A stretch of 64,000 nt of DNA, taken from assembly GCF_000379765.1 (NCBI RefSeq), contig NZ_KB903509.1, positions 62,001 to 126,000 on the forward strand, given 5' to 3'. The notes beneath the pieces were generated by a model. That model made no database searches. It saw only the letters and a list, made by a program, of their open reading frames with translations, and was not told the origin of the DNA. The translations under genes and the position numbers were made by a program. Source of the stretch: Flexithrix dorotheae DSM 6795. Lineage in GTDB: Bacteria > Bacteroidota > Bacteroidia > Cytophagales > Flammeovirgaceae. The first letter of the stretch is position 1. Every line of letters begins with the position of its first letter. Below are positions 1-64,000 of this stretch, piece after piece.

Positions 1-929
1 GCCATTTTATTAAAAGGCTGCAAGTCATCTACCTTTTCCCCTACTCCAATATATTTTACTGGAATTTTAAATTCATCTGAAATGCCAATTACTACTCCAC
101 CTTTGGCGGTTCCATCAAGTTTGGTAATTGCCAGAGAGGTTACTTCAGTGGCTTTGGTAAATTCTTTTGCCTGAATTACCGCATTTTGTCCGGTACTTCC
201 ATCCAAAACTAATAAAACTTCATGAGGAGCATCATCAATCACCTTTTTCATCACTCTCTTAATTTTGGATAATTCATTCATCAGGTTCACCTTGGTATGT
301 AGCCTGCCCGCTGTATCCACGATCACAATATCTGCATTTTGCTCTACTCCCTGTTTCACCGCATCAAAAGCCACTGAGGCGGGATCTGTATTCATTCCAT
401 GGGACACCACCGGAATACCAACCCTGTTCCCCCACAATATTAACTGATCCACAGCCGCAGCCCGAAAAGTATCAGCAGCACCTAAAACTACCGATTTTCC
501 CATTTTCTTAAATTGAGAGGAAAGTTTTCCTATGGTGGTAGTTTTACCTACACCATTCACCCCTACCACCAAAATCACATATGGTTTTTTACCCTCAGGA
601 ATTTCATATCCACCTACATCAGCAGATTTGTTTTCTTCCATCAGAGCGGCTATTTCCTCATGCAAAAGCCTGTTGAGTTCAGAAGTATTCAAGTATTTGT
701 CCTTCTTTACCCTCTCCTCAATTCTTTCAATAATTTTCAGGGTGGTTTCCACACCAACATCCGCACTAATCAGAATGCTTTCCAGCTCATCCAGTACTTC
801 TTCATCCACTGTAGACTTCCCTATCAAGGCTTTGCCCAACTTCCCAAACAAACTTTGTTTGGTCTTTTCTAATCCTTTATCCAGGGATTCCTGGTTTTCT
901 TTTTTAAAAATCTTATCAAATAATCCCAT
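1..929 (-). CDS. ftsY: Signal recognition particle receptor FtsY (C-terminus cut by window edge)
   Basis: SRP receptor GTPase, which docks ribosome-nascent chain complexes at the inner membrane. The frame is open from the ATG at 929 to the window edge, giving 309 residues; about ten C-terminal residues are missing. Visible: a helical N domain (residues 1-100), the G1 loop GVNGVGKTTT (about 123-132), the DTFRAAA motif (153-159), DTAGR (205-209) and TKLDGTAKGG (269-278), all standard for SRP GTPases. The acidic A domain of proteobacterial FtsY is absent, as usual in Bacteroidota. It lies downstream of rpmB-rpmG-DUF4295 on the same strand, but a terminator hairpin sits between, so it probably also has its own promoter in 930-1150. 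Confidence 0.97.
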   Translation of the reverse strand, partial: MGLFDKIFKKENQESLDKGLEKTKQSLFGKLGKALIGKSTVDEEVLDELESILISADVGVETTLKIIERIEERVKKDKYLNTSELNRLLHEEIAALMEENKSADVGGYEIPEGKKPYVILVVGVNGVGKTTTIGKLSSQFKKMGKSVVLGAADTFRAAAVDQLILWGNRVGIPVVSHGMNTDPASVAFDAVKQGVEQNADIVIVDTAGRLHTKVNLMNELSKIKRVMKKVIDDAPHEVLLVLDGSTGQNAVIQAKEFTKATEVTSLAITKLDGTAKGGVVIGISDEFKIPVKYIGVGEKVDDLQPFNKM

Positions 930-1152
930 AATGCTAATTAAAAAAATGGAAGCTAAAAGCGGTTTTTGGTCTTAAAACTCAAGAATATACTTCTTTTTAA
1001 ACTAAACCTGCTGAATTTCACCTAATTCCTAAATTTAGGATTTTCGTATTGTTTTCAGAAATAACTTCTGTATAAATTTGGTTCGAGAAAAAACTTCTCA
1101 TTGTCAAGCAGTTAGGCTGTTTTAGCCATAAAAAATACAGATATTTCCAAAA

Positions 1153-1179
1153 TAAAAAACCCTACCAAATAGTAGGGTT
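1153..1179 (-). terminator. Rho-independent terminator after the DUF4295 gene
   Basis: Perfect 8-bp stem (1158-1165 with 1172-1179, AACCCTAC/GTAGGGTT) with a 6-base loop. Read on the minus strand it is followed by a T-rich run. It ends the rpmB-rpmG-DUF4295 transcript before ftsY. The rest of 930-1211 shows no gene. Confidence 0.8.
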
Positions 1180-1211
1180 GTAAAAATACTTCAAAAGATG
1201 TGTTTTTAAAA

Positions 1212-1364
1212 TTACTTTTTCAAAAGTTCTTTTGCCACATCTTCGGTAACAATTTCTTCTTTGAAGGTATAAGCTCCTGTTTCAGGATTCTTAATAGCTC
1301 TCACTACTTTTGAATATTTTACTCCACCTTCTTTTTTCAGGGTTGCAACTACTTTCTTAGCCAT
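1212..1364 (-). CDS. DUF4295 family small protein (50 aa)
   Basis: A 50-residue basic protein starting MAKKVVATLKKEGG and ending AKELLKK. This matches the small DUF4295 family that follows rpmB and rpmG in Bacteroidota genomes; its function is not established, and its size, charge and position suggest a ribosome-associated role (inference). The start ATG (1362-1364) lies 2 bases after the rpmG stop, so the two are translationally linked. A terminator follows 33 bases after its stop. Confidence 0.9.
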   Translation of the reverse strand: MAKKVVATLKKEGGVKYSKVVRAIKNPETGAYTFKEEIVTEDVAKELLKK

Positions 1365-1366
1365 AA

Positions 1367-1549
1367 TTATTTAATTTCTCTATGAACAGTATATTTCTTT
1401 AAAACAGGGTTGTACTTCTTAAGTTCCAATCTTTCAGGAGTATTTTTCCTGTTTTTGGTAGTAATATACCTTGAAGTACCTTTTTCCCCGGTCGCTTTGT
1501 GCTCAGTACATTCCAAAATCACCTGAACACGATTTCCTTTTTTTGCCAT
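1367..1549 (-). CDS. rpmG: 50S ribosomal protein L33
   Basis: Ribosomal protein L33 of the large subunit, 60 residues, of normal length for this phylum. It has the L33 core ([30 protein letters not shown]). Only one cysteine (in ECTEHK) is present, so the zinc-binding CxxC pairs of the C+ form are missing; this is the zinc-free C- type. It sits between rpmB (about 50 bases upstream) and the DUF4295 gene (2 bases downstream) in one operon. Confidence 0.96.
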
Positions 1550-1601
1550 GATTAAATAAATCTATAAATATTTTCAATAAAAACCTTTAATAATCAGGTA
1601 A

Positions 1602-1841
1602 TTAGATAACTACATTACCATTAGCCCTTGCTTTTTTAAGCACTGCTGTAATCCCATTTTTATTGATGGTTCTCAATGCAGAAGTAGATACTTTTAAAGT
1701 AATCCACTTATCTTCTTCAGGGATAAAAAATCTTTTCTTCTGTAAATTTGGATAAAACTTTCTTTTAGTTTTATTATTTGCGTGGGAAACATTATTTCCT
1801 ACTCGAGGTCTTTTTCCTGTAATATCACAAACTCTTGCCAT
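1602..1841 (-). CDS. rpmB: 50S ribosomal protein L28
   Basis: Ribosomal protein L28, 79 residues, full length. The N-terminus [20 protein letters not shown] and the [15 protein letters not shown] segment are family hallmarks. It is the first gene of the rpmB-rpmG-DUF4295 operon; the promoter should lie in 1842-1969, where nothing else is visible. Confidence 0.97.
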
Positions 1842-1969
1842 TATTATATCAGTTTTAAAAATTAAGGTGCAAATATCCTAAAATTAAACATAATTAAAAA
1901 GTAACCACGAAGGTTTTTGTTTAAAATTTCAGCATTATTGTTAATTGGGGAATATTTATGACCTTTTTC

Positions 1970-2704
1970 TTAGTTTTTACCAGCGTCAGGATCATTAAAA
2001 ATCTCCTTTAGCTCCAAATTAGTAAGCTTTTTAATACCTGCAATCAAAAACCAAAGCGCCAGTAACATGATTATGGTGGAAGGTACGGCAATCACAGGAA
2101 AGCTTAAAGCAGTCATTTGTCCCAACTCCTCATTAAAAGCTTCGGTTCCCGAAGGGCTTTTAATAATAACCTTCGCCAACACATAATTCAAAATGGCCGA
2201 TACTAAAAATGAAGCAGATAGCAGATAGGTGGCAGTCACCATTTTTTTATCAAATTTTTCCCGGTTGCCATTATCATCAAGAATTTGGTTGATCTTGCCA
2301 ACATTTAAAATCTGCTCATTGAACAACAGTTTTCTCACTAAAGGAAAGGGAGTCCACAAGGAGCCAATGACCACCAAACCAATGATAAAAGGAATGGCTG
2401 CTTCCTTTACGGCAATCCAGTGGGCATCGAGTTCCAGCAAACCAATAATTCCCGTAATGAGAATACTGACCAATCCTAAAACTGAAATAAAATTGACTTT
2501 TTTCTTCTTTATAAAATCGTAAATACCATAAACTAAAGGAAAAGCCAAAGCGATAATTAATCCATTTACAGGACCCAGTTTATCCTCCCCACTAAATTTC
2601 ATTAATATCACCGAAGGAATAATGATATTAATCACCAGATTCATTAGCGGACTATCCTTCTCTTTTTTCTGATTTATTGCTGAATTTTCTTCCATTGCCT
2701 TCAA
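1970..2704 (-). CDS. Multi-pass membrane protein of the VC0807 type
   Basis: 244-residue inner-membrane protein with about six hydrophobic segments and short charged loops (for example KKKKVNF, then a central LFNEQILNVGKINQIL loop). The layout and phrases such as SVILMKFSGEDKLGP and GSLWTPFPLVRKLLFNE resemble the VC0807 family, whose function is unknown. The second Met (residue 4, MEENSA) is an equally good start because residues 1-3 add nothing. No neighbour gives a functional clue; 2705-2970 upstream holds no gene that I can support. Confidence 0.7.
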   Translation of the reverse strand: MKAMEENSAINQKKEKDSPLMNLVINIIIPSVILMKFSGEDKLGPVNGLIIALAFPLVYGIYDFIKKKKVNFISVLGLVSILITGIIGLLELDAHWIAVKEAAIPFIIGLVVIGSLWTPFPLVRKLLFNEQILNVGKINQILDDNGNREKFDKKMVTATYLLSASFLVSAILNYVLAKVIIKSPSGTEAFNEELGQMTALSFPVIAVPSTIIMLLALWFLIAGIKKLTNLELKEIFNDPDAGKN

Positions 2705-2971
2705 CTCGAAAAATTTCTTTTATTTAGCTGATTAATTTAACTGTATATGGTAAATCAAAAATAACTACCTTGTAATTTGCTGCAAATGATTACTATTGAG
2801 GTAATATTGCTCAATATTAAAAAAGTACTGGAACTTAAATGTAAATGTACAGCTATTTTTACTTAATGAGAACTGTAAATTAATTTCAGCAGGTATTTTT
2901 ATTTAACCATGAATAACTTTGGGGCATTCTTCATTCTTTGTATAGCCTTCTAAAAATGGCCTTAATTTCAA

Positions 2972-3007
2972 TAAAAAAAAAAGCAGGGTTTAAAATGAAA
3001 CCCTGCT
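2972..3007 (-). terminator. Terminator of the endonuclease/phosphatase-family gene
   Basis: Perfect 10-bp stem AGCAGGGTTT (2982-2991) with AAACCCTGCT (2998-3007). On the minus strand it is followed by ten T. It lies about 50 bases after the stop at 3057. Confidence 0.85.
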
Positions 3008-3056
3008 AATACGAAAGCTAGTTTATTTACAATTCCAATTCCTAAGTAGCATTACT

Positions 3057-3923
3057 TTAAAATTCAATATCAGCCATCACTGGAAAATGATCAGAAGGAT
3101 ATTTTTCCCCGAATGAATCATTTATCACCTTCACCCACTTTACTTCAATTTCTTTAGTGGTAAAAATATGATCAATTCTGTTTGTAATCTCTTTGCCACA
3201 AACTTCAAACCCTCCAAATGTTCCTTTAGGACCAATACTTCCATTTTGGGTTATCTGATGTACATCAAAAATTTGCTGACCTGAAATAAGATCATGGTAT
3301 GGAGCCGAATTTTCGGAAGCATTGAAATCTCCCATAAGTACCGATGGCTTTGACAAGCCTTCAGCAAGGATATTTCGCTTTATTAATCTCGCACTTTCCA
3401 GTCTGGCTTCTTCTCCCCTGTGGTCGAAATGTGTATTAAAAAAATCGATTACTTTTCCTGAAGCCTTGTGTTTCAATTGTACTTTAGTTAGAATCCTGGG
3501 CAAGGCTGCATCCCAGCTTTTGCTCGGCTTCCCGGGAGTTTCAGATAACCACATGGTTTCGCTGGAAACCAGGTCAAACATTTTTGCATTATAAAAAACA
3601 GGGGAATATTCTCCTTTTTCCTTCCCATCATCTCTTCCTACACCATACCATTTATAATCCACCAACACACTGTCCAGATATTTGGTTTGATGCAGTAAAG
3701 CTTCCTGCAAACCAAAAATTGCAGGGTTATAAAACTCAATAATTTGCGCCACCCTAGGTTTTCGGACTTCCCAACCATTTCCTTCTTTGGCATCATTGGG
3801 GCTGTCATACCGGATATTAAAAGTCATTACCCTTAAATTGATTTTCTCTTCTTTAGAAGCCATGGAAGAAAGCATTAAGAATAAAAAAATTATTAGTGAA
3901 GTCCGCTTATAACTTGTCTGCAT
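3057..3923 (-). CDS. Secreted endonuclease/exonuclease/phosphatase family protein
   Basis: 288-residue metal-dependent phosphoesterase fold, with a signal peptide (first 22 residues, ending about LSSMASKEE), so it acts in the periplasm or outside. Family motifs are in order: MTFNIRYDSPND near the N-terminus, FGLQEAL (metal-binding Glu), the FFNTHFDHRGE catalytic His segment, LMGDFNA (Asp/Asn), RIDHIF, and the final SDHFPVMADI with the catalytic Asp-His pair. All active-site residues appear present. The substrate cannot be told from sequence; relatives cleave sugar phosphates, phospholipids or nucleic acid. It is a single gene with its own terminator. Confidence 0.88.
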   Translation of the reverse strand: MQTSYKRTSLIIFLFLMLSSMASKEEKINLRVMTFNIRYDSPNDAKEGNGWEVRKPRVAQIIEFYNPAIFGLQEALLHQTKYLDSVLVDYKWYGVGRDDGKEKGEYSPVFYNAKMFDLVSSETMWLSETPGKPSKSWDAALPRILTKVQLKHKASGKVIDFFNTHFDHRGEEARLESARLIKRNILAEGLSKPSVLMGDFNASENSAPYHDLISGQQIFDVHQITQNGSIGPKGTFGGFEVCGKEITNRIDHIFTTKEIEVKWVKVINDSFGEKYPSDHFPVMADIEF

Positions 3924-4030
3924 ATTAATGTGTGTTTATTTGAAATAAGGAAAAAAATGATCCTTAAAGCTATAACAAGAGATGGGGAATTGCCAAAACA
4001 CACCGCAACTTTAATTAAAATTTCACATTA

Positions 4031-4069
4031 AAAAAGGCAGTCCTGAAATGAATCCAGGACTGCCTTTTT
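4031..4069 (-). terminator. Strong hairpin terminator after the 20-aa membrane peptide
   Basis: Perfect 15-bp stem (4031-4045 with 4055-4069; core GGCAGTCCTG/CAGGACTGCC) ending in T runs on both strands. No long gene ends here: the gene to the left starts at 3923 and points away. On the minus strand it lies 22 bases after the stop of the small ORF at 4091-4153, which it most simply serves. Confidence 0.75.
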
Positions 4070-4090
4070 ATTTTTTTATGCTGTAATGGT

Positions 4091-4153
4091 CTATTTGGTG
4101 TCTTTAAAAAGATAAGCCACAAATAGAAATAAGGAAACAAGGTAGAAAATCAT
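4091..4153 (-). CDS. Candidate 20-residue single-pass membrane peptide
   Basis: ATG at 4153, TAG at 4091. The product MIFYLVSLFLFVAYLFKDTK is one hydrophobic helix with a charged C-terminal tail, the layout of small membrane proteins such as KdpF or CydX, though I do not recognise the family. Support is its composition and a strong minus-strand terminator 22 bases downstream that otherwise has no gene to serve. No Shine-Dalgarno sequence is seen, which is normal here. It precedes the globin gene in the opposite direction. It may instead be chance in AT-rich DNA. Confidence 0.4.
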   Translation of the reverse strand: MIFYLVSLFLFVAYLFKDTK

Positions 4154-4575
4154 AGTCGTATTGTTTTGGTTTATAATAAATATACGGCTAAAAAATTCAC
4201 GAACCTGTAACCTAAATTTTGCCTTATGTGGAAGGGAAATGAATTTTTACCAAATGAGCAATGGATTACCGACAGGAATAAAAAACATTACATTTTAATA
4301 AAATTAAATTATTTGATCAGGAGTGGATTCTTCACTCATTTATCCTTAAAAATCAATTATTTTCAGACAATCCACACAGCAAAAACCCTTAACCAACCAA
4401 TTCAAATCAATATTTTATTAAAACATCACATTTCCATAACCGGCAGTTTTTTCAATATTTTCCAAAATTCGAATGAGCTAAGCATATCAGAGTAACTGCC
4501 TGGCCTTACCCATTCCGAATTACATTTTATAAAAGCCGGCACTTTTAAAATACAGGGAAACCCCCAACGAACAAT

Positions 4576-4600
4576 TACGTATTTTACGTAAATTTACGTA
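4576..4600. promoter_or_regulatory. Triple TACGTA array upstream of the globin gene
   Basis: Three copies of the palindrome TACGTA at 4576, 4585 and 4595, about one helical turn apart, each inside a wider ACGT-centred AT-rich context. The same hexamer is clustered six times upstream of the nitrate porin (5492-5607). It is read as a regulator binding array; the protein is unknown. The rest of 4154-4789 (about 190 bases between the array and the globin start, and the stretch before it) holds no other element that I can support. Confidence 0.55.
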
Positions 4601-4789
4601 ATTACAATTTTTTTTTATTATATTGCTGTGGCATCCTTATCACAAAACCTTTTTGTTTGATTATTCCTAATCAGACTATTTCCACTTTCACCTTAAGTTA
4701 ACTTCAGGAATCTCTACTGGAGATTCCTGATTGTTTGCTTTCAAGAAACACTTTTCAATCTATTTCTTTAAACTAATCTTTTAAAACAA

Positions 4790-5200
4790 ATGACTGAAAA
4801 ACAAAAAGTGATGGTTCAAGCCTCTTTCGCTAAAGTAGAACCAATTGCCGATCAGGCTGCTGAAATTTTCTATGGGAAATTATTTGAATTGGACCCTTCC
4901 CTACAACCTTTATTCAAATCTGATATCAAAAGTCAGGGCAGGAAACTGATGACAATGATAAAAGCTGCTGTGGCCGGACTGGATGACTTGGGAACCTTGG
5001 TACCCGTTGTGCAAAACCTTGGCAAAAGACATGTCGGTTATGGCGTGCCTGAGAGTAGTTATAAAACGGTTGGGGAAGCTCTAATCTTTACCCTTGGAGC
5101 CGGATTAGGTGAGGATTTTACAGAGGAAGTAAAAGCCGCCTGGGTTGAAGTTTATGGTGTATTATCCTCAACTATGATCGCAGCATCAAATTATTCCTGA
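4790..5200 (+). CDS. Single-domain haemoglobin
   Basis: 136-residue globin of the Vitreoscilla/flavohaemoglobin type without the reductase half. Proximal haem ligand His81 (in GKRHVGYGV), a distal-pocket Gln49 candidate, and the ESSYKTVGEAL segment after it are typical. Such proteins bind O2 and NO in the cytoplasm; NO dioxygenation would need an external reductase. It is monocistronic with its own terminator. The shared TACGTA array links its control to the nitrate-uptake operon that follows, so a role in NO or nitrite stress from nitrate metabolism is a fair inference. Confidence 0.93.
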   Translation: MTEKQKVMVQASFAKVEPIADQAAEIFYGKLFELDPSLQPLFKSDIKSQGRKLMTMIKAAVAGLDDLGTLVPVVQNLGKRHVGYGVPESSYKTVGEALIFTLGAGLGEDFTEEVKAAWVEVYGVLSSTMIAASNYS

Positions 5201-5227
5201 TAAATGAAAAGGAAATAAGCATTAACC

Positions 5228-5259
5228 AATCCGGCATTAGAAATGCCGGATTTTTTTTG
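5228..5259 (+). terminator. Terminator of the globin gene
   Basis: Stem AATCCGGCATT (5228-5238) with AATGCCGGATT (5242-5252), followed by T8. The CCGGCATT/AATGCCGG core recurs in the hairpins at 11707-11723 and, in looser form, 11807-11823. Confidence 0.9.
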
Positions 5260-5491
5260 TCATAAATAGTGCTTCCTGACTACAAATCACCAAAAGGAGA
5301 GTTCGTTTGGCCGATTTGCATAAACAAATAACTAATGGTATGGGTAGACTCTCCAATTTCCTTTCCCTCTTTTTTAGTTAACTACTTCAAATCAGCTAGT
5401 ATTTTGACAAGAAACTTAAAAGGCACTGAATATACCTCACTTCTAATTTCCCTTCCACTCTAATAACTACTACTTATTTGGACTCAAAAAC

Positions 5492-5607
5492 TACGTAATA
5501 AAACTACGTAAAAAATAAGTAATTGATACTATTTTACGTATTTTAAGCATATTTTTACGTAAATTTACTTGCTTTTTAAATTCTATTACGTACTTTTGAA
5601 TTACGTA
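5492..5607. promoter_or_regulatory. Six-copy TACGTA array upstream of the nitrate-uptake operon
   Basis: TACGTA occurs at 5492, 5505, 5535, 5556, 5587 and 5602. One copy overlaps the -7 box of the predicted promoter (5591-5598) and others lie upstream, as expected of sites for a DNA-binding regulator. From base composition a copy is expected only about once in 3 kb, so six in 116 bases is a real cluster. 5260-5490 shows no gene. Confidence 0.6.
5568..5598 (+). promoter_or_regulatory. Bacteroidota-type promoter for the nitrate porin operon
   Basis: -33 box CTTG (5568-5571), 19-base spacer, -7 box TACTTTTG (5591-5598), matching the TTTG/TAnnTTTG consensus of the Bacteroidota major sigma factor. 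Transcription would start near 5605, leaving a leader of about 190 bases before the porin ATG. Confidence 0.5.
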
Positions 5608-5797
5608 ATATTACTAAATACAAAAAACCATTACGAGGAGAAAACAAACAGGGTAAAACCCAGGATGTAAATTGAAAATGACAAACTAGCAATTTCAACA
5701 AAAATTAAAGCTCAATTAAAAACATTATGAACAGTCTTAGCCCTAAAAAATCTAGCAATTAGAATCAAAATCGGGAAAGACATAAAATATTACTGAT

Positions 5798-7087
5798 ATG
5801 AAATTATTTGTACGAATCATCCAAGTTTGCCTCTTTTTAATGTGTATAAATGCCAGTGGAGCATTTGCCCAGTTTTCTGTAGTTGGTGAAATCCGACCCA
5901 GATTTGAATACAGGAATGGTTTTAAAAAGCCAATTGCGGAGGGACAGGATCCGGCAGCTTTTGTGGAACAGCGTTCAAGGCTATATTTTAATTACCTGGG
6001 TGAAAAATTTAAATTCAAATTATCTTTACAGGATGTGAGAATCTGGGGAAATGCAGCTCAGATTTACAAAACCGACCCTTCTCTTAACAACGTATATGAG
6101 GCCTGGGGTTCCTATGCTATTTCAGGAAAGTCAAGTATCATGGCTGGTAGAATGGAACTGGATTATGACAATGCCAGATTCCTTGGAAACCTTGGCTGGG
6201 CAGCTCAGGGAAGAAGCCACGATGCTATTAAATATGTTTATAAAAATGATACCACCGGAATAGAATTCCATGTGGGTGCAGCATTTAACCAAAACGTACC
6301 ATTCGAACCAGGAAAATTAACTTCCACTTTTTATTCTGATGTAAATAACTACAAGACAATGCAATACGCCTGGTTTCATAAAGAAATTTCAGGAGGAGGC
6401 CTTTCCTTCATGATTTTCAATGATGGAAGACAGGCACTGAATACTACTTCAGATTCTACTGATGTGTTCTTCAGACAAACCTATGCTTTTTATGGCAAGA
6501 AAAAATTAGGCAGTGTCGGACTAGAGGGGGAATTATATTATCAGGGCGGTAAGAATGCTGCCGGAAATGACGTGAGTGCGGCCTTAATCGCCTTGAATGC
6601 GACTTTTAAAACTAAAATCACCCCATTAACCATCGGATTTGATTACCTGACAGGAACTGCTGCTGGAGATTCTAAGGACAAATCTTTCGCACCTTTGTAT
6701 GGAACGAACCACAAATTCTACGGATTCATGGATTATTTCTACGTAGGAAATCCACACATGAATAAAGGATTGGTTAACCCGTACTTAAAAACCAATTTCA
6801 AATTAGGAGGCAAATCAAATTTGATCGCACATATACACTATTTCCAGTCTGCTGTAGGAATTACCAATACGGAAACGGGTGAAGACTTATCCAAAACGCT
6901 TGGTCAGGAAATTGACCTGGTATATAACTTAAATCTTGGAAAAGAGGTCAACCTTAAGGTCGGTTATTCTCAAATGTTTGCCTCGGAATCAATGGAATAC
7001 GTAAAAAGTGTGGCTAATGCCAAAGGTTCTAATAACTGGGCCTGGGTAATGTTAACCATCAAGCCAACTTTATTCACTTCAAAATAA
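5798..7087 (+). CDS. Alginate-export-family outer-membrane porin, probably for nitrate
   Basis: 429 residues with a signal peptide (cleavage after ASGAFAQ, about 25) and then alternating amphipathic strands typical of a beta-barrel. The opening FSVVGEIRPRFEYRNGF, AFVEQRSRLYFNY and LQDVRIWG resemble the alginate_exp (PF13372-type) barrel family. It is first in an operon with NrtA/B/C/D-like genes, 107 bases upstream of the binding protein, so it is likely the outer-membrane entry route for nitrate (inference; alginate is unlikely because no polysaccharide genes are near). Preceded by the TACGTA array and the promoter at 5568-5598. Confidence 0.8.
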   Translation: MKLFVRIIQVCLFLMCINASGAFAQFSVVGEIRPRFEYRNGFKKPIAEGQDPAAFVEQRSRLYFNYLGEKFKFKLSLQDVRIWGNAAQIYKTDPSLNNVYEAWGSYAISGKSSIMAGRMELDYDNARFLGNLGWAAQGRSHDAIKYVYKNDTTGIEFHVGAAFNQNVPFEPGKLTSTFYSDVNNYKTMQYAWFHKEISGGGLSFMIFNDGRQALNTTSDSTDVFFRQTYAFYGKKKLGSVGLEGELYYQGGKNAAGNDVSAALIALNATFKTKITPLTIGFDYLTGTAAGDSKDKSFAPLYGTNHKFYGFMDYFYVGNPHMNKGLVNPYLKTNFKLGGKSNLIAHIHYFQSAVGITNTETGEDLSKTLGQEIDLVYNLNLGKEVNLKVGYSQMFASESMEYVKSVANAKGSNNWAWVMLTIKPTLFTSK

Positions 7088-7194
7088 CAAATTGCGTAGA
7101 ATTGATGATTGTCTTTCACCTTCCTTTTACCATATTTTTAGTCAGACAATCTTGCAACAACAAAATATTTAAACAATAAAAAGAATTTATTTCC

Positions 7195-8580
7195 ATGAAA
7201 AAATTACAAATAACCTCCATTATTTGGTTAACAGCCCTTTGCCTGATCATTTCATGTAGTGGCAAAAAACAACCTGAAGTTTCCCAGGCAACCGTTGCTC
7301 CTGAACTTTCAGGGTTAGAATTAGAAAAGGAAGAATTGAAGTTTGGATTCATCAAACTGACGGATATGGCGCCATTGGCCATTGCAAAAGAGAAAGGATT
7401 TTTTGAAGATGAAGGACTTTACGTAACCCTTGAAGCTCAGGCCAACTGGAAGGTTTTATTAGACAGGGTAATTTCAGGAGAACTGGATGGAGCTCATATG
7501 TTGGCTGGACAGCCGATTGGAGCAACTATCGGATTTGGAACAAAAGCTGCCATCGTAACACCGTTTAGTATGGATTTAAATGGAAACGGGATTACAGTTT
7601 CCAACGAAATATGGGAACAAATGAAGCCCAATGTTCCAATGGAGGGCGGAAAACCTGTGCATCCTATTAAAGCAGATGCGATTAAGCCTGTAATTGAGGA
7701 ATACAAGAGAAATGGAAAGCCTTTTAATATGGGAATGGTATTCCCGGTTTCTACACATAACTATGAAATCAGATACTGGTTAGCAGCTGCAGGAATTTCC
7801 CCTGGTTATTATACTGAATCAGATATTACAGGAACAACGGATGCAGAGGTTTTACTTTCAGTTACTCCTCCTCCACAAATGCCAGCCACTATGGAAGCTG
7901 GAACTATTTTAGGATACTGTGTAGGAGAACCATGGAACCAACAAGCGGTATTTAAAGGAATTGGTGTGCCAGTCACTACGAATTATGACATCTGGAAAAA
8001 CAATCCTGAAAAAGTATTTGGATTGAGTAAAGAATGGGCTGACAAGAACCCCAACACCATGGTAGCGATTACAAAAGCATTAATCAGGGCTGGAAAATGG
8101 CTGGATGAGAACAATGGAGCCAACAGAGAAGAAGCTGTGAAAATTCTTTCAAAATCAGAATATGTAGGTGCTGACTATGAGGTAATTGCCAACAGTATGA
8201 CTGGAACTTTCGAATTCGAAAAAGGAGATAAAAGACAAATGCCTGATTTCAATGTATTCTTCAGATATCACGCAACTTATCCTTATTACAGTGATGCAGT
8301 TTGGTTTTTAACCCAAATGAGAAGATGGGGGCAAATCACAGAGCCAAAATCCAACGACTGGTACATTAGTACTGCAAAAGAGATCTACCTGCCAGAAGTT
8401 TGGATGAAAGCCGCCAAATTATTACAAGAAGAAGGACATCTTTCTGCTGAGGAAATACCAAGTACTGATGGATTCAAAACTCCAACTGCAGATTTTATTG
8501 ATGGAGTAGAGTATGATGCGAAAGATCCAAATGGTTACCTCAATAAATTTACCGTGGGACTTAAAGATCCTGTACAATAA
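7195..8580 (+). CDS. nrtA: Nitrate ABC transporter substrate-binding lipoprotein (NrtA/CmpA type)
   Basis: 461 residues. The signal peptide ends [11 protein letters not shown], so Cys21 is the lipidation site and the protein is membrane-anchored. The core shows the NrtA/CmpA family marks: [21 protein letters not shown] at the start of the fold, [16 protein letters not shown], and [13 protein letters not shown] in the second lobe. Length is close to cyanobacterial NrtA. The family binds nitrate/nitrite or bicarbonate; with paired NrtC/NrtD-like ATPases, nitrate is more likely. A cyanate or taurine relative is less likely because those binding proteins are shorter. Confidence 0.88.
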
Positions 8581-8597
8581 AAAGAGCAAGTTTAATT

Positions 8598-8637
8598 TAA
8601 TTTCAGCTGGGTTAATTTTGAAATCTGGCTGAAATTA
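8598..8637 (+). other. Intercistronic stem-loop between nrtA-like and nrtB-like genes
   Basis: Perfect 10-bp stem TAATTTCAGC (8598-8607) with GCTGAAATTA (8628-8637), 20-base loop, no T run after it. Lack of a T tract argues against a full terminator. It probably protects the 3' end of the binding-protein mRNA, giving more binding protein than permease. Confidence 0.5.
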
Positions 8638-8700
8638 ATCCTCCAAAAACTCTAAATCAAAGCCAAACAATCATCAATAAAACTTCAAAGCCAGAATAAA

Positions 8701-9723
8701 ATGAAAACTATTGCTATAAAAGTATTGACCTTTACCGGAATGCGATGGGGCGTTCCATTTATCAAACTTTTCTCCGGAGAAGAAGCAAAAACCCAACTCA
8801 AAGAAATTGGCCAGACAGTGGGTATTCCACTTGCAGCCATTGTCACTTTCCTTTTTTTATGGTCTGTAACTGCTTCCCAAATTGAAACTTCTTTAGGGGC
8901 TGTACCAGGACCAATTCAGGTAGCAGAGCAAGCCAAATCCCTTTGGATAGAACACGTAGAAGAAAGGGCTAAAGCCGATGCTTTCTACGAAAGACAAGAA
9001 ATTAGAAATGCAGCAAAATTGGCTAAAAACCCAGCTGCAACTGTAAAAATTATAGATTATACAGGAAAGCCAACTTATTGGGACCAAATCATCACCAGCC
9101 TGAAAACTGTATTTATGGGCTTCGTAATCGCATCTTTAATTGCACTTCCAATTGGAGTTTTATGTGGATTAAGTAAAAATGCCATGCAGGCCATGAGCCC
9201 CATCATTCAGGTTTTCAAACCAGTTTCCCCACTGGCTTGGCTGCCCATTGTAACCATGATTGTGAGTGCGGTTTATGTAACCAATGACGGTTTCTTTGAA
9301 AAATCATTTATCATTTCCGCCATTACCGTTTCACTGTGTTCCTTGTGGGCCACTTTAATTAACACCTCGCTTGGAGTGTCTTCAGTGAATAAGGATTATA
9401 TTAATGTAGCCAGGGTACTACAACTTTCTCCAATGAAAAAGACCTTTAAAATTGTATTACCAGCAACTTTACCACTAATATTTACCGGTTTAAGGATTTC
9501 CCTTGGGGTTGGATGGATGGTATTGATTGCTGCGGAAATGCTTGCCCAAAACCCCGGGTTAGGCAAGTTTGTTTGGGATGAATTCCAAAATGGTAGCAGT
9601 AATTCCCTTGCCAGAATTATGGTAGCAGTATTCACTGTGGGAATCATCGGATTTTTCTTGGATAGAATAATGGTTGCCCTGCAAAAAGCTGTAAGTTTTG
9701 ATAAAGGTGCTGTAGTGGCATAA
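8701..9723 (+). CDS. nrtB: Nitrate ABC transporter permease (NrtB type)
   Basis: 340 residues with about six membrane helices: one near 38-56, a long periplasmic-like insert (residues 65-120, rich in charged residues), then five more. The EAA coupling loop is visible around [22 protein letters not shown], as in binding-protein-dependent permeases. [19 protein letters not shown] is characteristic of the NrtB/SsuC/TauC class. It is the only permease in the operon, so the channel is likely a homodimer driven by the two different ATPases that follow. Confidence 0.88.
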
Positions 9724-9767
9724 TAGCAGAACGGTATAACTATTTCAAGACTTTAAATACTAAAACA

Positions 9768-10649
9768 ATGGCTTTTTTAGAACTTAATAATGTAAGCAAA
9801 GGATACGGTGAAGGAAAGAACAGAACCGAGGTTTTGCGCAACATCAATTTACATATAAATGAAGGAGAGTTTGTGGCAATTGTTGGCTTTACAGGAAGTG
9901 GCAAGACTACATTAGTATCCCTGATTAACGGATTACTTATGCCTGACCAGGGGGAAGTATTATTTAAAGGAGAGCCCATTACCGGTCCCGGACATGAAAG
10001 AGGTGTGATATTCCAAAATTACTCATTACTACCCTGGTTTACTGTTTTTCAAAATGTGGTGCTGGCCGTGGATGAAGTTTTTCCTCACATGTCGAAAGCA
10101 GATAAGGAACAACATGTAAAGAAATATGTGGAAATGGTAAACCTCACCCCGGCTTTAGAAAAAAGGCCTGCTGAACTCAGTGGAGGTATGCGACAAAGGG
10201 TGGCAGTTGCCCGGGCCCTGGCCATGAATCCGGAAATGTTAATCATGGATGAACCGCTAAGTGCCCTGGATGCTTTAACACGGGGTACCCTTCAGGAGGA
10301 AATCATCAAAATCTGGGATGAAAATAAAAGAACAGCTTTATTAATCACCAATGATGTAGATGAAGGAATTTTAATGGCTGATAGAATTATTCCGCTCAAC
10401 CCCGGACCAAATGCTACCCTGGGGCCTGAATTTGAAATCAATATTGAAAGGCCAAGGGATAAAACTGCTTTGAACTCTAATGATGATTTCAAAAAAACCA
10501 GAAACGAAATTATTGAATACTTGATGGATATTGGAACAGAAGCAAAAACCAAAAAGATCAATAACTATACTCTACCGGATTTGAAACCCATCATGCCTGG
10601 TAAAATATTCAAAAAAAGGACTGAAAAAGACCGGTTGAAATATTTCTAA
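9768..10649 (+). CDS. nrtC: Nitrate ABC transporter ATPase 1 (NrtC-like, degenerate H-loop)
   Basis: 293-residue nucleotide-binding protein. Walker [10 protein letters not shown] (about 44-52), Q-loop in [11 protein letters not shown], canonical signature LSGGMRQRV, Walker [13 protein letters not shown]. The switch (H-loop) reads [10 protein letters not shown]: Asn195 stands where ABC ATPases normally have His. Unlike cyanobacterial NrtC it has no C-terminal NrtA-like regulatory domain, only about 90 extra residues ending in a basic tail. 44 bases after the permease and 75 before the second ATPase, in one operon. Confidence 0.87.
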
Positions 10650-10724
10650 TTTTTTTGGTTAGCACCCTGGTTTTACAAGGGGTTAATTTTGGTTTTCTAA
10701 TTATTAAAAAAAGAAACAACAGCA

Positions 10725-11546
10725 ATGGAAAATATAGCAATAAATGAGGAAATAAGCATCAATTCGGAATCAAAACCCGGAGAAGTGATGCTGGATATCC
10801 AAAGCCTTAAAAAAGTCTACCCTACTCCCAAGGGCGATTATGTAGTATTGGAAAACCTGGATTTACAGGTAAAAAAGGAGGAATTTATTTCCATCATTGG
10901 TCACTCTGGTTGTGGAAAATCGACTTTACTGACCATGATTGCCGGATTAAACCCCATTTCGGGCGGGCAAATTTTACTTGACGAAAAGCCCATCACCAGT
11001 CCTGGGCCGGATAGAGGAGTGGTATTCCAATCCCCATCCCTTTTTCCCTGGATGACTGCTTTGGAAAATGTGTTATTGGGAGTAGAACAAGTATTTCCCC
11101 AAGGTACAAAAGAACAAAGAATTGATATTTGTAAATACTATCTGGATAAAGTAGGGTTAGGCGATTCCTTTCATAAAAAGGCATCTGATCTTTCCCAGGG
11201 TATGCAACAACGGGTGGGAATTGCCAGAGCGTTTGCCTTAAAACCTAAAATACTGCTTTTGGACGAACCATTTGGAATGTTGGATTCCCTTACCAGAGCC
11301 GAACTTCAGGATGTATTGTTGGAAGTATGGAATCAGGAAAATATTACCGCCATTATGATTACCCACGATGTGGATGAATCCATTTTCTTAGCCGACCGGG
11401 TAATTATGATGACTTCCGGACCTTACGCCAAAGTGGGTGATATTCTAAGCATCCCGTTAGAAAGACCCAGAGATAGAAGAAGTGTTTTGGAACATCCGGA
11501 TTATTATAGTTATAGAGAATACCTGATTAACTTTCTGGAGCATTAA
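10725..11546 (+). CDS. nrtD: Nitrate ABC transporter ATPase 2 (NrtD-like)
   Basis: 273 residues. Walker A GHSGCGKST, Q-loop VVFQSPSLFPW, signature LSQGMQQRV (Gly to Gln at the third position), Walker B LLLDEPFGMLD, normal H-loop MITHDVDES. It is paired with the ATPase at 9768-10649, which has the reverse pattern (good signature, altered H-loop). It is the last gene of the operon; a terminator follows at 11667. No nitrate or nitrite reductase gene is in the window. Confidence 0.87.
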   Translation: MENIAINEEISINSESKPGEVMLDIQSLKKVYPTPKGDYVVLENLDLQVKKEEFISIIGHSGCGKSTLLTMIAGLNPISGGQILLDEKPITSPGPDRGVVFQSPSLFPWMTALENVLLGVEQVFPQGTKEQRIDICKYYLDKVGLGDSFHKKASDLSQGMQQRVGIARAFALKPKILLLDEPFGMLDSLTRAELQDVLLEVWNQENITAIMITHDVDESIFLADRVIMMTSGPYAKVGDILSIPLERPRDRRSVLEHPDYYSYREYLINFLEH

Positions 11547-11666
11547 GCACCTGTGCCTTTATATTTGATAAATAAGCACTCTTTCTTTCAAGCTTTTGTG
11601 TAATTAACCACATGGATAAACTTGAAATTAGACGAAGATAATTTTTATAATCCCTAAATTCGATTG

Positions 11667-11697
11667 GGCGTGATCTTTTGATTGCGCCTTTTTTTGT
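11667..11697 (+). terminator. Terminator of the nitrate-uptake operon
   Basis: Stem GGCGTGAT (11667-11674) with ATTGCGCC (11681-11688), two G-T wobbles, followed by a run of nine T. It lies 120 bases after the last stop codon. Confidence 0.75.
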
Positions 11698-11706
11698 TGT
11701 CTTTTC

Positions 11707-11823
11707 CGGCATTACAAATGCCGAATTTGGTCCAGTTATAATGCAATTGCGGCTGAGCTCCCCTTTGAAGGCTCAGCAGCAATTATATGATAACCATAAC
11801 TGAGTAGGGCATTTGAAATGCCC
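11707..11823. repeat. Cluster of hairpins between the nitrate operon and the thioredoxin gene
   Basis: Three nested or adjacent dyads in 117 bases: CGGCATT/AATGCCG (11707-11723); an outer stem CAGTTAT/ATAACTG (11733-11739 with 11796-11802) that encloses a 14-bp stem with one mismatch (11745-11758 with 11771-11784, core GCTGAGC/GCTCAGC); and GGGCATTT/AAATGCCC (11807-11823). The first and last resemble the globin terminator stem at 5228-5252. No protein is encoded. It could be a structured RNA, a small palindromic repeat element, or a backup terminator region. Confidence 0.45.
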
Positions 11824-11910
11824 GAAAAATCCCGGGCCAGTCAAATTTTTTATAAATATTTTGTAATTTTCCTTCTCTTTTATTCTACTAACCCAAAAAA
11901 TTCTCAGACC

Positions 11911-12429
11911 ATGAAACTAAGGTTAACAGTCCTTTTATTTTTAATGATCGGATTCGGATCTATTTCAATACAAGCTCAGGACAATGCAGCTAAAATTTTG
12001 AATGCAGCCCTAAAGAAAGCCAAAGTAGAAAACAAAAAAGTTTTTATAAAATATAGTGCTTCATGGTGTGGCTGGTGCAAAAGGATGGACAAACAAATGA
12101 AAAGTGAAGCTTGTAAAACTTTTTTTGAGGACAATTATATCACGATCCAATTGATAGTACATGAAAGCAAGGACAAAAAATACCTTGAAAATCCCGGGGC
12201 ATTAGATTTATTAAAAAAATATAAAGGAGAAAAATCCGGGTTGCCCTTTTGGGTAATTTTAGATGAAAATGGCCAATTGTTGGAGGACTCTTTTAATGAA
12301 GAAGGCCAAAACCTGGGTTGTCCGGCAACTGAGGAGGAAGTCCAGTCTTTTATTTCCAAATTAAAAAATACTTCTAACCTGAAAAAAAAGGAACTTGAAG
12401 TCATCGCAGAAACTTTTCAGTCTAAATAA
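11911..12429 (+). CDS. Secreted thioredoxin-fold protein with CxxC
   Basis: The start at 11911 is chosen because it begins a clean signal peptide (MKLRLTVLLFLMIGFG...QAQ, about 23 residues); the longer frame from 11818 starts inside a hairpin. The mature part has the redox motif SASWCGWCKRMD (CGWC) and a DENGQLLED turn, as in thioredoxin_7/DUF255-like periplasmic proteins. 172 residues. It likely reduces or forms disulfides in envelope proteins. Followed 9 bases later by the PH-domain gene, so probably an operon. Confidence 0.85.
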   Translation: MKLRLTVLLFLMIGFGSISIQAQDNAAKILNAALKKAKVENKKVFIKYSASWCGWCKRMDKQMKSEACKTFFEDNYITIQLIVHESKDKKYLENPGALDLLKKYKGEKSGLPFWVILDENGQLLEDSFNEEGQNLGCPATEEEVQSFISKLKNTSNLKKKELEVIAETFQSK

Positions 12430-12438
12430 GGCATATTT

Positions 12439-12858
12439 ATGGCTTTCTATAAACCCAAAAGGAAAGGATTTTTCAATTATCTTCTAGTTGTTTTTATGAT
12501 CCTCCCCTTTGCGGTTCTTTTTCTGGATTCAGCTAAATTCTCATCTCAGCCTTTCCTTTGGGTTCTATTATGGAGTCCTTTTGGATTGCTTTTATGGATT
12601 TACCTGGATACTTTCTATCAAATCCTTGATGATAAACTAATATACAAATCCGCCTTTTTAAAAGGAGAAATTGAAATTTCCAGCATTAGGGAAATCATAA
12701 AAGGAAAAACCATGTGGACCGGAGTAAGACCCGCCATAGCTACGAAGGGGCTAATTATTAAATTCAACAAATACAATGAAATTTATATTGCTCCGGAGAA
12801 TAATGACAGGTTAGTTGAGGACTTACTAAAAATAAACGAAGGAATTATTGTATCATAA
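12439..12858 (+). CDS. Bacterial PH-domain membrane protein
   Basis: 139 residues. Two hydrophobic segments (about 13-30 and 38-56) are followed by a small beta domain: YQILDDKLIYKSAFLKGEIEISSIREIIKGK, which matches the bacterial PH (bPH_6/YdbT-like) pattern where the strand after the membrane anchor reads YxxxDxxLxxxxG followed by an I-x-x-I-x-x-I turn. The role is unknown; such domains sit at the membrane face. Lies between the thioredoxin-like and the 96-residue genes with short gaps. Confidence 0.7.
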   Translation: MAFYKPKRKGFFNYLLVVFMILPFAVLFLDSAKFSSQPFLWVLLWSPFGLLLWIYLDTFYQILDDKLIYKSAFLKGEIEISSIREIIKGKTMWTGVRPAIATKGLIIKFNKYNEIYIAPENNDRLVEDLLKINEGIIVS

Positions 12859-12882
12859 TGACTTTACTCAAAATTTTAAACA

Positions 12883-13173
12883 ATGGAAATTTTTCTATGT
12901 TTTCTGGCTATTTCACATATTTTTTTAGCTTGGAAAGTACAAAAAAAGATTAACCAAACTAATTTTCTTAATCCTTCTCAAAAAAACTTGAATTCTATTT
13001 TAAACTGGACAATTCCTTTTATTTGGGGATTAATCGTAAAGTCAATGATAAAACCTTCAGCATTTCAGGTAATGACAAAAAAGAACAGAAAAGGAAAAAT
13101 TGGGAAACACACCGACAATTGGGATCAACTTACTGGAAGTGGCTTAGGGGGACATCATGAAAATGAAAACTGA
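12883..13173 (+). CDS. Small membrane protein, unknown function
   Basis: 96 residues, not recognised. Two hydrophobic segments (1-18 and about 43-58) and a hydrophilic C-terminal tail with GSGLGGHHENEN. It starts 24 bases after the PH-domain gene and ends 42 bases before a terminator, which fits a third gene of the same operon. Confidence 0.5.
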   Translation: MEIFLCFLAISHIFLAWKVQKKINQTNFLNPSQKNLNSILNWTIPFIWGLIVKSMIKPSAFQVMTKKNRKGKIGKHTDNWDQLTGSGLGGHHENEN

Positions 13174-13215
13174 AAAAGCTAAAAAGGAAGATTAAGGCCT
13201 ACAAGTAGTATCAAT

Positions 13216-13252
13216 AAAAAAGTCCACCAGAGATGTTCTGATGGACTTTTTT
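13216..13252. terminator. Bidirectional terminator between converging small genes
   Basis: Stem AAAAAAGTCCACCAG (13216-13230) with CTGATGGACTTTTTT (13238-13252), one mismatch, T runs on both strands. Serves the plus-strand operon ending at 13173 and the minus-strand gene ending at 13267. Confidence 0.85.
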
Positions 13253-13266
13253 ATTCGATTTATAAA

Positions 13267-13482
13267 TTACCAACTTCGATTAGCCGGAACTTTCACGTAA
13301 ATCATTTCTTTTTTTGGTTTTTGGAATTTTGTAATTACTAATGTTGCCAGATAGAATGGCATTACGATCAGAGAAGCCAATAATGTACTAATAAACATAA
13401 CCGAGCCCAGGGTGATTCTTGCTATTTTTTCAAGTACTATATTTAAATTTTTCATTTCTTTCTTTATTGTTTTAGGTTTCAT
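13267..13482 (-). CDS. Small membrane protein, unknown function
   Basis: 71 residues from the Met at 13482 (alternative starts at 13503 and 13455). A basic N-terminus, one long hydrophobic stretch (IARITLGSVMFISTLLASLI and on), and a basic tail with VKVPANRSW. I do not recognise a family. A shared terminator right after its stop supports that it is expressed. Confidence 0.4.
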   Translation of the reverse strand: MKPKTIKKEMKNLNIVLEKIARITLGSVMFISTLLASLIVMPFYLATLVITKFQKPKKEMIYVKVPANRSW

Positions 13483-13503
13483 TATTCTTATTTGATATTC
13501 CAA

Positions 13504-14080
13504 ATATGCCCTTCTGTGAGCTCAGAAAAAAGAATAAAGAAGTGAAAGGGAATTATTTGGGATTGAATAACTGTAGCCTGAGATTAAACCAAAAGCGAAG
13601 GTTTAAAAAGGTTACCCCGCTTATAAATTACCAAATTCAAGAGCCGGTAAGCGCATTTTAAAAGGGTATCTCCACCCATTTCAAGATAATTTCCAGGATC
13701 ATTAACCCTCATCAGGACTCAACAAAACACATTCGCAAAGGCAAATGCAATCAAAAAAACCTGTTTTTTGATTGCAATATGGCCGCAACCACACAATCCA
13801 AACAAAATTATAAACCCGTTTAAGCGGTTTTATGATTTTTAATAATGATTAATTAATTATTAATAACACATAAATACTTATATTTAGACTTATTACAGAA
13901 TTAAAATGTGTTTTCAACAAAAAACCATAATAAAAAATCATTTATTAAGCATTATTTCATAATTATTATTTTACTCATACTTTCTTTAAACTTAATATTA
14001 AATTAATATATAAACATTTACTTAACCTACAATTAACAATTAATTTATAATTTTTCAACACAAAGAACCGCATACCCGTT
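13504..14080. other. Long AT-rich intergenic region
   Basis: About 580 bases with no gene that I can support. It has a terminator-like dyad near 13815-13835 (AAACCcgtttaagcGGTTT), and the last 250 bases are very AT-rich, as expected upstream of a well-expressed gene. Confidence 0.5.
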
Positions 14081-14088
14081 TAGGTTTG
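14081..14088 (+). promoter_or_regulatory. Candidate -7 box of the 14137 gene
   Basis: TAGGTTTG matches the Bacteroidota -7 consensus TAnnTTTG and would put the start of transcription about 42 bases before the ATG. No good -33 box at the expected distance, so this is tentative. Confidence 0.35.
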
Positions 14089-14136
14089 CACTATAAATAA
14101 TTAATTTTTATCACAAGCTCTTACAACTTAACAACT

Positions 14137-14766
14137 ATGAAATCACTTAAATCAATTGTTCTATCATTAATGCTGGTCTGGGTATCTGCATTAAGTTCTT
14201 TAGGAAGCACTAACCCTGCTGATGATCTAAAAAAGGAAAGCCTTTCGGTTTCATTTAAGCCTTTAAGTGAAAATCACAAAGCTTTAATCTCGGTAAAAAA
14301 TTTAAGTCAATCTAAGATATCACTAAACATTCTTGACGCACAGGGATCAATCATATATAACAAGGAAATCACTGACGCTGTAAATTATATTGAAAAATAT
14401 AATTTCTCAAAATTGGATTACGGTAAGTATACTTTGGAAATTCTAAATAAAGACCAGGTAATCACTCAAAGCTTTAGAATTACAAAAGACGGTAACTTTT
14501 TATTGGAAAATCAAACCTCTATGCAAGTTTTGGCTCCCTTGGTAGATTTTTCTGAAGGGAAACTCACTGTCAGAATGATGAATCAAATTTCAATGCAGGG
14601 AACCCTAATGATTTCCTCTGAATCAGGAGAGGTTTTTTACCAGGAAATAATTGCTGGAGAATCAGCATATGGTAAAATACTAAACCTTGAAAACCTTAAA
14701 AAAGGAAGTTATTTATTTTCTATAGCCATAGGAGAAAACGAATACACAAAGAAAATCGAATTATAA
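14137..14766 (+). CDS. Secreted protein of two T9SS-tail-like beta modules (paralogue A)
   Basis: 209 residues. Signal peptide about 1-23 (MKSLKSIVLSLMLVWVSALS). The mature protein is just two repeats of about 80 residues, each with the pattern x-L-x-I-x-D/S-x-x-G-x-x-x-Y ... L-x-x-L-x-x-G-x-Y-x-x-x-I (YNFSKLDYGKYTLEI and LNLENLKKGSYLFSI). This is the pattern of the T9SS type A C-terminal domain, here without cargo. 42 bases upstream of a diverged copy (14809-15411) with the same architecture. The function is unknown. Confidence 0.65.
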   Translation: MKSLKSIVLSLMLVWVSALSSLGSTNPADDLKKESLSVSFKPLSENHKALISVKNLSQSKISLNILDAQGSIIYNKEITDAVNYIEKYNFSKLDYGKYTLEILNKDQVITQSFRITKDGNFLLENQTSMQVLAPLVDFSEGKLTVRMMNQISMQGTLMISSESGEVFYQEIIAGESAYGKILNLENLKKGSYLFSIAIGENEYTKKIEL

Positions 14767-14808
14767 GAATTTAAAATATTAAAAAACCAACATTAAAATA
14801 ATAAAGCT

Positions 14809-15411
14809 ATGAAAAAGTATTTTGCATCTGTATTGTTATTATTAGTTTTTGCTTTAAATCTGTCGGCCTCAGATAGTCCATCTTCAAGAAGCCATGTTTC
14901 CTTGAAAGCTTTGGAAAGCAATTCCGCTTTATTAAGTATCTTCAATTATGCCAACAGTGATGTGGCTGTAAAAATTAAGACCAGAGATGGAAATGTGATT
15001 TTAGCGAAAGAGTTCTCTTCAGAATCTGTCTTGCTAAGAAAACTGGATTTAAGCGGTCTTGATAAAGGAACTTACTTACTAAATGTGGTAATTGAAAACA
15101 GGGAAATTCTTCAAAAATTTGCAATTGATGCGGAAGGAGCGGTTTCTGTAGATCCAAATCAGGTAGTAGACTACTTCCTTCCAAGAGTAAAACAGGAGGA
15201 AGCCAAACTACACGTTTCTTTTCAAAATCTTATGGAGAATTATGTGGAAACTACCATTTTAGATGAAAATGGTGAAGAAGTTTACTCAAATGGATATGCA
15301 GCTGATTCTTTTGCAAAAACATTTAACTTGTCGAACCTTGCACCTGGAAAATACACTTTTTACTTATCATCAGGTAGCAAATCTTATAACACAGAGGTTG
15401 TTTTGAAATAA
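14809..15411 (+). CDS. Secreted protein of two T9SS-tail-like beta modules (paralogue B)
   Basis: 200 residues, tandem paralogue of the preceding gene: signal peptide (MKKYFASVLLLLVFALNLSA), then two modules ending LDLSGLDKGTYLLNVV and FNLSNLAPGKYTFYL. The two proteins keep the order SL/SFKAL...LLS/LIS, the DxxG turn and the L-x-G-x-Y strand, but are clearly diverged. A hairpin with T run follows near 15440-15470 (CAGGCCAGAAATGGTCTG region). The role is unknown; surface structural or adhesion role is a guess. Confidence 0.65.
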   Translation: MKKYFASVLLLLVFALNLSASDSPSSRSHVSLKALESNSALLSIFNYANSDVAVKIKTRDGNVILAKEFSSESVLLRKLDLSGLDKGTYLLNVVIENREILQKFAIDAEGAVSVDPNQVVDYFLPRVKQEEAKLHVSFQNLMENYVETTILDENGEEVYSNGYAADSFAKTFNLSNLAPGKYTFYLSSGSKSYNTEVVLK

Positions 15412-15573
15412 ACAGCTCACTTCTTTCAAAATTTAAAATACAGGCCAGAAATGGTCTGTATTTTTTTTGCCTTAATTTTTGAACCTTTTGGGAAATATCT
15501 ACTTTATCCAATAAGAAAGGATTGTTTATTAACCTCAAAATCCTTAATTTAAAGAAGATAAATCCCTGAAACT

Positions 15574-16317
15574 ATGCAACGTTTACTGGCTACCCTTACT
15601 TTTTTTCTCATCAGCCTTTGTTCACATGCTCAATTTGAATTGATGGGCACCGCTAATTTTATGTCTGGAAATTGTATTTTACTCACCCCAGATGTGCCTT
15701 ATAGCGAAGGATTGGCTTATCACAATGCCAAACTAGACCTAACCCGTTATTTCGAAATTGAATTTGATATCTTTTTGGGCAGAAAAGATGAAGGAGCCGA
15801 TGGAATTACCTTTGTAATTCATAACGACCCCAGAGAATATAAGGCCTATGGAACCTGGGGAGAGTGCATGGGATATGGGCGATGGAGTCCAAACGCCTAT
15901 TGGGCCAATTCGATTACTCCTTCCATTGCTGTGGAATTCGATACCTATCAAAATCTCCAGCAAAATGACCCTATGTATGACCATGTGGCTTACTTGGAAA
16001 ATGGGGTGAGTTTTCATGAAAAGCACTGGAATAATAATGAAAATGATTATAATATGGAAGATGATTTCCTCCATGATTTCCGCTTCAGTTGGGATCCTGA
16101 TTCCCAAACCATCACTGTAAAGCTGGATGGCATGGTTGTATATCGGGGCACCCGGGATTTGGTAAATGATATTTTTGATGGAGAAACCAGTGTAATTTGG
16201 GGATTTACAGCTTCAACGGGTAGAAAATCCAACCTGCAATATTTTTGCCTTCGTAATTTAGCTTATGAAAGCCTGCCTCCTTCAGTTCAGCCTTTGTCCA
16301 ACGGAAAGGCCGATTAG
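15574..16317 (+). CDS. Secreted L-type lectin domain protein
   Basis: 247 residues: signal peptide (about 1-20, ending CSHAQ) and one legume/L-type lectin beta-sandwich. Diagnostic parts are GKRKDEGADGITFVIHND-like segment at about 70-85, IAVEFDTYQN (metal-binding Asp region), the YDHVAYLENG strand and FRFSWDPDSQTITVKLDG. In related Bacteroidota proteins this domain is followed by a gliding-motility C-terminal tail; here the protein ends after the lectin, so it may be periplasmic or held by partners. It follows the two tail-like paralogues. Confidence 0.85.
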   Translation: MQRLLATLTFFLISLCSHAQFELMGTANFMSGNCILLTPDVPYSEGLAYHNAKLDLTRYFEIEFDIFLGRKDEGADGITFVIHNDPREYKAYGTWGECMGYGRWSPNAYWANSITPSIAVEFDTYQNLQQNDPMYDHVAYLENGVSFHEKHWNNNENDYNMEDDFLHDFRFSWDPDSQTITVKLDGMVVYRGTRDLVNDIFDGETSVIWGFTASTGRKSNLQYFCLRNLAYESLPPSVQPLSNGKAD

Positions 16318-16454
16318 TAACACTTGTTTTATGAGTTTAAATTACAAATTGAAATCGTTTTAATTACAAACCCTTCAATTACAGGGAATTTTATGCATTC
16401 AAATTCCCTTAACTTCATTAAATTTGTCAACTGACAATTAAATGGATCAACCCT

Positions 16455-16898
16455 ATGGATATCAGAAGATTTTTAAATTTCACCATCATTGTTATTCTAT
16501 TCACAATTTTTTCTGGTGAATTAAAAGCTCAGGAAGACCTTTGGACAACTTTAGGAGATATTGAATGGTACCAAAAGTATAGTGAGACTTATGGTGCAGA
16601 AATTGGCTTTCCCAAGTTTAATGAAGAAGCTAAAAAACTGAATGGTAAAGAAGTTTCCATAAGAGGATATATGCTACCCCTGGATACAGAAGACGGATCA
16701 GTGGTTATTTCTGCCCTGCCTTACAGCAGCTGTTTTTTTTGTGGTGGCGCTGGGATAGAGACTGTAATGGCAGTTTTTATGAAAAATCCCAGAAAATTTG
16801 AAATGGAACAAGTGACCTTTAGAGGTAAGCTGGAACTGAATGAAACAGAAACCGGATTGATTTACAACCTAAAAGAAGCTGTAGAGGTAGAAGAATAA
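16455..16898 (+). CDS. Secreted DUF3299-like protein with CxxC
   Basis: 147 residues: signal peptide about 1-25 (ending ELKAQ), then a small OB-like domain with LNGKEVSIRGYMLPLD, the core of DUF3299-type proteins, followed by SSCFFCGGAGIE, a CxxC pair that could bind metal or be redox active. FRGKLELNETETGLIYNLKEA closes the fold. The function is unknown. Ends at a bidirectional terminator shared with icmF. Confidence 0.65.
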   Translation: MDIRRFLNFTIIVILFTIFSGELKAQEDLWTTLGDIEWYQKYSETYGAEIGFPKFNEEAKKLNGKEVSIRGYMLPLDTEDGSVVISALPYSSCFFCGGAGIETVMAVFMKNPRKFEMEQVTFRGKLELNETETGLIYNLKEAVEVEE

Positions 16899-16915
16899 GA
16901 TTTAGCTTTTATAAG

Positions 16916-16957
16916 AAAAGTCCCCTGATAATTAATATTATCAGGGGACTTTTTTAT
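16916..16957. terminator. Bidirectional terminator between the DUF3299-like gene and icmF
   Basis: Perfect 17-bp stem (16916-16932 with 16937-16953, core AGTCCCCTGATAAT) with T runs on both strands; shared by convergent genes ending at 16898 and 16966. Confidence 0.92.
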
Positions 16958-16965
16958 TTTTCAAC

Positions 16966-19900
16966 CTACATATTTCGTCTATACTGCCCGCCCACTTCAA
17001 ATAATGCATGGGTAATCTGGCCTAAAGAACATATTTTAGTAGCTTCCATCAATTCCTCAAACAGGTTCTTTTTTTCCAGAGCGGCTATCTTGAGGTTTTC
17101 CAGTGCATCCTTAATTTTCGTTTGATTGGCCTCATGCAAATTTTCCCTTGTGTTTATCTGGAATTGCTTTTCCTCCTCTGTTGACCTGATTACATTTTCA
17201 GGAATGATGGTTGGAGAACCTTCAGTAGACAGATATGTATTTACACCAATTATCGGAAACTCACCAGAATGCTTTAATGTTTCGTAGTACATGGATTCTT
17301 CCTGAATTTTAGTTCGCTGGTACATGGTTTCCATAGCACCAAGCACTCCTCCCCTTTCGGTAATTCTATCAAACTCTGCCATTACCGCTTCTTCTACCAA
17401 ATCTGTTAGTTCTTCAATTATAAATGAACCCTGAAGCGGGTTTTCATTTTTAGCCAAACCAGATTCCTTATTGATTATTAACTGAATGGCCATGGCTCTT
17501 CTTACCGATTCTTCGGTTGGCGTAGTGATCGCTTCATCATAGGCGTTGGTATGCAGAGAGTTACAATTATCATAAATAGCATAAAGTGCCTGCAATGTGG
17601 TACGGATATCATTAAAGGAAATCTCCTGAGCATGCAGAGACCGGCCTGAGGTCTGGATATGATACTTGAGTTTCTGTGAGCGCTCATTTCCACCATATTT
17701 CAGTTTCATGGCTTTTGCCCAAATTCTTCTGGCTACTCTGCCAATTACAGCATATTCCGGATCGAGTCCATTGGAAAAGAAAAAGGAAAAATTAGGGGCA
17801 AAATCGTCAATATGCATACCTCTGCTGAGGTAATATTCTACAAAGGTAAAACCATTGCTTAGGGTAAAAGCCAACTGAGATATAGGATTTGCTCCGGCTT
17901 CGGCAATGTGATAACCTGAGATAGAAACAGAATAGAAGTTTCGTACATTTTGATCAATAAAATACTGCTGCACATCTCCCATCAAACGCAAAGAAAATTC
18001 TGTAGAATAAATACAGGTATTCTGAGCCTGGTCTTCCTTTAATATATCTGCCTGAACGGTTCCTCTCACTTTGGTAAGTGTTTCCGCCTTAATTTTTTCA
18101 TAAATCTCACCGGGCAGAACCTCATCTCCGGTTACACCCAGCAACATCAGCCCTAATCCATCATGAGTTGGAGGTAATTCCCCATTATAGAAAGGCCTTT
18201 CTACACCTTTCTTTTGGTAGATTTCCTCAATTTTTTGATTGATCTCCTTTTCTAATCCATTTTCTTTAATATACAATTCACATTGCTGATCAATGGCTGC
18301 ATTCATAAAAAAGGCACAAATAGTGGCAGCCGGGCCATTAATTGTCATGGAAACGGATGTAGTAGGGTCGGATAAATTGAAGCCCGAATACAATTTTTTA
18401 GCATCATCCAGGCAACAAACATTTACACCCGAGTTACCAATTTTCCCATAAATATCAGGGCGATAATCCGGATCTTCTCCATATAAAGTAACTGAATCGA
18501 ATGCTGTAGAAAGCCGGGCAGCAGGCAAACCTTCAGAAACATAATGAAATCGCTTATTTGTCCTTTCCGGTCCTCCTTCTCCGGCAAACATTCGGGTGGG
18601 GTCCTCATTTTGTCTTTTGAATGGGAATACGCCAGCTGTATAGGGAAATTCTCCAGGCACATTTTCCTGTAGATTCCACTTTAATATATCGCCCCAACCG
18701 GAATAACCTGGTAAAGCAATTTTCTTAATTTTGGAATGAGAAAGAGATTTTGTTGTTGTTGCTACCTTTATTTCCCGGTTACGCACTTTATAAACAAACT
18801 CCTCCCCCTGATAAGCGGACTTTTTGGCTTCCCAATTTTCTAAAATCTGTTTATTATTTCGATCCAGCTTTAGGGCTATTTCTTTTTTTATTTCCCCTAG
18901 TCTGGTTATGATTTCTTCCTCATTTTCGCTCCTAAGTTCTTTCAAAGTTGATTCAAGTGCTGCATAACGATTGGCAATTTCGGCCTGGTCATCCACCCAC
19001 TTATTGTAATCCCTTATTGTAGTGGAAATTTCGGACAAATACCTTACTCTTTTGGGGGAAATGATGGGATCTGACTGTGCATCAAATTGCAAAAACTTTC
19101 CTTCTCCCTTCCACTTTAACCCTACTTTATCATTCAATTTCTGTATGATTTCCCGATAGAGTTTATTCATCCCATCATCATAAAACTGAGAAGCGATAGT
19201 ACCAAAAACAGGCAGGTCATCCGTAGAGGCTTCCCACAAATTGTGATTCCTTTGGTATTGCTTTTTCACATCTCTCAAAGCATCCTGAGCCCCTTTTTTA
19301 TCGAACTTATTAATGGCAATAATATCGGCAAAGTCCAGCATGTCAATTTTCTCCAATTGGGTGGCTGCTCCATATTCCGGAGTCATGACATACAATGCCA
19401 GATCGGAATGATCTACTATTTCTGTATCAGACTGACCAATTCCTGAGGTTTCCAGAATAATAAGGTCAAACCCTGCTGCCTTTAAAATATGAAGTGTTTC
19501 CTGTACATGCTGAGAAAGTGCCAGATTAGATTGCCTGGTGGCAAGGGAACGCATGTAAACCTGGTTATTAAAAATGGAATTCATCCGAATTCTATCTCCC
19601 AACAATGCCCCTCCGGACTTTCTTTTGGAAGGATCCACAGATACAATAGCCATAGTTTTATTCGGAAAATCGAATAAAAAACGTCTCACAAATTCATCTA
19701 CCAGACTGGATTTTCCTGCCCCGCCAGTTCCGGTAATTCCCAGTACAGGAATGACTTTTTCTGGCCCTTCCTGTTTTAATTTTTTCAAATAATCCTGAAT
19801 CTCCTGAGGATAATTTTCTGTAGCTGAAATGATGCGGGCAATGGATTTTTTATCCCGGGTATTTAAGCCTTCCAATTCCCCGTTCAAACCTTTTCCAGTT

Positions 19901-20358
19901 GGAAAATCACATTGGGAAAGCATATCGTTAATCATGCCCTGAAGGCCAAGACTTCGCCCATCATCAGGAGAATATATTCTGGTAATTCCATAGGCCTGCA
20001 ACGCTTCTATTTCGGTGGGTAAAATAGTTCCTCCTCCCCCTCCAAACAGCTTAATATGTCCGCAATTATTCTCCTGGAGAAGATCAAAAGCATACTTAAA
20101 AAATTCCATATGCCCTCCCTGATAGGAAGTGATGGCAATTCCCTGGACATCTTCCTGAATGGCACATTCCACTATTTCCTGAACAGACCGGTTATGCCCT
20201 AAATGAATTATTTCAGCCCCTGAGGACTGCATAATCCTTCTCATTATATTTATGGCAGCATCATGGCCGTCAAAAAGGGATCCGGCTGTTACAATTCTAA
20301 TTTTGTTGGTTGATTGGTAAGGTTCAATGATTTTCATTTCTTTGTTTTTTGATAGCAT
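16966..20358 (-). CDS. icmF: Fused isobutyryl-CoA mutase IcmF
   Basis: 1130-residue coenzyme B12 enzyme that interconverts isobutyryl-CoA and n-butyryl-CoA, with its chaperone built in. Order of domains: B12-binding Rossmann domain (about 20-150; [11 protein letters not shown] and LFGGGGG), MeaB-like GTPase (about 195-420; Walker [14 protein letters not shown], Asn/Lys recognition AINKFDKKG), a linker, and the mutase TIM barrel (about 560-1130; [46 protein letters not shown]). This order is specific to IcmF; methylmalonyl-CoA mutase has separate chaperone. Met8 is an equally plausible start. Shares a 240-base divergent region with the sensor kinase gene. Confidence 0.93.
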
Positions 20359-20597
20359 TTTTATATAATAGACAAAGAATGCTTTCAGGTTTTAAAGTTT
20401 GAAATAACCAGGATTAATTTTAATCTCCGCTAGAAATTATTCAGGGAAATTTCTTCTATCTACAAACGACTTTTCCTGTGACTATAAATAATAGAATAAA
20501 CAGGATCAATTAAATGACATTTTTGTAAAATTAAGTAATTAAATTAAGGTTTTTTCCTATCCACCAAAACCACTTAAATAGCATAAACCAATTTCGG

Positions 20598-23500
20598 ATG
20601 ATTTTTTTTAAATTAAAATATTGCCGATTAATTTTCCTTGCTTTAATCATCCAAAACGGGGTTCTTGCTATTGCCCAGGATCAATTCTCTTTCAAAAGTT
20701 ATAATGTAAAACAAGGCCTTTCAAACAATTTTGTAAGAAATATTATACAAGGAGAAAATGGCTTTATCTGGATAGCAACCAGCGATGGGTTAAATAAATT
20801 TGATGGATATTCCTTTAAAATTTTCAGGAACGATCCTGAAGATTCAAACAGCCTCTCTAATAATAATATTAATCAAATTGCCCTGGATAAAAATGGGAAA
20901 ATATGGTTGGGGACCTGGGGAGGAGGAATCAATGTATTTGACCCTGAGGTTGAAAAATTCATCAGGTTACCTTACGAACTGGAAATTGATGGTAAAAAAA
21001 TAAATGCCAGTTTTATCAATAATCTATTCAACGATTCTAAAGGGAATATCTGGGTTGGGATAAATGAAGCTGGTCTGTTTAAATTCAATGTAGATGACTT
21101 TTCGTTTTTGGCCTATCAACACAAAAACAATGAAAACGGACTAAGTCGTAACAGGGTGATGGACATAGAGGAGGATGATAAAGGTAATATTTGGATTGCC
21201 ACATTTGGTGGTGGCTTAAATAAACTTAATCCCAATACCCACCAGTTCACGATTTACGGACTGGGGAAAAACCACCCGGATTCTTTAAATACTGAGCTGT
21301 TATATAGCGTATTTTTTGACAGCAAAGGTCGCTTATGGATTGGAAGCTGGGGAGATGGACTTTTTAAAATGGACCCTGAAACTGAAAAGTTCCAAGGATA
21401 TCAGGCTAGTAATAAGGACTTAAACAGCCTTAAAAGTAATGACATATGGCAAATTGAGGAGACAAATGATGGAAAAATATGGATTGGAAGTGATATAGGT
21501 TTGGCATTGTATAATGAAAAGCAGGATAATTTTCAAATCTTCACTCATGATCCTAATGATAATAAAAGTTTACCTGCAAATTCAATTAAAGGACTTACAG
21601 TAGATAACAATGGCCGGTTATGGATTGGTACTTACAATGGGGGAATAGCACTTTTAGACCAGAATGCAAGGATTTTCAAACACTATTATCAAAAAAAGGA
21701 AAATAAAAATTTTCTTTCATCTAATACTGTTTCCGCATTTTTAGAAATTAATCCGGAGGAAGTTCTAATAGGAACTGATGGAGGAGGCCTCAATTTATTT
21801 AATAAAAAAAAGGGGACGTTTATAAACATAGAAAGAGAATCAAATGATGGCATTCTGGGAAATAAAATAAAATACCTTTACAGAGATAAGAGAAATAGAA
21901 TTTGGATTGGATATTGGGGAGAAGGATTCGATCTTTTCGACCTAAACACAAAGTCTTTCAGGAATTATAAAATAAAAAAAGGGGAAAATACAGGTCCCAA
22001 TAGCAACAATATTTTGTCCATTGCGGAAGATGAGAATGGGGCAATTTGGTTGGGAACTTTTGGTGGTGGATTAAATAAATTTGATCCTGAAAAAGGCACA
22101 TTTGAATATTTTACCCAAATCCCAAATGAACCATCCAGTTTAGCAGATATCAACATTTGGGATTTTATTATTGATAAAAACGGGAAGTTCTATAATGGGA
22201 CAAGTAATGGTTTTATCGATTATTATGATCCCGCAGAAAACAAAGTCATTCATATTCGCACGTTCGATGATGTAAAAAATGCTTATACACCCCATGAAAT
22301 TTTTGAGGATTCAAAAGGTCAAATATGGATAGGTACCGGTGGCGGAGGATTAAAGCTGGTCAATACCGAAGATTTTTCCCTCAAAAGTTTTAATAAAACA
22401 TCTGGCCTGGCAAGTAATAATATAACCTCCATTATTGAAGATAAAAATGGCATATTATGGCTTGGAACCTATATGGGGATTACAAAATTTGACCCCAAAG
22501 TACTGAAGTTTACCAATTATGACATCAGCGATGGTTTACAAGATTTACACTTTAATCCAAAAGCGGCAACCCTTCTAAGTTCAGGAGAACTGATGTTTGG
22601 CGGAGTGAATGGTTTTAATATATTCCATCCTGACAGCATCCCGGAAGTAAACAATGAGAACCCTCTTGTTTTAACTAATTTCCAAATTTTCAATCAGGAC
22701 GTAAAAATAGGAGCAGAAGGCTCTCCTCTTAACAAAAACATATCCCAAACAAACGAAATTGTAATTAATCAAGATCAAATGGTTATCAGTTTTGAATATG
22801 CCTTAATTTCATTTACCGGAACTGACAAAGCCAGATATGCTTACAGGTTAAAAAACTTTGCTCATCCGCAATGGCAATATGTAGGTAAAGAAAGAAAAGT
22901 AACCTATACCAACCTGGAACCAGGCACCTATACTTTTGAGGTAAGAGCCAGCAAAGATGGAACCGACTGGGCTCAAAACGAAGCAAGATTAGTGATTAAA
23001 GTTTTACCTCCCTGGTGGGCCACCTGGTGGTTTCGCATAATTGCCTCCACCACCATCATAGGCTTAGGAGTGCTGCTGTATAAAATCAGGTTTAATTTTC
23101 TGGAACGCCAGAAAAAGATTCTGAAAAAAATGGTAGAAATCCGAACCCGGGAGTTGGACCAAAGCAATAAAATTCTTCGGGAACAAAAAACTGAAATCAA
23201 TGCACAGAATGAAGAACTGCAGGCAAGCCAGGAAGAGTTAAACGCTCAAAATCAAGAACTTACAGCTACCCTGGAGAAACTTAAAGAGACTCAGGGGCAA
23301 TTAGTTCAATCCGAAAAAATGGCTTCTCTTGGTATATTAACAGCCGGCATAGCCCATGAAATTAACAATCCTATTAATTTTATTAATGCCGGAGTGATTG
23401 GTTTGAAAAAATACTTAAATAATATTTTTAATCTAATCCATAGATATGAGGAAATCACTCCTGAAAATGTAGAAGAAAAATTAAAGGAAATTCAGGAGTT

Positions 23501-24101
23501 TATGGAACAAATTCAATTTAACCATACAATCGATCTGCTTATAAAGGTGTCCAATAATATCTCCATTGGGGTAGAAAGAACCACCGAAATTATAAAAGGG
23601 CTGAAAATTTTCTCCAGACAAGATAACCAACAGATAGATAACTATAATATTCATAATGGATTGGACTCTACCCTACTTTTAATAAGTAGTCAATTTAAAA
23701 ACCGGGTGGATATTATTAAAGAATACAACCCACTGCCAGAAATAAAGGCCTGCCCGGGTAAGATTAATCAGGTGTTTATGAATATTTTGATCAATGCTTT
23801 TCAGGCAATTGATGGGGAAGGGAAAGTCACTATTACCACTTCAACAAATGGTACTTTTGCCAAAGTTGCAATAAAAGACAACGGTTCTGGAATGCCTCAG
23901 GAAACTTCAAAACAAATTTTTGATCCTTTTTTCACCACCAAAGAAGTAGGTAAGGGTACTGGATTAGGCTTATTTATTTCCCATGGTATTTTGGAAGAAC
24001 ACGGGGGAAAAATAGAGGTCTCAAGCAAACTGGGACATGGCACTGAATTTACCATTTATTTACCATTTAGTGGAATTGCCTCAGAAAAGGAGTTGAATTA
24101 A
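20598..24101 (+). CDS. Two-propeller periplasmic sensor histidine kinase
   Basis: 1167 residues. Signal peptide (ending about AIAQ, 27), then about 700 residues of Reg_prop repeats of the form xIWIGTxGGGLNxFDP (12-14 copies, two beta-propellers), a Y_Y_Y domain (about 745-815), one TM helix (WWFRIIASTTIIGLGVLLY), a coiled coil rich in Asn/Gln/Glu, a dimerisation domain with GIAHEINNPINFIN (phospho-acceptor His920), and an ATPase domain (NILINAFQAI, DNGSGMP, GKGTGLGLFIS). Unlike SusR-type hybrids it has no receiver or AraC output, so it needs a separate regulator not found next to it. Confidence 0.92.
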   Translation: MIFFKLKYCRLIFLALIIQNGVLAIAQDQFSFKSYNVKQGLSNNFVRNIIQGENGFIWIATSDGLNKFDGYSFKIFRNDPEDSNSLSNNNINQIALDKNGKIWLGTWGGGINVFDPEVEKFIRLPYELEIDGKKINASFINNLFNDSKGNIWVGINEAGLFKFNVDDFSFLAYQHKNNENGLSRNRVMDIEEDDKGNIWIATFGGGLNKLNPNTHQFTIYGLGKNHPDSLNTELLYSVFFDSKGRLWIGSWGDGLFKMDPETEKFQGYQASNKDLNSLKSNDIWQIEETNDGKIWIGSDIGLALYNEKQDNFQIFTHDPNDNKSLPANSIKGLTVDNNGRLWIGTYNGGIALLDQNARIFKHYYQKKENKNFLSSNTVSAFLEINPEEVLIGTDGGGLNLFNKKKGTFINIERESNDGILGNKIKYLYRDKRNRIWIGYWGEGFDLFDLNTKSFRNYKIKKGENTGPNSNNILSIAEDENGAIWLGTFGGGLNKFDPEKGTFEYFTQIPNEPSSLADINIWDFIIDKNGKFYNGTSNGFIDYYDPAENKVIHIRTFDDVKNAYTPHEIFEDSKGQIWIGTGGGGLKLVNTEDFSLKSFNKTSGLASNNITSIIEDKNGILWLGTYMGITKFDPKVLKFTNYDISDGLQDLHFNPKAATLLSSGELMFGGVNGFNIFHPDSIPEVNNENPLVLTNFQIFNQDVKIGAEGSPLNKNISQTNEIVINQDQMVISFEYALISFTGTDKARYAYRLKNFAHPQWQYVGKERKVTYTNLEPGTYTFEVRASKDGTDWAQNEARLVIKVLPPWWATWWFRIIASTTIIGLGVLLYKIRFNFLERQKKILKKMVEIRTRELDQSNKILREQKTEINAQNEELQASQEELNAQNQELTATLEKLKETQGQLVQSEKMASLGILTAGIAHEINNPINFINAGVIGLKKYLNNIFNLIHRYEEITPENVEEKLKEIQEFMEQIQFNHTIDLLIKVSNNISIGVERTTEIIKGLKIFSRQDNQQIDNYNIHNGLDSTLLLISSQFKNRVDIIKEYNPLPEIKACPGKINQVFMNILINAFQAIDGEGKVTITTSTNGTFAKVAIKDNGSGMPQETSKQIFDPFFTTKEVGKGTGLGLFISHGILEEHGGKIEVSSKLGHGTEFTIYLPFSGIASEKELN

Positions 24102-24186
24102 TTGAATTGGTTCTGCAAAAGACAAAATGTGCAGGATGTATTAAACTTTTTACCCTGTTTTTATTTTTAATAAATAATGGAGCCAT

Positions 24187-24858
24187 ATGAATCGGACCGT
24201 GGATAAGTTTAAGCTTCCGTCTTTCAGCCCTTTCAATGCCTTTAGAAACTTTTTTAATAGCCTTTTAATGATACTTATCCTTTTCAAATCAACCTTAATT
24301 TCAAAAACCACATTCACTTTTTTCTGTTTGTTCACCCTCCTTTTTTTGTCCTGTAATCAGGATAAAAAGAAGACCATAGACAAGGAAAAACCAAAATATA
24401 AAACTACCGACAGTTCTGTTTTATTCTTCAAAAACCTCAGGCAGAGTTATTATGATAAAACAGAACATAAGGCGGGAAAAATTGATCAATACAGGATTAC
24501 CGAAAGAGTTCAGAACGAACAAAAACCTTTGGTAAATCTATGTATTTTACACAACTGGTTACAGGATGAAGCCTATATTCTTTTAGAACCCAATAGCTTT
24601 TTGGAAGAAGAACAGGGGCTGTCAGTTACCTGGCTCGATGAAATTAGTCAGGAATCGGGAAGCTATTATTATACTCAGGGAAATAGGGATGACCAGTTCA
24701 GGTTTGCCACAGAAATCTACCAAAGTATTCTAAAAGATCATCAATTAAAAATCACGGTGAACAGAGAAAAACATGATTTTTTAAAAAATGCTGAAGAAAG
24801 AGAAGCTTTCCGAAAAACCATGCTTGATTTTTACCGACTGGTGAATGTTATTCGATAA
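24187..24858 (+). CDS. Lipoprotein-like protein of unknown function
   Basis: 223 residues; I do not recognise the family. The start at 24187 has a GGAG four bases upstream, but the internal Met at 24268 would give a conventional lipoprotein signal (hydrophobic stretch then LLFLSCNQDKK), so that may be the true start. The mature domain is charged and mixed alpha/beta with EAYILLEPNSF and ITVNREKHDFL. No membrane segments in the mature part. Confidence 0.6.
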   Translation: MNRTVDKFKLPSFSPFNAFRNFFNSLLMILILFKSTLISKTTFTFFCLFTLLFLSCNQDKKKTIDKEKPKYKTTDSSVLFFKNLRQSYYDKTEHKAGKIDQYRITERVQNEQKPLVNLCILHNWLQDEAYILLEPNSFLEEEQGLSVTWLDEISQESGSYYYTQGNRDDQFRFATEIYQSILKDHQLKITVNREKHDFLKNAEEREAFRKTMLDFYRLVNVIR

Positions 24859-24878
24859 TTATTCATTTTTGTATTTTC

Positions 24879-25406
24879 CTACCCTAAGGTTTTATATTTC
24901 AATTCTACAATACCACCCGAATAGGTTTTACTTTCCTCCAACTTCAATTTAATTTCCTTTTTAGACTCAGGGAAAAGGGGAATGCCATTGCCCAATAAAA
25001 CAGGCATTTCAAAAATAATCAGTTCATCCACCAGGTCTGCCTCTAATAAAATTTTAATAATTTCCCCACCACCGATCAGCCAGATTCCTTTTCCTTCCCC
25101 CTGCTTCAACTTTTGGGTAAACTCCACAATATCTTCTTGTATATAAGTCACATTTTCATCCCTGGTTAATTCCATATTTCGGGTAAAAATAAAACCTTCC
25201 GTTCCCTTGTAAGGATATTCCACTCCAAACGAAAGCAATTGCTGATAGGTCTTATTTCCCATCAATACCGTATCAATGCCATCATAAAAGGCCTGATATC
25301 CATAATCATCACCTTCTTCACCTTCCGGTAGCCAGTCCACTGCTCCATTTTTTCGGGCAATATAACCATCGAGAGAAGTTGCGATATACAGAATTAAAGG
25401 TTTCAT
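24879..25406 (-). CDS. Dihydrofolate reductase / RibD-C family protein
   Basis: 175 residues with the pyrimidine reductase-like fold: LYIATSLDGYIARKNGAVDWL at the start, VLMGNKTYQQLLSFG, and the nucleotide-binding GIWLIGGGEIIKILLEADLVDELI segment. These belong to the RibD C-terminal/DHFR-like superfamily (YwjB/YyaP type). It likely uses NADPH, but the substrate is unknown. It starts back to back with the M28 peptidase frame; promoters lie between 25407 and 25467. Confidence 0.88.
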   Translation of the reverse strand: MKPLILYIATSLDGYIARKNGAVDWLPEGEEGDDYGYQAFYDGIDTVLMGNKTYQQLLSFGVEYPYKGTEGFIFTRNMELTRDENVTYIQEDIVEFTQKLKQGEGKGIWLIGGGEIIKILLEADLVDELIIFEMPVLLGNGIPLFPESKKEIKLKLEESKTYSGGIVELKYKTLG

Positions 25407-25467
25407 TTTGCTTTTAATTTTTATATTAGTGAGTAGATTAACATGTGTAAAAAACCTTAAAAATTTA

Positions 25468-26745
25468 ATGTCTCGAAATTACCTGATTTTTATAATTATT
25501 TTCATTTTTTTTTCTGCTTCGCACTTACCAGCTCAGGATATGGTAAGGGTAAATGAAGTGATTGATACTTTGTGTTCGCCAGAAATGTATGGCAGAGGTT
25601 ATACCTACCATGGAGATAAAATTGCGGCCAATTATATTGCCACTCAATTCAAAAATGCCGGACTAAAAAGCTATACCAATGACTATTCGCAACCATTTCA
25701 GCTTAATATCAACATTTTTCCCGATGACCTTGCCTTAAAAATTGGTAAAAGAACACTTATTCCGGGTAAGGAATTTATTATGGACCCATCTTCAGGGGGC
25801 TTTATAGGAAAGGGTAAAATCATTCCTGTAGACACCCTGATTTTCTCCGATTCAAATGCTTTAAAAGCTTTTTTAAAGGTGGATATAAAAGGTCAGGCTC
25901 TGGTATTGGACCAGAAATTTGAAAAGTTCATCTATGACCTTCCCAGACCCGGGATCGCTCATTTGTTACAAGCCGGTGCACTCCTTATTCTTACAGAAAA
26001 ATTAACTTTTGGAGCCTCCAGAAACCAACTTCAAATTGCCAAATTTCAGGTATTAAAAGATTGTTATCCCGAAAAAGCGAAGAAAGCAATTTTCCAGGTA
26101 GAAGCTGTACTACACAAATTTTATAAAACTCAAAATCTGGTAGGATATATCCCTGGCACCACTAAACCAGACTCTATCATTATTGTTTGCGCACATTACG
26201 ATCATTTGGGTACGATGGGTCAAAACGTTTATTTCCCCGGTGCCAATGACAATGCCAGCGGAGTGGCCATGTTATTGGAAATTGCCCACAAATACGGAAA
26301 AAATCCTTTGCCTTATACACTAGTCTTCATTGCATTTGGAGCAGAAGAAGCAGGCCTTGTTGGCTCTCACTATTTCACTCAATATCCCCTATTTGAGTTA
26401 TCAAAAACAAGATTTGTAGTGAACCTGGATTTATTTGGTACCGGAGAAGAGGGAATGATGGTGGTGAATGGAAAAGCGCTTACCAAAGAGTTTGAATGGA
26501 TAAAACAAATAAATGAGGAAAACAAATACCTTCCGGCCATAAAAAAAAGAGGCCAGGCCGCAAACTCTGACCATTACTTTTTTTCTCAAAATGGCGTTCC
26601 TGCATTTTTCTTTTACCTGATGGGTGACTGGCCAAATTACCATGATATTAACGATGTCCCAAACTTACCATTGACAAAATTTTCGGGGGCTTATAATTTA
26701 ATTAATGATTTTATTGAAAAATTGTCCACAAACCACGTTAAATAA
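25468..26745 (+). CDS. Secreted M28 family zinc aminopeptidase
   Basis: 425 residues from the ATG at 25468, chosen because MSRNYLIFIIIFIFFS...LPAQ is a signal peptide; the frame extends further to 25408. Two-zinc ligand set is visible: CAHYDHLG (His, Asp), GANDNASGVAMLLEIA (bridging Asp), FGAEEAGLVGS (catalytic Glu pair), NLDLFG (Asp) and NSDHYFF (His). An inserted PA-like region lies before the catalytic part. It should trim peptides in the periplasm or outside. Confidence 0.92.
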   Translation: MSRNYLIFIIIFIFFSASHLPAQDMVRVNEVIDTLCSPEMYGRGYTYHGDKIAANYIATQFKNAGLKSYTNDYSQPFQLNINIFPDDLALKIGKRTLIPGKEFIMDPSSGGFIGKGKIIPVDTLIFSDSNALKAFLKVDIKGQALVLDQKFEKFIYDLPRPGIAHLLQAGALLILTEKLTFGASRNQLQIAKFQVLKDCYPEKAKKAIFQVEAVLHKFYKTQNLVGYIPGTTKPDSIIIVCAHYDHLGTMGQNVYFPGANDNASGVAMLLEIAHKYGKNPLPYTLVFIAFGAEEAGLVGSHYFTQYPLFELSKTRFVVNLDLFGTGEEGMMVVNGKALTKEFEWIKQINEENKYLPAIKKRGQAANSDHYFFSQNGVPAFFFYLMGDWPNYHDINDVPNLPLTKFSGAYNLINDFIEKLSTNHVK

Positions 26746-27153
26746 AAATCAGGTTATTTTTAGATTAAAGCAACCATTTGAATTTTTTTAAACTAAACCA
26801 ACTTAAATGGAAATGTGTTGAATGCTTGATTGAATTCAAAAACTGTAACCTGATTGTTTTTTCTCAAGGCAAGTATTCCAACTAATAACTGTAAAACATG
26901 GTCTAAAAAACAAATATGCTACCTGATCCGAGAAATGGAGTTTCCAATGGACATGGAGAATGATTTGTTAAAGGACTTTATCAAAAAGAGAAATTTTAAG
27001 CATTAGAAAGCAGCATTTTAATTATTTTTGAAAAGCATTTTGTAATTTCATTTTTTAATCCTTGGATATTCATTTTTTGGCATAAATAAATTCCAATTTT
27101 AAAACAAGAGATTTTATTTTTTGAGGGAATAAGCCTAAAACACTACAATTTAG
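26746..27153. other. Intergenic region with a possible gene remnant
   Basis: About 400 bases without a supported gene. An open frame at 26854-27006 (no ATG until 26935; 23 aa from there) has protein-like composition, ending DLLKDFIKKRNFKH, and may be the tail of a decayed gene. No hairpin terminator was found for the M28 gene. Confidence 0.3.
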
Positions 27154-29955
27154 ATGATTTTAAAAAGAATACTTTATCTCATAACTCTTTCCGTTCTTTC
27201 CCTACTGGCCACAGAATCATTTGCCACCCACATTAGGGCCGGTGATTTAACTGCAGTAAGGATTTCAGGAGGATCAGCGCTTACCTATAGATTTACGGTA
27301 ATACTTTACAGGGACACAGAAGGAGTACCGGCACAACCGGGTACCTTTGAGTTTGGTTATACCTCAGCCACTCCTGCAGTTATCGACCCGGTTTCCCTTG
27401 GATTTATTGATGGTGATACAGAAATTTTGATTTATCAGGTGGAACACACTTTTCCATCTTCAGGAACATTTAGGGTAAGTTATTTTGAGCAAAACAGAAA
27501 TCCGGGTGTAAGAAATATGTTTGCTTCCGGAAATACTGCCTTTTACATAGAGTCGGTATTCAGGATTAACCCTGCATTTGGGCTGAATTCTTCACCTGTA
27601 TTGCTCATCCCACCAGTAGATAAAGCCGCTATCGGACAAAGATATATTCACAATCCCGGAGCTTATGATGTAGATGGAGATAGCTTATCATACAGACTAA
27701 CGGTTTGTAAGCAAGGCAAGGATAATAATGGGAATGCCATCGAAGTGTCTCAATATAAATACCCGGACCATCCTGACTTTAATGGGGTAAAAGAAGACGG
27801 AACAGGAGTAGCCACCTTTACTCTTAATCCCTTTAATGGAGATTTGATTTGGGATGCCCCAGGGGAACTTGGGGAATATAATGTTGCCTTTTATGTGGAT
27901 GAATGGCGAAATGGTATCCAGATTGGTTCGGTAAACAGGGATATGCAGATAATTGTGGTGGAAGGAAATAATAAACGCCCGGAATTAATGGTACCAATGG
28001 ATACTTGTATTGTGGCTGGTAGTACCTTAATTGATACCATAAGTGCCAGAGATCCTGATTCAGATTATATCACCCTTACGGGAGAAGGAGGGCTGTTTGT
28101 TCATCCGGATACCGGGGGACATGCTAACCAGGCGCAATTTAAAGTATTGAGATTACAACCACCAAATGGTTATGAAGAAGGAGAATTTACCTGGAAATCA
28201 GAGTGTTCGGATATTAGAAGGCAACCTTACCAGGCCACATTTAAAGCAGTAGATAAACCAGACCAAAACGAATTCAAACTGGCAGATTTGCAAACCTGGC
28301 TTATCAGAGTAGTGGGGCCGGCTCCTGAAAACCTTGTTTCCGATGTGGACCTGGTTAGCAATACTGTTACTTTAAATTGGGACAATTATCCCTGTCCTAA
28401 TGAAGGTGCTGTAATGACGGTTTGGCGAAGGAAAGGTGCATTCGACTTCCAACCTGATAACTGTGAAACAGGTTTACCAGCCTATACCGGATATGAACAA
28501 ATTGGTCAGATTGATGTCAACACCAACACCTTTATTGACGACAATAAAGGCAGAGGCCTGGAAAAAGGAACCACTTATTGTTACAGAATATTTGTAAGAT
28601 TCCCTGAGCCCACAGGTGGGGAAAGCTATGCTTCTGAAGAAACTTGTGTTTTCATTCCTCAGCTCGCCCCTTACATTGTAGAAGTTGATGTACTGGAAAC
28701 GGACAGGAATAATGGAGAAATAGGAGTCCGATGGACAACACCAATCACTATCGATACGGTAGAATACCCAAGACCGTACACTTATACACTGACAAGGTCA
28801 GAAGGTCTTGATGGCAATACCAATGCAGTTGATCTCCCAACAGTTTTTAATGAATTGGATACATTCTTTGTAGATACAGGGCTGGATACAGAAAGATTAC
28901 CCTACAATTACGTGATCAATTTATTTTCCCAGGGTACTTTAGTAGATACTTCAAGTTCTGCTTCATCGGTAGACCTGATGACCAAACCAGCCCTTCAATC
29001 TGTAGAATTATCATGGGAAGCCAATGTACCATGGAGTATTGGTTCCAGTGATTTTACTACACATTATGTGTTTAGGGCAGACCCCAATAACAAGGATAAT
29101 TTCATCCTGATTGATAGTGTAGATATCACTGAAGATGGATTTAATTATGTGGATAAAGGGGAAATTCCCGGGTTCCCAGTGGTGGAAAAAGAAGAGTATT
29201 GTTACAAAGTACTCACTGTAGGAACTTATGATAATGATTTCATCAGAGATTCCTTATTAAATAACAGCCAGATTTCCTGTGCGGTAGTGCTGGATACAAC
29301 TGCCCCATGCCCTCCTACCCTTACAGTAGAAAAACTGGATTGTAGTACAATTGGAGTTAAGTTGGAGGATCAAACTGCTGATTGTTCAGTAGGTGACACC
29401 CTATTTTCGAACAGGCTTTCCTGGGAAATAGATCCGGACCCCAATTGTGATCAGGAAATTGTTTCCTATAATGTTTATTATTCCCCGAGGGAAAATGGTG
29501 AACTGGAATTAATCGCTACTGATGTACTTAACACCAACTACATCCATGCCGGATTAACCTCGGTGGCCGGTTGTTATGCCGTTACCGCCCTGGATGCCAC
29601 TGGAAACGAGAGCGATTTTAGTAACCTGGATTGTAATGACAATTGCCCGTTCTATGAACTTCCGAATGTATTTACACCAAATGAAGATGCCTTCAATGAC
29701 CTGTTCAGACCATTTAAATGCATCAAATTTGTGGAGAGTGTGGAATTCACAGTAGTGAACAGATGGGGACAAACTGTTTATTCTCAAAATGGAGACAAGT
29801 ACATCAATTGGGATGGGAAAAACAACGATGGAGAACAACTTAGCTCCGGTGTTTATTATTACAGTGCAAAATTGAAAACCATCAGACTTAGAGAAAAAGA
29901 TGAAACCGAACTTGTAAAGGGATGGATTCAAATTATAAATAACAATAACCCTTAA
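27154..29955 (+). CDS. Large secreted protein with gliding-motility (T9SS type B) C-terminal domain
   Basis: 933 residues. Signal peptide about 1-24 (LLATESFATHIRAG). An N-terminal cadherin-like/Ig-like part opens with THIRAGDLTAVRISGGS, a start seen in many Cytophagales surface proteins; DVDGDSLSYRLTV and DPDSDYITLTG are calcium-type loops; two or three fibronectin-like modules follow (repeated TTYCYRIFV, EEYCYKVLT). The end (about 835-933) is the type B sorting tail: LPNVFTPNEDAFNDLFRP ... VVNRWGQTVY ... NWDGKNNDGEQLSSGVYYY. Secreted by T9SS and held at the surface; adhesive or structural role inferred. Confidence 0.92.
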   Translation: MILKRILYLITLSVLSLLATESFATHIRAGDLTAVRISGGSALTYRFTVILYRDTEGVPAQPGTFEFGYTSATPAVIDPVSLGFIDGDTEILIYQVEHTFPSSGTFRVSYFEQNRNPGVRNMFASGNTAFYIESVFRINPAFGLNSSPVLLIPPVDKAAIGQRYIHNPGAYDVDGDSLSYRLTVCKQGKDNNGNAIEVSQYKYPDHPDFNGVKEDGTGVATFTLNPFNGDLIWDAPGELGEYNVAFYVDEWRNGIQIGSVNRDMQIIVVEGNNKRPELMVPMDTCIVAGSTLIDTISARDPDSDYITLTGEGGLFVHPDTGGHANQAQFKVLRLQPPNGYEEGEFTWKSECSDIRRQPYQATFKAVDKPDQNEFKLADLQTWLIRVVGPAPENLVSDVDLVSNTVTLNWDNYPCPNEGAVMTVWRRKGAFDFQPDNCETGLPAYTGYEQIGQIDVNTNTFIDDNKGRGLEKGTTYCYRIFVRFPEPTGGESYASEETCVFIPQLAPYIVEVDVLETDRNNGEIGVRWTTPITIDTVEYPRPYTYTLTRSEGLDGNTNAVDLPTVFNELDTFFVDTGLDTERLPYNYVINLFSQGTLVDTSSSASSVDLMTKPALQSVELSWEANVPWSIGSSDFTTHYVFRADPNNKDNFILIDSVDITEDGFNYVDKGEIPGFPVVEKEEYCYKVLTVGTYDNDFIRDSLLNNSQISCAVVLDTTAPCPPTLTVEKLDCSTIGVKLEDQTADCSVGDTLFSNRLSWEIDPDPNCDQEIVSYNVYYSPRENGELELIATDVLNTNYIHAGLTSVAGCYAVTALDATGNESDFSNLDCNDNCPFYELPNVFTPNEDAFNDLFRPFKCIKFVESVEFTVVNRWGQTVYSQNGDKYINWDGKNNDGEQLSSGVYYYSAKLKTIRLREKDETELVKGWIQIINNNNP

Positions 29956-29984
29956 GCAAAAGCTAACGGATTTTATTTGGAGGT

Positions 29985-30030
29985 AAAAAAAAGGGGAAGT
30001 GTTATTCATAAAACACTTCCCTTTTCATTT
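29985..30030. terminator. Bidirectional terminator between two T9SS cargo genes
   Basis: Inverted repeat AAGGGGAAGTGTT (29991-30003) with AACACTTCCCTT (30012-30023), one bulged G, with A and T runs outside on both sides. Shared by the convergent genes ending at 29955 and 30047. Confidence 0.8.
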
Positions 30031-30046
30031 TTAATTATTGATCAGG

Positions 30047-33000
30047 CTATTTCTTAATTATTTTTTTAGAAAATTCCTGATTTCCATTGGTTACTTTTAA
30101 GAGATAAATACCCGGTTTGAAAGAGGAAATATCAATTGTTTCCAATCCATTTTGGGGATTAAGATAAACAATCACATTTCCACCCAAGTCTACAACCCTC
30201 AGGTTGCTCCCTTTAAATTGATTCTCACTAAACTCTATAGAAAGCAATCCGGTAGTAGGATTTGGGTAAAACTCTACACTTAATTCTTTTTCAGCAGCCA
30301 GCTCACTTCCTAAGGTAGTTAACCTTTCCGACTGATCATTGGAATGGTCCTCCAAAATTGGCTCTTCAGAAAGTGATTCACTTATAGTGTCCGGCTCTTC
30401 CACCACAATTTTCCACTGCAATACCAATGAATCAATTCCTCCATTTTCAATTCCCCCATTGTCTCTCAGGTTTAAGGTAATCAGGGTTTCCCCAAACTGA
30501 TCCAAAGCAGGTTTCAATGATAATTTTCCCAATGTATCACCCTGAATGTAATTGATAGCCAAAACCTCCAATAAATCAGGGTTGGAACTACTCATCTCAA
30601 AAGTCAGCACCTGAGCATCAATATCTCCATCGGAAATTCCAGTTAAATTAATCAATTTTGTAGGCTCATTAAAAGCCAAGTGAATTTCAGGAATACTATC
30701 CATCACCGGAGCATTATTGATATTGATTACAGTTATTTTAAATACCTGGGCGGTGGAAAAACCTCCTGAATCTGTGGATCTTACCCTAATTGAATAAGAT
30801 TGTTGATCATCATAATTAAAATTTTGGTTAGTCAATAGTTGGTTATTTACTATATTAAATTTTCCATTATCTAAATCCCCCTCTCCTGTTACGAATTCAT
30901 AATGGGAAGTATCATTCACGTCCAAATCCTTTGTCTCAAAATTTCCTATTATTGAATTGACAGGTAAATTTTCAAGCACACTATTATTTGAAAGTGTAAT
31001 ACCAGAAGGTGGGGTAATATTTAGCCAAACCAGGTTCTCCTGTCCATTGGTCACAATAAAAGCATCCAGGTCCTGGTCACTATCCAAATTTCCAAGAGCA
31101 ATTTCCCTACTATCCATCACCCCCATATCCAAGGCAGTTTTGGTGAATTTCCCTAATCCATCATTTTTCCAGACTCCAATAGCGGCATTTCTATTGGCGA
31201 AAATAATATCCAAATCATTATCCTCATCCAAATCTCCAAGCACCACATTATGGGTATTGGCATCTCCTAAAACCTGATCCGTATTCGAGAAAATACCATT
31301 CCCATTATTGGTCCACACAGAATTACCACCTGTTGAGTTAGCCATTACAATATCAAGGTCATTATCTCCGTCCACATCCCCGATTCCTGCATTGAATATG
31401 TTCAGATTAGTTACAATATCATTGCCGCTATCCGTAAAATTTGCCTGTCCATCATTCAACCATACTTTATGAGTTCCTCCAGCCCTTAATTCCAGAATGT
31501 CTACAATTCCATCCGCATTAAAATCTCCACTTAAAACATTGTACGACAATTTTTCTCCAAAACCTGTATGCAAATTAAAATTTCCTGCACCATCATTAAG
31601 CCAAACTGAATTTTCTTTTGAGTAACTGGCTGTAACCACATCAAGGTCTCCATCGCTGTCAAAATCATAGACTACCAGCCCAAGGCTAAAATCATTTCCA
31701 AGTGTCTGATTGGATTTTGAAAAGATACCATTACCATTATTCAGATAAATTGTATTTTCTGATGCCCAGTTTCCAATTAGAATATCCAAATCTCCATCAC
31801 CATCAATATCTGCCGTTTTCACATCGAAAATAGTGGTAATTTCAAAAGATTGACCAGAATTTGTAAAATTCCCATCGCCATCATTCCACCAAACATGGCT
31901 GCTTTCCCCCTGATTACTTACAAAAGCATCCATGTCTCCATCTGCATCAAAATCGCCCAATTGCACATTGGTACTATTATTCACACCAAAATCGGTTTCT
32001 CCGGGATTAAATGATCCACTGCCCTCCTCAATTACATCCCTTATTTCAATTTCCACCACTTGTTCATAAATTCCACTATCCAAGTCAGTTGCCCTTACCC
32101 GAACAGAAAAAAGATGTTGTTCATCATAGTTAAAAGGTAGAATATTTTTTAATGTATCATCAACAATTGAAAAGAACAAGTTATCATTATCACCAGAACC
32201 TGCCACCAACTCCAGAGTGTGAGCATCATAAAAATCCGGATCAATTACCTCAAAATAACCAAGACCTGATGCTACTGGAGCATCTTCGAATATCGGATTA
32301 TCTGTATAAAAATTAATGGCAGTTGGTGGATTTACTACATTATTAATATCTATTTTAAAACCCTTGGAATATGCTTCACCTTCCTGATCAGTTGCCTGAA
32401 TTCTTACCAATGCATTTTGTTTCTGAAAATAATCAAAAGAAACTTTGGCAAACAAGGAGTCTCCTTCAATTAAAAACAAATGATTATCTGAAGCAGAATC
32501 CCCTGAGACCAGTGTATATGCATGACTATCAAAAGGGTTAGGGTCAGTAGCACTTAATATACCCACAAAAGAATGTGCAGGGTTTAATTCATCCAAATTT
32601 TGGTTGCTAAGCTGAATGCCTGTGGGCTGATCTTTCAGGTTATTTACAGCCAGTACAAATGCTTTGTGATAAACCCCTCCGTAATTGTCCTCCACCTGAA
32701 CCCTGAACTTTAAAGTATCTTTCTGCTGAAAATAAGGTATGCTATCCAATAAAACGGTTTTTCCCATCAACCTGAACCAAATATTATCTTCACTTCCATC
32801 ACCATCCACCAGGGTGAAATTTAGTGTTTCCTGTGGCTGATCACTGATGCCTTCCAATTCTCCTAAAACAGTTCCTTTTGGTGAAAACTCATCGATTGAG
32901 TTTATGCTAAAAAGGATATCAGTTGGTGGATTTGCGGTATCCTCCACTTTTAAAGTGAATGTTTTAAAATACAATTTTTTGTCCCAGATATTTAAGGCCA

Positions 33001-33619
33001 TTATCCTGACTTTAAACTCTTTCTTTTTCTTAGCATTAAATTTATGGTTCGTATAAAGCTTGTTTTTTGATATCGTAAAATAATCATTGTCGGAAGCACA
33101 ACCCATTCGCATTAATTTCAGGTAATAATTAGGATTTTCTTCACCTGAAAAAGTAAAGGTCCCCACCTCGGCACCAGCTGGCAAACTTTCACTAAGAGAA
33201 ATATTAGACAATTCAAATTCAGTAGCACAAAACATTTCCAGCGCTGCTTTTACGGTTTGTTTCCACTTATTTCCACTTTTCCATCTGATGATTGTGGTGT
33301 TGGGCCCTGAAAGTGCTTTTGTAAAGAAAAAGGATTCACCAGGAGCGGCAATTAAAGATCCCTTTTGTTCCGTTTTATAAACCCACCACTCCACTTCTAT
33401 GGGTATTTCATTCGGGTTAATTATCCTCCACATTTTCTCCTCTTTTGTTGATCCGGAGCACATGGAAGTTAATTTAAGATTGGCCACAACGGGATTTGTA
33501 ACCACATCCATATCCTTGATTAAAGCACTTTTCTTTTCCAAAGTTTCTGTATTGGAGAGCAATTCAAGCGGAAAAATCAAAGTACAGGTAAAGACAAAGC
33601 AATAGTAAAGTCTACTCAT
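30047..33619 (-). CDS. Giant surface protein: cadherin-like and FG-GAP repeats, T9SS type A tail
   Basis: 1190 residues. Signal peptide (about 1-22). Four cadherin-like modules (about 125-540; each starts like ISLSESLPAGAEVGTF and ends in RVRATD-type strands), then seven FG-GAP/VCBS repeats of the DxDxDGDxD calcium type (GDFDADGDMDAF, ADIDGDGDLDIL, YDFDSDGDLDVV, GDFNADGIVDIL, GDVDGDNDLDIV, GDLDEDNDLDII, GNLDSDQDLDAF), one more cadherin-like module, an Ig-like domain, and a T9SS type A tail (VEFYPNPTTGLLSIEF ... SSFKPGIYLLKV, last 75 residues). It is a calcium-dependent adhesin candidate. Confidence 0.92.
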   Translation of the reverse strand: MSRLYYCFVFTCTLIFPLELLSNTETLEKKSALIKDMDVVTNPVVANLKLTSMCSGSTKEEKMWRIINPNEIPIEVEWWVYKTEQKGSLIAAPGESFFFTKALSGPNTTIIRWKSGNKWKQTVKAALEMFCATEFELSNISLSESLPAGAEVGTFTFSGEENPNYYLKLMRMGCASDNDYFTISKNKLYTNHKFNAKKKKEFKVRIMALNIWDKKLYFKTFTLKVEDTANPPTDILFSINSIDEFSPKGTVLGELEGISDQPQETLNFTLVDGDGSEDNIWFRLMGKTVLLDSIPYFQQKDTLKFRVQVEDNYGGVYHKAFVLAVNNLKDQPTGIQLSNQNLDELNPAHSFVGILSATDPNPFDSHAYTLVSGDSASDNHLFLIEGDSLFAKVSFDYFQKQNALVRIQATDQEGEAYSKGFKIDINNVVNPPTAINFYTDNPIFEDAPVASGLGYFEVIDPDFYDAHTLELVAGSGDNDNLFFSIVDDTLKNILPFNYDEQHLFSVRVRATDLDSGIYEQVVEIEIRDVIEEGSGSFNPGETDFGVNNSTNVQLGDFDADGDMDAFVSNQGESSHVWWNDGDGNFTNSGQSFEITTIFDVKTADIDGDGDLDILIGNWASENTIYLNNGNGIFSKSNQTLGNDFSLGLVVYDFDSDGDLDVVTASYSKENSVWLNDGAGNFNLHTGFGEKLSYNVLSGDFNADGIVDILELRAGGTHKVWLNDGQANFTDSGNDIVTNLNIFNAGIGDVDGDNDLDIVMANSTGGNSVWTNNGNGIFSNTDQVLGDANTHNVVLGDLDEDNDLDIIFANRNAAIGVWKNDGLGKFTKTALDMGVMDSREIALGNLDSDQDLDAFIVTNGQENLVWLNITPPSGITLSNNSVLENLPVNSIIGNFETKDLDVNDTSHYEFVTGEGDLDNGKFNIVNNQLLTNQNFNYDDQQSYSIRVRSTDSGGFSTAQVFKITVININNAPVMDSIPEIHLAFNEPTKLINLTGISDGDIDAQVLTFEMSSSNPDLLEVLAINYIQGDTLGKLSLKPALDQFGETLITLNLRDNGGIENGGIDSLVLQWKIVVEEPDTISESLSEEPILEDHSNDQSERLTTLGSELAAEKELSVEFYPNPTTGLLSIEFSENQFKGSNLRVVDLGGNVIVYLNPQNGLETIDISSFKPGIYLLKVTNGNQEFSKKIIKK

Positions 33620-34119
33620 ACTGTTAGTTTTATTAAAGTGTTAGGTGGATTCGCGTATTTACCATTGTTAACGATTTACTGAATTTCTGCTGTATGTATT
33701 GGCTTAGGATGGATTTATGGCTTCATTACAATGTAAGTTTTAACCAGATGCGGGAGATATTGGTAAATAAGGAATTAGGGAGTTGGAAGTACTACAACAG
33801 GAATGATTTGGAGAATATCAATTTGTTTAATGTATAAAATAGCAGAATGGCAACCTGTTTTACCAAAAGGAAGATCATTTAAGATATGGCATTAGATGCC
33901 TCAAAGAGGAAAGCATATCAGGATTTTTTATAATTTCATTTGTAAGATTTTTGGTTATTTAATTTTATTTACAACAATATTATTGATATTAACACTCGTT
34001 ATAGGATGTTTTCACTAAAATTCCCGGAAAACCCACAGAAAAATACACCTTGTTATTCAGTTTTATTAACAAGTATTTACATTTACCACTCTCAAACCCC
34101 ACAATAAAAAGGTAATTAT
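33620..34119. other. Intergenic region with a 42-aa open frame and a small hairpin
   Basis: 500 bases upstream of the giant surface protein gene. An ATG-initiated frame at 33709-33837 (plus strand) encodes 42 residues with protein-like composition (SFNQMREILVNKELG, then WKYYNRNDLENINLF). A small dyad GGCATtagATGCC lies at 33889-33901. Neither has a recognised family; the frame may be a remnant or a small gene. Confidence 0.3.
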
Positions 34120-35574
34120 TTAAAGCTTGAACTTAACTTTCACTATTTTTTCACTTTCCCATGGGATTCCATTTATCTTTTTGGGTTCCCATTTAGGCCC
34201 TTCTTTCACTAATCGAACAGCCTCTTCATCACAACCATAACCCACACTGTTTTCAACAATTACATCCACAATATTTCCCTTATCGTCCAAGCTGAGTTTT
34301 AATTTCACCACCCCTTCCACTTGTTGTGATTTAGCAGCTTCAGGATACCGTAAATTATCCTCCAGATACTTTTTATATTTTGCGGGACTTACCTCCGGTT
34401 TGGGCTCTTTTATTCTTTTAATTTCCCTCCTTAAGGCTGGATAATCTTCAGTTTCATCCGGCAAGGCTCCGGAATTAACAATATCAATTTTTTCTCCCTG
34501 ATATTTCAAAACTACAACCTCATCCAATTGGGAAAGGTCAGCACTCAGGTAAAAGTCAACTTCATCATTTTTACCTAGAGCGACTTCCTGCGTATCGAAT
34601 CCAAGGAAGGAAATTTGAACAGTGGTGTTTTCTTCGGTGCTATTGATAGGCAAGGAAAAATTACCATTTTTATCAGAAAGTGTACCCACCTCTGTTCCTT
34701 TTAATGTGATGCTTACCCCAGCCAATGGTTCATTGTTTTCCTGAGAAAATACTTTCCCCTTCAATACTCTTCCTAGTGGAGCTGATTTCCCCTTTGCCTC
34801 TTTTTTCATGGATTTGTTGGAAAATGCCCTGTTTAAAGCAAACCCTTCAGCGGGGGTAAACACAACTGAATCCTGATTAGGGGTAGTAGAAAATGCCAGT
34901 TCTTCCTCTGTAGAAAAATCATCTTCAGAAAATTCCTCCGCAACCGGCTCTGCTTTTTTATGCTCAAATGTTTCATCCTCATCAAGAACGGCTACCGATG
35001 GAGCTAAAGCCTTAGTTGTTTTCTCTGGTTTTGTAGTGGGTTTTTCTACTTCCTGATAATTTTCTTTACTTTCAGTTTTAGGGGATTGCTGTACCATTGG
35101 CGGACCACCCGGAATATCCTCAGCAAGTAAATCAGGCTCAACATCTTTTGGTGCTTCAGGCTTGAGAGACTGGTTTTCTTCAGGCATTTTTTCCATGGCC
35201 TCTGTCACCATTGGAACACCCTCCTTGCTCCCTCCGAAATTATTGATAAACAAATAGGAAGATACAATTAAGAGTAATAAAGTAGCCGCTATCCCATAAG
35301 TTTTATAATTAAAAAATACGCTTTTATTTTTCTGGTTCCCTACTCTATGGCTTAACTGCTTTCTTAAATCAACAACATCTTCATTAAAATTATTAAAATT
35401 ATCCACTACCTCCATTCCTTCCATGGCATCTTCATATAGCTCCTCTTCCAGCATTTTCTTTTCCAGGAAATGCATTCTTTCAGGAGAAAGCTCGCCATTG
35501 AGGTATTTTTGCATTTCCTCCGTGGTAATGCCAGAATTTGCGCCAGATTCCCTATGAAATTTTTGTTTACTCAC
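34120..35574 (-). CDS. TonB-fused putative anti-sigma protein with carboxypeptidase-regulatory domain
   Basis: 484 residues. Cytoplasmic N-terminus (1-90) resembles zinc-free anti-sigma domains of Bacteroidota (TTEEMQKYLNGELSPERM), one TM helix (about 92-110), a Pro/Glu-rich periplasmic stalk (115-260), a CarboxypepD_reg-like beta domain (about 268-350; GRVLKGKVFSQENNEPLAGV, LSDKNGNFSLP, FLGFDTQEV), then a TonB C-terminal domain (about 400-484; YPEAAKSQQVEGVVKLKL, PKWEPKKINGIP). Its start overlaps the sigma-factor stop by 8 bases, a standard sigma/anti-sigma arrangement. It could pass an envelope signal to the sigma factor and energise a receptor. Confidence 0.82.
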   Translation of the reverse strand: MSKQKFHRESGANSGITTEEMQKYLNGELSPERMHFLEKKMLEEELYEDAMEGMEVVDNFNNFNEDVVDLRKQLSHRVGNQKNKSVFFNYKTYGIAATLLLLIVSSYLFINNFGGSKEGVPMVTEAMEKMPEENQSLKPEAPKDVEPDLLAEDIPGGPPMVQQSPKTESKENYQEVEKPTTKPEKTTKALAPSVAVLDEDETFEHKKAEPVAEEFSEDDFSTEEELAFSTTPNQDSVVFTPAEGFALNRAFSNKSMKKEAKGKSAPLGRVLKGKVFSQENNEPLAGVSITLKGTEVGTLSDKNGNFSLPINSTEENTTVQISFLGFDTQEVALGKNDEVDFYLSADLSQLDEVVVLKYQGEKIDIVNSGALPDETEDYPALRREIKRIKEPKPEVSPAKYKKYLEDNLRYPEAAKSQQVEGVVKLKLSLDDKGNIVDVIVENSVGYGCDEEAVRLVKEGPKWEPKKINGIPWESEKIVKVKFKL

Positions 35575-36151
35575 GTTGCTGTTCCATAAAAATTTTTAAT
35601 TTCCTTTTTCCATTCTGGATATAGCTTTTCACCTTTTTAGATTCAAAGCCGGTGATTCCTGCTATTTCTTTATAGCTTTTCTGCTTCAGGTAAAACAATT
35701 CTACACAAACCTTCTGGTTTTCCTCCAGGGCAGTTATTCCCTTTTCCATCAAAACCAGGTCTTTTTCAAGTTCATCCTCATTATCATGATGCAAAGCCAA
35801 AGAAGAATCCATAACCAGCCCCTGAGTTTCTTCAATGGATTCAAAACTTTTTTCACTTTTCTTTGCCCTCAGCTGCATCAGGCAATGATTTTTGGCCACC
35901 ACATGCAACCAGCTTTTAAAATTTTGGATATCCTGATTTTTCAATTGGATAATCAATTTTTCAAAAATCTGCATAACTGCATCCTTACTTTCTTCCTGGT
36001 TTTTGAGATATTTTAGGCACACCGCATAAACCAAATCAATATAGCGATCAAATAGTTCTCCAATGCACTTTTCCTCCCCAGACTCCTGGTATTTCCGAAT
36101 CAGTTCAAGATCGGAAAGAGTGGCGGGTTTGGAAAATATTTTGAAGATCAT
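35567..36151 (-). CDS. ECF-type RNA polymerase sigma factor
   Basis: 194 residues. Region 2 (about 15-90): ELFDRYIDLVYAVCLKYLKN, DAVMQIFEKLI and FKSWLHVVAKNHCL; region 4 (about 130-190): LEENQKVCVELFYLKQKSYKEIAGIT and KVKSYIQNGKRKLKIFM, a helix-turn-helix. It lacks region 3 as ECF factors do. Translationally coupled to the downstream TonB/anti-sigma gene (8-base overlap), so the pair is probably one regulatory unit. Confidence 0.92.
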   Translation of the reverse strand: MIFKIFSKPATLSDLELIRKYQESGEEKCIGELFDRYIDLVYAVCLKYLKNQEESKDAVMQIFEKLIIQLKNQDIQNFKSWLHVVAKNHCLMQLRAKKSEKSFESIEETQGLVMDSSLALHHDNEDELEKDLVLMEKGITALEENQKVCVELFYLKQKSYKEIAGITGFESKKVKSYIQNGKRKLKIFMEQQRE

Positions 36152-36235
36152 GCAGCTAAAAAAATAATTTAGGTTGTTCTGGATTTAACCAGTGATTTAA
36201 CCAGGACTAATTAATTAAAAAGTGTTTCGAATCAA

Positions 36236-36601
36236 TTATTCATAAAAACACTGGTCAATTCTTTTAATATAATGAAGAGTTGTCAGTTTTTCCAGTATTT
36301 GCCGATGACCTTCCTGATGTGTATTTCCTATGCATAAAAATTCATTTTCCGAGCAGGCTATTCTCCCTTTCGATTCCTCATGTATTTTCACACCCGGATC
36401 AATTGATAAAACTTCCTTTTTAAAAGTTTCATTTTTAGGAATACAAAACTCATAATCCAGAGCCCTTAATCCATTAGGAGGTCCGTAAACCCCTTTTTTA
36501 TTCAATAGTGAAAGGTCAAAGGTAATTTTCTCCAGTTGAGGCTCTTCTCCTTTATTGCAAGACCATATCAAAAAACAAAGCAAAATGAACCCAATCCTCA
36601 T
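36236..36601 (-). CDS. Small lipoprotein of unknown function
   Basis: 121 residues with a lipoprotein signal: FILLCFLIWSCNKGEE, lipidated Cys15. Four further Cys occur in the mature part (FCIPK, IACSE, FLCIG, DQCFYE), which could form two disulfides in the periplasm. Family not recognised. Its ATG lies one base after the META-gene stop, so translation is coupled and the two proteins may work together. Confidence 0.6.
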   Translation of the reverse strand: MRIGFILLCFLIWSCNKGEEPQLEKITFDLSLLNKKGVYGPPNGLRALDYEFCIPKNETFKKEVLSIDPGVKIHEESKGRIACSENEFLCIGNTHQEGHRQILEKLTTLHYIKRIDQCFYE

Positions 36602-36602
36602 T

Positions 36603-37052
36603 TTAATCCACTTTATTATAAGTAAGAATTACTCCTTCAGTGCTTTTTAATAGCAATTGATTTTCCTTTACTTCAAAACTGCTTGTTTTATCCACCAGGC
36701 TTAGAAATTTATCTTCTATTCCCATGGCAGGTTCGGCACACATCATTTTTGTAGCCCCCAGTGGTCCGAAAGATATAGCTTCTCCTTCAACCGTAGCAGA
36801 GCCGAAAAACCTGTTGCAGCCGGCAAATCCACTTATTTTCACCCCACTTTCATCAAATTCTAAAGTAGCTTTTTTCTCATCGGGATAAGTAATTGGCTTT
36901 CCATCCTCAAATGCGTACAGCTCCCATTTTGTGTTTTTTAGCGATGTCATTTTAGCCGATTTATTTCCATTAGCCTTTTCACCTGATTTACACGCAAATA
37001 TTAAAACAATTAACAGGAAATATAAAGAAGCCGATTTTAATATATTCATCAT
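36603..37052 (-). CDS. META-domain (HslJ-like) lipoprotein
   Basis: 149 residues. Lipoprotein signal ending LLIVLIFACKSGEK. The mature part is a META domain (about 35-148): LKNTKWELYAFEDGKP, KISGFAGCNRFFGSATVEG and the family-typical ISFGPLGATKMMCAEPAMGIED. HslJ-type proteins are envelope or heat-shock associated, of unclear biochemistry. It lies 33 bases after the M1 peptidase stop and is coupled to the 121-residue lipoprotein. Confidence 0.9.
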   Translation of the reverse strand: MMNILKSASLYFLLIVLIFACKSGEKANGNKSAKMTSLKNTKWELYAFEDGKPITYPDEKKATLEFDESGVKISGFAGCNRFFGSATVEGEAISFGPLGATKMMCAEPAMGIEDKFLSLVDKTSSFEVKENQLLLKSTEGVILTYNKVD

Positions 37053-37085
37053 TTATTTTTACAATTCAAAAAATTAATTTTCATT

Positions 37086-38963
37086 TTACTGCTCACTAAA
37101 ATAAGTATCTATGGTATTAACCGCCACAAAATGATAATTTGATTTAGCTTGTTTGTAAATTCTTTTGCCTAAATTTATTTGAGCTGGATTCTCAGCCATA
37201 GCTTTATACAAAGGGGCTATAAATTTTCTTCGACCTACCGACTTTAGAAAATATTCCATTTTTGGATAAGCTGGTTTATACTCTTTTTTCACCGCCAGCA
37301 TTAGCCATTCAAAAAGCACTTCATTATTTCCAGTATTGGTAAAGTGAAAAGCCAGATCCAATTCTGACATCTGACTAATACTTACCGAATCGCTTAATTT
37401 TCTAATAAAATGTACCCATTGCTGGTATGTCCATTTATTGGTATTGAGGTTTCTTGCCTTTTCTCCATCCATAAATTTCACAATCTCCATTTCCACTTTT
37501 TCAAATTTATCGGACTGAATCACCGGGCAATTTTCCGGTAAACCGGCACTATAAACCCACTTATTAATTTTAAGTTTTTCTTCCGCACCGGGATGTTTGT
37601 CAAGCAAATTCTCTTTCAGGTAAGCCAAAAAATCTTCTGTGGAAATAGCCTGAAATTCCTTTTCCGAAAAATACTGATTAAGAAAGGCATCCCAGTTTTC
37701 TCTTCCTACGGTTTCCTCAATAAGTTTCAGGAAATAATAACCTTTATCGTAAGCAATTGAAGTCATCCCATCATCGGGATCTCTGCCCTTCAGATTCAGT
37801 TTCAACCGGGTATCCTCCGAATAATTCATCCCTTCCATTTCTGCCTGTAAATCCTGATAACTGATCAAACTCAGCATTTTGGCTATTTCCTTTCCATAAA
37901 CTTCTTCCATTATCCTGTTTTCAAAATAAACTGTAAAGCCCTCATTCAGCCAAAAGTCGTCCCAGGTGGCATTAGTTACCAGGTTACCTGACCAGGAATG
38001 CGCCAGCTCATGCGCTACCAATGAAGTAAGAGATTTATCTCCGGCAATAATGGTTGGTGTAGCAAAAGTTAGCCTGGGATTTTCCATTCCACCAAATGGG
38101 AAACTAGGAGGTAAAACAATAAGATCATACCTTCCCCATTTATATGGACCATACAATTTTTCTGCAGCAGTCAGCATTTTCTCCAAATCTTCAAACTCAT
38201 CCGCAGATTTTTTAAGCATGGAAGGTTCTGCATAAACTCCGGTTCTGCTACCGAGTGATTTGAAATCGATATCACCCACAGCAAGTGCCAACAAATAAGC
38301 CGGAATCGGCTTCGACATTTTAAAGTGATAAATACCTGAATCATTTTTTTCCTGAGGGTTTTCTGCACTCATCAATGCCATTAAGTTTTTGGGAACGGTA
38401 ACTGTAGCACTATATGGGAACCTGATTCCGGGACTATCCTGACAGGGCACCCACGATCTGGCTAAAATGGCCTGGGACTGGGTAAACAAAAATGGATGCC
38501 TTTTTCCAGAAGTTTGTGCCGCACTCAACCATTGAAGGGCCGGAGCGTCAGCCGAAGTTTTATAGTTTACTTCCACTACATTGGTAAAAGTATCAATCTC
38601 AATTTCCAGGGCACTTCCCATAAAAGGAATTTCCTCATGCAGGGTAAATTTCACTTCCCTGTCCCCAACCTTTACTGATTCTATAAAAAGCCCTTTAGTA
38701 TCCAGAAAAAGTCTGTTTGATGAATGATTTTCAAAAGTGATTTTGGCGGTACCCTTGATCACCTTTTCACTAAAATCAACCTCGATATACAAATCAAGAA
38801 AGGTCATCACTGCCTCTTCAGGAATAGCGAAGCTATGCTGATCTACTTTTTCTACCGGTTTTTCCTCTTCTTTATCCATTTCTTCAGTTTTTTCTTCCAC
38901 AGGTGCACATCCCTGTAAGAAACCCAGTACAACAAATATTATAAAAGTGAAGTGCCTTACCAT
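37086..38963 (-). CDS. M1 family zinc aminopeptidase, lipoprotein
   Basis: 625 residues, of leukotriene-A4-hydrolase/ERAP-like M1 type. Lipoprotein signal: VVLGFLQGCAPVEE. Catalytic parts: exopeptidase motif FGGMENPRLTF (GxMEN) and zinc site HELAHSWSGN (about 317-326) with the second Glu in NEGFTVYFENRI 19 residues on. C-terminal helical domain (about 470-625) is retained. Full length for the family; it removes N-terminal residues from peptides in the periplasm. First gene of a likely operon with the META-domain gene. Confidence 0.94.
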   Translation of the reverse strand: MVRHFTFIIFVVLGFLQGCAPVEEKTEEMDKEEEKPVEKVDQHSFAIPEEAVMTFLDLYIEVDFSEKVIKGTAKITFENHSSNRLFLDTKGLFIESVKVGDREVKFTLHEEIPFMGSALEIEIDTFTNVVEVNYKTSADAPALQWLSAAQTSGKRHPFLFTQSQAILARSWVPCQDSPGIRFPYSATVTVPKNLMALMSAENPQEKNDSGIYHFKMSKPIPAYLLALAVGDIDFKSLGSRTGVYAEPSMLKKSADEFEDLEKMLTAAEKLYGPYKWGRYDLIVLPPSFPFGGMENPRLTFATPTIIAGDKSLTSLVAHELAHSWSGNLVTNATWDDFWLNEGFTVYFENRIMEEVYGKEIAKMLSLISYQDLQAEMEGMNYSEDTRLKLNLKGRDPDDGMTSIAYDKGYYFLKLIEETVGRENWDAFLNQYFSEKEFQAISTEDFLAYLKENLLDKHPGAEEKLKINKWVYSAGLPENCPVIQSDKFEKVEMEIVKFMDGEKARNLNTNKWTYQQWVHFIRKLSDSVSISQMSELDLAFHFTNTGNNEVLFEWLMLAVKKEYKPAYPKMEYFLKSVGRRKFIAPLYKAMAENPAQINLGKRIYKQAKSNYHFVAVNTIDTYFSEQ

Positions 38964-39223
38964 TTAAAAAATATTAAAATAAATATATGGAATTTTGTCA
39001 CCGAAAATTAAGCATTAATTTTTAAAGATTGTAATGTAAAATGGTGGTTGAATGCTTGTACTTAGTTATCAGGGTTTGCTTTTGAGTGGATATTATCCTT
39101 AGGGTCATTTAAAAGGGGGAGGAAACCATACTGGTTTAGATCTAAATAATCAGTTCAAATATTCCTGTTTTTTTGTTTCAAGCATCTGCTTGGATGGTCC
39201 GCAAACCAGATTAGTAATTTCCT

Positions 39224-39550
39224 CTAAACCTTCCATTTCCGTTTCTCATTCACCGCTTCTTTCTTCCTAAAGGCGGTTTCCAGGTCCACTTTAAAATAAT
39301 TGGCAAGGTCTAACAGGTATGCAAAAACATCGGCAAATTCTTCTTCTAATTCAAAAGGTAAATCTTCTTTCCCCTCTTCATGGTAAAGGTTCTCATGCTT
39401 TCTAATAGCCTTTGCCAACTCTCCAATTTCTTCTGTAAAAAGCAGGAACAATTCAAGATGGTTATTTTTATCCCATCCTCTTTCAGCACATACCTCCTTG
39501 ATATATTCCTGAAAATCTTTCAGAGCTGGTTTTTCTGGTAAGTGAGCCAT
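39224..39550 (-). CDS. MazG-like nucleotide pyrophosphohydrolase
   Basis: 108 residues with an all-helical NTP-PPase fold. The metal-binding motif is LFTEEIGELAKAI (ExxE) followed by EEEFADVFAYLLDLAN (ExxD), as in MazG/RS21-C6 dimers. It cleaves dNTPs or other NTPs to monophosphate and pyrophosphate, a house-cleaning function. 16 bases after the DUF3291 gene on the same strand. Confidence 0.9.
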   Translation of the reverse strand: MAHLPEKPALKDFQEYIKEVCAERGWDKNNHLELFLLFTEEIGELAKAIRKHENLYHEEGKEDLPFELEEEFADVFAYLLDLANYFKVDLETAFRKKEAVNEKRKWKV

Positions 39551-39566
39551 GATATTTTTATGATCT

Positions 39567-39902
39567 TTAAAAATTTAAAACTTTACCCTCTGCCATAATT
39601 AAGGATTTTGCTTTTGACCAGGCTGGTAAACTTTCAGTCTCAAAGGTATAAGTCCTGATTTCTTTTGCAATTTTTGCACTGTGTTTCATGGATTCTTTGT
39701 GGGCACCACTCATGGCAAACTCCCGCATTTCCTGATGGTTTTGCCACAAGGTCATGGTATAATGTTTCGTCCAGAAGCCGGTACTTTTATAAGCTATCGC
39801 ATTCGTTTTCTTTACCTGATTCACAATATCCAATGCTTTTCTTGATAAGGCAAAAAATTTGAATGGGGACTTCAGTTCGAGATATGTAATGGTGGCTATC
39901 AT
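39567..39902 (-). CDS. DUF3291 / spheroidene-monooxygenase-like protein
   Basis: 111 residues with the ferredoxin-like dimeric fold: MIATITYLELKSPFKFFALS, a GFWTKHYTMTLWQNHQEMREFAMSG core whose TLWQ segment and His are common in this group, and a C-terminal IRTYTFETESLP strand. These proteins are usually dimeric with a small-molecule pocket; the substrate is unknown. Sits between the DUF6090-like and MazG-like genes with gaps of 40 and 16 bases. Confidence 0.7.
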   Translation of the reverse strand: MIATITYLELKSPFKFFALSRKALDIVNQVKKTNAIAYKSTGFWTKHYTMTLWQNHQEMREFAMSGAHKESMKHSAKIAKEIRTYTFETESLPAWSKAKSLIMAEGKVLNF

Positions 39903-39942
39903 TTTGTTGTCAACTAAGTTTAATGATTAAATTTTCTGGGGA

Positions 39943-40605
39943 TTACAGCATTTCCAATTCTTCATCCAGTAAAGATCTCAATTCCTGGCAACGTTCTATT
40001 TCTTTTGTGGAAGAGCCAATGGCAATCCCGTAAGTTCCATATAAACTTTGTATAATATTTTTCAATAACTTGTCATCAATAAAACTATAATCGCCTGACC
40101 TAATCTTTCCATAATCTAAATTGTATATCATGAAATCGCCAAAATAATTTTCCATGATACTATTCTGCCTTTTATAATCCAACTTTACCTGCACCTGATT
40201 GGCATAATGATATTCTATAGCCCTCTTCAATTCGAAATTATCAAAAATACCCAGATCACCCGAATTGATCAGAGCATTATAAGTAACATCATGGGGGTTA
40301 TAAATCACCACATTGGCCAGTTCAAATACATCATTCACCACAGTATCTCTTCCAGCCTGTTTTCCATATAAAAAAGGGAAAAGCCCCTGAATAGAGGATA
40401 TTTTGTTTTCGAAGGTTTCAATATTTTCCCTTAGATGATTTATCTCATCATCCAAATCCATTTTAAAACTTTCCAGGTATTTAATCCTCTCTACCTCCTT
40501 TTTTCTTTCTTCATTCCAATTATTGAGTGAAAAGGCTATGGAAATCCCTATAATGACTATAATAATTTCCCCAATGGCATATTTCCAGTTTAGTTTTTTA
40601 ATCAT
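39943..40605 (-). CDS. DUF6090 family membrane-anchored protein
   Basis: 220 residues. Starts MIKKLNWKYAIGEIIIVIIGISIAFSLNNWNEERK: a short cytoplasmic start, a TM helix (about 10-27), then a mostly helical periplasmic part with coiled-coil tendency. This N-terminal signature, especially IAFSLNNWNEERK, is the mark of DUF6090 proteins in Bacteroidota; function unknown. Confidence 0.85.
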   Translation of the reverse strand: MIKKLNWKYAIGEIIIVIIGISIAFSLNNWNEERKKEVERIKYLESFKMDLDDEINHLRENIETFENKISSIQGLFPFLYGKQAGRDTVVNDVFELANVVIYNPHDVTYNALINSGDLGIFDNFELKRAIEYHYANQVQVKLDYKRQNSIMENYFGDFMIYNLDYGKIRSGDYSFIDDKLLKNIIQSLYGTYGIAIGSSTKEIERCQELRSLLDEELEML

Positions 40606-40763
40606 TTTTCCTGATGAAATTTCAGCATCATTTTCATAATGCCCAGATAGTTGTTATATCCCACACTGCATTAGCATTTTCCTGATTTTCTCAGTAAATT
40701 AATGAAGAGTAAGCAAATCAAAAAAAACACCACTAACTTTCTTTAAAACCAGTCAGATTTTAC

Positions 40764-40799
40764 TGTTCGCTGACGGACATTACTATCCGCAAACGATCA
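40764..40799. promoter_or_regulatory. Tandem 16-bp dyads, candidate NtrC-type activator sites
   Basis: Two related imperfect dyads 20 bases apart centre to centre: TGTTCG-CTGA-CGGACA (40764-40779, 5 of 6 pairs) and a weaker TATCCG-CAAA-CGATCA (40784-40799). They lie about 100 bases upstream of the expected start of a sigma-54 promoter, the usual distance for NtrC-type upstream activation sites. Confidence 0.45.
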
Positions 40800-40852
40800 A
40801 ATGAAAATTAAATAATATAGCCTGATTGGCTAAAAACAGCGATTTTTGCTAA

Positions 40853-40868
40853 TGGCACACCTTTTGGA
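40853..40868 (+). promoter_or_regulatory. Candidate sigma-54 (-24/-12) promoter of the MacA-like gene
   Basis: TGGCAC-N5-TTGGA compared with the consensus TGGCAC-N5-TTGCA: ten of eleven conserved bases match, and the two GG pairs are exactly 12 bases apart. It lies 68 bases before the adaptor start codon. Confidence 0.55.
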
Positions 40869-40935
40869 AAACGATCAGCAAGAATGATAATTTAACTGTA
40901 ATAATAGGGTACAAACTCACTCATATAAAAAGGTA

Positions 40936-42186
40936 ATGGATAGAAAAATTAAAAAGAAAAAGTGGACTGTAAAGAAAGTTTCCGGAATAGGTTTTATTGC
41001 CCTTGTGGTTTCCGGTGTACTTTATAGCTTTATCTTTGCCGATAGAAGATCAAAACTAAATGTGGAAAGGGATAAGATTACCATTTCCACTGTAAAACAA
41101 GGATCTTTCCAGGAATTTATCCCCCAAACCGGAACCGTACTTCCAATAGAAACCCGTTACCTTGATGTGATTCAGGGGGGAACAATCAAAAAAATTGTAA
41201 GGGAAACAGGTGCAGTTGTCAATGTGGGAGACACCATTCTATTATTGGCAAATGATGCCCTGGAAAGAGAAGTCATGACCAGGGAAACACAACTTTACGA
41301 ACAGATCAACATTGCCAGAAGGACTCAACTGGAAATGGAAAACACTTCTTTGAGGCTAGAATCTGAATTGGCCAGAATTGACAATGAAATTGCATTGCTT
41401 CGCCCACAATATGAAAGATTCAAGCAACTTTATTCCAAAAACCTTGTCTCTAAAAGAGAGTTTGAGGAAGTGGAAAAGCCTTATTTGTATAACCTGAAGG
41501 TAAGAGAGCTCCAATATTCTTCTTACAAACAGGATTCATTAACCAAAGCATCTAGAGCGATAGAGCAAAGAATGATTACTTCCAGAATGAAAAAGAGTCT
41601 TGATGCTGTTGGTGATATTCTTGATAATTTAATTATCCGGGCACCAATTGCCGGACAGTTAGCCACTCCCGACCTTGAACTTGGCCAGGGCGTAGTTCAG
41701 GGAGAGCGAATTGGTCAGGTTGATGTAATGGACAATTATAAAGTGAGGGTGAGAATAGATGAGCTTTATCTTCCCAGAATTGAAAAAGGCTTGATTGGAA
41801 AGTTTGATTATACAGGCAAAACCTATCAGATGAAGATTACAAAAATATTCCCAACCATTTCCGAAGGGAGGTTTGAAGTAGACATGGAATTTCTGGATGG
41901 CGCTCCTGCTGGTATAAAAAGGGGATATTCACCAAGAATTCAAATAGAATTAGGAAGCCCTCTTGAAGCTACTTTGCTGGCTGTTGGAGGATTTTATTCC
42001 AGCACTGGAGGCAACTATGTGTTTGTTGTAAATGAAGATGAAGGTAAAGCTTATAAAAGAGAAATTCAGATTGGGAGGAAAAATACAAACTATTTTGAAG
42101 TGACTTCCGGTCTGCAGGAAGGGGAAAAGGTAATTACTTCTTCCTATGATAATTTCGGTGAAAATGAAGTACTTGTACTCAAATAA
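40936..42186 (+). CDS. MacA/HlyD-type periplasmic adaptor protein
   Basis: 416 residues. N-terminal TM anchor (about 13-32), then a periplasmic adaptor: lipoyl half-motifs (GTVLPIETRYLDVIQGG and LIIRAPIAGQLATPDLELGQ), a helical hairpin (about 110-220, coiled coil), beta-barrel domain (KVRVRIDELYLPRIEKG) and membrane-proximal domain (VNEDEGKAYKREIQIG). It should bridge an inner-membrane ABC or RND pump to an outer-membrane channel. 150 bases upstream of a MacB-like ATPase gene; no TolC or permease gene is adjacent. Confidence 0.9.
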   Translation: MDRKIKKKKWTVKKVSGIGFIALVVSGVLYSFIFADRRSKLNVERDKITISTVKQGSFQEFIPQTGTVLPIETRYLDVIQGGTIKKIVRETGAVVNVGDTILLLANDALEREVMTRETQLYEQINIARRTQLEMENTSLRLESELARIDNEIALLRPQYERFKQLYSKNLVSKREFEEVEKPYLYNLKVRELQYSSYKQDSLTKASRAIEQRMITSRMKKSLDAVGDILDNLIIRAPIAGQLATPDLELGQGVVQGERIGQVDVMDNYKVRVRIDELYLPRIEKGLIGKFDYTGKTYQMKITKIFPTISEGRFEVDMEFLDGAPAGIKRGYSPRIQIELGSPLEATLLAVGGFYSSTGGNYVFVVNEDEGKAYKREIQIGRKNTNYFEVTSGLQEGEKVITSSYDNFGENEVLVLK

Positions 42187-42336
42187 CACAAATAAATCCG
42201 CTAAAATGACAATTTCACCAATTAGCATAAATTAATGGCAGAAATTGTATTGGATGCGTATATTGATATATCCTAGTGTCAAATTAATTAAAAAAACGTT
42301 TTCGGATTACTAAACAAAAAAACTTATTGAGATATT

Positions 42337-43029
42337 ATGATTATAAGCACAAAAAACCTGAAAAAAATCTACACTACCGAAGAGATAGAAACAACCGCTC
42401 TCAATAGCGTAAACCTTGATGTAAAAAAAGGTGAATTTGTAGCCATTATGGGACCTTCAGGTTGTGGAAAATCAACCTTACTTAACATTATGGGCCTTCT
42501 GGATAATCCCTCACAAGGAGAATATTGGTTTCTTGACAAAGAAGTCTCAAAATATTCTGAAAGACAAAGGTCGGAACTTAGAAAAGGACAGATCGGGTTT
42601 ATTTTCCAAAGTTTTAACCTAATAGACGAACTTACAGTTTTTGAAAATGTAGAACTTCCACTCTTATACTTAAAAGTTCCCGCTAAGGAAAGAAAGGAAA
42701 AAGCGGAAGCAGTTTTGGAGAAAATGAACATCATGAACAGGAGAAACCATTTTCCCCAGCAACTATCCGGAGGTCAGCAACAAAGGGTGGCCATTGCCAG
42801 AGCCGTAATTGCCAATCCTCCATTAATTCTTGCCGATGAGCCTACTGGAAACCTTGATTCTGCCCACGGTGAGGAAGTAATGAATTTATTGACTGAACTA
42901 AACAAATCTGGTACTACAATCGTGATGGTAACACACTCTCCCCACGATTCAAATTTCGCCCACAGGGTAATTCATTTATTTGATGGACAAGTAGTTACAG
43001 AAAATATTAAAGAACAGTTTCACGTATAA
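42337..43029 (+). CDS. MacB/LolD-type ABC transporter ATPase
   Basis: 230 residues, a stand-alone nucleotide-binding domain. Walker [11 protein letters not shown]-loop [12 protein letters not shown], signature LSGGQQQRV, Walker B and D-loop [12 protein letters not shown]-loop [13 protein letters not shown]. All catalytic residues are normal. The class drives FtsX-like permeases, but no such permease is encoded on either side; a terminator follows immediately. Its partner must be elsewhere in the genome. Confidence 0.93.
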
Positions 43030-43045
43030 AAGGAACAATTTTCTT

Positions 43046-43085
43046 AAAAAAGGCAATCTATTCGCAGGTTGCCTTTTTTTATTTT
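43046..43085 (+). terminator. Terminator of the adaptor-ATPase unit
   Basis: Perfect 11-bp stem AAAAAAGGCAA (43046-43056) with TTGCCTTTTTT (43069-43079), then a T run. Lies 17 bases after the ATPase stop. Confidence 0.9.
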
Positions 43086-43136
43086 TTTATATCTTCATCT
43101 TTGTAAATGCAATACTGGAAATGAATTTGTAAAAAA

Positions 43137-44234
43137 ATGAAGATAAAAAATATAACCAATTACCTTGAATCTATTGCCCCACTGGCCTATCAGGAAAGTT
43201 ATGACAATGCAGGATTAATCACCGGAGAGTCGGGATGGGAAGTCAACGGAATCCTTACCACCCTCGATTGCACAGAGGTGATTGTAGAGGAAGCCATCCA
43301 AAAAAATTGCAACCTGATCGTAGCTCATCACCCAATAGTTTTTTCTGGTCTGAAAAAAATTAATGGTAAAAATTATGTAGAAAAAACAATAATTAAAGCC
43401 ATTAAAAATGATATCGCCATTTATGCCATTCATACCAATCTGGATAATGTAAATAATGGTGTAAATGCCATGATTTGCGAAAAGTTGGGTCTGACCGGAT
43501 TAAAGACACTTTCCCCAAAAAAGAACATCCTCACCAAACTAACCACATTTGTTCCGAAAGCCAATAAGGAAGAAGTACTTGAGGCACTAAGTAAAGCAGG
43601 AGCCGGGAATATTGGGAATTATTCTAACTGTAGTTTCCAACTGGAAGGAACCGGCACATTCCAACCCAATGAGGTGGCCAAACCCCATATCGGGAAAGCC
43701 AACAAACTGGAGTCTGTAGAAGAAATAAGACTGGAAGTAATCCTTCCCTCCTACCTGGAAGGCCAGGTTTTAAATGCTTTGAAAACAGCTCATCCTTATG
43801 AGGAGGTAGCCTATTATTTGCATAATCTGGAAAATAAATATGAGCAAATCGGCTCGGGAATGACAGGTAATTTGCCTGATCCGCTGCCTGCTAAAGAATT
43901 CCTTGCCTACCTCAAAGAAAAAATGGATCTGAAAGTAATCCGGCATACGCCTTTAGTGAAAGACTCCGTAAAAAAAATAGCAGTGTGTGGGGGAGCCGGA
44001 TCCTTTTTATTAAAAAAGGCCATTGGGGCCAGAGCCGATATTTTTATCACCGGAGATTTTAAATATCATGAATTTTTTGATGCAGAAGATAAAATCATAA
44101 TTGCTGATGTCGGGCATTTTGAAAGTGAAACTTATACCCGTGATTTATTAAAAAGGATGCTGGAAAAAGAATTTAAAAACATCTCTATTTTGGTTTCTGA
44201 AGTGAATACCAATCCGGTAGGTTATTTTTATTGA
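43137..44234 (+). CDS. Nif3-like dinuclear metal-centre protein
   Basis: 365 residues, YqfO/Nif3 family with the middle PII-like insert (about 125-225: VTTFVPKANKEEVLEALSKAGAG and HPYEEVAYYLHNLE). The two metal ligands sites are seen: YDNAGLITG, LDCTEVIVEEA, VAHHPIVFSGLKKI near the N-terminus and the VCGGAGSFLLKKA, TGDFKYHE, DVGHFESE set near the end. It is a hexameric toroid protein; the substrate is uncertain (GTP cyclohydrolase-like). Ends with VNTNPVGYFY, typical of Bacteroidota members. Confidence 0.93.
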   Translation: MKIKNITNYLESIAPLAYQESYDNAGLITGESGWEVNGILTTLDCTEVIVEEAIQKNCNLIVAHHPIVFSGLKKINGKNYVEKTIIKAIKNDIAIYAIHTNLDNVNNGVNAMICEKLGLTGLKTLSPKKNILTKLTTFVPKANKEEVLEALSKAGAGNIGNYSNCSFQLEGTGTFQPNEVAKPHIGKANKLESVEEIRLEVILPSYLEGQVLNALKTAHPYEEVAYYLHNLENKYEQIGSGMTGNLPDPLPAKEFLAYLKEKMDLKVIRHTPLVKDSVKKIAVCGGAGSFLLKKAIGARADIFITGDFKYHEFFDAEDKIIIADVGHFESETYTRDLLKRMLEKEFKNISILVSEVNTNPVGYFY

Positions 44235-44296
44235 GTGATAATTTTTAAAGGGGTTAATGGTTTTGGATTAATAGGTATCAACTAAATTGCAAAATT

Positions 44297-45262
44297 TTGG
44301 AAGAGAATTATTTACATATTCTAAGCCTAAGAGAAGGAGCTAGCAAAGATGAAATAAAAAAAGCATTTCGAAAAAAGGCTAAACTTCTCCATCCAGATAA
44401 GAACAATGATCCATCCGCTACTGAAAATTTCCTTTTGGTTACCGAAGCTTATCATTACTTAATAAATAAAGATAAGCTTAACATAACTGAATTGGAGAGT
44501 TATTCAAATATGAGTTTTGATGATTTTAAAGGAACCGTATTTTATAAAAGATCCTATACAGATTTTGAAATTGTTTTTGACTATTTTGTACTTTTTATAT
44601 GCCTGTCAATCATTTTTTATACCCCTTATATTGGTTACACACAAAGCGGTCAATTAGGGTTAATCGTGGCTAGCTTTATTCTATTGCTCGTTTCCGGACT
44701 TCTACTTCAAGGAATACTAAGTTTAAAAATAGTTCCAATAAAAAGTTTCTTATCTGCTTCCTTTAGAATTATTCAAACTAAATTTTTTTGGACTCTATTT
44801 TTGTTTCTTTTAAGCAACTTTCTTTTTTTCAAGATTGGGATAAATACCATAATGAGCACATGGGTAGTGATCGTACTTTATCTAACTTTGGGATTATTGG
44901 GGTTTTTATCTTCTTATCTTAAAATCAATTATTTTAAAAAAAATATACTCTTTAATTCTCTCGGTGTTTTTCCCTCAATTCTAAGCCTATTTTTATTTCT
45001 TAATTTCAATTTTACCAAAAATCCAAAGACCGAAACTTATCCGATTTCACATATTACGGATTGGTCTTATAGCAGCAGAGGTAGTAATTCCAAATTAATT
45101 AAAACTAGCATGTTTACATTGCCTGACAATCGATTTGATAAAAACCCTGGATTAAGATTCTTTTTTAATCAAAATGATATTTCAAATTCTACTAAAATCA
45201 CTTATACAATTGAGAATGGACTATTTGGAATTCAGGTGGTAAAAGACATCAATCTAAATTAA
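44297..45262 (+). CDS. Membrane-bound J-domain protein
   Basis: 321 residues from a TTG start at 44297; no ATG is in frame between the upstream stop (44255) and the J domain. J domain about 1-60 with the diagnostic KLLHPDKNNDPSA (HPD triad). Then five or six hydrophobic segments (about 90-245) and a soluble tail. The HPD recruits and stimulates DnaK, so the protein should bring DnaK to the inner membrane; no typical DnaJ G/F or zinc-finger regions. The client is unknown. Confidence 0.85.
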   Translation: MEENYLHILSLREGASKDEIKKAFRKKAKLLHPDKNNDPSATENFLLVTEAYHYLINKDKLNITELESYSNMSFDDFKGTVFYKRSYTDFEIVFDYFVLFICLSIIFYTPYIGYTQSGQLGLIVASFILLLVSGLLLQGILSLKIVPIKSFLSASFRIIQTKFFWTLFLFLLSNFLFFKIGINTIMSTWVVIVLYLTLGLLGFLSSYLKINYFKKNILFNSLGVFPSILSLFLFLNFNFTKNPKTETYPISHITDWSYSSRGSNSKLIKTSMFTLPDNRFDKNPGLRFFFNQNDISNSTKITYTIENGLFGIQVVKDINLN

Positions 45263-45287
45263 GTTATATTTATTGTAAAGAGAAGAT

Positions 45288-45327
45288 AAAAAATGGCTCA
45301 GGAAAAAAATATCCTGAGCCATTTTTT
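45288..45327. terminator. Bidirectional terminator between the J-domain gene and galT
   Basis: Perfect 16-bp stem (45288-45303 with 45312-45327, core TGGCTCAGGA/TCCTGAGCCA) with T runs on both strands. Confidence 0.93.
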
Positions 45328-45344
45328 TGCAGTTTATCAATAAA

Positions 45345-46397
45345 TTACCACTCCGGATTACGGTTTTTATAATGAGTGGCTGGCAATGACCTTAATTTTT
45401 CTGCGGCCTGCTCTGCGGTAATGTCTCTTTGGGGGTTGGCAAACATTTCATAACCAACCATAAACTTTTTCACTGTTGCAGATCTTAACAATGGCGGATA
45501 AAAGGACATATGCATATGCCAAAAGTCATAATTATTTTTATCGGTTGGGGCCTGATGTATTCCTGAGGAATAAGGAAAAGAACACTCAAAAAGGTTATCA
45601 TAAGCAATGGTGATACCCTGAATTGCTCTTGCAAAATTTAACTTTTCTCCTTCAGTCATTTCTGAAATATTGGTTACATGCCTTCTTGGGATAATCATTG
45701 TTTCGTATGGCCATACTGCCCAAAATGGCACCACAACCACAAAGTCCTCATTTTCCAAAACTATCCTTTTCCCATGACCTAACTCCTCCTCCAGATAAGT
45801 TTTCAACAAGCTTTTTTTATGCTTATCAAAATATTTTTTCTGGTTGAATGACTTTTTCTGTACTTCTACAGGAACTGAAGATTGCGCCCAGATCTGTCCA
45901 TGTGGATGAGGGTTACTGCATCCCATTACATCTCCCTTATTTTCAAAAATCTGCACATGATCTACCCTTGCATGACTGCCCAGCTCCTTGTATTGCACCT
46001 GCCAGGTATCTACCACCTTTTTAATGGCCTCATCTTCCATTTGAGCCAAGGTAAGGGAATGGTTGGGTGAAAAACAAATTACCCTGCAAATCCCGGTTTC
46101 ACCTACGGCATACAACAATCCTTCCTCATATTCATCCTGGCTGCTATCCGAAGTTAAGGCCGCAAAATCATTGGTAAAAACAAAAACATCTTCATAATCC
46201 GGATTGGTTTCCCCATTGGCCCGGGTATTTCCTGCACATAAATAACAATTGGGATCGTAAGCCGGCCGCTCTGACAGGTCTGGATCTTCAGTTTTGCCTT
46301 GCCAGGGTCTTTTAGTCCGGTGTGGAGATACCAGAATCCATTCACCGGTTAATATATTTTTGCGGTAATGTGAGCTTTCTTCAATAAATGATGCCAT
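45345..46397 (-). CDS. galT: Galactose-1-phosphate uridylyltransferase
   Basis: 350 residues, the Leloir-pathway enzyme that swaps UMP between UDP-glucose and galactose-1-phosphate. Markers: RKNILTGEWILVSPHRTKRPW (N-terminal), YLCAGNTRANGETNPDY (zinc region), the active-site GCSNPHPHGQIWAQ (nucleophile His of HPH) and FWHMHMSFYPPLLRS near the end. Full length. It follows galK on the same strand after 160 bases. Ends at a strong terminator. Confidence 0.97.
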   Translation of the reverse strand: MASFIEESSHYRKNILTGEWILVSPHRTKRPWQGKTEDPDLSERPAYDPNCYLCAGNTRANGETNPDYEDVFVFTNDFAALTSDSSQDEYEEGLLYAVGETGICRVICFSPNHSLTLAQMEDEAIKKVVDTWQVQYKELGSHARVDHVQIFENKGDVMGCSNPHPHGQIWAQSSVPVEVQKKSFNQKKYFDKHKKSLLKTYLEEELGHGKRIVLENEDFVVVVPFWAVWPYETMIIPRRHVTNISEMTEGEKLNFARAIQGITIAYDNLFECSFPYSSGIHQAPTDKNNYDFWHMHMSFYPPLLRSATVKKFMVGYEMFANPQRDITAEQAAEKLRSLPATHYKNRNPEW

Positions 46398-46558
46398 TAT
46401 TTAACTTTTCTTGTGATAAAATAAATGGTAGTCCTTGAACACAGCAATTTATTTTAAATCAAATTTCATTGATCGTTGAATTAAATACAAGTTTGACCAA
46501 CCAGAATTGTATGGGGATATTTTTAATGCATATAAGTTAAGGGTCAAAATCATATAGC

Positions 46559-47722
46559 TTAATATTCAATATCTGTAACACTTTTTACTCCACTACCAAT
46601 ATTTACATGGTAGCAACCCAACTGAATATCAAACTCTTTTAAATAAACTTTGCTAATTTCCTCAATAAATTGTGCGGTGTCTTTTTGTTTTACCAGGTTA
46701 ATGGTGCATCCACCAAAACCTCCCCCCATTAATCTACTCCCCACAACAAAATCTTTATCTTTAGTAAATTCAACCAAAAAATCCAGTTCTTTACAACTGA
46801 TTTCATATTCTGTTCTCATACCCTCATGTGCCTGATAAAGCAGTGCCCCGGCACTTTCAAAATCTGCATTGTTCAGCGCATCACAAAAAGCTAAAACTCT
46901 TAAGTTTTCCTCCACAATATATTTACATCGTCTGTAAATTACATCCTCCATTTCACTTTTATGAGCCTGAAGCATATTGATATCCACATCTCGCAAAGAT
47001 TTAATTTCGGGATAATATTTTTGTAATAATGCTACCCCCTCTTCACATTGCGCCCTTCTTACATTATACTCAGAGGAAGCCAATTCATGAGCGATATTGG
47101 TATTGCACAACACAATGGTGAAATCTCCTAATTCCAACGGAAAATACTCATAATCCAGAGAACGACAATCGAGCCGGATTACCTTGTTCTCCTGTCCCAT
47201 CATGCTGGTAAACTGATCCATAATTCCGCACTTTACACCTACATAATTATGCTCTGCTTTTTGAGAACATTTTACCAGTTCCAGGCGAGAAAGACCAAGA
47301 GCAAAAATTTCATTTAGTCCGTAACTTAATCCACATTCAAGGGCAGCAGATGAAGATAGCCCTGCTCCCTGTGGCAGATTCCCGGTAAATACACAATCAA
47401 ATCCTTTTACCTTTGCCCCAGCTTTTTCCATCTCAGCTACCACTCCGATGATGTAATTTCTCCAGCCACCAGAAGGAATTGCGTCCAATTGGGTAAGCTT
47501 AAATTCGTATAACTCCTTTTTATCGATGGAATAAACCCTGGCCAAATCATCCCGGCTACCTTTATTAATGGCAAAAGAAATGTATTTATCAATTGATGCA
47601 GGTAATACAAATCCTTCATTATAATCGGTATGCTCACCAATAAGATTAATTCTTCCGGGAGCCTGAATTTGTAACTGAGGCAATTCTCCAAACTGCTCTT
47701 CAAATGCTTTAGTAATGGTCAT
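46559..47722 (-). CDS. galK: Galactokinase
   Basis: 387 residues, GHMP kinase that makes galactose-1-phosphate. Motif 1 APGRINLIGEHTDYNEGF (about 22-39), motif 2 QGAGLSSSAALE (phosphate loop), motif 3 GSRLMGGGFGGCTINLV, and the catalytic Asp in KCGIMDQFTSMMG. Full length. It lies between the glycosidase gene (110 bases upstream) and galT, all on the minus strand; a 9-bp-arm inverted repeat sits 20 bases before its start codon. Confidence 0.97.
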   Translation of the reverse strand: MTITKAFEEQFGELPQLQIQAPGRINLIGEHTDYNEGFVLPASIDKYISFAINKGSRDDLARVYSIDKKELYEFKLTQLDAIPSGGWRNYIIGVVAEMEKAGAKVKGFDCVFTGNLPQGAGLSSSAALECGLSYGLNEIFALGLSRLELVKCSQKAEHNYVGVKCGIMDQFTSMMGQENKVIRLDCRSLDYEYFPLELGDFTIVLCNTNIAHELASSEYNVRRAQCEEGVALLQKYYPEIKSLRDVDINMLQAHKSEMEDVIYRRCKYIVEENLRVLAFCDALNNADFESAGALLYQAHEGMRTEYEISCKELDFLVEFTKDKDFVVGSRLMGGGFGGCTINLVKQKDTAQFIEEISKVYLKEFDIQLGCYHVNIGSGVKSVTDIEY

Positions 47723-47741
47723 AAGAAATTATACGATAATT

Positions 47742-47766
47742 AATAAACGTAAAACTAACGTTTATT
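47742..47766. promoter_or_regulatory. Operator-like inverted repeat before galK
   Basis: Perfect 9-bp arms AATAAACGT (47742-47750) and ACGTTTATT (47758-47766), 7-base spacer, directly upstream of the galK ATG. This is a likely repressor or activator site for a galactose regulator not in the window. Confidence 0.6.
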
Positions 47767-47832
47767 TAATTATAAACAATACTCCTTCTTCAAAAACCAT
47801 AAATTATTTTCAAATCCTTAATTTAAGGAATT

Positions 47833-50355
47833 TTATTTTTGAATGGCGATTTTATTTACCCCAACTATTTTATTCCCTGATTTTAAAGTAACCAAATAAA
47901 TTCCTTCAGGAATTGCAGCATTTTCCAATTTTACATTTTTTCCCTTGTACAATTGTTTTTCAATTACAATTTTTCCATACGTATCCCGAATTTCAATCTG
48001 GTAAAGTTTATCATTGCGAAGGTTATCCGAAAAATTGATTTCAAACCCATCACTGGAGGGATTGGGATAAATCTGGAAGACTGGTTCTATACTTCCCTGT
48101 TCGTCCCCAATACTTAATACCTGATCTTCCTTCGAATCTACGATAATGTACATAGCTTCTTTGGGCAAAAGAATATTTAATCCACCTTCAATTGGGGTAA
48201 CAGGAATTACTTTTACTTCATAACCGGCAGCATCCAGAACCCTGGCAGATTTAATTTTTGGATTTTTAATAGTAATGGTTACTTCTGTATTCTGTGCTCT
48301 CCAGGGCATTTTCCCAGTGTTATCAATTCGAAAACCTTCCACTTCATTTTCATCTATTTTAAAGGTCGTTTTGGTTTCCACCCATCCACTTGGTCGATAA
48401 ATCGTTCCAATTTGAATCAGGATTTTTTCAGATTCTTTAAGAGCCTTTTCATCCATGGCTACCACATTTATAGCCGCATAATTATTTTCAGTTTCAATGG
48501 TTACATCACTGAGTTCAAAGGATTTTTTCTCCCCAATAAAACCACAAATTCCCTGTGCGGAAGGTGCATTCATGGTCACAATACCTTCTTTATAATTCCA
48601 GTTCAACTCACCTGTGATACTTTTTACAGTTTTGTTTTTATAATCGATTAGATTATCCAGTTCCTCGGAAATTTTGTTGTTTTCCGGATTCCCGTCATAT
48701 TTTACTTCTATTGGTCCGGTGAGATGAGCAATAGGAGAAATTTCAGTTTCCAGTTCATTTCCGGAGTTACCCCATTCATCCCTATTAGGGTCGAAACTGT
48801 TACTTTCACTAATCAGGGGAACTTCCCTATTCCAGATAGACGAAAGTGTTCTTTCTTCATGAACTACTACTTCCCCTTCTTTCAAAAAACCCAGCCTGTA
48901 TAATAATGCATTGGCTGGAAACATTCCGATTTGCCCAGGAGTGGAAACTGTCCAGCGGTACATTGCCTTTTGTCCTCCAGGAAAATTTGTAAAATCCCAA
49001 TAAGGATAATCATCATACGCTCCTGCACTTGGGGAAAACCAAAAGTAGCCGTCCACTCCGGTTAATGACATATAAGAAGCAATTAAAAAAGGCCCTTCTG
49101 CCTGATATTTATGAGGCAGGTTCCAGGCACTTTCCGTTACAAAAAACGGGCGATCGTCCAGTTGCTTAATATTCACTGGCAATTTATGCGGATAATGTAA
49201 AACTGAATTGCCCACATAATGATGGCCTGGATCTATTCTCCATCCACTATTTTCCCCCACATGCTGTGGAGCATAATATCTATTGACAGCCATTACCTCA
49301 CTGGTGGCATTTGTATATCTTTCAGCATCAAAAAGCAAGGTAGGATCGGCTGTTTTCCAGTTATTACCATTAATAAGTTGTTTGCAGCCCAAAGCTCTGT
49401 AATGATCATAAATTTCCGTATAGAAATCCCGTTGTATTTCGGCAAAAAACTGAATCTGATCTGCAAGGCGTTTGGCTTTTCCACCAGACTGAGGTTGAGT
49501 AGCATCCCAAATATGGTAAATCCCTACTCTTTTTTCATCCGCATTATCGGTGTCCATGGTTTCTCCATCCCAGGCTTCATATGCTTTTGTGAGATCTCCG
49601 TATTTTTCTTCAATCCAGGTATAAAAAGAGGTTTCTATTTTTAATTGTAAGGAAGGTTTTACATTGGAAATGGTCCAGAAGAAAACACCATCTTCATTTT
49701 TGGTTTGGATTAGCGCCACAGCCGGTTCATCTTTAAGTGGAATTCCGGTATAAGGATTTTCTTCCGTGTACAAAACCTCCACCCATTTTTTATAGGCTTC
49801 TTTCAAGTTTTCCTCAAAATACATCACCTCCCAGGGTTTCGTTTCCCCATTATAATCCCCCAGATCCCAGGAAGCAGGAATATGATCCACCTTACCAGCC
49901 CAAAAGGGACTAATAGCAGTATAAATCCCTTCCTTTTTCATAGCGGCCACAAGTTTCCATATGGCATCAATTTCATCAGTGTCTACTTCAGTAATATCCT
50001 GACTTGATTTTTTCGGATGAATTCCCCCATGAAACCTGATCAGGTTTACGCCCATTTTCGCCAGAAACCGGGCATAATCTGCCAATTCCTGATCGGAGAA
50101 ATCTTTGGCAAGTACTCCACCCCCAATTGCCCAAAAACGAATTGGCTTTCCATTTTCAGTAACAAATGATTTACCATCAGCAGACAATTGGATAAAGCCG
50201 TTTTCCCCAGCTACCGATTCATTTAAATACCTTAAATCAAGCAGGGCCTCATCAGTAAATTCATCGCCTGTATATTCAAAGGGCCAGGTAGACTGTGATT
50301 TTAAGAAAGGGGAAAATATAATAAAGAGAATGATTGTAAGAATAGTGTTTCGCAT
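47833..50355 (-). CDS. Secreted clan-A glycoside hydrolase with T9SS type A tail
   Basis: 840 residues. Signal peptide about 1-21 (LKSQS). Catalytic TIM barrel about 50-480: KMGVNLIRFHGGIH, ALIQTKNEDG (Asn220-Glu221, the Asn-Glu pair of the acid/base in clan A), and PFFVTESAWNLPH (Glu about 407, candidate nucleophile). A beta-rich accessory part follows, and a T9SS type A tail closes it (FQIYPNPSSDGFEINF ... EGIYLVTLKSGN). The exact GH family is not sure (GH5/GH42-like). As it precedes galK and galT, a galactose-releasing activity on surface polysaccharide is inferred. Confidence 0.85.
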   Translation of the reverse strand: MRNTILTIILFIIFSPFLKSQSTWPFEYTGDEFTDEALLDLRYLNESVAGENGFIQLSADGKSFVTENGKPIRFWAIGGGVLAKDFSDQELADYARFLAKMGVNLIRFHGGIHPKKSSQDITEVDTDEIDAIWKLVAAMKKEGIYTAISPFWAGKVDHIPASWDLGDYNGETKPWEVMYFEENLKEAYKKWVEVLYTEENPYTGIPLKDEPAVALIQTKNEDGVFFWTISNVKPSLQLKIETSFYTWIEEKYGDLTKAYEAWDGETMDTDNADEKRVGIYHIWDATQPQSGGKAKRLADQIQFFAEIQRDFYTEIYDHYRALGCKQLINGNNWKTADPTLLFDAERYTNATSEVMAVNRYYAPQHVGENSGWRIDPGHHYVGNSVLHYPHKLPVNIKQLDDRPFFVTESAWNLPHKYQAEGPFLIASYMSLTGVDGYFWFSPSAGAYDDYPYWDFTNFPGGQKAMYRWTVSTPGQIGMFPANALLYRLGFLKEGEVVVHEERTLSSIWNREVPLISESNSFDPNRDEWGNSGNELETEISPIAHLTGPIEVKYDGNPENNKISEELDNLIDYKNKTVKSITGELNWNYKEGIVTMNAPSAQGICGFIGEKKSFELSDVTIETENNYAAINVVAMDEKALKESEKILIQIGTIYRPSGWVETKTTFKIDENEVEGFRIDNTGKMPWRAQNTEVTITIKNPKIKSARVLDAAGYEVKVIPVTPIEGGLNILLPKEAMYIIVDSKEDQVLSIGDEQGSIEPVFQIYPNPSSDGFEINFSDNLRNDKLYQIEIRDTYGKIVIEKQLYKGKNVKLENAAIPEGIYLVTLKSGNKIVGVNKIAIQK

Positions 50356-50380
50356 AGTTTTCTATATTTCATATTTAGTA

Positions 50381-50525
50381 CTAATGCGATTAGCATCTTA
50401 CTTTCCAGAAAAAGCAGAGTAGTTGAAGGCTTTTATCAAAAAACCTTAATTATTCCAAGAATAAAATACACTGATTGTTGGCGCTTAATCAGGGTAATAA
50501 AAATATAATCGCATTCTAGCGATTA
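50381..50525. promoter_or_regulatory. GCGATTA palindromes upstream of the glycosidase gene
   Basis: A 20-base inverted repeat TAATCGC-N6-GCGATTA (50506-50525, perfect 7-bp arms), and a second GCGATTA-containing dyad CTAATGCGATTAG (50381-50393) only 26 bases before the glycosidase start. The second could overlap the start of transcription. They look like operators for a substrate-responsive regulator of the glycosidase gene. The intervening 50394-50505 shows no other element. Confidence 0.5.
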
Positions 50526-50578
50526 AAATAAGAATAATTTTGAACCCAACTATCCTGTTTTGTCGGGTATCCATTTTT

Positions 50579-50989
50579 TTATTGGTAAAAGGAATTTGCA
50601 TCCACTACCAATGTAGTCAATTCTACGGTATGCCCATCCGGATCTTTGGTATAAATAGAGTGGAAATAATGATGGTCCTGGACATTAAAATTCAATCCCA
50701 GTTCCTTGTACCTCTTTTTTGCCTGTTCAAAGTTTTGTAGCGTAACATTAAAAGCAAAGTGATCAATTTTAATATTTCTGGAGAAAGGATCAGCTTTTTC
50801 ATCATTTAAATTGGCGGGAAACAAAGCAACACCCGATTTATTGGCCAGCATAAAAATGGGAAAATCTCCCCACTCAGGTAATTGATATTTTTTTAAACCC
50901 AGCACTTTTTCGTACCATTTCGCAGAAGCCTCTACATCTTTAACTCGAATAGCCACATGGTCCAGAAATTCAATTTCAAACTTTTTCAT
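50579..50989 (-). CDS. VOC superfamily (glyoxalase-like) protein
   Basis: 136 residues, two beta-alpha-beta-beta-beta modules. Metal-ligand candidates: His in FLDHVAIRVKD, His in KIDHFAFNV, and Glu in GHTVELTT. ASAKWYEKVLGLKKY and DPDGHTVEL are typical of VOC dioxygenase/glyoxalase/fosfomycin-type enzymes. Substrate not predictable. It lies 35 bases after the receiver-cyclase gene on the same strand, so maybe co-transcribed. Confidence 0.88.
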   Translation of the reverse strand: MKKFEIEFLDHVAIRVKDVEASAKWYEKVLGLKKYQLPEWGDFPIFMLANKSGVALFPANLNDEKADPFSRNIKIDHFAFNVTLQNFEQAKKRYKELGLNFNVQDHHYFHSIYTKDPDGHTVELTTLVVDANSFYQ

Positions 50990-51024
50990 TATAATGTCTG
51001 GATTCTCAGGATCTTCAAAACCTT

Positions 51025-52110
51025 CTACTTCTTCCCCAACACCTCATAAACCAAAATCTTCTCTTTTTTGCCTTTTACAGCTACTGGTTCCCAGGCTTTG
51101 GTTTCAAATAAATGACCCACTTTTTTAAATACACTTTCACTCATTAAAATAGAATTAGGGAGCTCTTTGGTAAGCATTTCAATTCTCTTCCCTGTATTTA
51201 CAGTATCTCCCGTAACAGAATATTCAATTTTATCTTCCGACCCCAGGTTTCCAGCCACCACCTCTCCTGAATTGATTCCTATACCAACACTTACAGGTAT
51301 TTTTAAATATTCACGATGTGCCTCATTTATTTCATTTAGTTTTTCCAGCATTTCCAAAGCACAAAAAACCGCATTCTCTTCATTATTTGGATAGGCCACC
51401 GGGGCTCCAAACCCTGCGAATATTTCATCTCCAACAAATTGATTTACCACTCCATTATGCTTTTTAACTACCTCAGTCATCATCGCATAATATGAATTTA
51501 GAAACGAGACTACATGTTTTGGTTGCATTTCCTCACTCATACTGGTAAACCCTCTTATGTCACAAAAAAGGACTGATATATTCCTGACTTCTCCCTCAAA
51601 TATTGAGTTTTCTGTATCATTCAAGGCTTTTTGGACCACCTGTTCCGGAACAAATTTCATGAACAACTTCAGGGTTCGTTCCTGCTCATTTACTTTGTGC
51701 TGAAGTTCCTCCACCAACTGCTTGTTTTTCTTTTGAAGGAAATAAAGTGTTTTGGCATTTTCTATAGTCATTCGGAGCTCATTCTCATCCCAGGGTTTGG
51801 AAATATACCTAAATACCTTGCCTTTGTTTATCGCATCAATAATAGCTTCTATATCGCTAAAACCTGTTAGAATCATCCGAATGGCATCAGGATAAATAGG
51901 CACCACTTTTTCAAGAAATTGGACTCCTGTCATTTCAGGCATTCTCTGATCGGTAATGATTAAATGGACGACATTTTCCTTTAATATCTCCATGGCTTCA
52001 TTTCCACTAATTGCCGTCAGAATTTTAAATTCTCTTCGGAATGCAGCTTTAAATGAAATGAGGTTTTGCTGCTCATCATCTACATAAAGTATCGTAAAAT
52101 TCTTATCCAT
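51025..52110 (-). CDS. Response regulator-class III nucleotide cyclase fusion
   Basis: 361 residues. Receiver domain 1-120: ILYVDDEQQNL (acidic pair), LIITDQRMPEMTG (phospho-Asp), KPWDENEL (Lys); a coiled coil about 130-155; a class III cyclase domain about 175-345: VLFCDIRGFTSMSEE (metal Asp), FVGDEIFAGFG (second metal Asp), SVTGDTVNTGKRIEM (base- and transition-state-contacting region). It should make cAMP (or cGMP) when phosphorylated. No histidine kinase is beside it, so it is an orphan regulator. Uses a TRP-free direct output. Confidence 0.93.
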   Translation of the reverse strand: MDKNFTILYVDDEQQNLISFKAAFRREFKILTAISGNEAMEILKENVVHLIITDQRMPEMTGVQFLEKVVPIYPDAIRMILTGFSDIEAIIDAINKGKVFRYISKPWDENELRMTIENAKTLYFLQKKNKQLVEELQHKVNEQERTLKLFMKFVPEQVVQKALNDTENSIFEGEVRNISVLFCDIRGFTSMSEEMQPKHVVSFLNSYYAMMTEVVKKHNGVVNQFVGDEIFAGFGAPVAYPNNEENAVFCALEMLEKLNEINEAHREYLKIPVSVGIGINSGEVVAGNLGSEDKIEYSVTGDTVNTGKRIEMLTKELPNSILMSESVFKKVGHLFETKAWEPVAVKGKKEKILVYEVLGKK

Positions 52111-52287
52111 TTAATTTTTTCGATTAGTCAACAGCACAAATTTTTCCCTTTCCTGTTAAGATCGGTAAAAGTAAGTATTAAATAAGCACTTATTCAATTT
52201 AAATATACGAGTAAAGGCATATTAAAGTAAATTTTTTAAGGCAAATTATCTAAAAGATTGTTCCAAAGTTCCATCAATTCTTTAATC

Positions 52288-53217
52288 TTAATTCATATCC
52301 TGAGTAGATTTTTCCATTGCGTTCATCTTGTCAACTTTTTCCAGACAATTATAGATCGCATTGTAAATTAAATCTGGGTTTTTCCAAGGGATGAGATGGC
52401 CCATATTTTTTCTGGTAACCATTTCTAAAGACGCATTGGTGATCATTTTTTTTGCAAAAGCAGCATTTTCAAAAGGGACAAGACCATCTTTTTCCCCATG
52501 AATATGAATCGTGGGAACCTTTATTCTTTTCCATAAGGGAAGCATCTTTTTTAACTCCTCCACATGGGAAAGTTTCTCGTAATTGGAGACCCTTAATGTA
52601 GCAGGAACCATCCATCTAAACACAAACCAATCAGCAGGATATGAAATCCAGAATATCTTTTCATGCTCAGGATCAATTGCCGGAGCTGCCATTACCAAAG
52701 CGCCAACCTGATCCGGAAAGTCTATTGCCATCCTGGCCACAATAGGCCCACCATACGAATGGCCCACCAGGATAGCAGGTTTCCCTGATTTATTGGTTTC
52801 TAATATAGGCTGGATCATAGCAGCCTGCCTTTCAATTGAGGTTTCGTGATCACCAAAACCTGAATGACCATACCCTGGCCGGTCTACCGAAACCAACCTT
52901 GCTTTTGAAGCAAGAGAATCATTTGAAATATAATCTATAAATGCGTCAAGGGAACCCGGAGCACCATGAACAAACAACACCATTGGTAGTGTATCAGGTC
53001 CTATTGAAACATAATTAACAGTTCTCCCTAAAGCTTCATATTGGTTTATTTCTGGTTCTATGGATTTGGCTTGAAAATACTTCTTAAGTTTTTCTTCACT
53101 CATTCTAAATTGCAAACAACTACTGATTAATTCGGGTATTAGGACGATAAACATCAAACCCAATAATTTCAGTCTGTGTTTTTTGAAAAGGTTAGTAATT
53201 TTTAGCTTAGTCATCAC
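52288..53217 (-). CDS. Membrane-anchored alpha/beta hydrolase
   Basis: 309 residues. N-terminal hydrophobic segment about 17-33 acts as signal or anchor. Alpha/beta-hydrolase core: oxyanion region LFVHGAPGSLDAF, VSVDRPGYGHSG, nucleophile elbow LVGHSYGGPIV (Ser), acid HGEKDGLVPF (Asp), and base NMGHLIPW (His). All triad residues are present. The lipase/esterase/epoxide-hydrolase group fits; substrate unknown. Confidence 0.9.
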   Translation of the reverse strand: MMTKLKITNLFKKHRLKLLGLMFIVLIPELISSCLQFRMSEEKLKKYFQAKSIEPEINQYEALGRTVNYVSIGPDTLPMVLFVHGAPGSLDAFIDYISNDSLASKARLVSVDRPGYGHSGFGDHETSIERQAAMIQPILETNKSGKPAILVGHSYGGPIVARMAIDFPDQVGALVMAAPAIDPEHEKIFWISYPADWFVFRWMVPATLRVSNYEKLSHVEELKKMLPLWKRIKVPTIHIHGEKDGLVPFENAAFAKKMITNASLEMVTRKNMGHLIPWKNPDLIYNAIYNCLEKVDKMNAMEKSTQDMN

Positions 53218-53563
53218 AGCATTATTAACAACCTCACAGGATTCTTTAGTTCAGAATTGCTTAGTAAAGAAAAAAAATATTTTTTTATTTTTTACTTGTC
53301 CTAATAACCCAATCCTTGGACTGGCCGTCCGCTTTTTTTGCCCTGCGTACCGCTGCAATTCGGATCAAAAACTTATCATTCTGGGCAAAAAATGGCGAGT
53401 AAAAGCGGATTTTATTCTCTCAACTTTAATTACCTGTACTTTTTTAATTTGGAGAAACTTTACCTCAATATCAGGCAGTTGAGGCAAATTAAAAGGTTGT
53501 TATTTCTGTCCAACTACTTTCTCACACAAATTGGGAAATCCATTTAGTTTGCAGGCATAAAAA

Positions 53564-53589
53564 AACCCTGATTTTATTGAATCAGGGTT
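53564..53589 (-). terminator. Terminator of the TerC-family gene
   Basis: Perfect 10-bp stem AACCCTGATT (53564-53573) with AATCAGGGTT (53580-53589), T run on the minus strand. 14 bases after the stop at 53603. The region 53218-53560 has no gene that I can support. Confidence 0.85.
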
Positions 53590-53602
53590 ATCTTATTTGT
53601 TT

Positions 53603-54577
53603 TTAAGCAGCTTTATTTTCATCATCGGGAAGTGTGCTATTTCCATCATTTAAATCAATCTCTATTTGTTCAGCCTTTTGTGGAAAAAGAACCGAAACCA
53701 ATACTGACAGGATAAGAATACCGCCAACAACACCCAAAGCCACTAATACCGGCATATGGTAATAATCTGCAATTAAAATTTTTGTACCAATAAATGCCAA
53801 AATAGTAGCCAGACCATATTTTAAATAATGAAACAAATTCATTATACCGGATAAAGCAAAATACAAGGATCTTAATCCTAAAATGGCAAAAATATTAGAG
53901 GTAAACACAATGAAAGGATCCTTCGAAACGGCTAAAATTGCCGGAATAGAATCCATCGCAAAAATTACATCAGTGGTTTCAATTAAGAAAACTACCACAA
54001 AAAGTGGAGTCGCATGAAGTACATTATTAAGCCTTACAAAGAATTTATCTTCGTGCAGTTCATTGGTAATAGGAAAAACCATTCGAATTAGTTTTATGGC
54101 AATGCTTTTTTCAGGTTCAAATTCTTTTTCTTTTTGAAACATTAATTTTAGCCCTGCAAACACCAAAAACCCGCCTAACAGATATAGTGTGAAATGAAAT
54201 TGTTCAATCAGTTTGACCCCTGCAAATATGAATACCGCCCTGGAAATCAAGGCACCCAACACTCCCCAAAAAAGCACTTTGTGCTGGTATTTACCCGGAA
54301 TATTGAAATAGGAAAAGATGACCAAAAACACAAATAGGTTATCCACGCTTAAGGATTTTTCAATAAGGTAGCCGGTGAGAAATTCAAGGGCCATGGTCTG
54401 CCCTTTCCAGAAATAAATTAAAGCATTGAATGCCAGTGCCAGTGCTATCCAGAATCCACTCCAAAGCAGGGCATCTTTTACTTTTACTTCTTTTTTCTTT
54501 CTATTGAATACAAACAAATCCAGTAAAAGCATTACCAGAACGAAAGCATTGAAAAGGATCCAATAAATTAATGGCAT
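53603..54577 (-). CDS. TerC/Alx family membrane protein
   Basis: 324 residues with nine or so TM segments. Family features: LLDLFVFNRKKKEV at the start, EFLTGYLIEKSLSVDNLFVF (conserved Glu/Asp in the membrane), and FLIETTDVIFAMDSIPAILAV with acidic residues that bind Mn2+ in Alx/TerC metal exporters. Such proteins protect against manganese or tellurite and help metal loading of secreted enzymes. The C-terminus is an acidic tail (EIDLNDGNSTLPDDENK). Single gene. Confidence 0.93.
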   Translation of the reverse strand: MPLIYWILFNAFVLVMLLLDLFVFNRKKKEVKVKDALLWSGFWIALALAFNALIYFWKGQTMALEFLTGYLIEKSLSVDNLFVFLVIFSYFNIPGKYQHKVLFWGVLGALISRAVFIFAGVKLIEQFHFTLYLLGGFLVFAGLKLMFQKEKEFEPEKSIAIKLIRMVFPITNELHEDKFFVRLNNVLHATPLFVVVFLIETTDVIFAMDSIPAILAVSKDPFIVFTSNIFAILGLRSLYFALSGIMNLFHYLKYGLATILAFIGTKILIADYYHMPVLVALGVVGGILILSVLVSVLFPQKAEQIEIDLNDGNSTLPDDENKAA

Positions 54578-54970
54578 TATTCTGTTTTTTGGGTGCTTGG
54601 TAATAATCTTATAAAATTACTATCCTTTGAAAGATAATAATGGTCTTTTATTGTGCTATTCAGCCTCTATTAAAGCCTTTTATACTCTAAAAAGACCATT
54701 TAAGTTACTGATTTGCAAGTAATAGACGAACCTTACTCCTCAGGTCACATGCTTTGTTCAAAATGGATCCTTATTAAGTATTTTACAACACCATTGAAAA
54801 CAAGGAATTATTTACTTTCTTAAACCCAAAAAATTCCTTTCACAATTTCATTAAAAATCAGGAATAAAGATTCCTTGACCTGTTAAACAGACTTTTTTTT
54901 GCATCCAATCCTGATTTTTTGTAATTCAACAATCCATCACAATTTTTGTGGAAACCCAAAATTTCAAAAT
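54578..54970. other. Divergent intergenic region
   Basis: About 390 bases between the TerC-type and SH3-porin genes, which are divergent, so it holds two promoters. Only a weak CAAGGAAT/ATTCCTTG dyad (about 54799-54882) is seen. No gene. Confidence 0.4.
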
Positions 54971-56716
54971 ATGAAAAGCCTATACCTTTCTGTTTTTTTC
55001 TGTTTTTTTCTTACCACTCAGGTGATTTCTCAATCATTTGTAGGTCAAACTACAAGTCGGTTAAATTTCAGAAAAGGTCCTAGTACCTCCTTTGAGATCA
55101 TTGAAGTACTACCAAAAGGGAAAAAAATGTTTGTTTTTTCAGAAGAACCAACCGAAAATTTTTTCCATGTGTTGGATGTGGCTACTAACCAGGAAGGCTA
55201 TGTTTATTCCTCACATTTTGAGATATTAGATGTGATTCCAAGATATAGTTTTAAAAAAGGAGAATTTGAAGATTCACTAAAAAATGTCCAGGCGGACCTT
55301 CAGATTTACAATTCTTCCAACAAAAGACTTTATCTAAAATTAAATGAAAGTATCTATGATTTCTTTCCAAAGGAGAAGGTTGAAATATTGATTTTCCCCG
55401 GGGAATTAAATTATGTGGCTTCCATACCCGGAAATATGCCCATTTATGGCATTGAGTTAATTCACCCCAATCAAAAATATTTCTGGGAATTCCGAACCAC
55501 GAAGAATGAAACAGGACTAGATACTATTTCTTTCGCTTTATCGGAAACCGGACTGGTAATAGAGCCTCCAAGTCCACCGGAAGAGGAGGAAGAACCTAAA
55601 GAAATAAAAATTGATACTACAAAAGTCGTGGAATTTCAGGTTCACCCTCAGGATGCTCAGGCAGCTAAATACAGAATAGATATCAGAGGTTATGTAAAAA
55701 CCAATACCTTTTATGATTTCAACGGAATGAAAAATACAGAAGGCTTTCTTCCTTTTGAAATCCCGGTCGATGAGGCTTTAAACCAGGAATTACAGGGATT
55801 ATATATGGGTGCCAGACAATCCAGATTCAACATTGAATCAAGTGCCAATACCAAATATGGCCGGATTTTAACTTTTATTGAGGGCGATTTTGCCGGAGAT
55901 GGACCTGGCCTGAATTTCCGGTTAAGGCATGCTTATGGAAAACTGGGGTACCTCACTATCGGCCATACCTGGACAAATTTTACTGATTTGGAATCCATGC
56001 CATCTGTGGTTGATAATGAAGGGCCAAACAGTGCGGTCTGGACAAGACATGGTCTGATCAAATACGAAAGGAAAATTGAGGGCAAATATGAATTTGGATT
56101 ATCTGCAGAAAGTCCATTAACTGACGTAACCAATCCTTTTGATACCGTCCGGGCCGAATCAAGACAACGAAACTTTGACTTTTCCGGGAGAATAAAATTC
56201 GATACGGATAAGGGCCACTGGCAGGTTGCGGGGGTTTTCAGAACGATTTCATACAAAAATATTAACCAAACAGAAAAAGTAGAAACTGGTTTGGGAGCTT
56301 TGATTAGCGGAACATTAAAATTAAATGATTACTCCCGTTTGCTTTTTCAGGGCATTTGGGGTAAAGGAATTGCCAGATTTATTACCGGCCTGAGTGGAAG
56401 GGGCCTGGATGCAATCCCCGATCAGGAAGGCAATTTAACAGCCCTGCCAACCAGAGGGGGTTTTGTAGCCTATGAATACAATTGGAATCCAAGAGTCTAT
56501 TCCACCCTAATTGTTGGGGGCAACCATATAAAAAACACGGAAGATCAACCTGAAAGCAGTTATAAATCCAGCGGATATTCCAGTGTCAATACCTTTATTC
56601 AGATTTTGCCAAACCTGCAATGTGGAGCGGAAATAGTTTGGGGAAGGAGAAAAAATAAAGATGGAGCGACAGGACATGCACAAAGAGCACAGCTTATGGC
56701 CAGATTTAGTTTTTAA
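54971..56716 (+). CDS. SH3-domain and DcaP-like outer-membrane porin fusion
   Basis: 581 residues from the ATG at 54971 (clean signal peptide MKSLYLSVFFCFFLTTQVISQ; the frame extends to 54899). Order: bacterial SH3 domain about 25-85 (TSRLNFRKGPSTSFEIIEVL, GYVYSSHFEIL), a small beta domain about 100-180, an acidic Pro/Glu linker (PPSPPEEEEE, about 200), then a DcaP-type beta-barrel to the end (YRIDIRGYVKTNTFYDF, YMGARQSRFNIES, RHAYGKLGYLTIGHTWTNF). The SH3 part may bind peptidoglycan. The DcaP family carries small organic acids; the fusion with SH3b is unusual. Confidence 0.82.
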   Translation: MKSLYLSVFFCFFLTTQVISQSFVGQTTSRLNFRKGPSTSFEIIEVLPKGKKMFVFSEEPTENFFHVLDVATNQEGYVYSSHFEILDVIPRYSFKKGEFEDSLKNVQADLQIYNSSNKRLYLKLNESIYDFFPKEKVEILIFPGELNYVASIPGNMPIYGIELIHPNQKYFWEFRTTKNETGLDTISFALSETGLVIEPPSPPEEEEEPKEIKIDTTKVVEFQVHPQDAQAAKYRIDIRGYVKTNTFYDFNGMKNTEGFLPFEIPVDEALNQELQGLYMGARQSRFNIESSANTKYGRILTFIEGDFAGDGPGLNFRLRHAYGKLGYLTIGHTWTNFTDLESMPSVVDNEGPNSAVWTRHGLIKYERKIEGKYEFGLSAESPLTDVTNPFDTVRAESRQRNFDFSGRIKFDTDKGHWQVAGVFRTISYKNINQTEKVETGLGALISGTLKLNDYSRLLFQGIWGKGIARFITGLSGRGLDAIPDQEGNLTALPTRGGFVAYEYNWNPRVYSTLIVGGNHIKNTEDQPESSYKSSGYSSVNTFIQILPNLQCGAEIVWGRRKNKDGATGHAQRAQLMARFSF

Positions 56717-56947
56717 GCATTTCGAGGCAATTTGCCGGTTGGAATTTGTTTTGTAATTGGAATTTGGTTTTGTAATAAATTTTAACTTTCCATTTTTTTA
56801 ATTTAAAAAATGCATAAATTTGGTTACTTGAATTTATTTAGAAATTTCATTTAACAAACAATTTTATAATTAGCTGATTATCAAACACGATCACCTACTT
56901 CATGAGCGTATTTGTTAATCAATTCCGTTTTATTTAAAAGTATTCAT

Positions 56948-57889
56948 TTGGTAGAAAAAGTAATAAAATTAGAAAATATCTCACTTGTTGATTTTTTAGG
57001 TGTAGATAATATTAACCTTAAAGAAATTTCCTCCGCTTTTCCCAAAAGTAAAATCATTTCGAGGGGTAATGAGATCAGAATACAAGGTTCAAATCCTGAA
57101 ATCCTTAAAATAAATAGTACTTTCAACGACTTAATCGAACATTATAAAAAATTTGGTAAAGTTACCACTGATAATGTATTGAATTATGTGGAAAAAGAAG
57201 GCAGGGACTTCAGTTTATTACTACAGGAAGACACCCTTATTTATGGTGCTAAAGGACTGGCTATCAGGCCAAAAACTGAAAACCAGAGTAAACTGGTTGC
57301 TTCCTCAAGGAAAAATGATTTAATCTTTGCGATTGGTCCTGCGGGAACTGGGAAGACTTACATAGCTGTAGCCCTGGCGGTAAAGGCGCTTAAAAATAAG
57401 GTGGTAAAAAAACTGATCATCACCCGTCCTGCTGTAGAGGCTGGAGAAAATTTAGGTTTTCTTCCCGGAGATTTAAAGGAAAAAATCGACCCATATCTAC
57501 GTCCAATTTATGATGCGTTATACGATATGATTCCTTCCGAAAAATTAAAGTATTATTTGGAGCACAATGTAATAGAAATTGCACCGCTTGCCTATATGCG
57601 TGGGAGAACGTTAAACAATGCCTTTATTCTGCTGGATGAAGCGCAAAATACGACTACCATGCAAATGAAAATGTTCCTCACCAGAATGGGGCCTGAATCC
57701 AAGATGATTATTACAGGAGATATTTCTCAGGTAGATTTACCCAGGAACATGTCTTCAGGGCTGGTAGAGGCAGTAAAAGTTTTAGATGGAGTGGAAGGAA
57801 TCAGTATTATCAAGCTTTCGGGAAAAGATGTAATCAGGCACCGATTGGTAAAAAATATCATTGCAGCTTACGATAAATCAAAAAAATAA
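56948..57889 (+). CDS. PhoH-family ATPase
   Basis: 313 residues from a TTG at 56948, chosen because the product (VEKVIKLENISLVDFLG) matches the usual N-terminus of Bacteroidota PhoH; a second TTG at 56912 adds 12 residues. Core: Walker A IGPAGTGKTYIA (about 126-137), TRPAVEAGENLGFLPGD, Walker B AFILLDEAQNTT, and TGDISQVDLP. PhoH proteins are cytoplasmic ATPases related to helicases, possibly RNA-linked. N-terminal about 100 residues look like a KH-like domain. Followed by a terminator. Confidence 0.94.
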   Translation: MVEKVIKLENISLVDFLGVDNINLKEISSAFPKSKIISRGNEIRIQGSNPEILKINSTFNDLIEHYKKFGKVTTDNVLNYVEKEGRDFSLLLQEDTLIYGAKGLAIRPKTENQSKLVASSRKNDLIFAIGPAGTGKTYIAVALAVKALKNKVVKKLIITRPAVEAGENLGFLPGDLKEKIDPYLRPIYDALYDMIPSEKLKYYLEHNVIEIAPLAYMRGRTLNNAFILLDEAQNTTTMQMKMFLTRMGPESKMIITGDISQVDLPRNMSSGLVEAVKVLDGVEGISIIKLSGKDVIRHRLVKNIIAAYDKSKK

Positions 57890-57916
57890 AAAGCCCTGAA
57901 TCGGGCTTTTTTTCTT
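57889..57916 (+). terminator. Terminator of the PhoH-family gene
   Basis: Stem AAAAGCCC (57889-57896) with GGGCTTTT (57903-57910), followed by T run. Starts at the stop codon. Confidence 0.85.
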
Positions 57917-58008
57917 AGTACTTGTTTAATATTAAATTTTGAAATGAGATTCCTATAATGGGCATTTGCAGCGAAATACATAAAATTCAAACATGCTCTT
58001 ATCTCAAA

Positions 58009-59424
58009 TCAAGCCTCAATGCCATATAGCTTTAATTTATTATAAAGTGTTTTCCTATCAATATTCAATAAGCGGGCGGCTTTGGATTTGTTGTATCTTA
58101 CCTTTTCCAGGGTTTTTAGAATTACTTCCTTTTCATTTTTACCAAGCACTTCCTTCAGGTCCGTTTCGCTTTGCACTGGAGCTGAGACAGCTTTTGCCGT
58201 TTCAGTACTACCCAATTGGTTCTCCAAATTGGGAGAGACAATTTCTGAGGGTAGGGCTTCGAGTTGCACCTCCTCCGCAGTAGTTAACAACACTGCCCGT
58301 CTAATGACATTTTTCATCTCCCTTAAATTTCCCGGCCAGGAATAATCATGGATTTTACTTAGAACTTCCTTGGAAAAACCCTTCACCTCTTTGTTTAATT
58401 CAGAATTTGAAAGCATAAGAAAATGATTGGCAAAAAGGGCAATATCCTGATCCCTGGACCTGAGCGCAGGTACAGTTATTTTAAATTCATTCAATCTATG
58501 GTAAAGGTCTTCCCTAAAACTCCCCTGCCTAGCAGCTTTGGCCAAATCTTCATTTGTGGCAGCAATTATCCTCACATCCACTTTTTCATCCTTATTGCTA
58601 CCTATTTTCCTTACAATCCCCTCCTGGATAGCCCTCAATAATTTTACCTGGATTTCATAAGTCAAATTCCCTATTTCATCAAGAAATAAGGTTCCTCCAT
58701 TAGCAGCCTGGAATTGGCCGATTTTATCTTGTAAGGCTCCTGTGAAGGCTCCTTTCAGGTGCCCAAATAGTTCACTTCCCGCCAATTCTTCTGACAATGC
58801 CCCGCAATCAATCGCCTGGAAGGGTTTATCTGCTCTTTCACTTTTTTGATGAATCATTCGGGAAACATATTCCTTCCCAGTACCACTTTCTCCTTCAATA
58901 ATTACTGAAAGGTTGGTAGGCGCTACTAAATCGATATATTTCTGAATTTCAGCGGCATGAGTACTTTTCCCCTGAATAAACTGGAAATTTCCAGACTTTG
59001 AAGCTGCAGCAGGTTTGTTTTGAGCTACCTTTTGGGCATTCTCAGTAACTGTATTGGATTTAGATTTATCTGCCAGAGCATCCCGGATAGTCAATAACAT
59101 TTCATCAGGATTTACCGGCTTAGTCAAATACTCATAAGCCCCCATTTGTATGGCTTTTATTGCTGTCCTGATATTTGCATAGGAAGTCATTAAGATGACC
59201 GGTTGATGCGGGTCTTTGGCTTTAATTTCCTTTAAAAGGTCAATTCCAGTCATATCCGGAAGCCTAAAATCGATCAAAATAACATCGTACTTTACCGACT
59301 TAATTTCCTCCAGGCAGGATTTGCCTAATAAAACCTCCTTAGCTTCAAAATTATTTTTATTCAAAAACTTCTTCAGCATTAACCCAAAGGTAGGGTCATC
59401 ATCTACAATTAATATCTTTAACAT
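58009..59424 (-). CDS. Sigma-54-dependent NtrC-type response regulator
   Basis: 471 residues. Receiver 1-120 ([23 protein letters not shown] with phospho-Asp, LTKPVNPDE Lys); AAA+ domain about 160-385: Walker [18 protein letters not shown] loop that touches sigma-54, DEIGNLTYE Walker B, and the [13 protein letters not shown] sensor; a Fis-type helix-turn-helix at the end ([20 protein letters not shown]). All parts for an ATP-driven sigma-54 activator are intact. No kinase is adjacent. It is a candidate activator for the promoter at 40853-40868. Confidence 0.95.
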
Positions 59425-59654
59425 TTAGATTAATTTTAAGCTCCAACAAAGGCTAATTATCTTCTGAGTAACTCTTCTCCCCTATCCAACAGGAAGCAAA
59501 ATTACTGGTCAACATCCCTTGTGCCTTATTTGCCTGGCCTGACCCATTATTGCAAATTAGCAAACTCCTGATTCAACCTCTCAAAAATTAGTTTCAAGTT
59601 AGCAAAAACAGACAAAATTTCATCAAATGTAACCATAGATATTAAAAAAAAAGA

Positions 59655-59685
59655 AGCCGAGATATTAAATCTCGGCTCTTTTAAT
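59655..59685 (-). terminator. Hairpin downstream of the coiled-coil lipoprotein gene
   Basis: Perfect 9-bp stem AGCCGAGAT (59655-59663) with ATCTCGGCT (59669-59677), with T run on the minus strand. 120 bases after the stop at 59805. Most of 59425-59804 is otherwise free of supported genes. Confidence 0.75.
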
Positions 59686-59804
59686 CGCTGGTTGTCTGTA
59701 TGGAGCTTAATCTTAAATGTTTTTTTGTTTGACACTGGCTTACTTGCAATCACCAGAATCAATTTTCTTAATGTTTATCGTAGAATTAAATTAAAAAATT
59801 AGAG

Positions 59805-60695
59805 TCAATCAACCATTACTACCAGGTATTTGGAAGAATTCCAGAATTTTTCAGGATCGAGAATGACTAATTTTGAAACCTTTTTGTCAGAACCCTCAAT
59901 CTTGTAACTTCCTTCCGGATGAGAGGTAATTAGTTCGGCTTTTTTGCCCTCTAAAGGTATATCTAGTGTTTCGGTTATATCAATTTTATTAAACTGAGCC
60001 TCATTAATATTACTATTGAGATTCAAGGATTTCCCTATGCCAATGAAGCCTCCTTCTTTAGCCACAATTTCTTTTTCTACCAGTTCTTTGGTATTTCCAA
60101 GCGCATAGAAAGCAGTATGCAACTTTTCTGTTTGCTCGGTTATTATCCCTTCCTTCTCAGATATAATCTCGTCCTTTTGAGAACTCACTTCCGATAAAGA
60201 AGTAATATTTGAATTCAATTCCTCAATCGTAAAATTCATTTTTTCCAAATCGGCTTTTAATACGGTAATTTCACCATCTTTAGCTTCAATTTGTGCCATG
60301 AAGTCCTCTTTTAGCTTTTCCATGGCCTTTTTCAATTTGGAATTTGTATAATACGATCCTTTTAATTGCTTATCCAGTTCTTCAATCTTTGCCCGGTTTT
60401 GAGCCATTAAATCGTTAATAATCTGCAAATCCTCATTAATAAGCGCTTTTACATCTCCAGATTTATTTTCCGAGCTTAATTCAATACTTGTTTCCTTTTG
60501 TCTGATTTCCGCAAGGTTCTGACTGATCTCGTTAAAGGACTCCATAAAATTAGTGATAGCAGAATCCTGTTCGAAATTGGAATTGGTAAGCTCTTTATTA
60601 ATTTCCTTTAGAGACGCAATTTCCTGTTCCAGTTCTTTATTTTTGCATGAAAACAAACTGAATAAAATCAGTGAAATGAGTACAATTCTTTTCAT
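59805..60695 (-). CDS. Coiled-coil lipoprotein
   Basis: 296 residues. Lipoprotein signal LILFSLFSCKNKELEQ (Cys17). About residues 17-195 are a nearly continuous coiled coil rich in Glu/Lys/Leu/Ile (heptads such as LKADLEKMNFTIEEL). A globular C-terminal 90 residues (about 205-296; GFIGIGKSLNLNSN, ITSHPEGSYKIEG) ends VVMVD. I recognise this as a common Bacteroidota layout (Cbp1-like), but its function is unknown. Confidence 0.75.
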   Translation of the reverse strand: MKRIVLISLILFSLFSCKNKELEQEIASLKEINKELTNSNFEQDSAITNFMESFNEISQNLAEIRQKETSIELSSENKSGDVKALINEDLQIINDLMAQNRAKIEELDKQLKGSYYTNSKLKKAMEKLKEDFMAQIEAKDGEITVLKADLEKMNFTIEELNSNITSLSEVSSQKDEIISEKEGIITEQTEKLHTAFYALGNTKELVEKEIVAKEGGFIGIGKSLNLNSNINEAQFNKIDITETLDIPLEGKKAELITSHPEGSYKIEGSDKKVSKLVILDPEKFWNSSKYLVVMVD

Positions 60696-61178
60696 TTTTC
60701 AAGATTTAAAATACTGATTTAATCAAATTATAAACTACCAGTATCTATTCCTATAAAAAATGCATGCCACAGAAGGCAAAAAAACATACCAACCTAATAT
60801 TCAAATACTTAACCTACTCCTCTATCAAATAAATTGATAATAATTCTGAACCAGATTGGCGAATGGTTACTCAAACTGTAGAAATTTTCTACACTTTCCG
60901 GGAAGAAGTGGATTATTTATCCAACTATGCTAAAGTATTTTTCAGAGAATTGATAAACTGAAAATCAATTGAGTGAAATGACAATCAAAAGAAGAATTTA
61001 TATTTGCTTTAATAAACAATCGGGGAGCAGAAATAAAAAAGCCTGTTTCTTAAAAATAAAAGAAACAGGCCTGAGTTTTTTTACAGTTTTCGGATAAGGG
61101 AAATAAGTAAAGGAATAGCGACTCTGGGTTGAATTATCCGGGAGTTTCTTTACTTTATTTAGTAGTTAAAAAATCTAC
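60696..61178. other. Intergenic region with a short open frame
   Basis: About 480 bases. An ATG frame at 60862-60961 (plus strand) has 32 codons with protein-like composition (TVEIFYTFREEVDYL) but no family and may be a gene remnant. A terminator is at 61041-61070. The sequence TTTAGTAGTTA at 61158-61168 reappears upstream of the parA operon. Confidence 0.3.
61041..61070 (-). terminator. Terminator of the parA operon
   Basis: Perfect 11-bp stem GCCTGTTTCTT (61041-61051) with AAGAAACAGGC (61060-61070) and T run on the minus strand. Confidence 0.85.
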
Positions 61179-61183
61179 TTATT
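61158..61183. repeat. Copy 1 of a repeat pair flanking the parA operon
   Basis: TTTAGTAGTTA (61158-61168) then CTACTTATT (61175-61183), overlapping the partner-gene stop. Both words recur in the same order upstream of parA at 62167-62217. Confidence 0.4.
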
Positions 61184-61463
61184 TTTTATCTGCCTGAGCC
61201 AGAAAGGATTCCAGAATCAGACTAATAAATTTACCAGGTTGATTAACACCCTGCTTCTTTGCAACTGCTTTAATTTTTTCATACAAATCCACCCTGATTT
61301 TCACAGAGGAATATTCAATTGCCTTTTTTTTAGGTCGGATAGAGTCAACGTCAAGATTTTTAAAATTGAGCATTTTCTCCTTTTTAGCTACCTGCCCCAG
61401 ATCTGTGGTTTCACCATCCAGAAGGGTACCAAAAATCAATTCAGCCTTACTCTTTTTTTCCAT
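61179..61463 (-). CDS. Small ParA partner, ribbon-helix-helix-like
   Basis: 94 residues from the Met at 61463 (MEKKSKAELIFGTLL), chosen because a longer frame from 61517 overlaps parA. The N-terminal 30 residues look like an unstructured basic ParA-interacting tail; the C-terminal about 50 (EYSSVKIRVDLYEKIKAVAKKQGVN) have the strand-helix-helix pattern of small DNA-binding partners (CopG/Arc type), with IRV strand and helices. It follows the ParA stop by 4 bases, as in type Ib partition operons. Confidence 0.7.
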   Translation of the reverse strand: MEKKSKAELIFGTLLDGETTDLGQVAKKEKMLNFKNLDVDSIRPKKKAIEYSSVKIRVDLYEKIKAVAKKQGVNQPGKFISLILESFLAQADKK

Positions 61464-61467
61464 AATT

Positions 61468-62142
61468 TTAAACTTTACATTTTCTGCGGAATTCTTCAAA
61501 GTAGGTATTAAATTCATCCTCCCTTAGATCGGGATGTGTGATATCGTGGATAGTAGAAATACCTCTTTTATATCTTACTAGATTGGAAAGCGATGAATCG
61601 AAAAGTTGTAAACCTCCAATTCCTGCCAGTTCCACTAACCTTTGGTGCTCCACCGTATTGTCTTTTTTATTAATTACCCCAAAAACTTCCAGTGAAAAAC
61701 CCTGCTTTTCTTTTACTTCTTTTACAACTGGTATTGTCCTCAAAAATCTAATTGTAGCTTTAATATCCAGGGCACTTGCCACTAGGGGAACCACCACAAT
61801 ATCAGAAATTAATATACTAAAGTAAACTTCCTTGCCTTCAACTTTTCCCGGGGCATCCAGAAAAATTAAATCAAATTTCTTCTCGGCTATAGCCAGCGTC
61901 TTTTGAAAATTTACTTCAGGTTTGGGCTGATTCCAGTTATATGAAATTACATCATAGGAATTGTTCCCTGACTCTTGGTTTTCAGCCTTGTAAATATCCT
62001 TTACAGATTTCTGAGGATCACAATCAATTACCAGTACTTTTTTACCTGTTCGGTTGTGAAATGCTGCTGCGGTAAGCATTAGCATTGTACTTTTTCCCGA
62101 ACCACCTTTTTGCGTAGCGAACGATATAATCTTTGCACTCAT
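61468..62142 (-). CDS. parA: ParA-family partition ATPase
   Basis: 224 residues, without a helix-turn-helix extension (type Ib-like). Deviant Walker A KGGSGKST (signature Lys at position 12) near the start, VLVIDCDPQKSV (switch I), LIFLDAPGKVEGKE (switch II) and a VVPLVASALDIKATIRFL segment. It binds non-specific DNA in an ATP-dependent manner and moves partner-bound cargo. No origin, RepA or plasmid gene is near, so it may be an orphan chromosomal ParA that places a protein complex, or mark an integrated element. Confidence 0.92.
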   Translation of the reverse strand: MSAKIISFATQKGGSGKSTMLMLTAAAFHNRTGKKVLVIDCDPQKSVKDIYKAENQESGNNSYDVISYNWNQPKPEVNFQKTLAIAEKKFDLIFLDAPGKVEGKEVYFSILISDIVVVPLVASALDIKATIRFLRTIPVVKEVKEKQGFSLEVFGVINKKDNTVEHQRLVELAGIGGLQLFDSSLSNLVRYKRGISTIHDITHPDLREDEFNTYFEEFRRKCKV

Positions 62143-62586
62143 ACGTTTTTATTTCTTTGCGGCCAATTTAGTAGTTATATTTATAATTTCCAATACTAAG
62201 TATAACTTCTACTTATTAAGTATACGAAATTACTATTGATTTATGATTTAATTTTCGGGGTAAATCATATCATATTATCCTTTATCAGATCATGTTTTTG
62301 GGATCAGATTTTTTAGAATTGAGGGTAAATTAACTTTTGAATGTAGTTTTCTTCAGAGCAAAAAAATAAGGATAGCCTTTTCAAATCGAAGGTTCGATAC
62401 GTATTTACTATTATAATTTGGATTCAGAATTGTAAAATTTCTAGAATTTCTCGTAATTTTTTAAGTTTTTTTTACAAAACCATAACCAAATTATTAATTA
62501 ATTTAACATTCTACATGTTTTCATTAGATTTGTGTAAACAATCACTTTTCGATTAAACTAGTTATTCAATTTAAATTTTTTCAAGC
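62143..62586. promoter_or_regulatory. parA upstream region with partner-site-like repeats
   Basis: About 440 bases, no gene. It has TTTAGTAGTTA (62167-62177), two AAGTATA direct copies (around 62197-62204 and 62218-62225) and the palindrome TACTTATTAAGTA (62210-62222), all within 60 bases of the parA ATG. These match elements after the partner gene and may be autoregulatory or centromere sites. Confidence 0.45.
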
Positions 62587-62853
62587 ATGAATGATGTTGC
62601 AACTAATGGAAAATTAGAAAAAGTTTGTAGAGAGGCTCAGGCCAAGTTACAGAAACTAGACGCAGAAAAAAATAATGATATTACCTCAAAACTGGAGTGG
62701 TGCATTGGTAGTTATAATAATGACAAAAACCCTGAAGGTTTAATAGAAGTAGGGGCTCAGGCACTCACCATTTTGAAGTCATATAAGAAGAAAAATTCCA
62801 GACAAGTTTCAAAGAAACTAATCGAGGATTTAGAAAAAGTAACGGCTGTTTAA
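62587..62853 (+). CDS. Conserved small helical protein
   Basis: 88 residues with a likely all-helical fold: LEKVCREAQAKLQKLDAEKN, then SKLEWCIGSYNNDKNPEGL and a final SRQVSKKLIEDLEKVTAV. I do not recognise a named family, but the strongly spaced Lys/Leu pattern and an own terminator support a real cytosolic gene. It is preceded by a 130-base AT-rich promoter-like stretch. Confidence 0.65.
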   Translation: MNDVATNGKLEKVCREAQAKLQKLDAEKNNDITSKLEWCIGSYNNDKNPEGLIEVGAQALTILKSYKKKNSRQVSKKLIEDLEKVTAV

Positions 62854-62950
62854 GTTTTAGTTGGTCAGTTCTACCTGACTTCCCAAGCAAATTATTAAGA
62901 GAAATTTCTCTAAAAAACTGAATCTTCAAGATTCAATCTCATCTCCTTTA

Positions 62951-63026
62951 CACTTGAGTAAAACATTCCCTCCCCTTTCCGTCAAGTGAAAAAAAATTAA
63001 AAAACCCCGGAGCCATCCGGGGTTTT
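62951..63026. terminator. Two adjacent hairpins after the 88-aa gene
   Basis: A CACTTGA/TCAAGTG stem (62951-62957 with 62982-62988) followed by eight A, then a perfect AAAACCCCGG/CCGGGGTTTT stem (63001-63010 with 63017-63026) with T run. The second is a bidirectional terminator shared with the converging gene at 63124. Confidence 0.75.
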
Positions 63027-63123
63027 AATTTATATCTTTTGATTTCAATTATTATATCTTCTAATTATTAAGACAGCCAGGTGTGGTAAAACTATAACTT
63101 AATAATAATTCAGACAAGTAATT

Positions 63124-63381
63124 TTATCTCACATTATATACGTCTGAGATATCAATCATATCTAAATAAACTTTTAAACATTTGGTTGTGGTAAACGGCA
63201 GTACATTGCTAATATCATCTGTATTGCGATTAAACCAAACCTCTGCGTAGAACTTCCCTATTGAATACAAAGAAACCTTTGTTTTCGCATAGGTTCTGCT
63301 ACACAATAAAACTCCATTTTCTGAAAGGTATTTTAGCTTGTTCTCGGTTGAAAGATTGCTAAATTTTTGAAAGGTTAGCAT
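63124..63381 (-). CDS. Small protein of unknown function
   Basis: 85 residues. N-terminal helix TFQKFSNLSTENKLKYLSENG, then a beta-rich half (LYSIGKFYAEVWFNRNTDDI) and SNVLPFTTTKCLKVYLDMI. It resembles small Cytophagales proteins with a helix-strand layout, but I cannot name a family. No signal peptide, so cytoplasmic. Its convergent neighbour shares the terminator at 63001-63026. 63382-63841 upstream contains two clear palindromes but no gene. Confidence 0.6.
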   Translation of the reverse strand: MLTFQKFSNLSTENKLKYLSENGVLLCSRTYAKTKVSLYSIGKFYAEVWFNRNTDDISNVLPFTTTKCLKVYLDMIDISDVYNVR

Positions 63382-63746
63382 AATTAATTGTCTTTATTTT
63401 TTTCGTTATGATATTTAAATCGAATGTAAGTTATGATCAAGAAAGTTAAATATAGTAATTTTCTTGTTAACATGTTTTAAACCATCCTACTTTATATAAT
63501 TTATTAAGAATTGAGCTTTTCTGATGTAAGATTTCAAGAAAAAACGAACAAAAATCTCAACTAATTGTTTAAACGATATAAAATAGCTGGGGTTCTGTTT
63601 TCCCTGGTTCTGTAAGATTAATTAACAACTTAAATCTTGGTAATCCCGCAAAAAAAATACATATTTATAGATTATAAATAATCATTATCCTGGTTCTACT
63701 TGTACTAATCACTTATTATATATGTGGAGATAATGAGATACTAACA

Positions 63747-63821
63747 AGCTAATATTATTAGCTAAACAAACTCTAACCCAACTACAAAACACTGATTTAT
63801 AGTACTTTACTATAAAATCAG
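63747..63821. promoter_or_regulatory. Palindromes before the window-end gene
   Basis: A perfect 17-base palindrome AGCTAATATTATTAGCT (63747-63763) and a hairpin CTGATTTATAGT/ACTATAAAATCAG (63792-63803 with 63809-63821). Both lie within 100 bases of the ATG at 63842, the usual place for operators. A TAAATTTG box (63831-63838) is so close that the transcript would be nearly leaderless. Confidence 0.35.
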
Positions 63822-63841
63822 CACTGTAGGTAAATTTGAAA

Positions 63842-64000
63842 ATGATGATCGTAATTGTGTTATTTTGTTTATTACTGCTATTTATTCTGCCTTTATATTA
63901 TATTCTTTCTAATTGTATTTCCTCAATTTTTGGAAAAATCACAAGAAATTTCCACCTCACTCCAATTAGTAAAAAAGCCGATAAATTAAAGGAAAGAAGT
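63842..64000 (+). CDS. Membrane protein, start only (cut by window edge)
   Basis: Frame open from ATG at 63842 (or the second ATG, 63845) to the window edge: 53 residues. Opens with a strong hydrophobic helix (MMIVIVLFCLLLLFILPLYY) then a basic soluble stretch (SSIFGKITRNFHLTPISKK). Most likely a small or single-anchor membrane protein; family unknown. Confidence 0.5.
   Translation, partial: MMIVIVLFCLLLLFILPLYYILSNCISSIFGKITRNFHLTPISKKADKLKERS

Follow-up and report, generated by a model that had tools for sequence, protein, structure and literature searches.

TACGTA arrays upstream of globin and nitrate-uptake genes in Flexithrix as predicted operators of a NarX/NarL-type two-component system of Bacteroidota

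Genes and TACGTA arrays of the window

The window analyzed here is a stretch of 64,000 nucleotides from the genome of Flexithrix dorotheae DSM 6795. It contains a single-domain globin gene followed on the same strand by a nitrate-uptake operon, and the word TACGTA is repeated before both. The features of this region are given below with their positions in the window.

4576..4600 (no strand): globin-side array, TACGTA three times at 4576, 4585 and 4595 (25 bp)
4585-4600: full paired site TACGTA-AATT-TACGTA, formed by the last two TACGTA of the globin-side array
4790..5200 (+): single-domain globin, 136 aa (PF00042, E 1.6e-17)
5492..5607 (no strand): porin-side array, TACGTA six times at 5492, 5505, 5535, 5556, 5587 and 5602 (116 bp)
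5556..5571 (no strand): paired element TACGTA-AATT-TACTTG (GTA-N4-TAC) within the porin-side array
5591..5598 (+): putative -7 box of the porin promoter, TACTTTTG, overlapping the TACGTA at 5587-5592
5602..5617 (no strand): paired element TACGTA-ATAT-TACTAA (GTA-N4-TAC) on the porin side
5798..7087 (+): outer-membrane porin of the Alginate_exp type (PF13372), first gene of the nitrate-uptake operon
7195..8580 (+): NrtA-like binding protein (NMT1_2, PF13379, E 6.4e-98)
8701..9723 (+): NrtB-like ABC permease (BPD, PF00528)
9768..10649 (+): ABC-ATPase ORF, NrtC/D-like by context, with relatives in nrt clusters
10725..11546 (+): ABC-ATPase ORF, NrtC/D-like by context, with relatives in nrt clusters

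Relatives of the porin adjoin nrt/narK/nasC-like genes in other genomes. The globin matches PF00042 only and has no FAD domain. Its best PDB sequence matches are 3s1i and 3ubc; flavohaemoglobins and Vitreoscilla Hb come lower, after the neuroglobins.

A sequence-only reading of this DNA had reported that TACGTA occurs three times in 25 bp ahead of the globin and six times in 116 bp ahead of the porin, with one of the latter overlapping the -7 box of the porin promoter. Our recount of the window agrees with these numbers. The six porin-side copies are spaced by 13, 30, 21, 31 and 15 bases. The -7 box of Bacteroidota-type promoters has the consensus TAnnTTTG, and from its match to this consensus we take TACTTTTG to be the candidate box; the fifth TACGTA does overlap it. 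The 64-kb window contains 14 copies of the word (three on the globin side, six on the porin side, three within coding sequence of the uptake operon, and two elsewhere) as compared with 3.23 ± 1.70 in dinucleotide shuffles, and none of 100 shuffles reached 14. In G187, a genome of the same genus, a 57-bp stretch including the globin-side array aligned with 79% identity, and the orthologous porin is preceded by four TACGTA sites.

TACGTA clusters in the genome and the two-component system behind nirBD

The whole genome (9.54 Mb in 101 contigs) contains 405 copies of TACGTA, or one per 23.5 kb. The earlier estimate of about one copy per 3 kb is what base composition predicts (2948 bp), but the real density is below this prediction, and the clustering is therefore more striking than had been claimed. 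Seventeen close pairs (gap 0-30) were found versus 0.53 expected from 405 independent sites. They make up nine clusters, which are located at the following genes.

Contig C91: cobA (tetrapyrrole methylase) / nirB-nirD
Contig C80: nasC-like gene (molybdopterin oxidoreductase with a fused NirB-like NAD(P)H/FAD module)
Contig C80: NarK-family transporter gene adjoining the nasC-like gene
Contig C14: second NarK-like MFS gene, one of the three sites lying inside its first codons
Window: porin-nrt operon, and globin
Contig C58 (L023:8560-8575): gnd-zwf, with a full TACGTA-N4-TACGTA
Contig C25 (L022:7267-7305): two sites before pyk (pyruvate kinase)
Contig C6 (L020:8340-8364): two sites just before a cas6-like gene (Cas6 family match)

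The NCBIfam cut-offs are not reached by the nasC-like gene, for either NasC or formate dehydrogenase, nor by the two narK-like genes for NarK, so these names lean on context. The tightest form, TACGTA-N4-TACGTA, occurs four times in the genome, at globin, narK, nirB and gnd-zwf. If the word had no connection with nitrate, clusters should be equally common before unrelated genes; the genome-wide search gave only nine, mostly at nitrate genes. Two clusters, those of pyk and the cas6-like gene, have no nitrate logic. One of the two pyk sites is kept in G187, 69 bp before the orthologue, and the cas6-like pair is possibly due to chance. The full gnd-zwf site is also present in G187 (L199:6152-6167, C302), that is, in both genomes of the genus. 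The next-closest gnd (G049, 66%) is without a TACGTA site, and 14 of the 25 genomes assigned below to class A gave no gnd match at E ≤ 1e-100. General membership of gnd-zwf in the regulon was not supported, since its site is found only in the two genomes of Flexithrix's genus; the site suggests a genus-level addition by which NADPH supply is tied to nitrate use.

Directly behind nirB-nirD and on the same strand (C91, L025) are the genes of a NarX-like kinase and a NarL/LuxR-type regulator. The kinase (601 aa) has PilJ, HisKA_3 and HATPase_c domains, and a PAS match of 25.0 bits, which is under the cut-off of 27. The regulator (229 aa) consists of Response_reg and GerE domains, and its best PDB match is E. 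coli NarL (1a04, E 3e-35). The N-terminus of the kinase carries NVAGRQRM, which contains G-x-x-R (P-box), described as the nitrate-binding signature of nitrate-sensing kinases (PMC8199190). In the available part of the same account, nitrate-sensing genes of Bacteroidetes are labelled narHK and narRR, and PAS-type and PAS-less groups are separated (PMC8199190).

Eight kinases besides ours were scanned, and PilJ was present in every one of them as well as in ours, that of L099 being below the Pfam cut-off. No HAMP or GAF was found in these kinases at E ≤ 0.001; a PAS match appears instead in our kinase, and above the Pfam cut-off in the kinases of L099 and L196. The form G-x-Q-R is present in the aligned kinases except those of G192, whose N-terminus is split off, and the short-aligning kinases of G077 and G036. 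The system thus shows the features of the PAS-type narHK/narRR group, namely PilJ, no HAMP or GAF, PAS (sub-cut-off in our kinase) and nitrate genes nearby. It also has those of the NarX/NarL type, a PilJ sensor with G-x-x-R and a HisKA_3 kinase paired with a REC and GerE regulator, and lacks the HAMP and GAF-like region between membrane and kinase of NarX/NarQ proper. The arrays had been attributed to an undescribed regulator. This stands for the operator, for which we found no description among the literature matches listed, but not for the likely regulator, whose kind is known from the NarX/NarL-type narHK/narRR group (PMC8199190).

A paralogous regulator, 51% identical, is encoded elsewhere in the genome (L363, C1:536018-536635) with the helix RTVQVHRFNIM. 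No TACGTA was found in the 12 kb around it.

Occurrence in relatives and geometry of the predicted operator

Among 194 genomes of the window's order, 58 have a regulator relative at E ≤ 1e-50 and 68 have nirB; 66 nirB loci were counted, G110 and G120 with fragmentary nirB being left out. TACGTA occurs in the 300 bp before nirB in 23/23 genomes with a full-length-aligned kinase versus 2/43 others. The two exceptions were moved to class A: G076 has a full-length kinase at another locus, and G089 has a class-A recognition helix with its kinase beyond the contig end. After this reassignment, TACGTA precedes nirB in 25/25 class-A genomes versus 0/41 others (Fisher 1e-18, kinship not corrected for). 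Within family f16, which holds both classes, the counts are 10/10 versus 0/5 (p 3e-4, likewise uncorrected for kinship). The nirB promoters of non-A genomes are mostly as AT-rich as those of class A. Each of the 25 class-A genomes has narL within a fetched stretch that also contains nirB, nasC, porin or narK. A tree of 47 regulators and NarL has one branch, with support 96/86, that parts class A from class B. Because the classes split once on this tree, the perfect correlation of class and word may depend on a small number of independent events, a problem relieved mainly by family f16 with its two classes.

Class-A promoters of nitrate genes carry the word regularly, with stretches shorter than 60 bp omitted and duplicates merged. 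At least one site was found before nirB in 25/25, cobA in 14/14, narK in 6/6, porin in 11/12 (the miss, in G193, lies 16 bp behind narK), and nasC in 12/15 (the three misses, in G103, G142 and G192, are not promoters but incomplete frames at the margins of 3-kb loci). The hemA-like gene has a site in 4/7, and crpF, which encodes an FNR/CRP-type regulator, in 4/4 promoters, a count that covers four of the 11 class-A genomes with this gene. In the controls, sites precede 29/330 other genes in class-A loci, some of which share the divergent promoter of a target, and 3/143 members of the target families in non-A genomes. Loss of the motif from orthologous upstream regions would have spoken against the sequence-only reading; the nir, nas, nar and porin promoters carry it.

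The strict pair TACGTA-N4-TACGTA is present in 22/25 class-A genomes and also in 33/169 others. A hand tally of the 45 strict pairs in class-A genomes placed 28 before recognized members, a number that drops to 21 if crpF, globin and gnd are set aside, and the other 17 elsewhere. Taken by itself, the strict word is therefore not a clean predictor. In three related genomes (L201:6033, L218:6039 and L219:6078), a strict pair lies between RNA-methyltransferase-like and aconitase-like genes, named by eye, and this intergenic site may be a further target. In four related genomes of f16 (L075:1501, L076:1501, L077:1501 and L078:1501), a strict pair lies just 3' of the nasC-like frame; the next gene is outside the locus.

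A search of contigs gave at least 80 loci, of which nine were examined. Named genomes were scanned as well, and these yielded Catalimonadaceae bacterium JC749 (Cytophagales) and Lewinella sp. JB7 (Saprospirales). A sample of 395 genomes of the phylum added at least 15 further genomes with loci outside the window's order. These further loci were picked by regulator similarity and include several close relatives, and the count was restricted to ORFs preceded by 250 bp or more. Two or more sites precede nirB in 12/12 and the nasC-like gene in 6/7, and one or more precede the C14-type NarK-like MFS gene in 8/8, narL itself in 14/17 and crpF in 8/9. Porin (5/15), nrtA (2/7) and narX (1/13) scored poorly, some but not all of them lying inside gene runs, and the control of other ORFs gave 11/91. 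The Lewinella and G365 loci have 61-63% G+C yet carry arrays; those of L349 (G365) and L233 (Lewinella) are near-identical and not independent. The helix of L362 was missed by the helix search pattern.

A motif-free count also placed TACGTA first among six-letter words in class-A nirB promoters (25/25 versus 3.9 expected from resampling). The word had been read as a single ACGT-centred site; this description does not hold. In class-A promoters, TAC follows TACGTA at gap 4 in 144/512 cases, as compared with 2-38 for each other gap from 0 to 25, and the bases after this TAC are TTA in 60 and GTA in 60, together 120/144. In the further loci the gap-4 peak recurs (52/270). From these counts, the predicted operator unit is two facing half-sites TAC(G/T)TA in the arrangement GTA-N4-TAC. 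Other geometries were tried and rejected. NtcA-type sites are GTA-N8-TAC, and TAC at gap 8 was found in 38/512 versus 144 at gap 4. NarL heptamers have the consensus TACYYMT, and the exact 7-2-7 form TACYYMT-N2-AKRRGTA occurs in 0/66 nirB promoters (exact form only). When TACGTAA-NN-TTACGTA was read as a 7-2-7 site with outer TAC, the partner half-site was found to retain its inner TAC in 144/512 and, much more rarely, its outer GTA (70/512 at the corresponding gap, as compared with 60 full TACGTA).

The regulator classes differ in the recognition helix, which is RT(I/V/A)E-x-HR in class A, RTVDNHR or NTVANQR in class B, and STVKVHVKHM in E. coli NarL; the regulator of the window's genome has RTIETHRFNM at this position. 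The thirteen DNHR-helix genomes have TACTCA as top word (9 versus 1.5 expected). In RTVDNHR genomes, (G/A)AGTA-N4-TACT(C/T)A was found in 9/13 promoters and is absent in four, three of which are close relatives. The gap-4 spacing in both indicates that class A and the RTVDNHR class have the GTA-N4-TAC core in common and diverge in the bases that follow it. TACTCA is present in 6/25 class-A nirB promoters as well, and it leads in group N (19 genomes, class not assigned from the fetched loci) with 10 versus 1.9 expected. In NTVANQR-helix genomes, ACTATG and GTACTA occur in 9/9 (G073, G127, G139, G159, G183, G029, G059, G100 and G114), five of the genomes being congeners, and TACTAT-N2-ATAGTA is present in five of these nirB promoters. 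These words are possibly a third code with 7-2-7-like spacing. The match of helix and word is a correlation on few evolutionary events. As for the kinases of class B, the idea that they are without PilJ was wrong; PilJ was present in 5/5 scanned and PAS in none of the five.

Predicted regulation, globin membership and alternatives

The arrays, the gene set, their conservation, and the linkage and class of the regulator are read directly in the sequences, and together they describe what is, as predicted, a conserved nitrate-response regulon. We consider it highly probable that the TACGTA arrays serve as operators of a nitrate/nitrite-sensing PAS-type narHK-narRR system encoded in the C91 cluster cobA|nirB-nirD-narX-narL. 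The PilJ-type kinase with G-x-x-R would sense nitrate or nitrite and phosphorylate the LuxR-type regulator. The regulator, presumably as a dimer, would bind two half-sites one helical turn apart with the GTA-N4-TAC core, at positions upstream of or overlapping promoters. It probably activates uptake (porin-nrt and the two narK-like transporters) and reduction (nasC-like, nirBD and the siroheme-type methylase cobA). In Flexithrix, the globin would be co-activated and most likely clears NO arising from nitrate/nitrite reduction. We infer the identity of the binder, the nitrate-driven phosphorylation, the direction of control and the NO function of the globin from this arrangement and from known systems.

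The globin is a lineage-variable member of the predicted regulon. Ten class-A genomes encode a globin at least 45% identical, and a link was found in 7/10, by two or more sites in four (the window, G118, G143 and G077). A hemA-like-globin run is preceded by three sites each in G118 and G143, two in G077 and one in G172; in G130 a run of five genes ending in globin has a single site ahead of it, and the globin of G049 is encoded between nirB and nirD. G131, G090 and G163 have no site before the globin. Counted gene by gene, TACGTA within 400 bp before the globin was found for 3/34 globin genes in 30 loci (the window, G049 with the site inside nirB, and one class-B genome). No globin match was found in G187, a genome 84% complete, though the array is kept. 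The arrays show the behaviour of shared regulatory sites, and the proposal that they join the globin to nitrate import is borne out, with membership varying among lineages (7/10).

Two side observations concern the surroundings of the globin. In G187 (L197:5700-6300), the array at the globin position lies between two convergent genes, with flanks that look like transposase remnants by eye. In relatives (L208:6139-8862 and L211:6539-9137), the globin is flanked by a gene that looks hemA-like by eye and, on the other side, by a Tll0287-like gene (PF11845), a recurrent trio.

Several other explanations were weighed. AT-rich intergenic DNA favours TACGTA, and the reversed control word ATGCAT gave 22 close pairs versus the 17 of TACGTA, as might be expected if the clusters were an effect of chance, base composition or restriction sites. 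However, ATGCAT is five times commoner (its pairs come from 1940 copies), TACGTA gave its 17 pairs against 0.5 expected, 0/41 non-A genomes have the word before nirB in similarly AT-rich promoters, and arrays are kept at 61-63% G+C; we regard this explanation as hardly credible. An unrelated co-inherited DNA-binding protein could also be the binder, as correlation alone cannot part the two-component system from another co-inherited factor and the class split occurs once on the tree. This is improbable in view of narL standing beside nitrate genes in 25/25 class-A genomes and having a site in its own promoter in 14/17 further loci, of a recognition helix that changes with the half-site, and of a half-site that starts with TAC like the NarL heptamers.

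The FNR/CRP-type regulator CrpF would be a candidate binder from its position, since crpF adjoins narK, cobA or hemA-like-globin genes in several genomes; its promoters in class A have a TACGTA pair in all four counted, and the protein combines cNMP_binding and HTH_Crp_2. A crpF relative of at least 50% identity (52-100%) is found in only 11/25 class-A genomes, against arrays in 25/25, and the best match in the window's genome is 29%. With 14 of 25 array-bearing class-A genomes lacking such a relative, crpF looks like a target and not the binder, a role we consider very improbable for it. In four class-A genomes (L200:6018, L203:6030, L211:10354 and L217:6407), a paired site precedes a gene of the Crp family whose N-terminus looks Cys-rich and FNR-like by eye, which suggests a second-tier regulator. 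Finally, the array of the globin might serve another purpose, for example its own O2/NO response, and share the word by coincidence. The orthologous globins of G131, G090 and G163 without sites, and the G187 array without a globin match, are what this explanation would predict. It is nevertheless unlikely, given that the globin array holds one of the four full TACGTA-N4-TACGTA in the genome, that the G049 globin lies between nirB and nirD, and that one to three sites precede the globin run in G118, G143, G077 and G172. Control of the globin together with the nitrate genes by the narHK-narRR system is the reading that we prefer.

This system resembles three known ones and the sister class. The PAS-type narHK/narRR of Bacteroidetes (Indibacter cluster, PMC8199190) has the same G-x-x-R P-box, a PAS that precedes the kinase core, no HAMP match, a regulator gene beside or near the kinase, and nitrate genes nearby. 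The DNA site, the regulon, and a link to an NO globin or to NADPH are absent from that account in its available part (PMC8199190) and are predicted here. With E. coli NarX-NarL/NarQ-NarP our system shares the PilJ-type sensor, HisKA_3, REC with a LuxR-type HTH, a TAC-first half-site and two half-sites per 16 bp. The preferred site of E. coli NarL is of the 7-2-7 form and has TAC at both outer ends, TACCCCTAAAGGGGTA (PMC4549865), whereas in our system the constrained TAC occupies the inner position (GTA-N4-TAC), TACGTA is the word, and the helix is RTIETHRFNM instead of STVKVHVKHM. The orientation of the predicted site therefore differs from that of the NarL site described in that source (PMC4549865). 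The sister class B narHK/narRR has the same gene setting, PilJ and GTA-N4-TAC spacing (9/13 RTVDNHR genomes), but its half-site is TACT(C/T)A and not the TAC(G/T)TA of class A, and its helix is RTVDNHR or NTVANQR.

In Bradyrhizobium japonicum, the available part of one report describes narK-bjgb-flp-nasC, in which a single-domain haemoglobin is co-expressed with NarK and the assimilatory nitrate reductase and acts in NO detoxification (PMC4724949). Because of this precedent (PMC4724949), NO removal is our best guess for the globin and is probably its function, by analogy. Both systems tie a single-domain globin to nitrate assimilation, but the Bradyrhizobium set is under NasS-NasT and forms one gene cluster with nasC (PMC4724949), whereas the sites described here accompany a NarL-type regulator, and in this genome no single operon contains both the globin and the nasC-like gene.

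Regulators of this kind are known. In the open-access literature, among the matches listed, we found no account of TACGTA as a nitrate site of Bacteroidota, and none of this operator, the apparent change of specificity between the sister regulators, or the membership of globin and gnd-zwf; as the sequence-only reading had supposed, no named Bacteroidota regulator with this motif came up in the same matches. On balance, we favour the view that a nitrate code extends over several Bacteroidota orders, in which the GTA-N4-TAC geometry is common to both classes, PAS-type narRR reading TAC(G/T)TA and the sister clade TACT(C/T)A. One helix change (D-N to E-x) would have recoded the operators throughout entire nitrate regulons, in the window's order as well as in other orders and in Saprospirales, and individual lineages would have added an NO-removing globin, an FNR-type second regulator and the NADPH-producing gnd-zwf pair.

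For the PAS-type narHK/narRR group, a DNA code and its target genes are now predicted, as is a different code for a sister class. With codes predicted for both classes, binding, nitrate response and the specificity switch are therefore testable with two proteins and two oligonucleotides. TACGTA is a simple word for spotting nitrate regulons in Bacteroidota genomes. After Bradyrhizobium, this is a second lineage where an NO-type globin and the genes of nitrate assimilation are apparently wired together.
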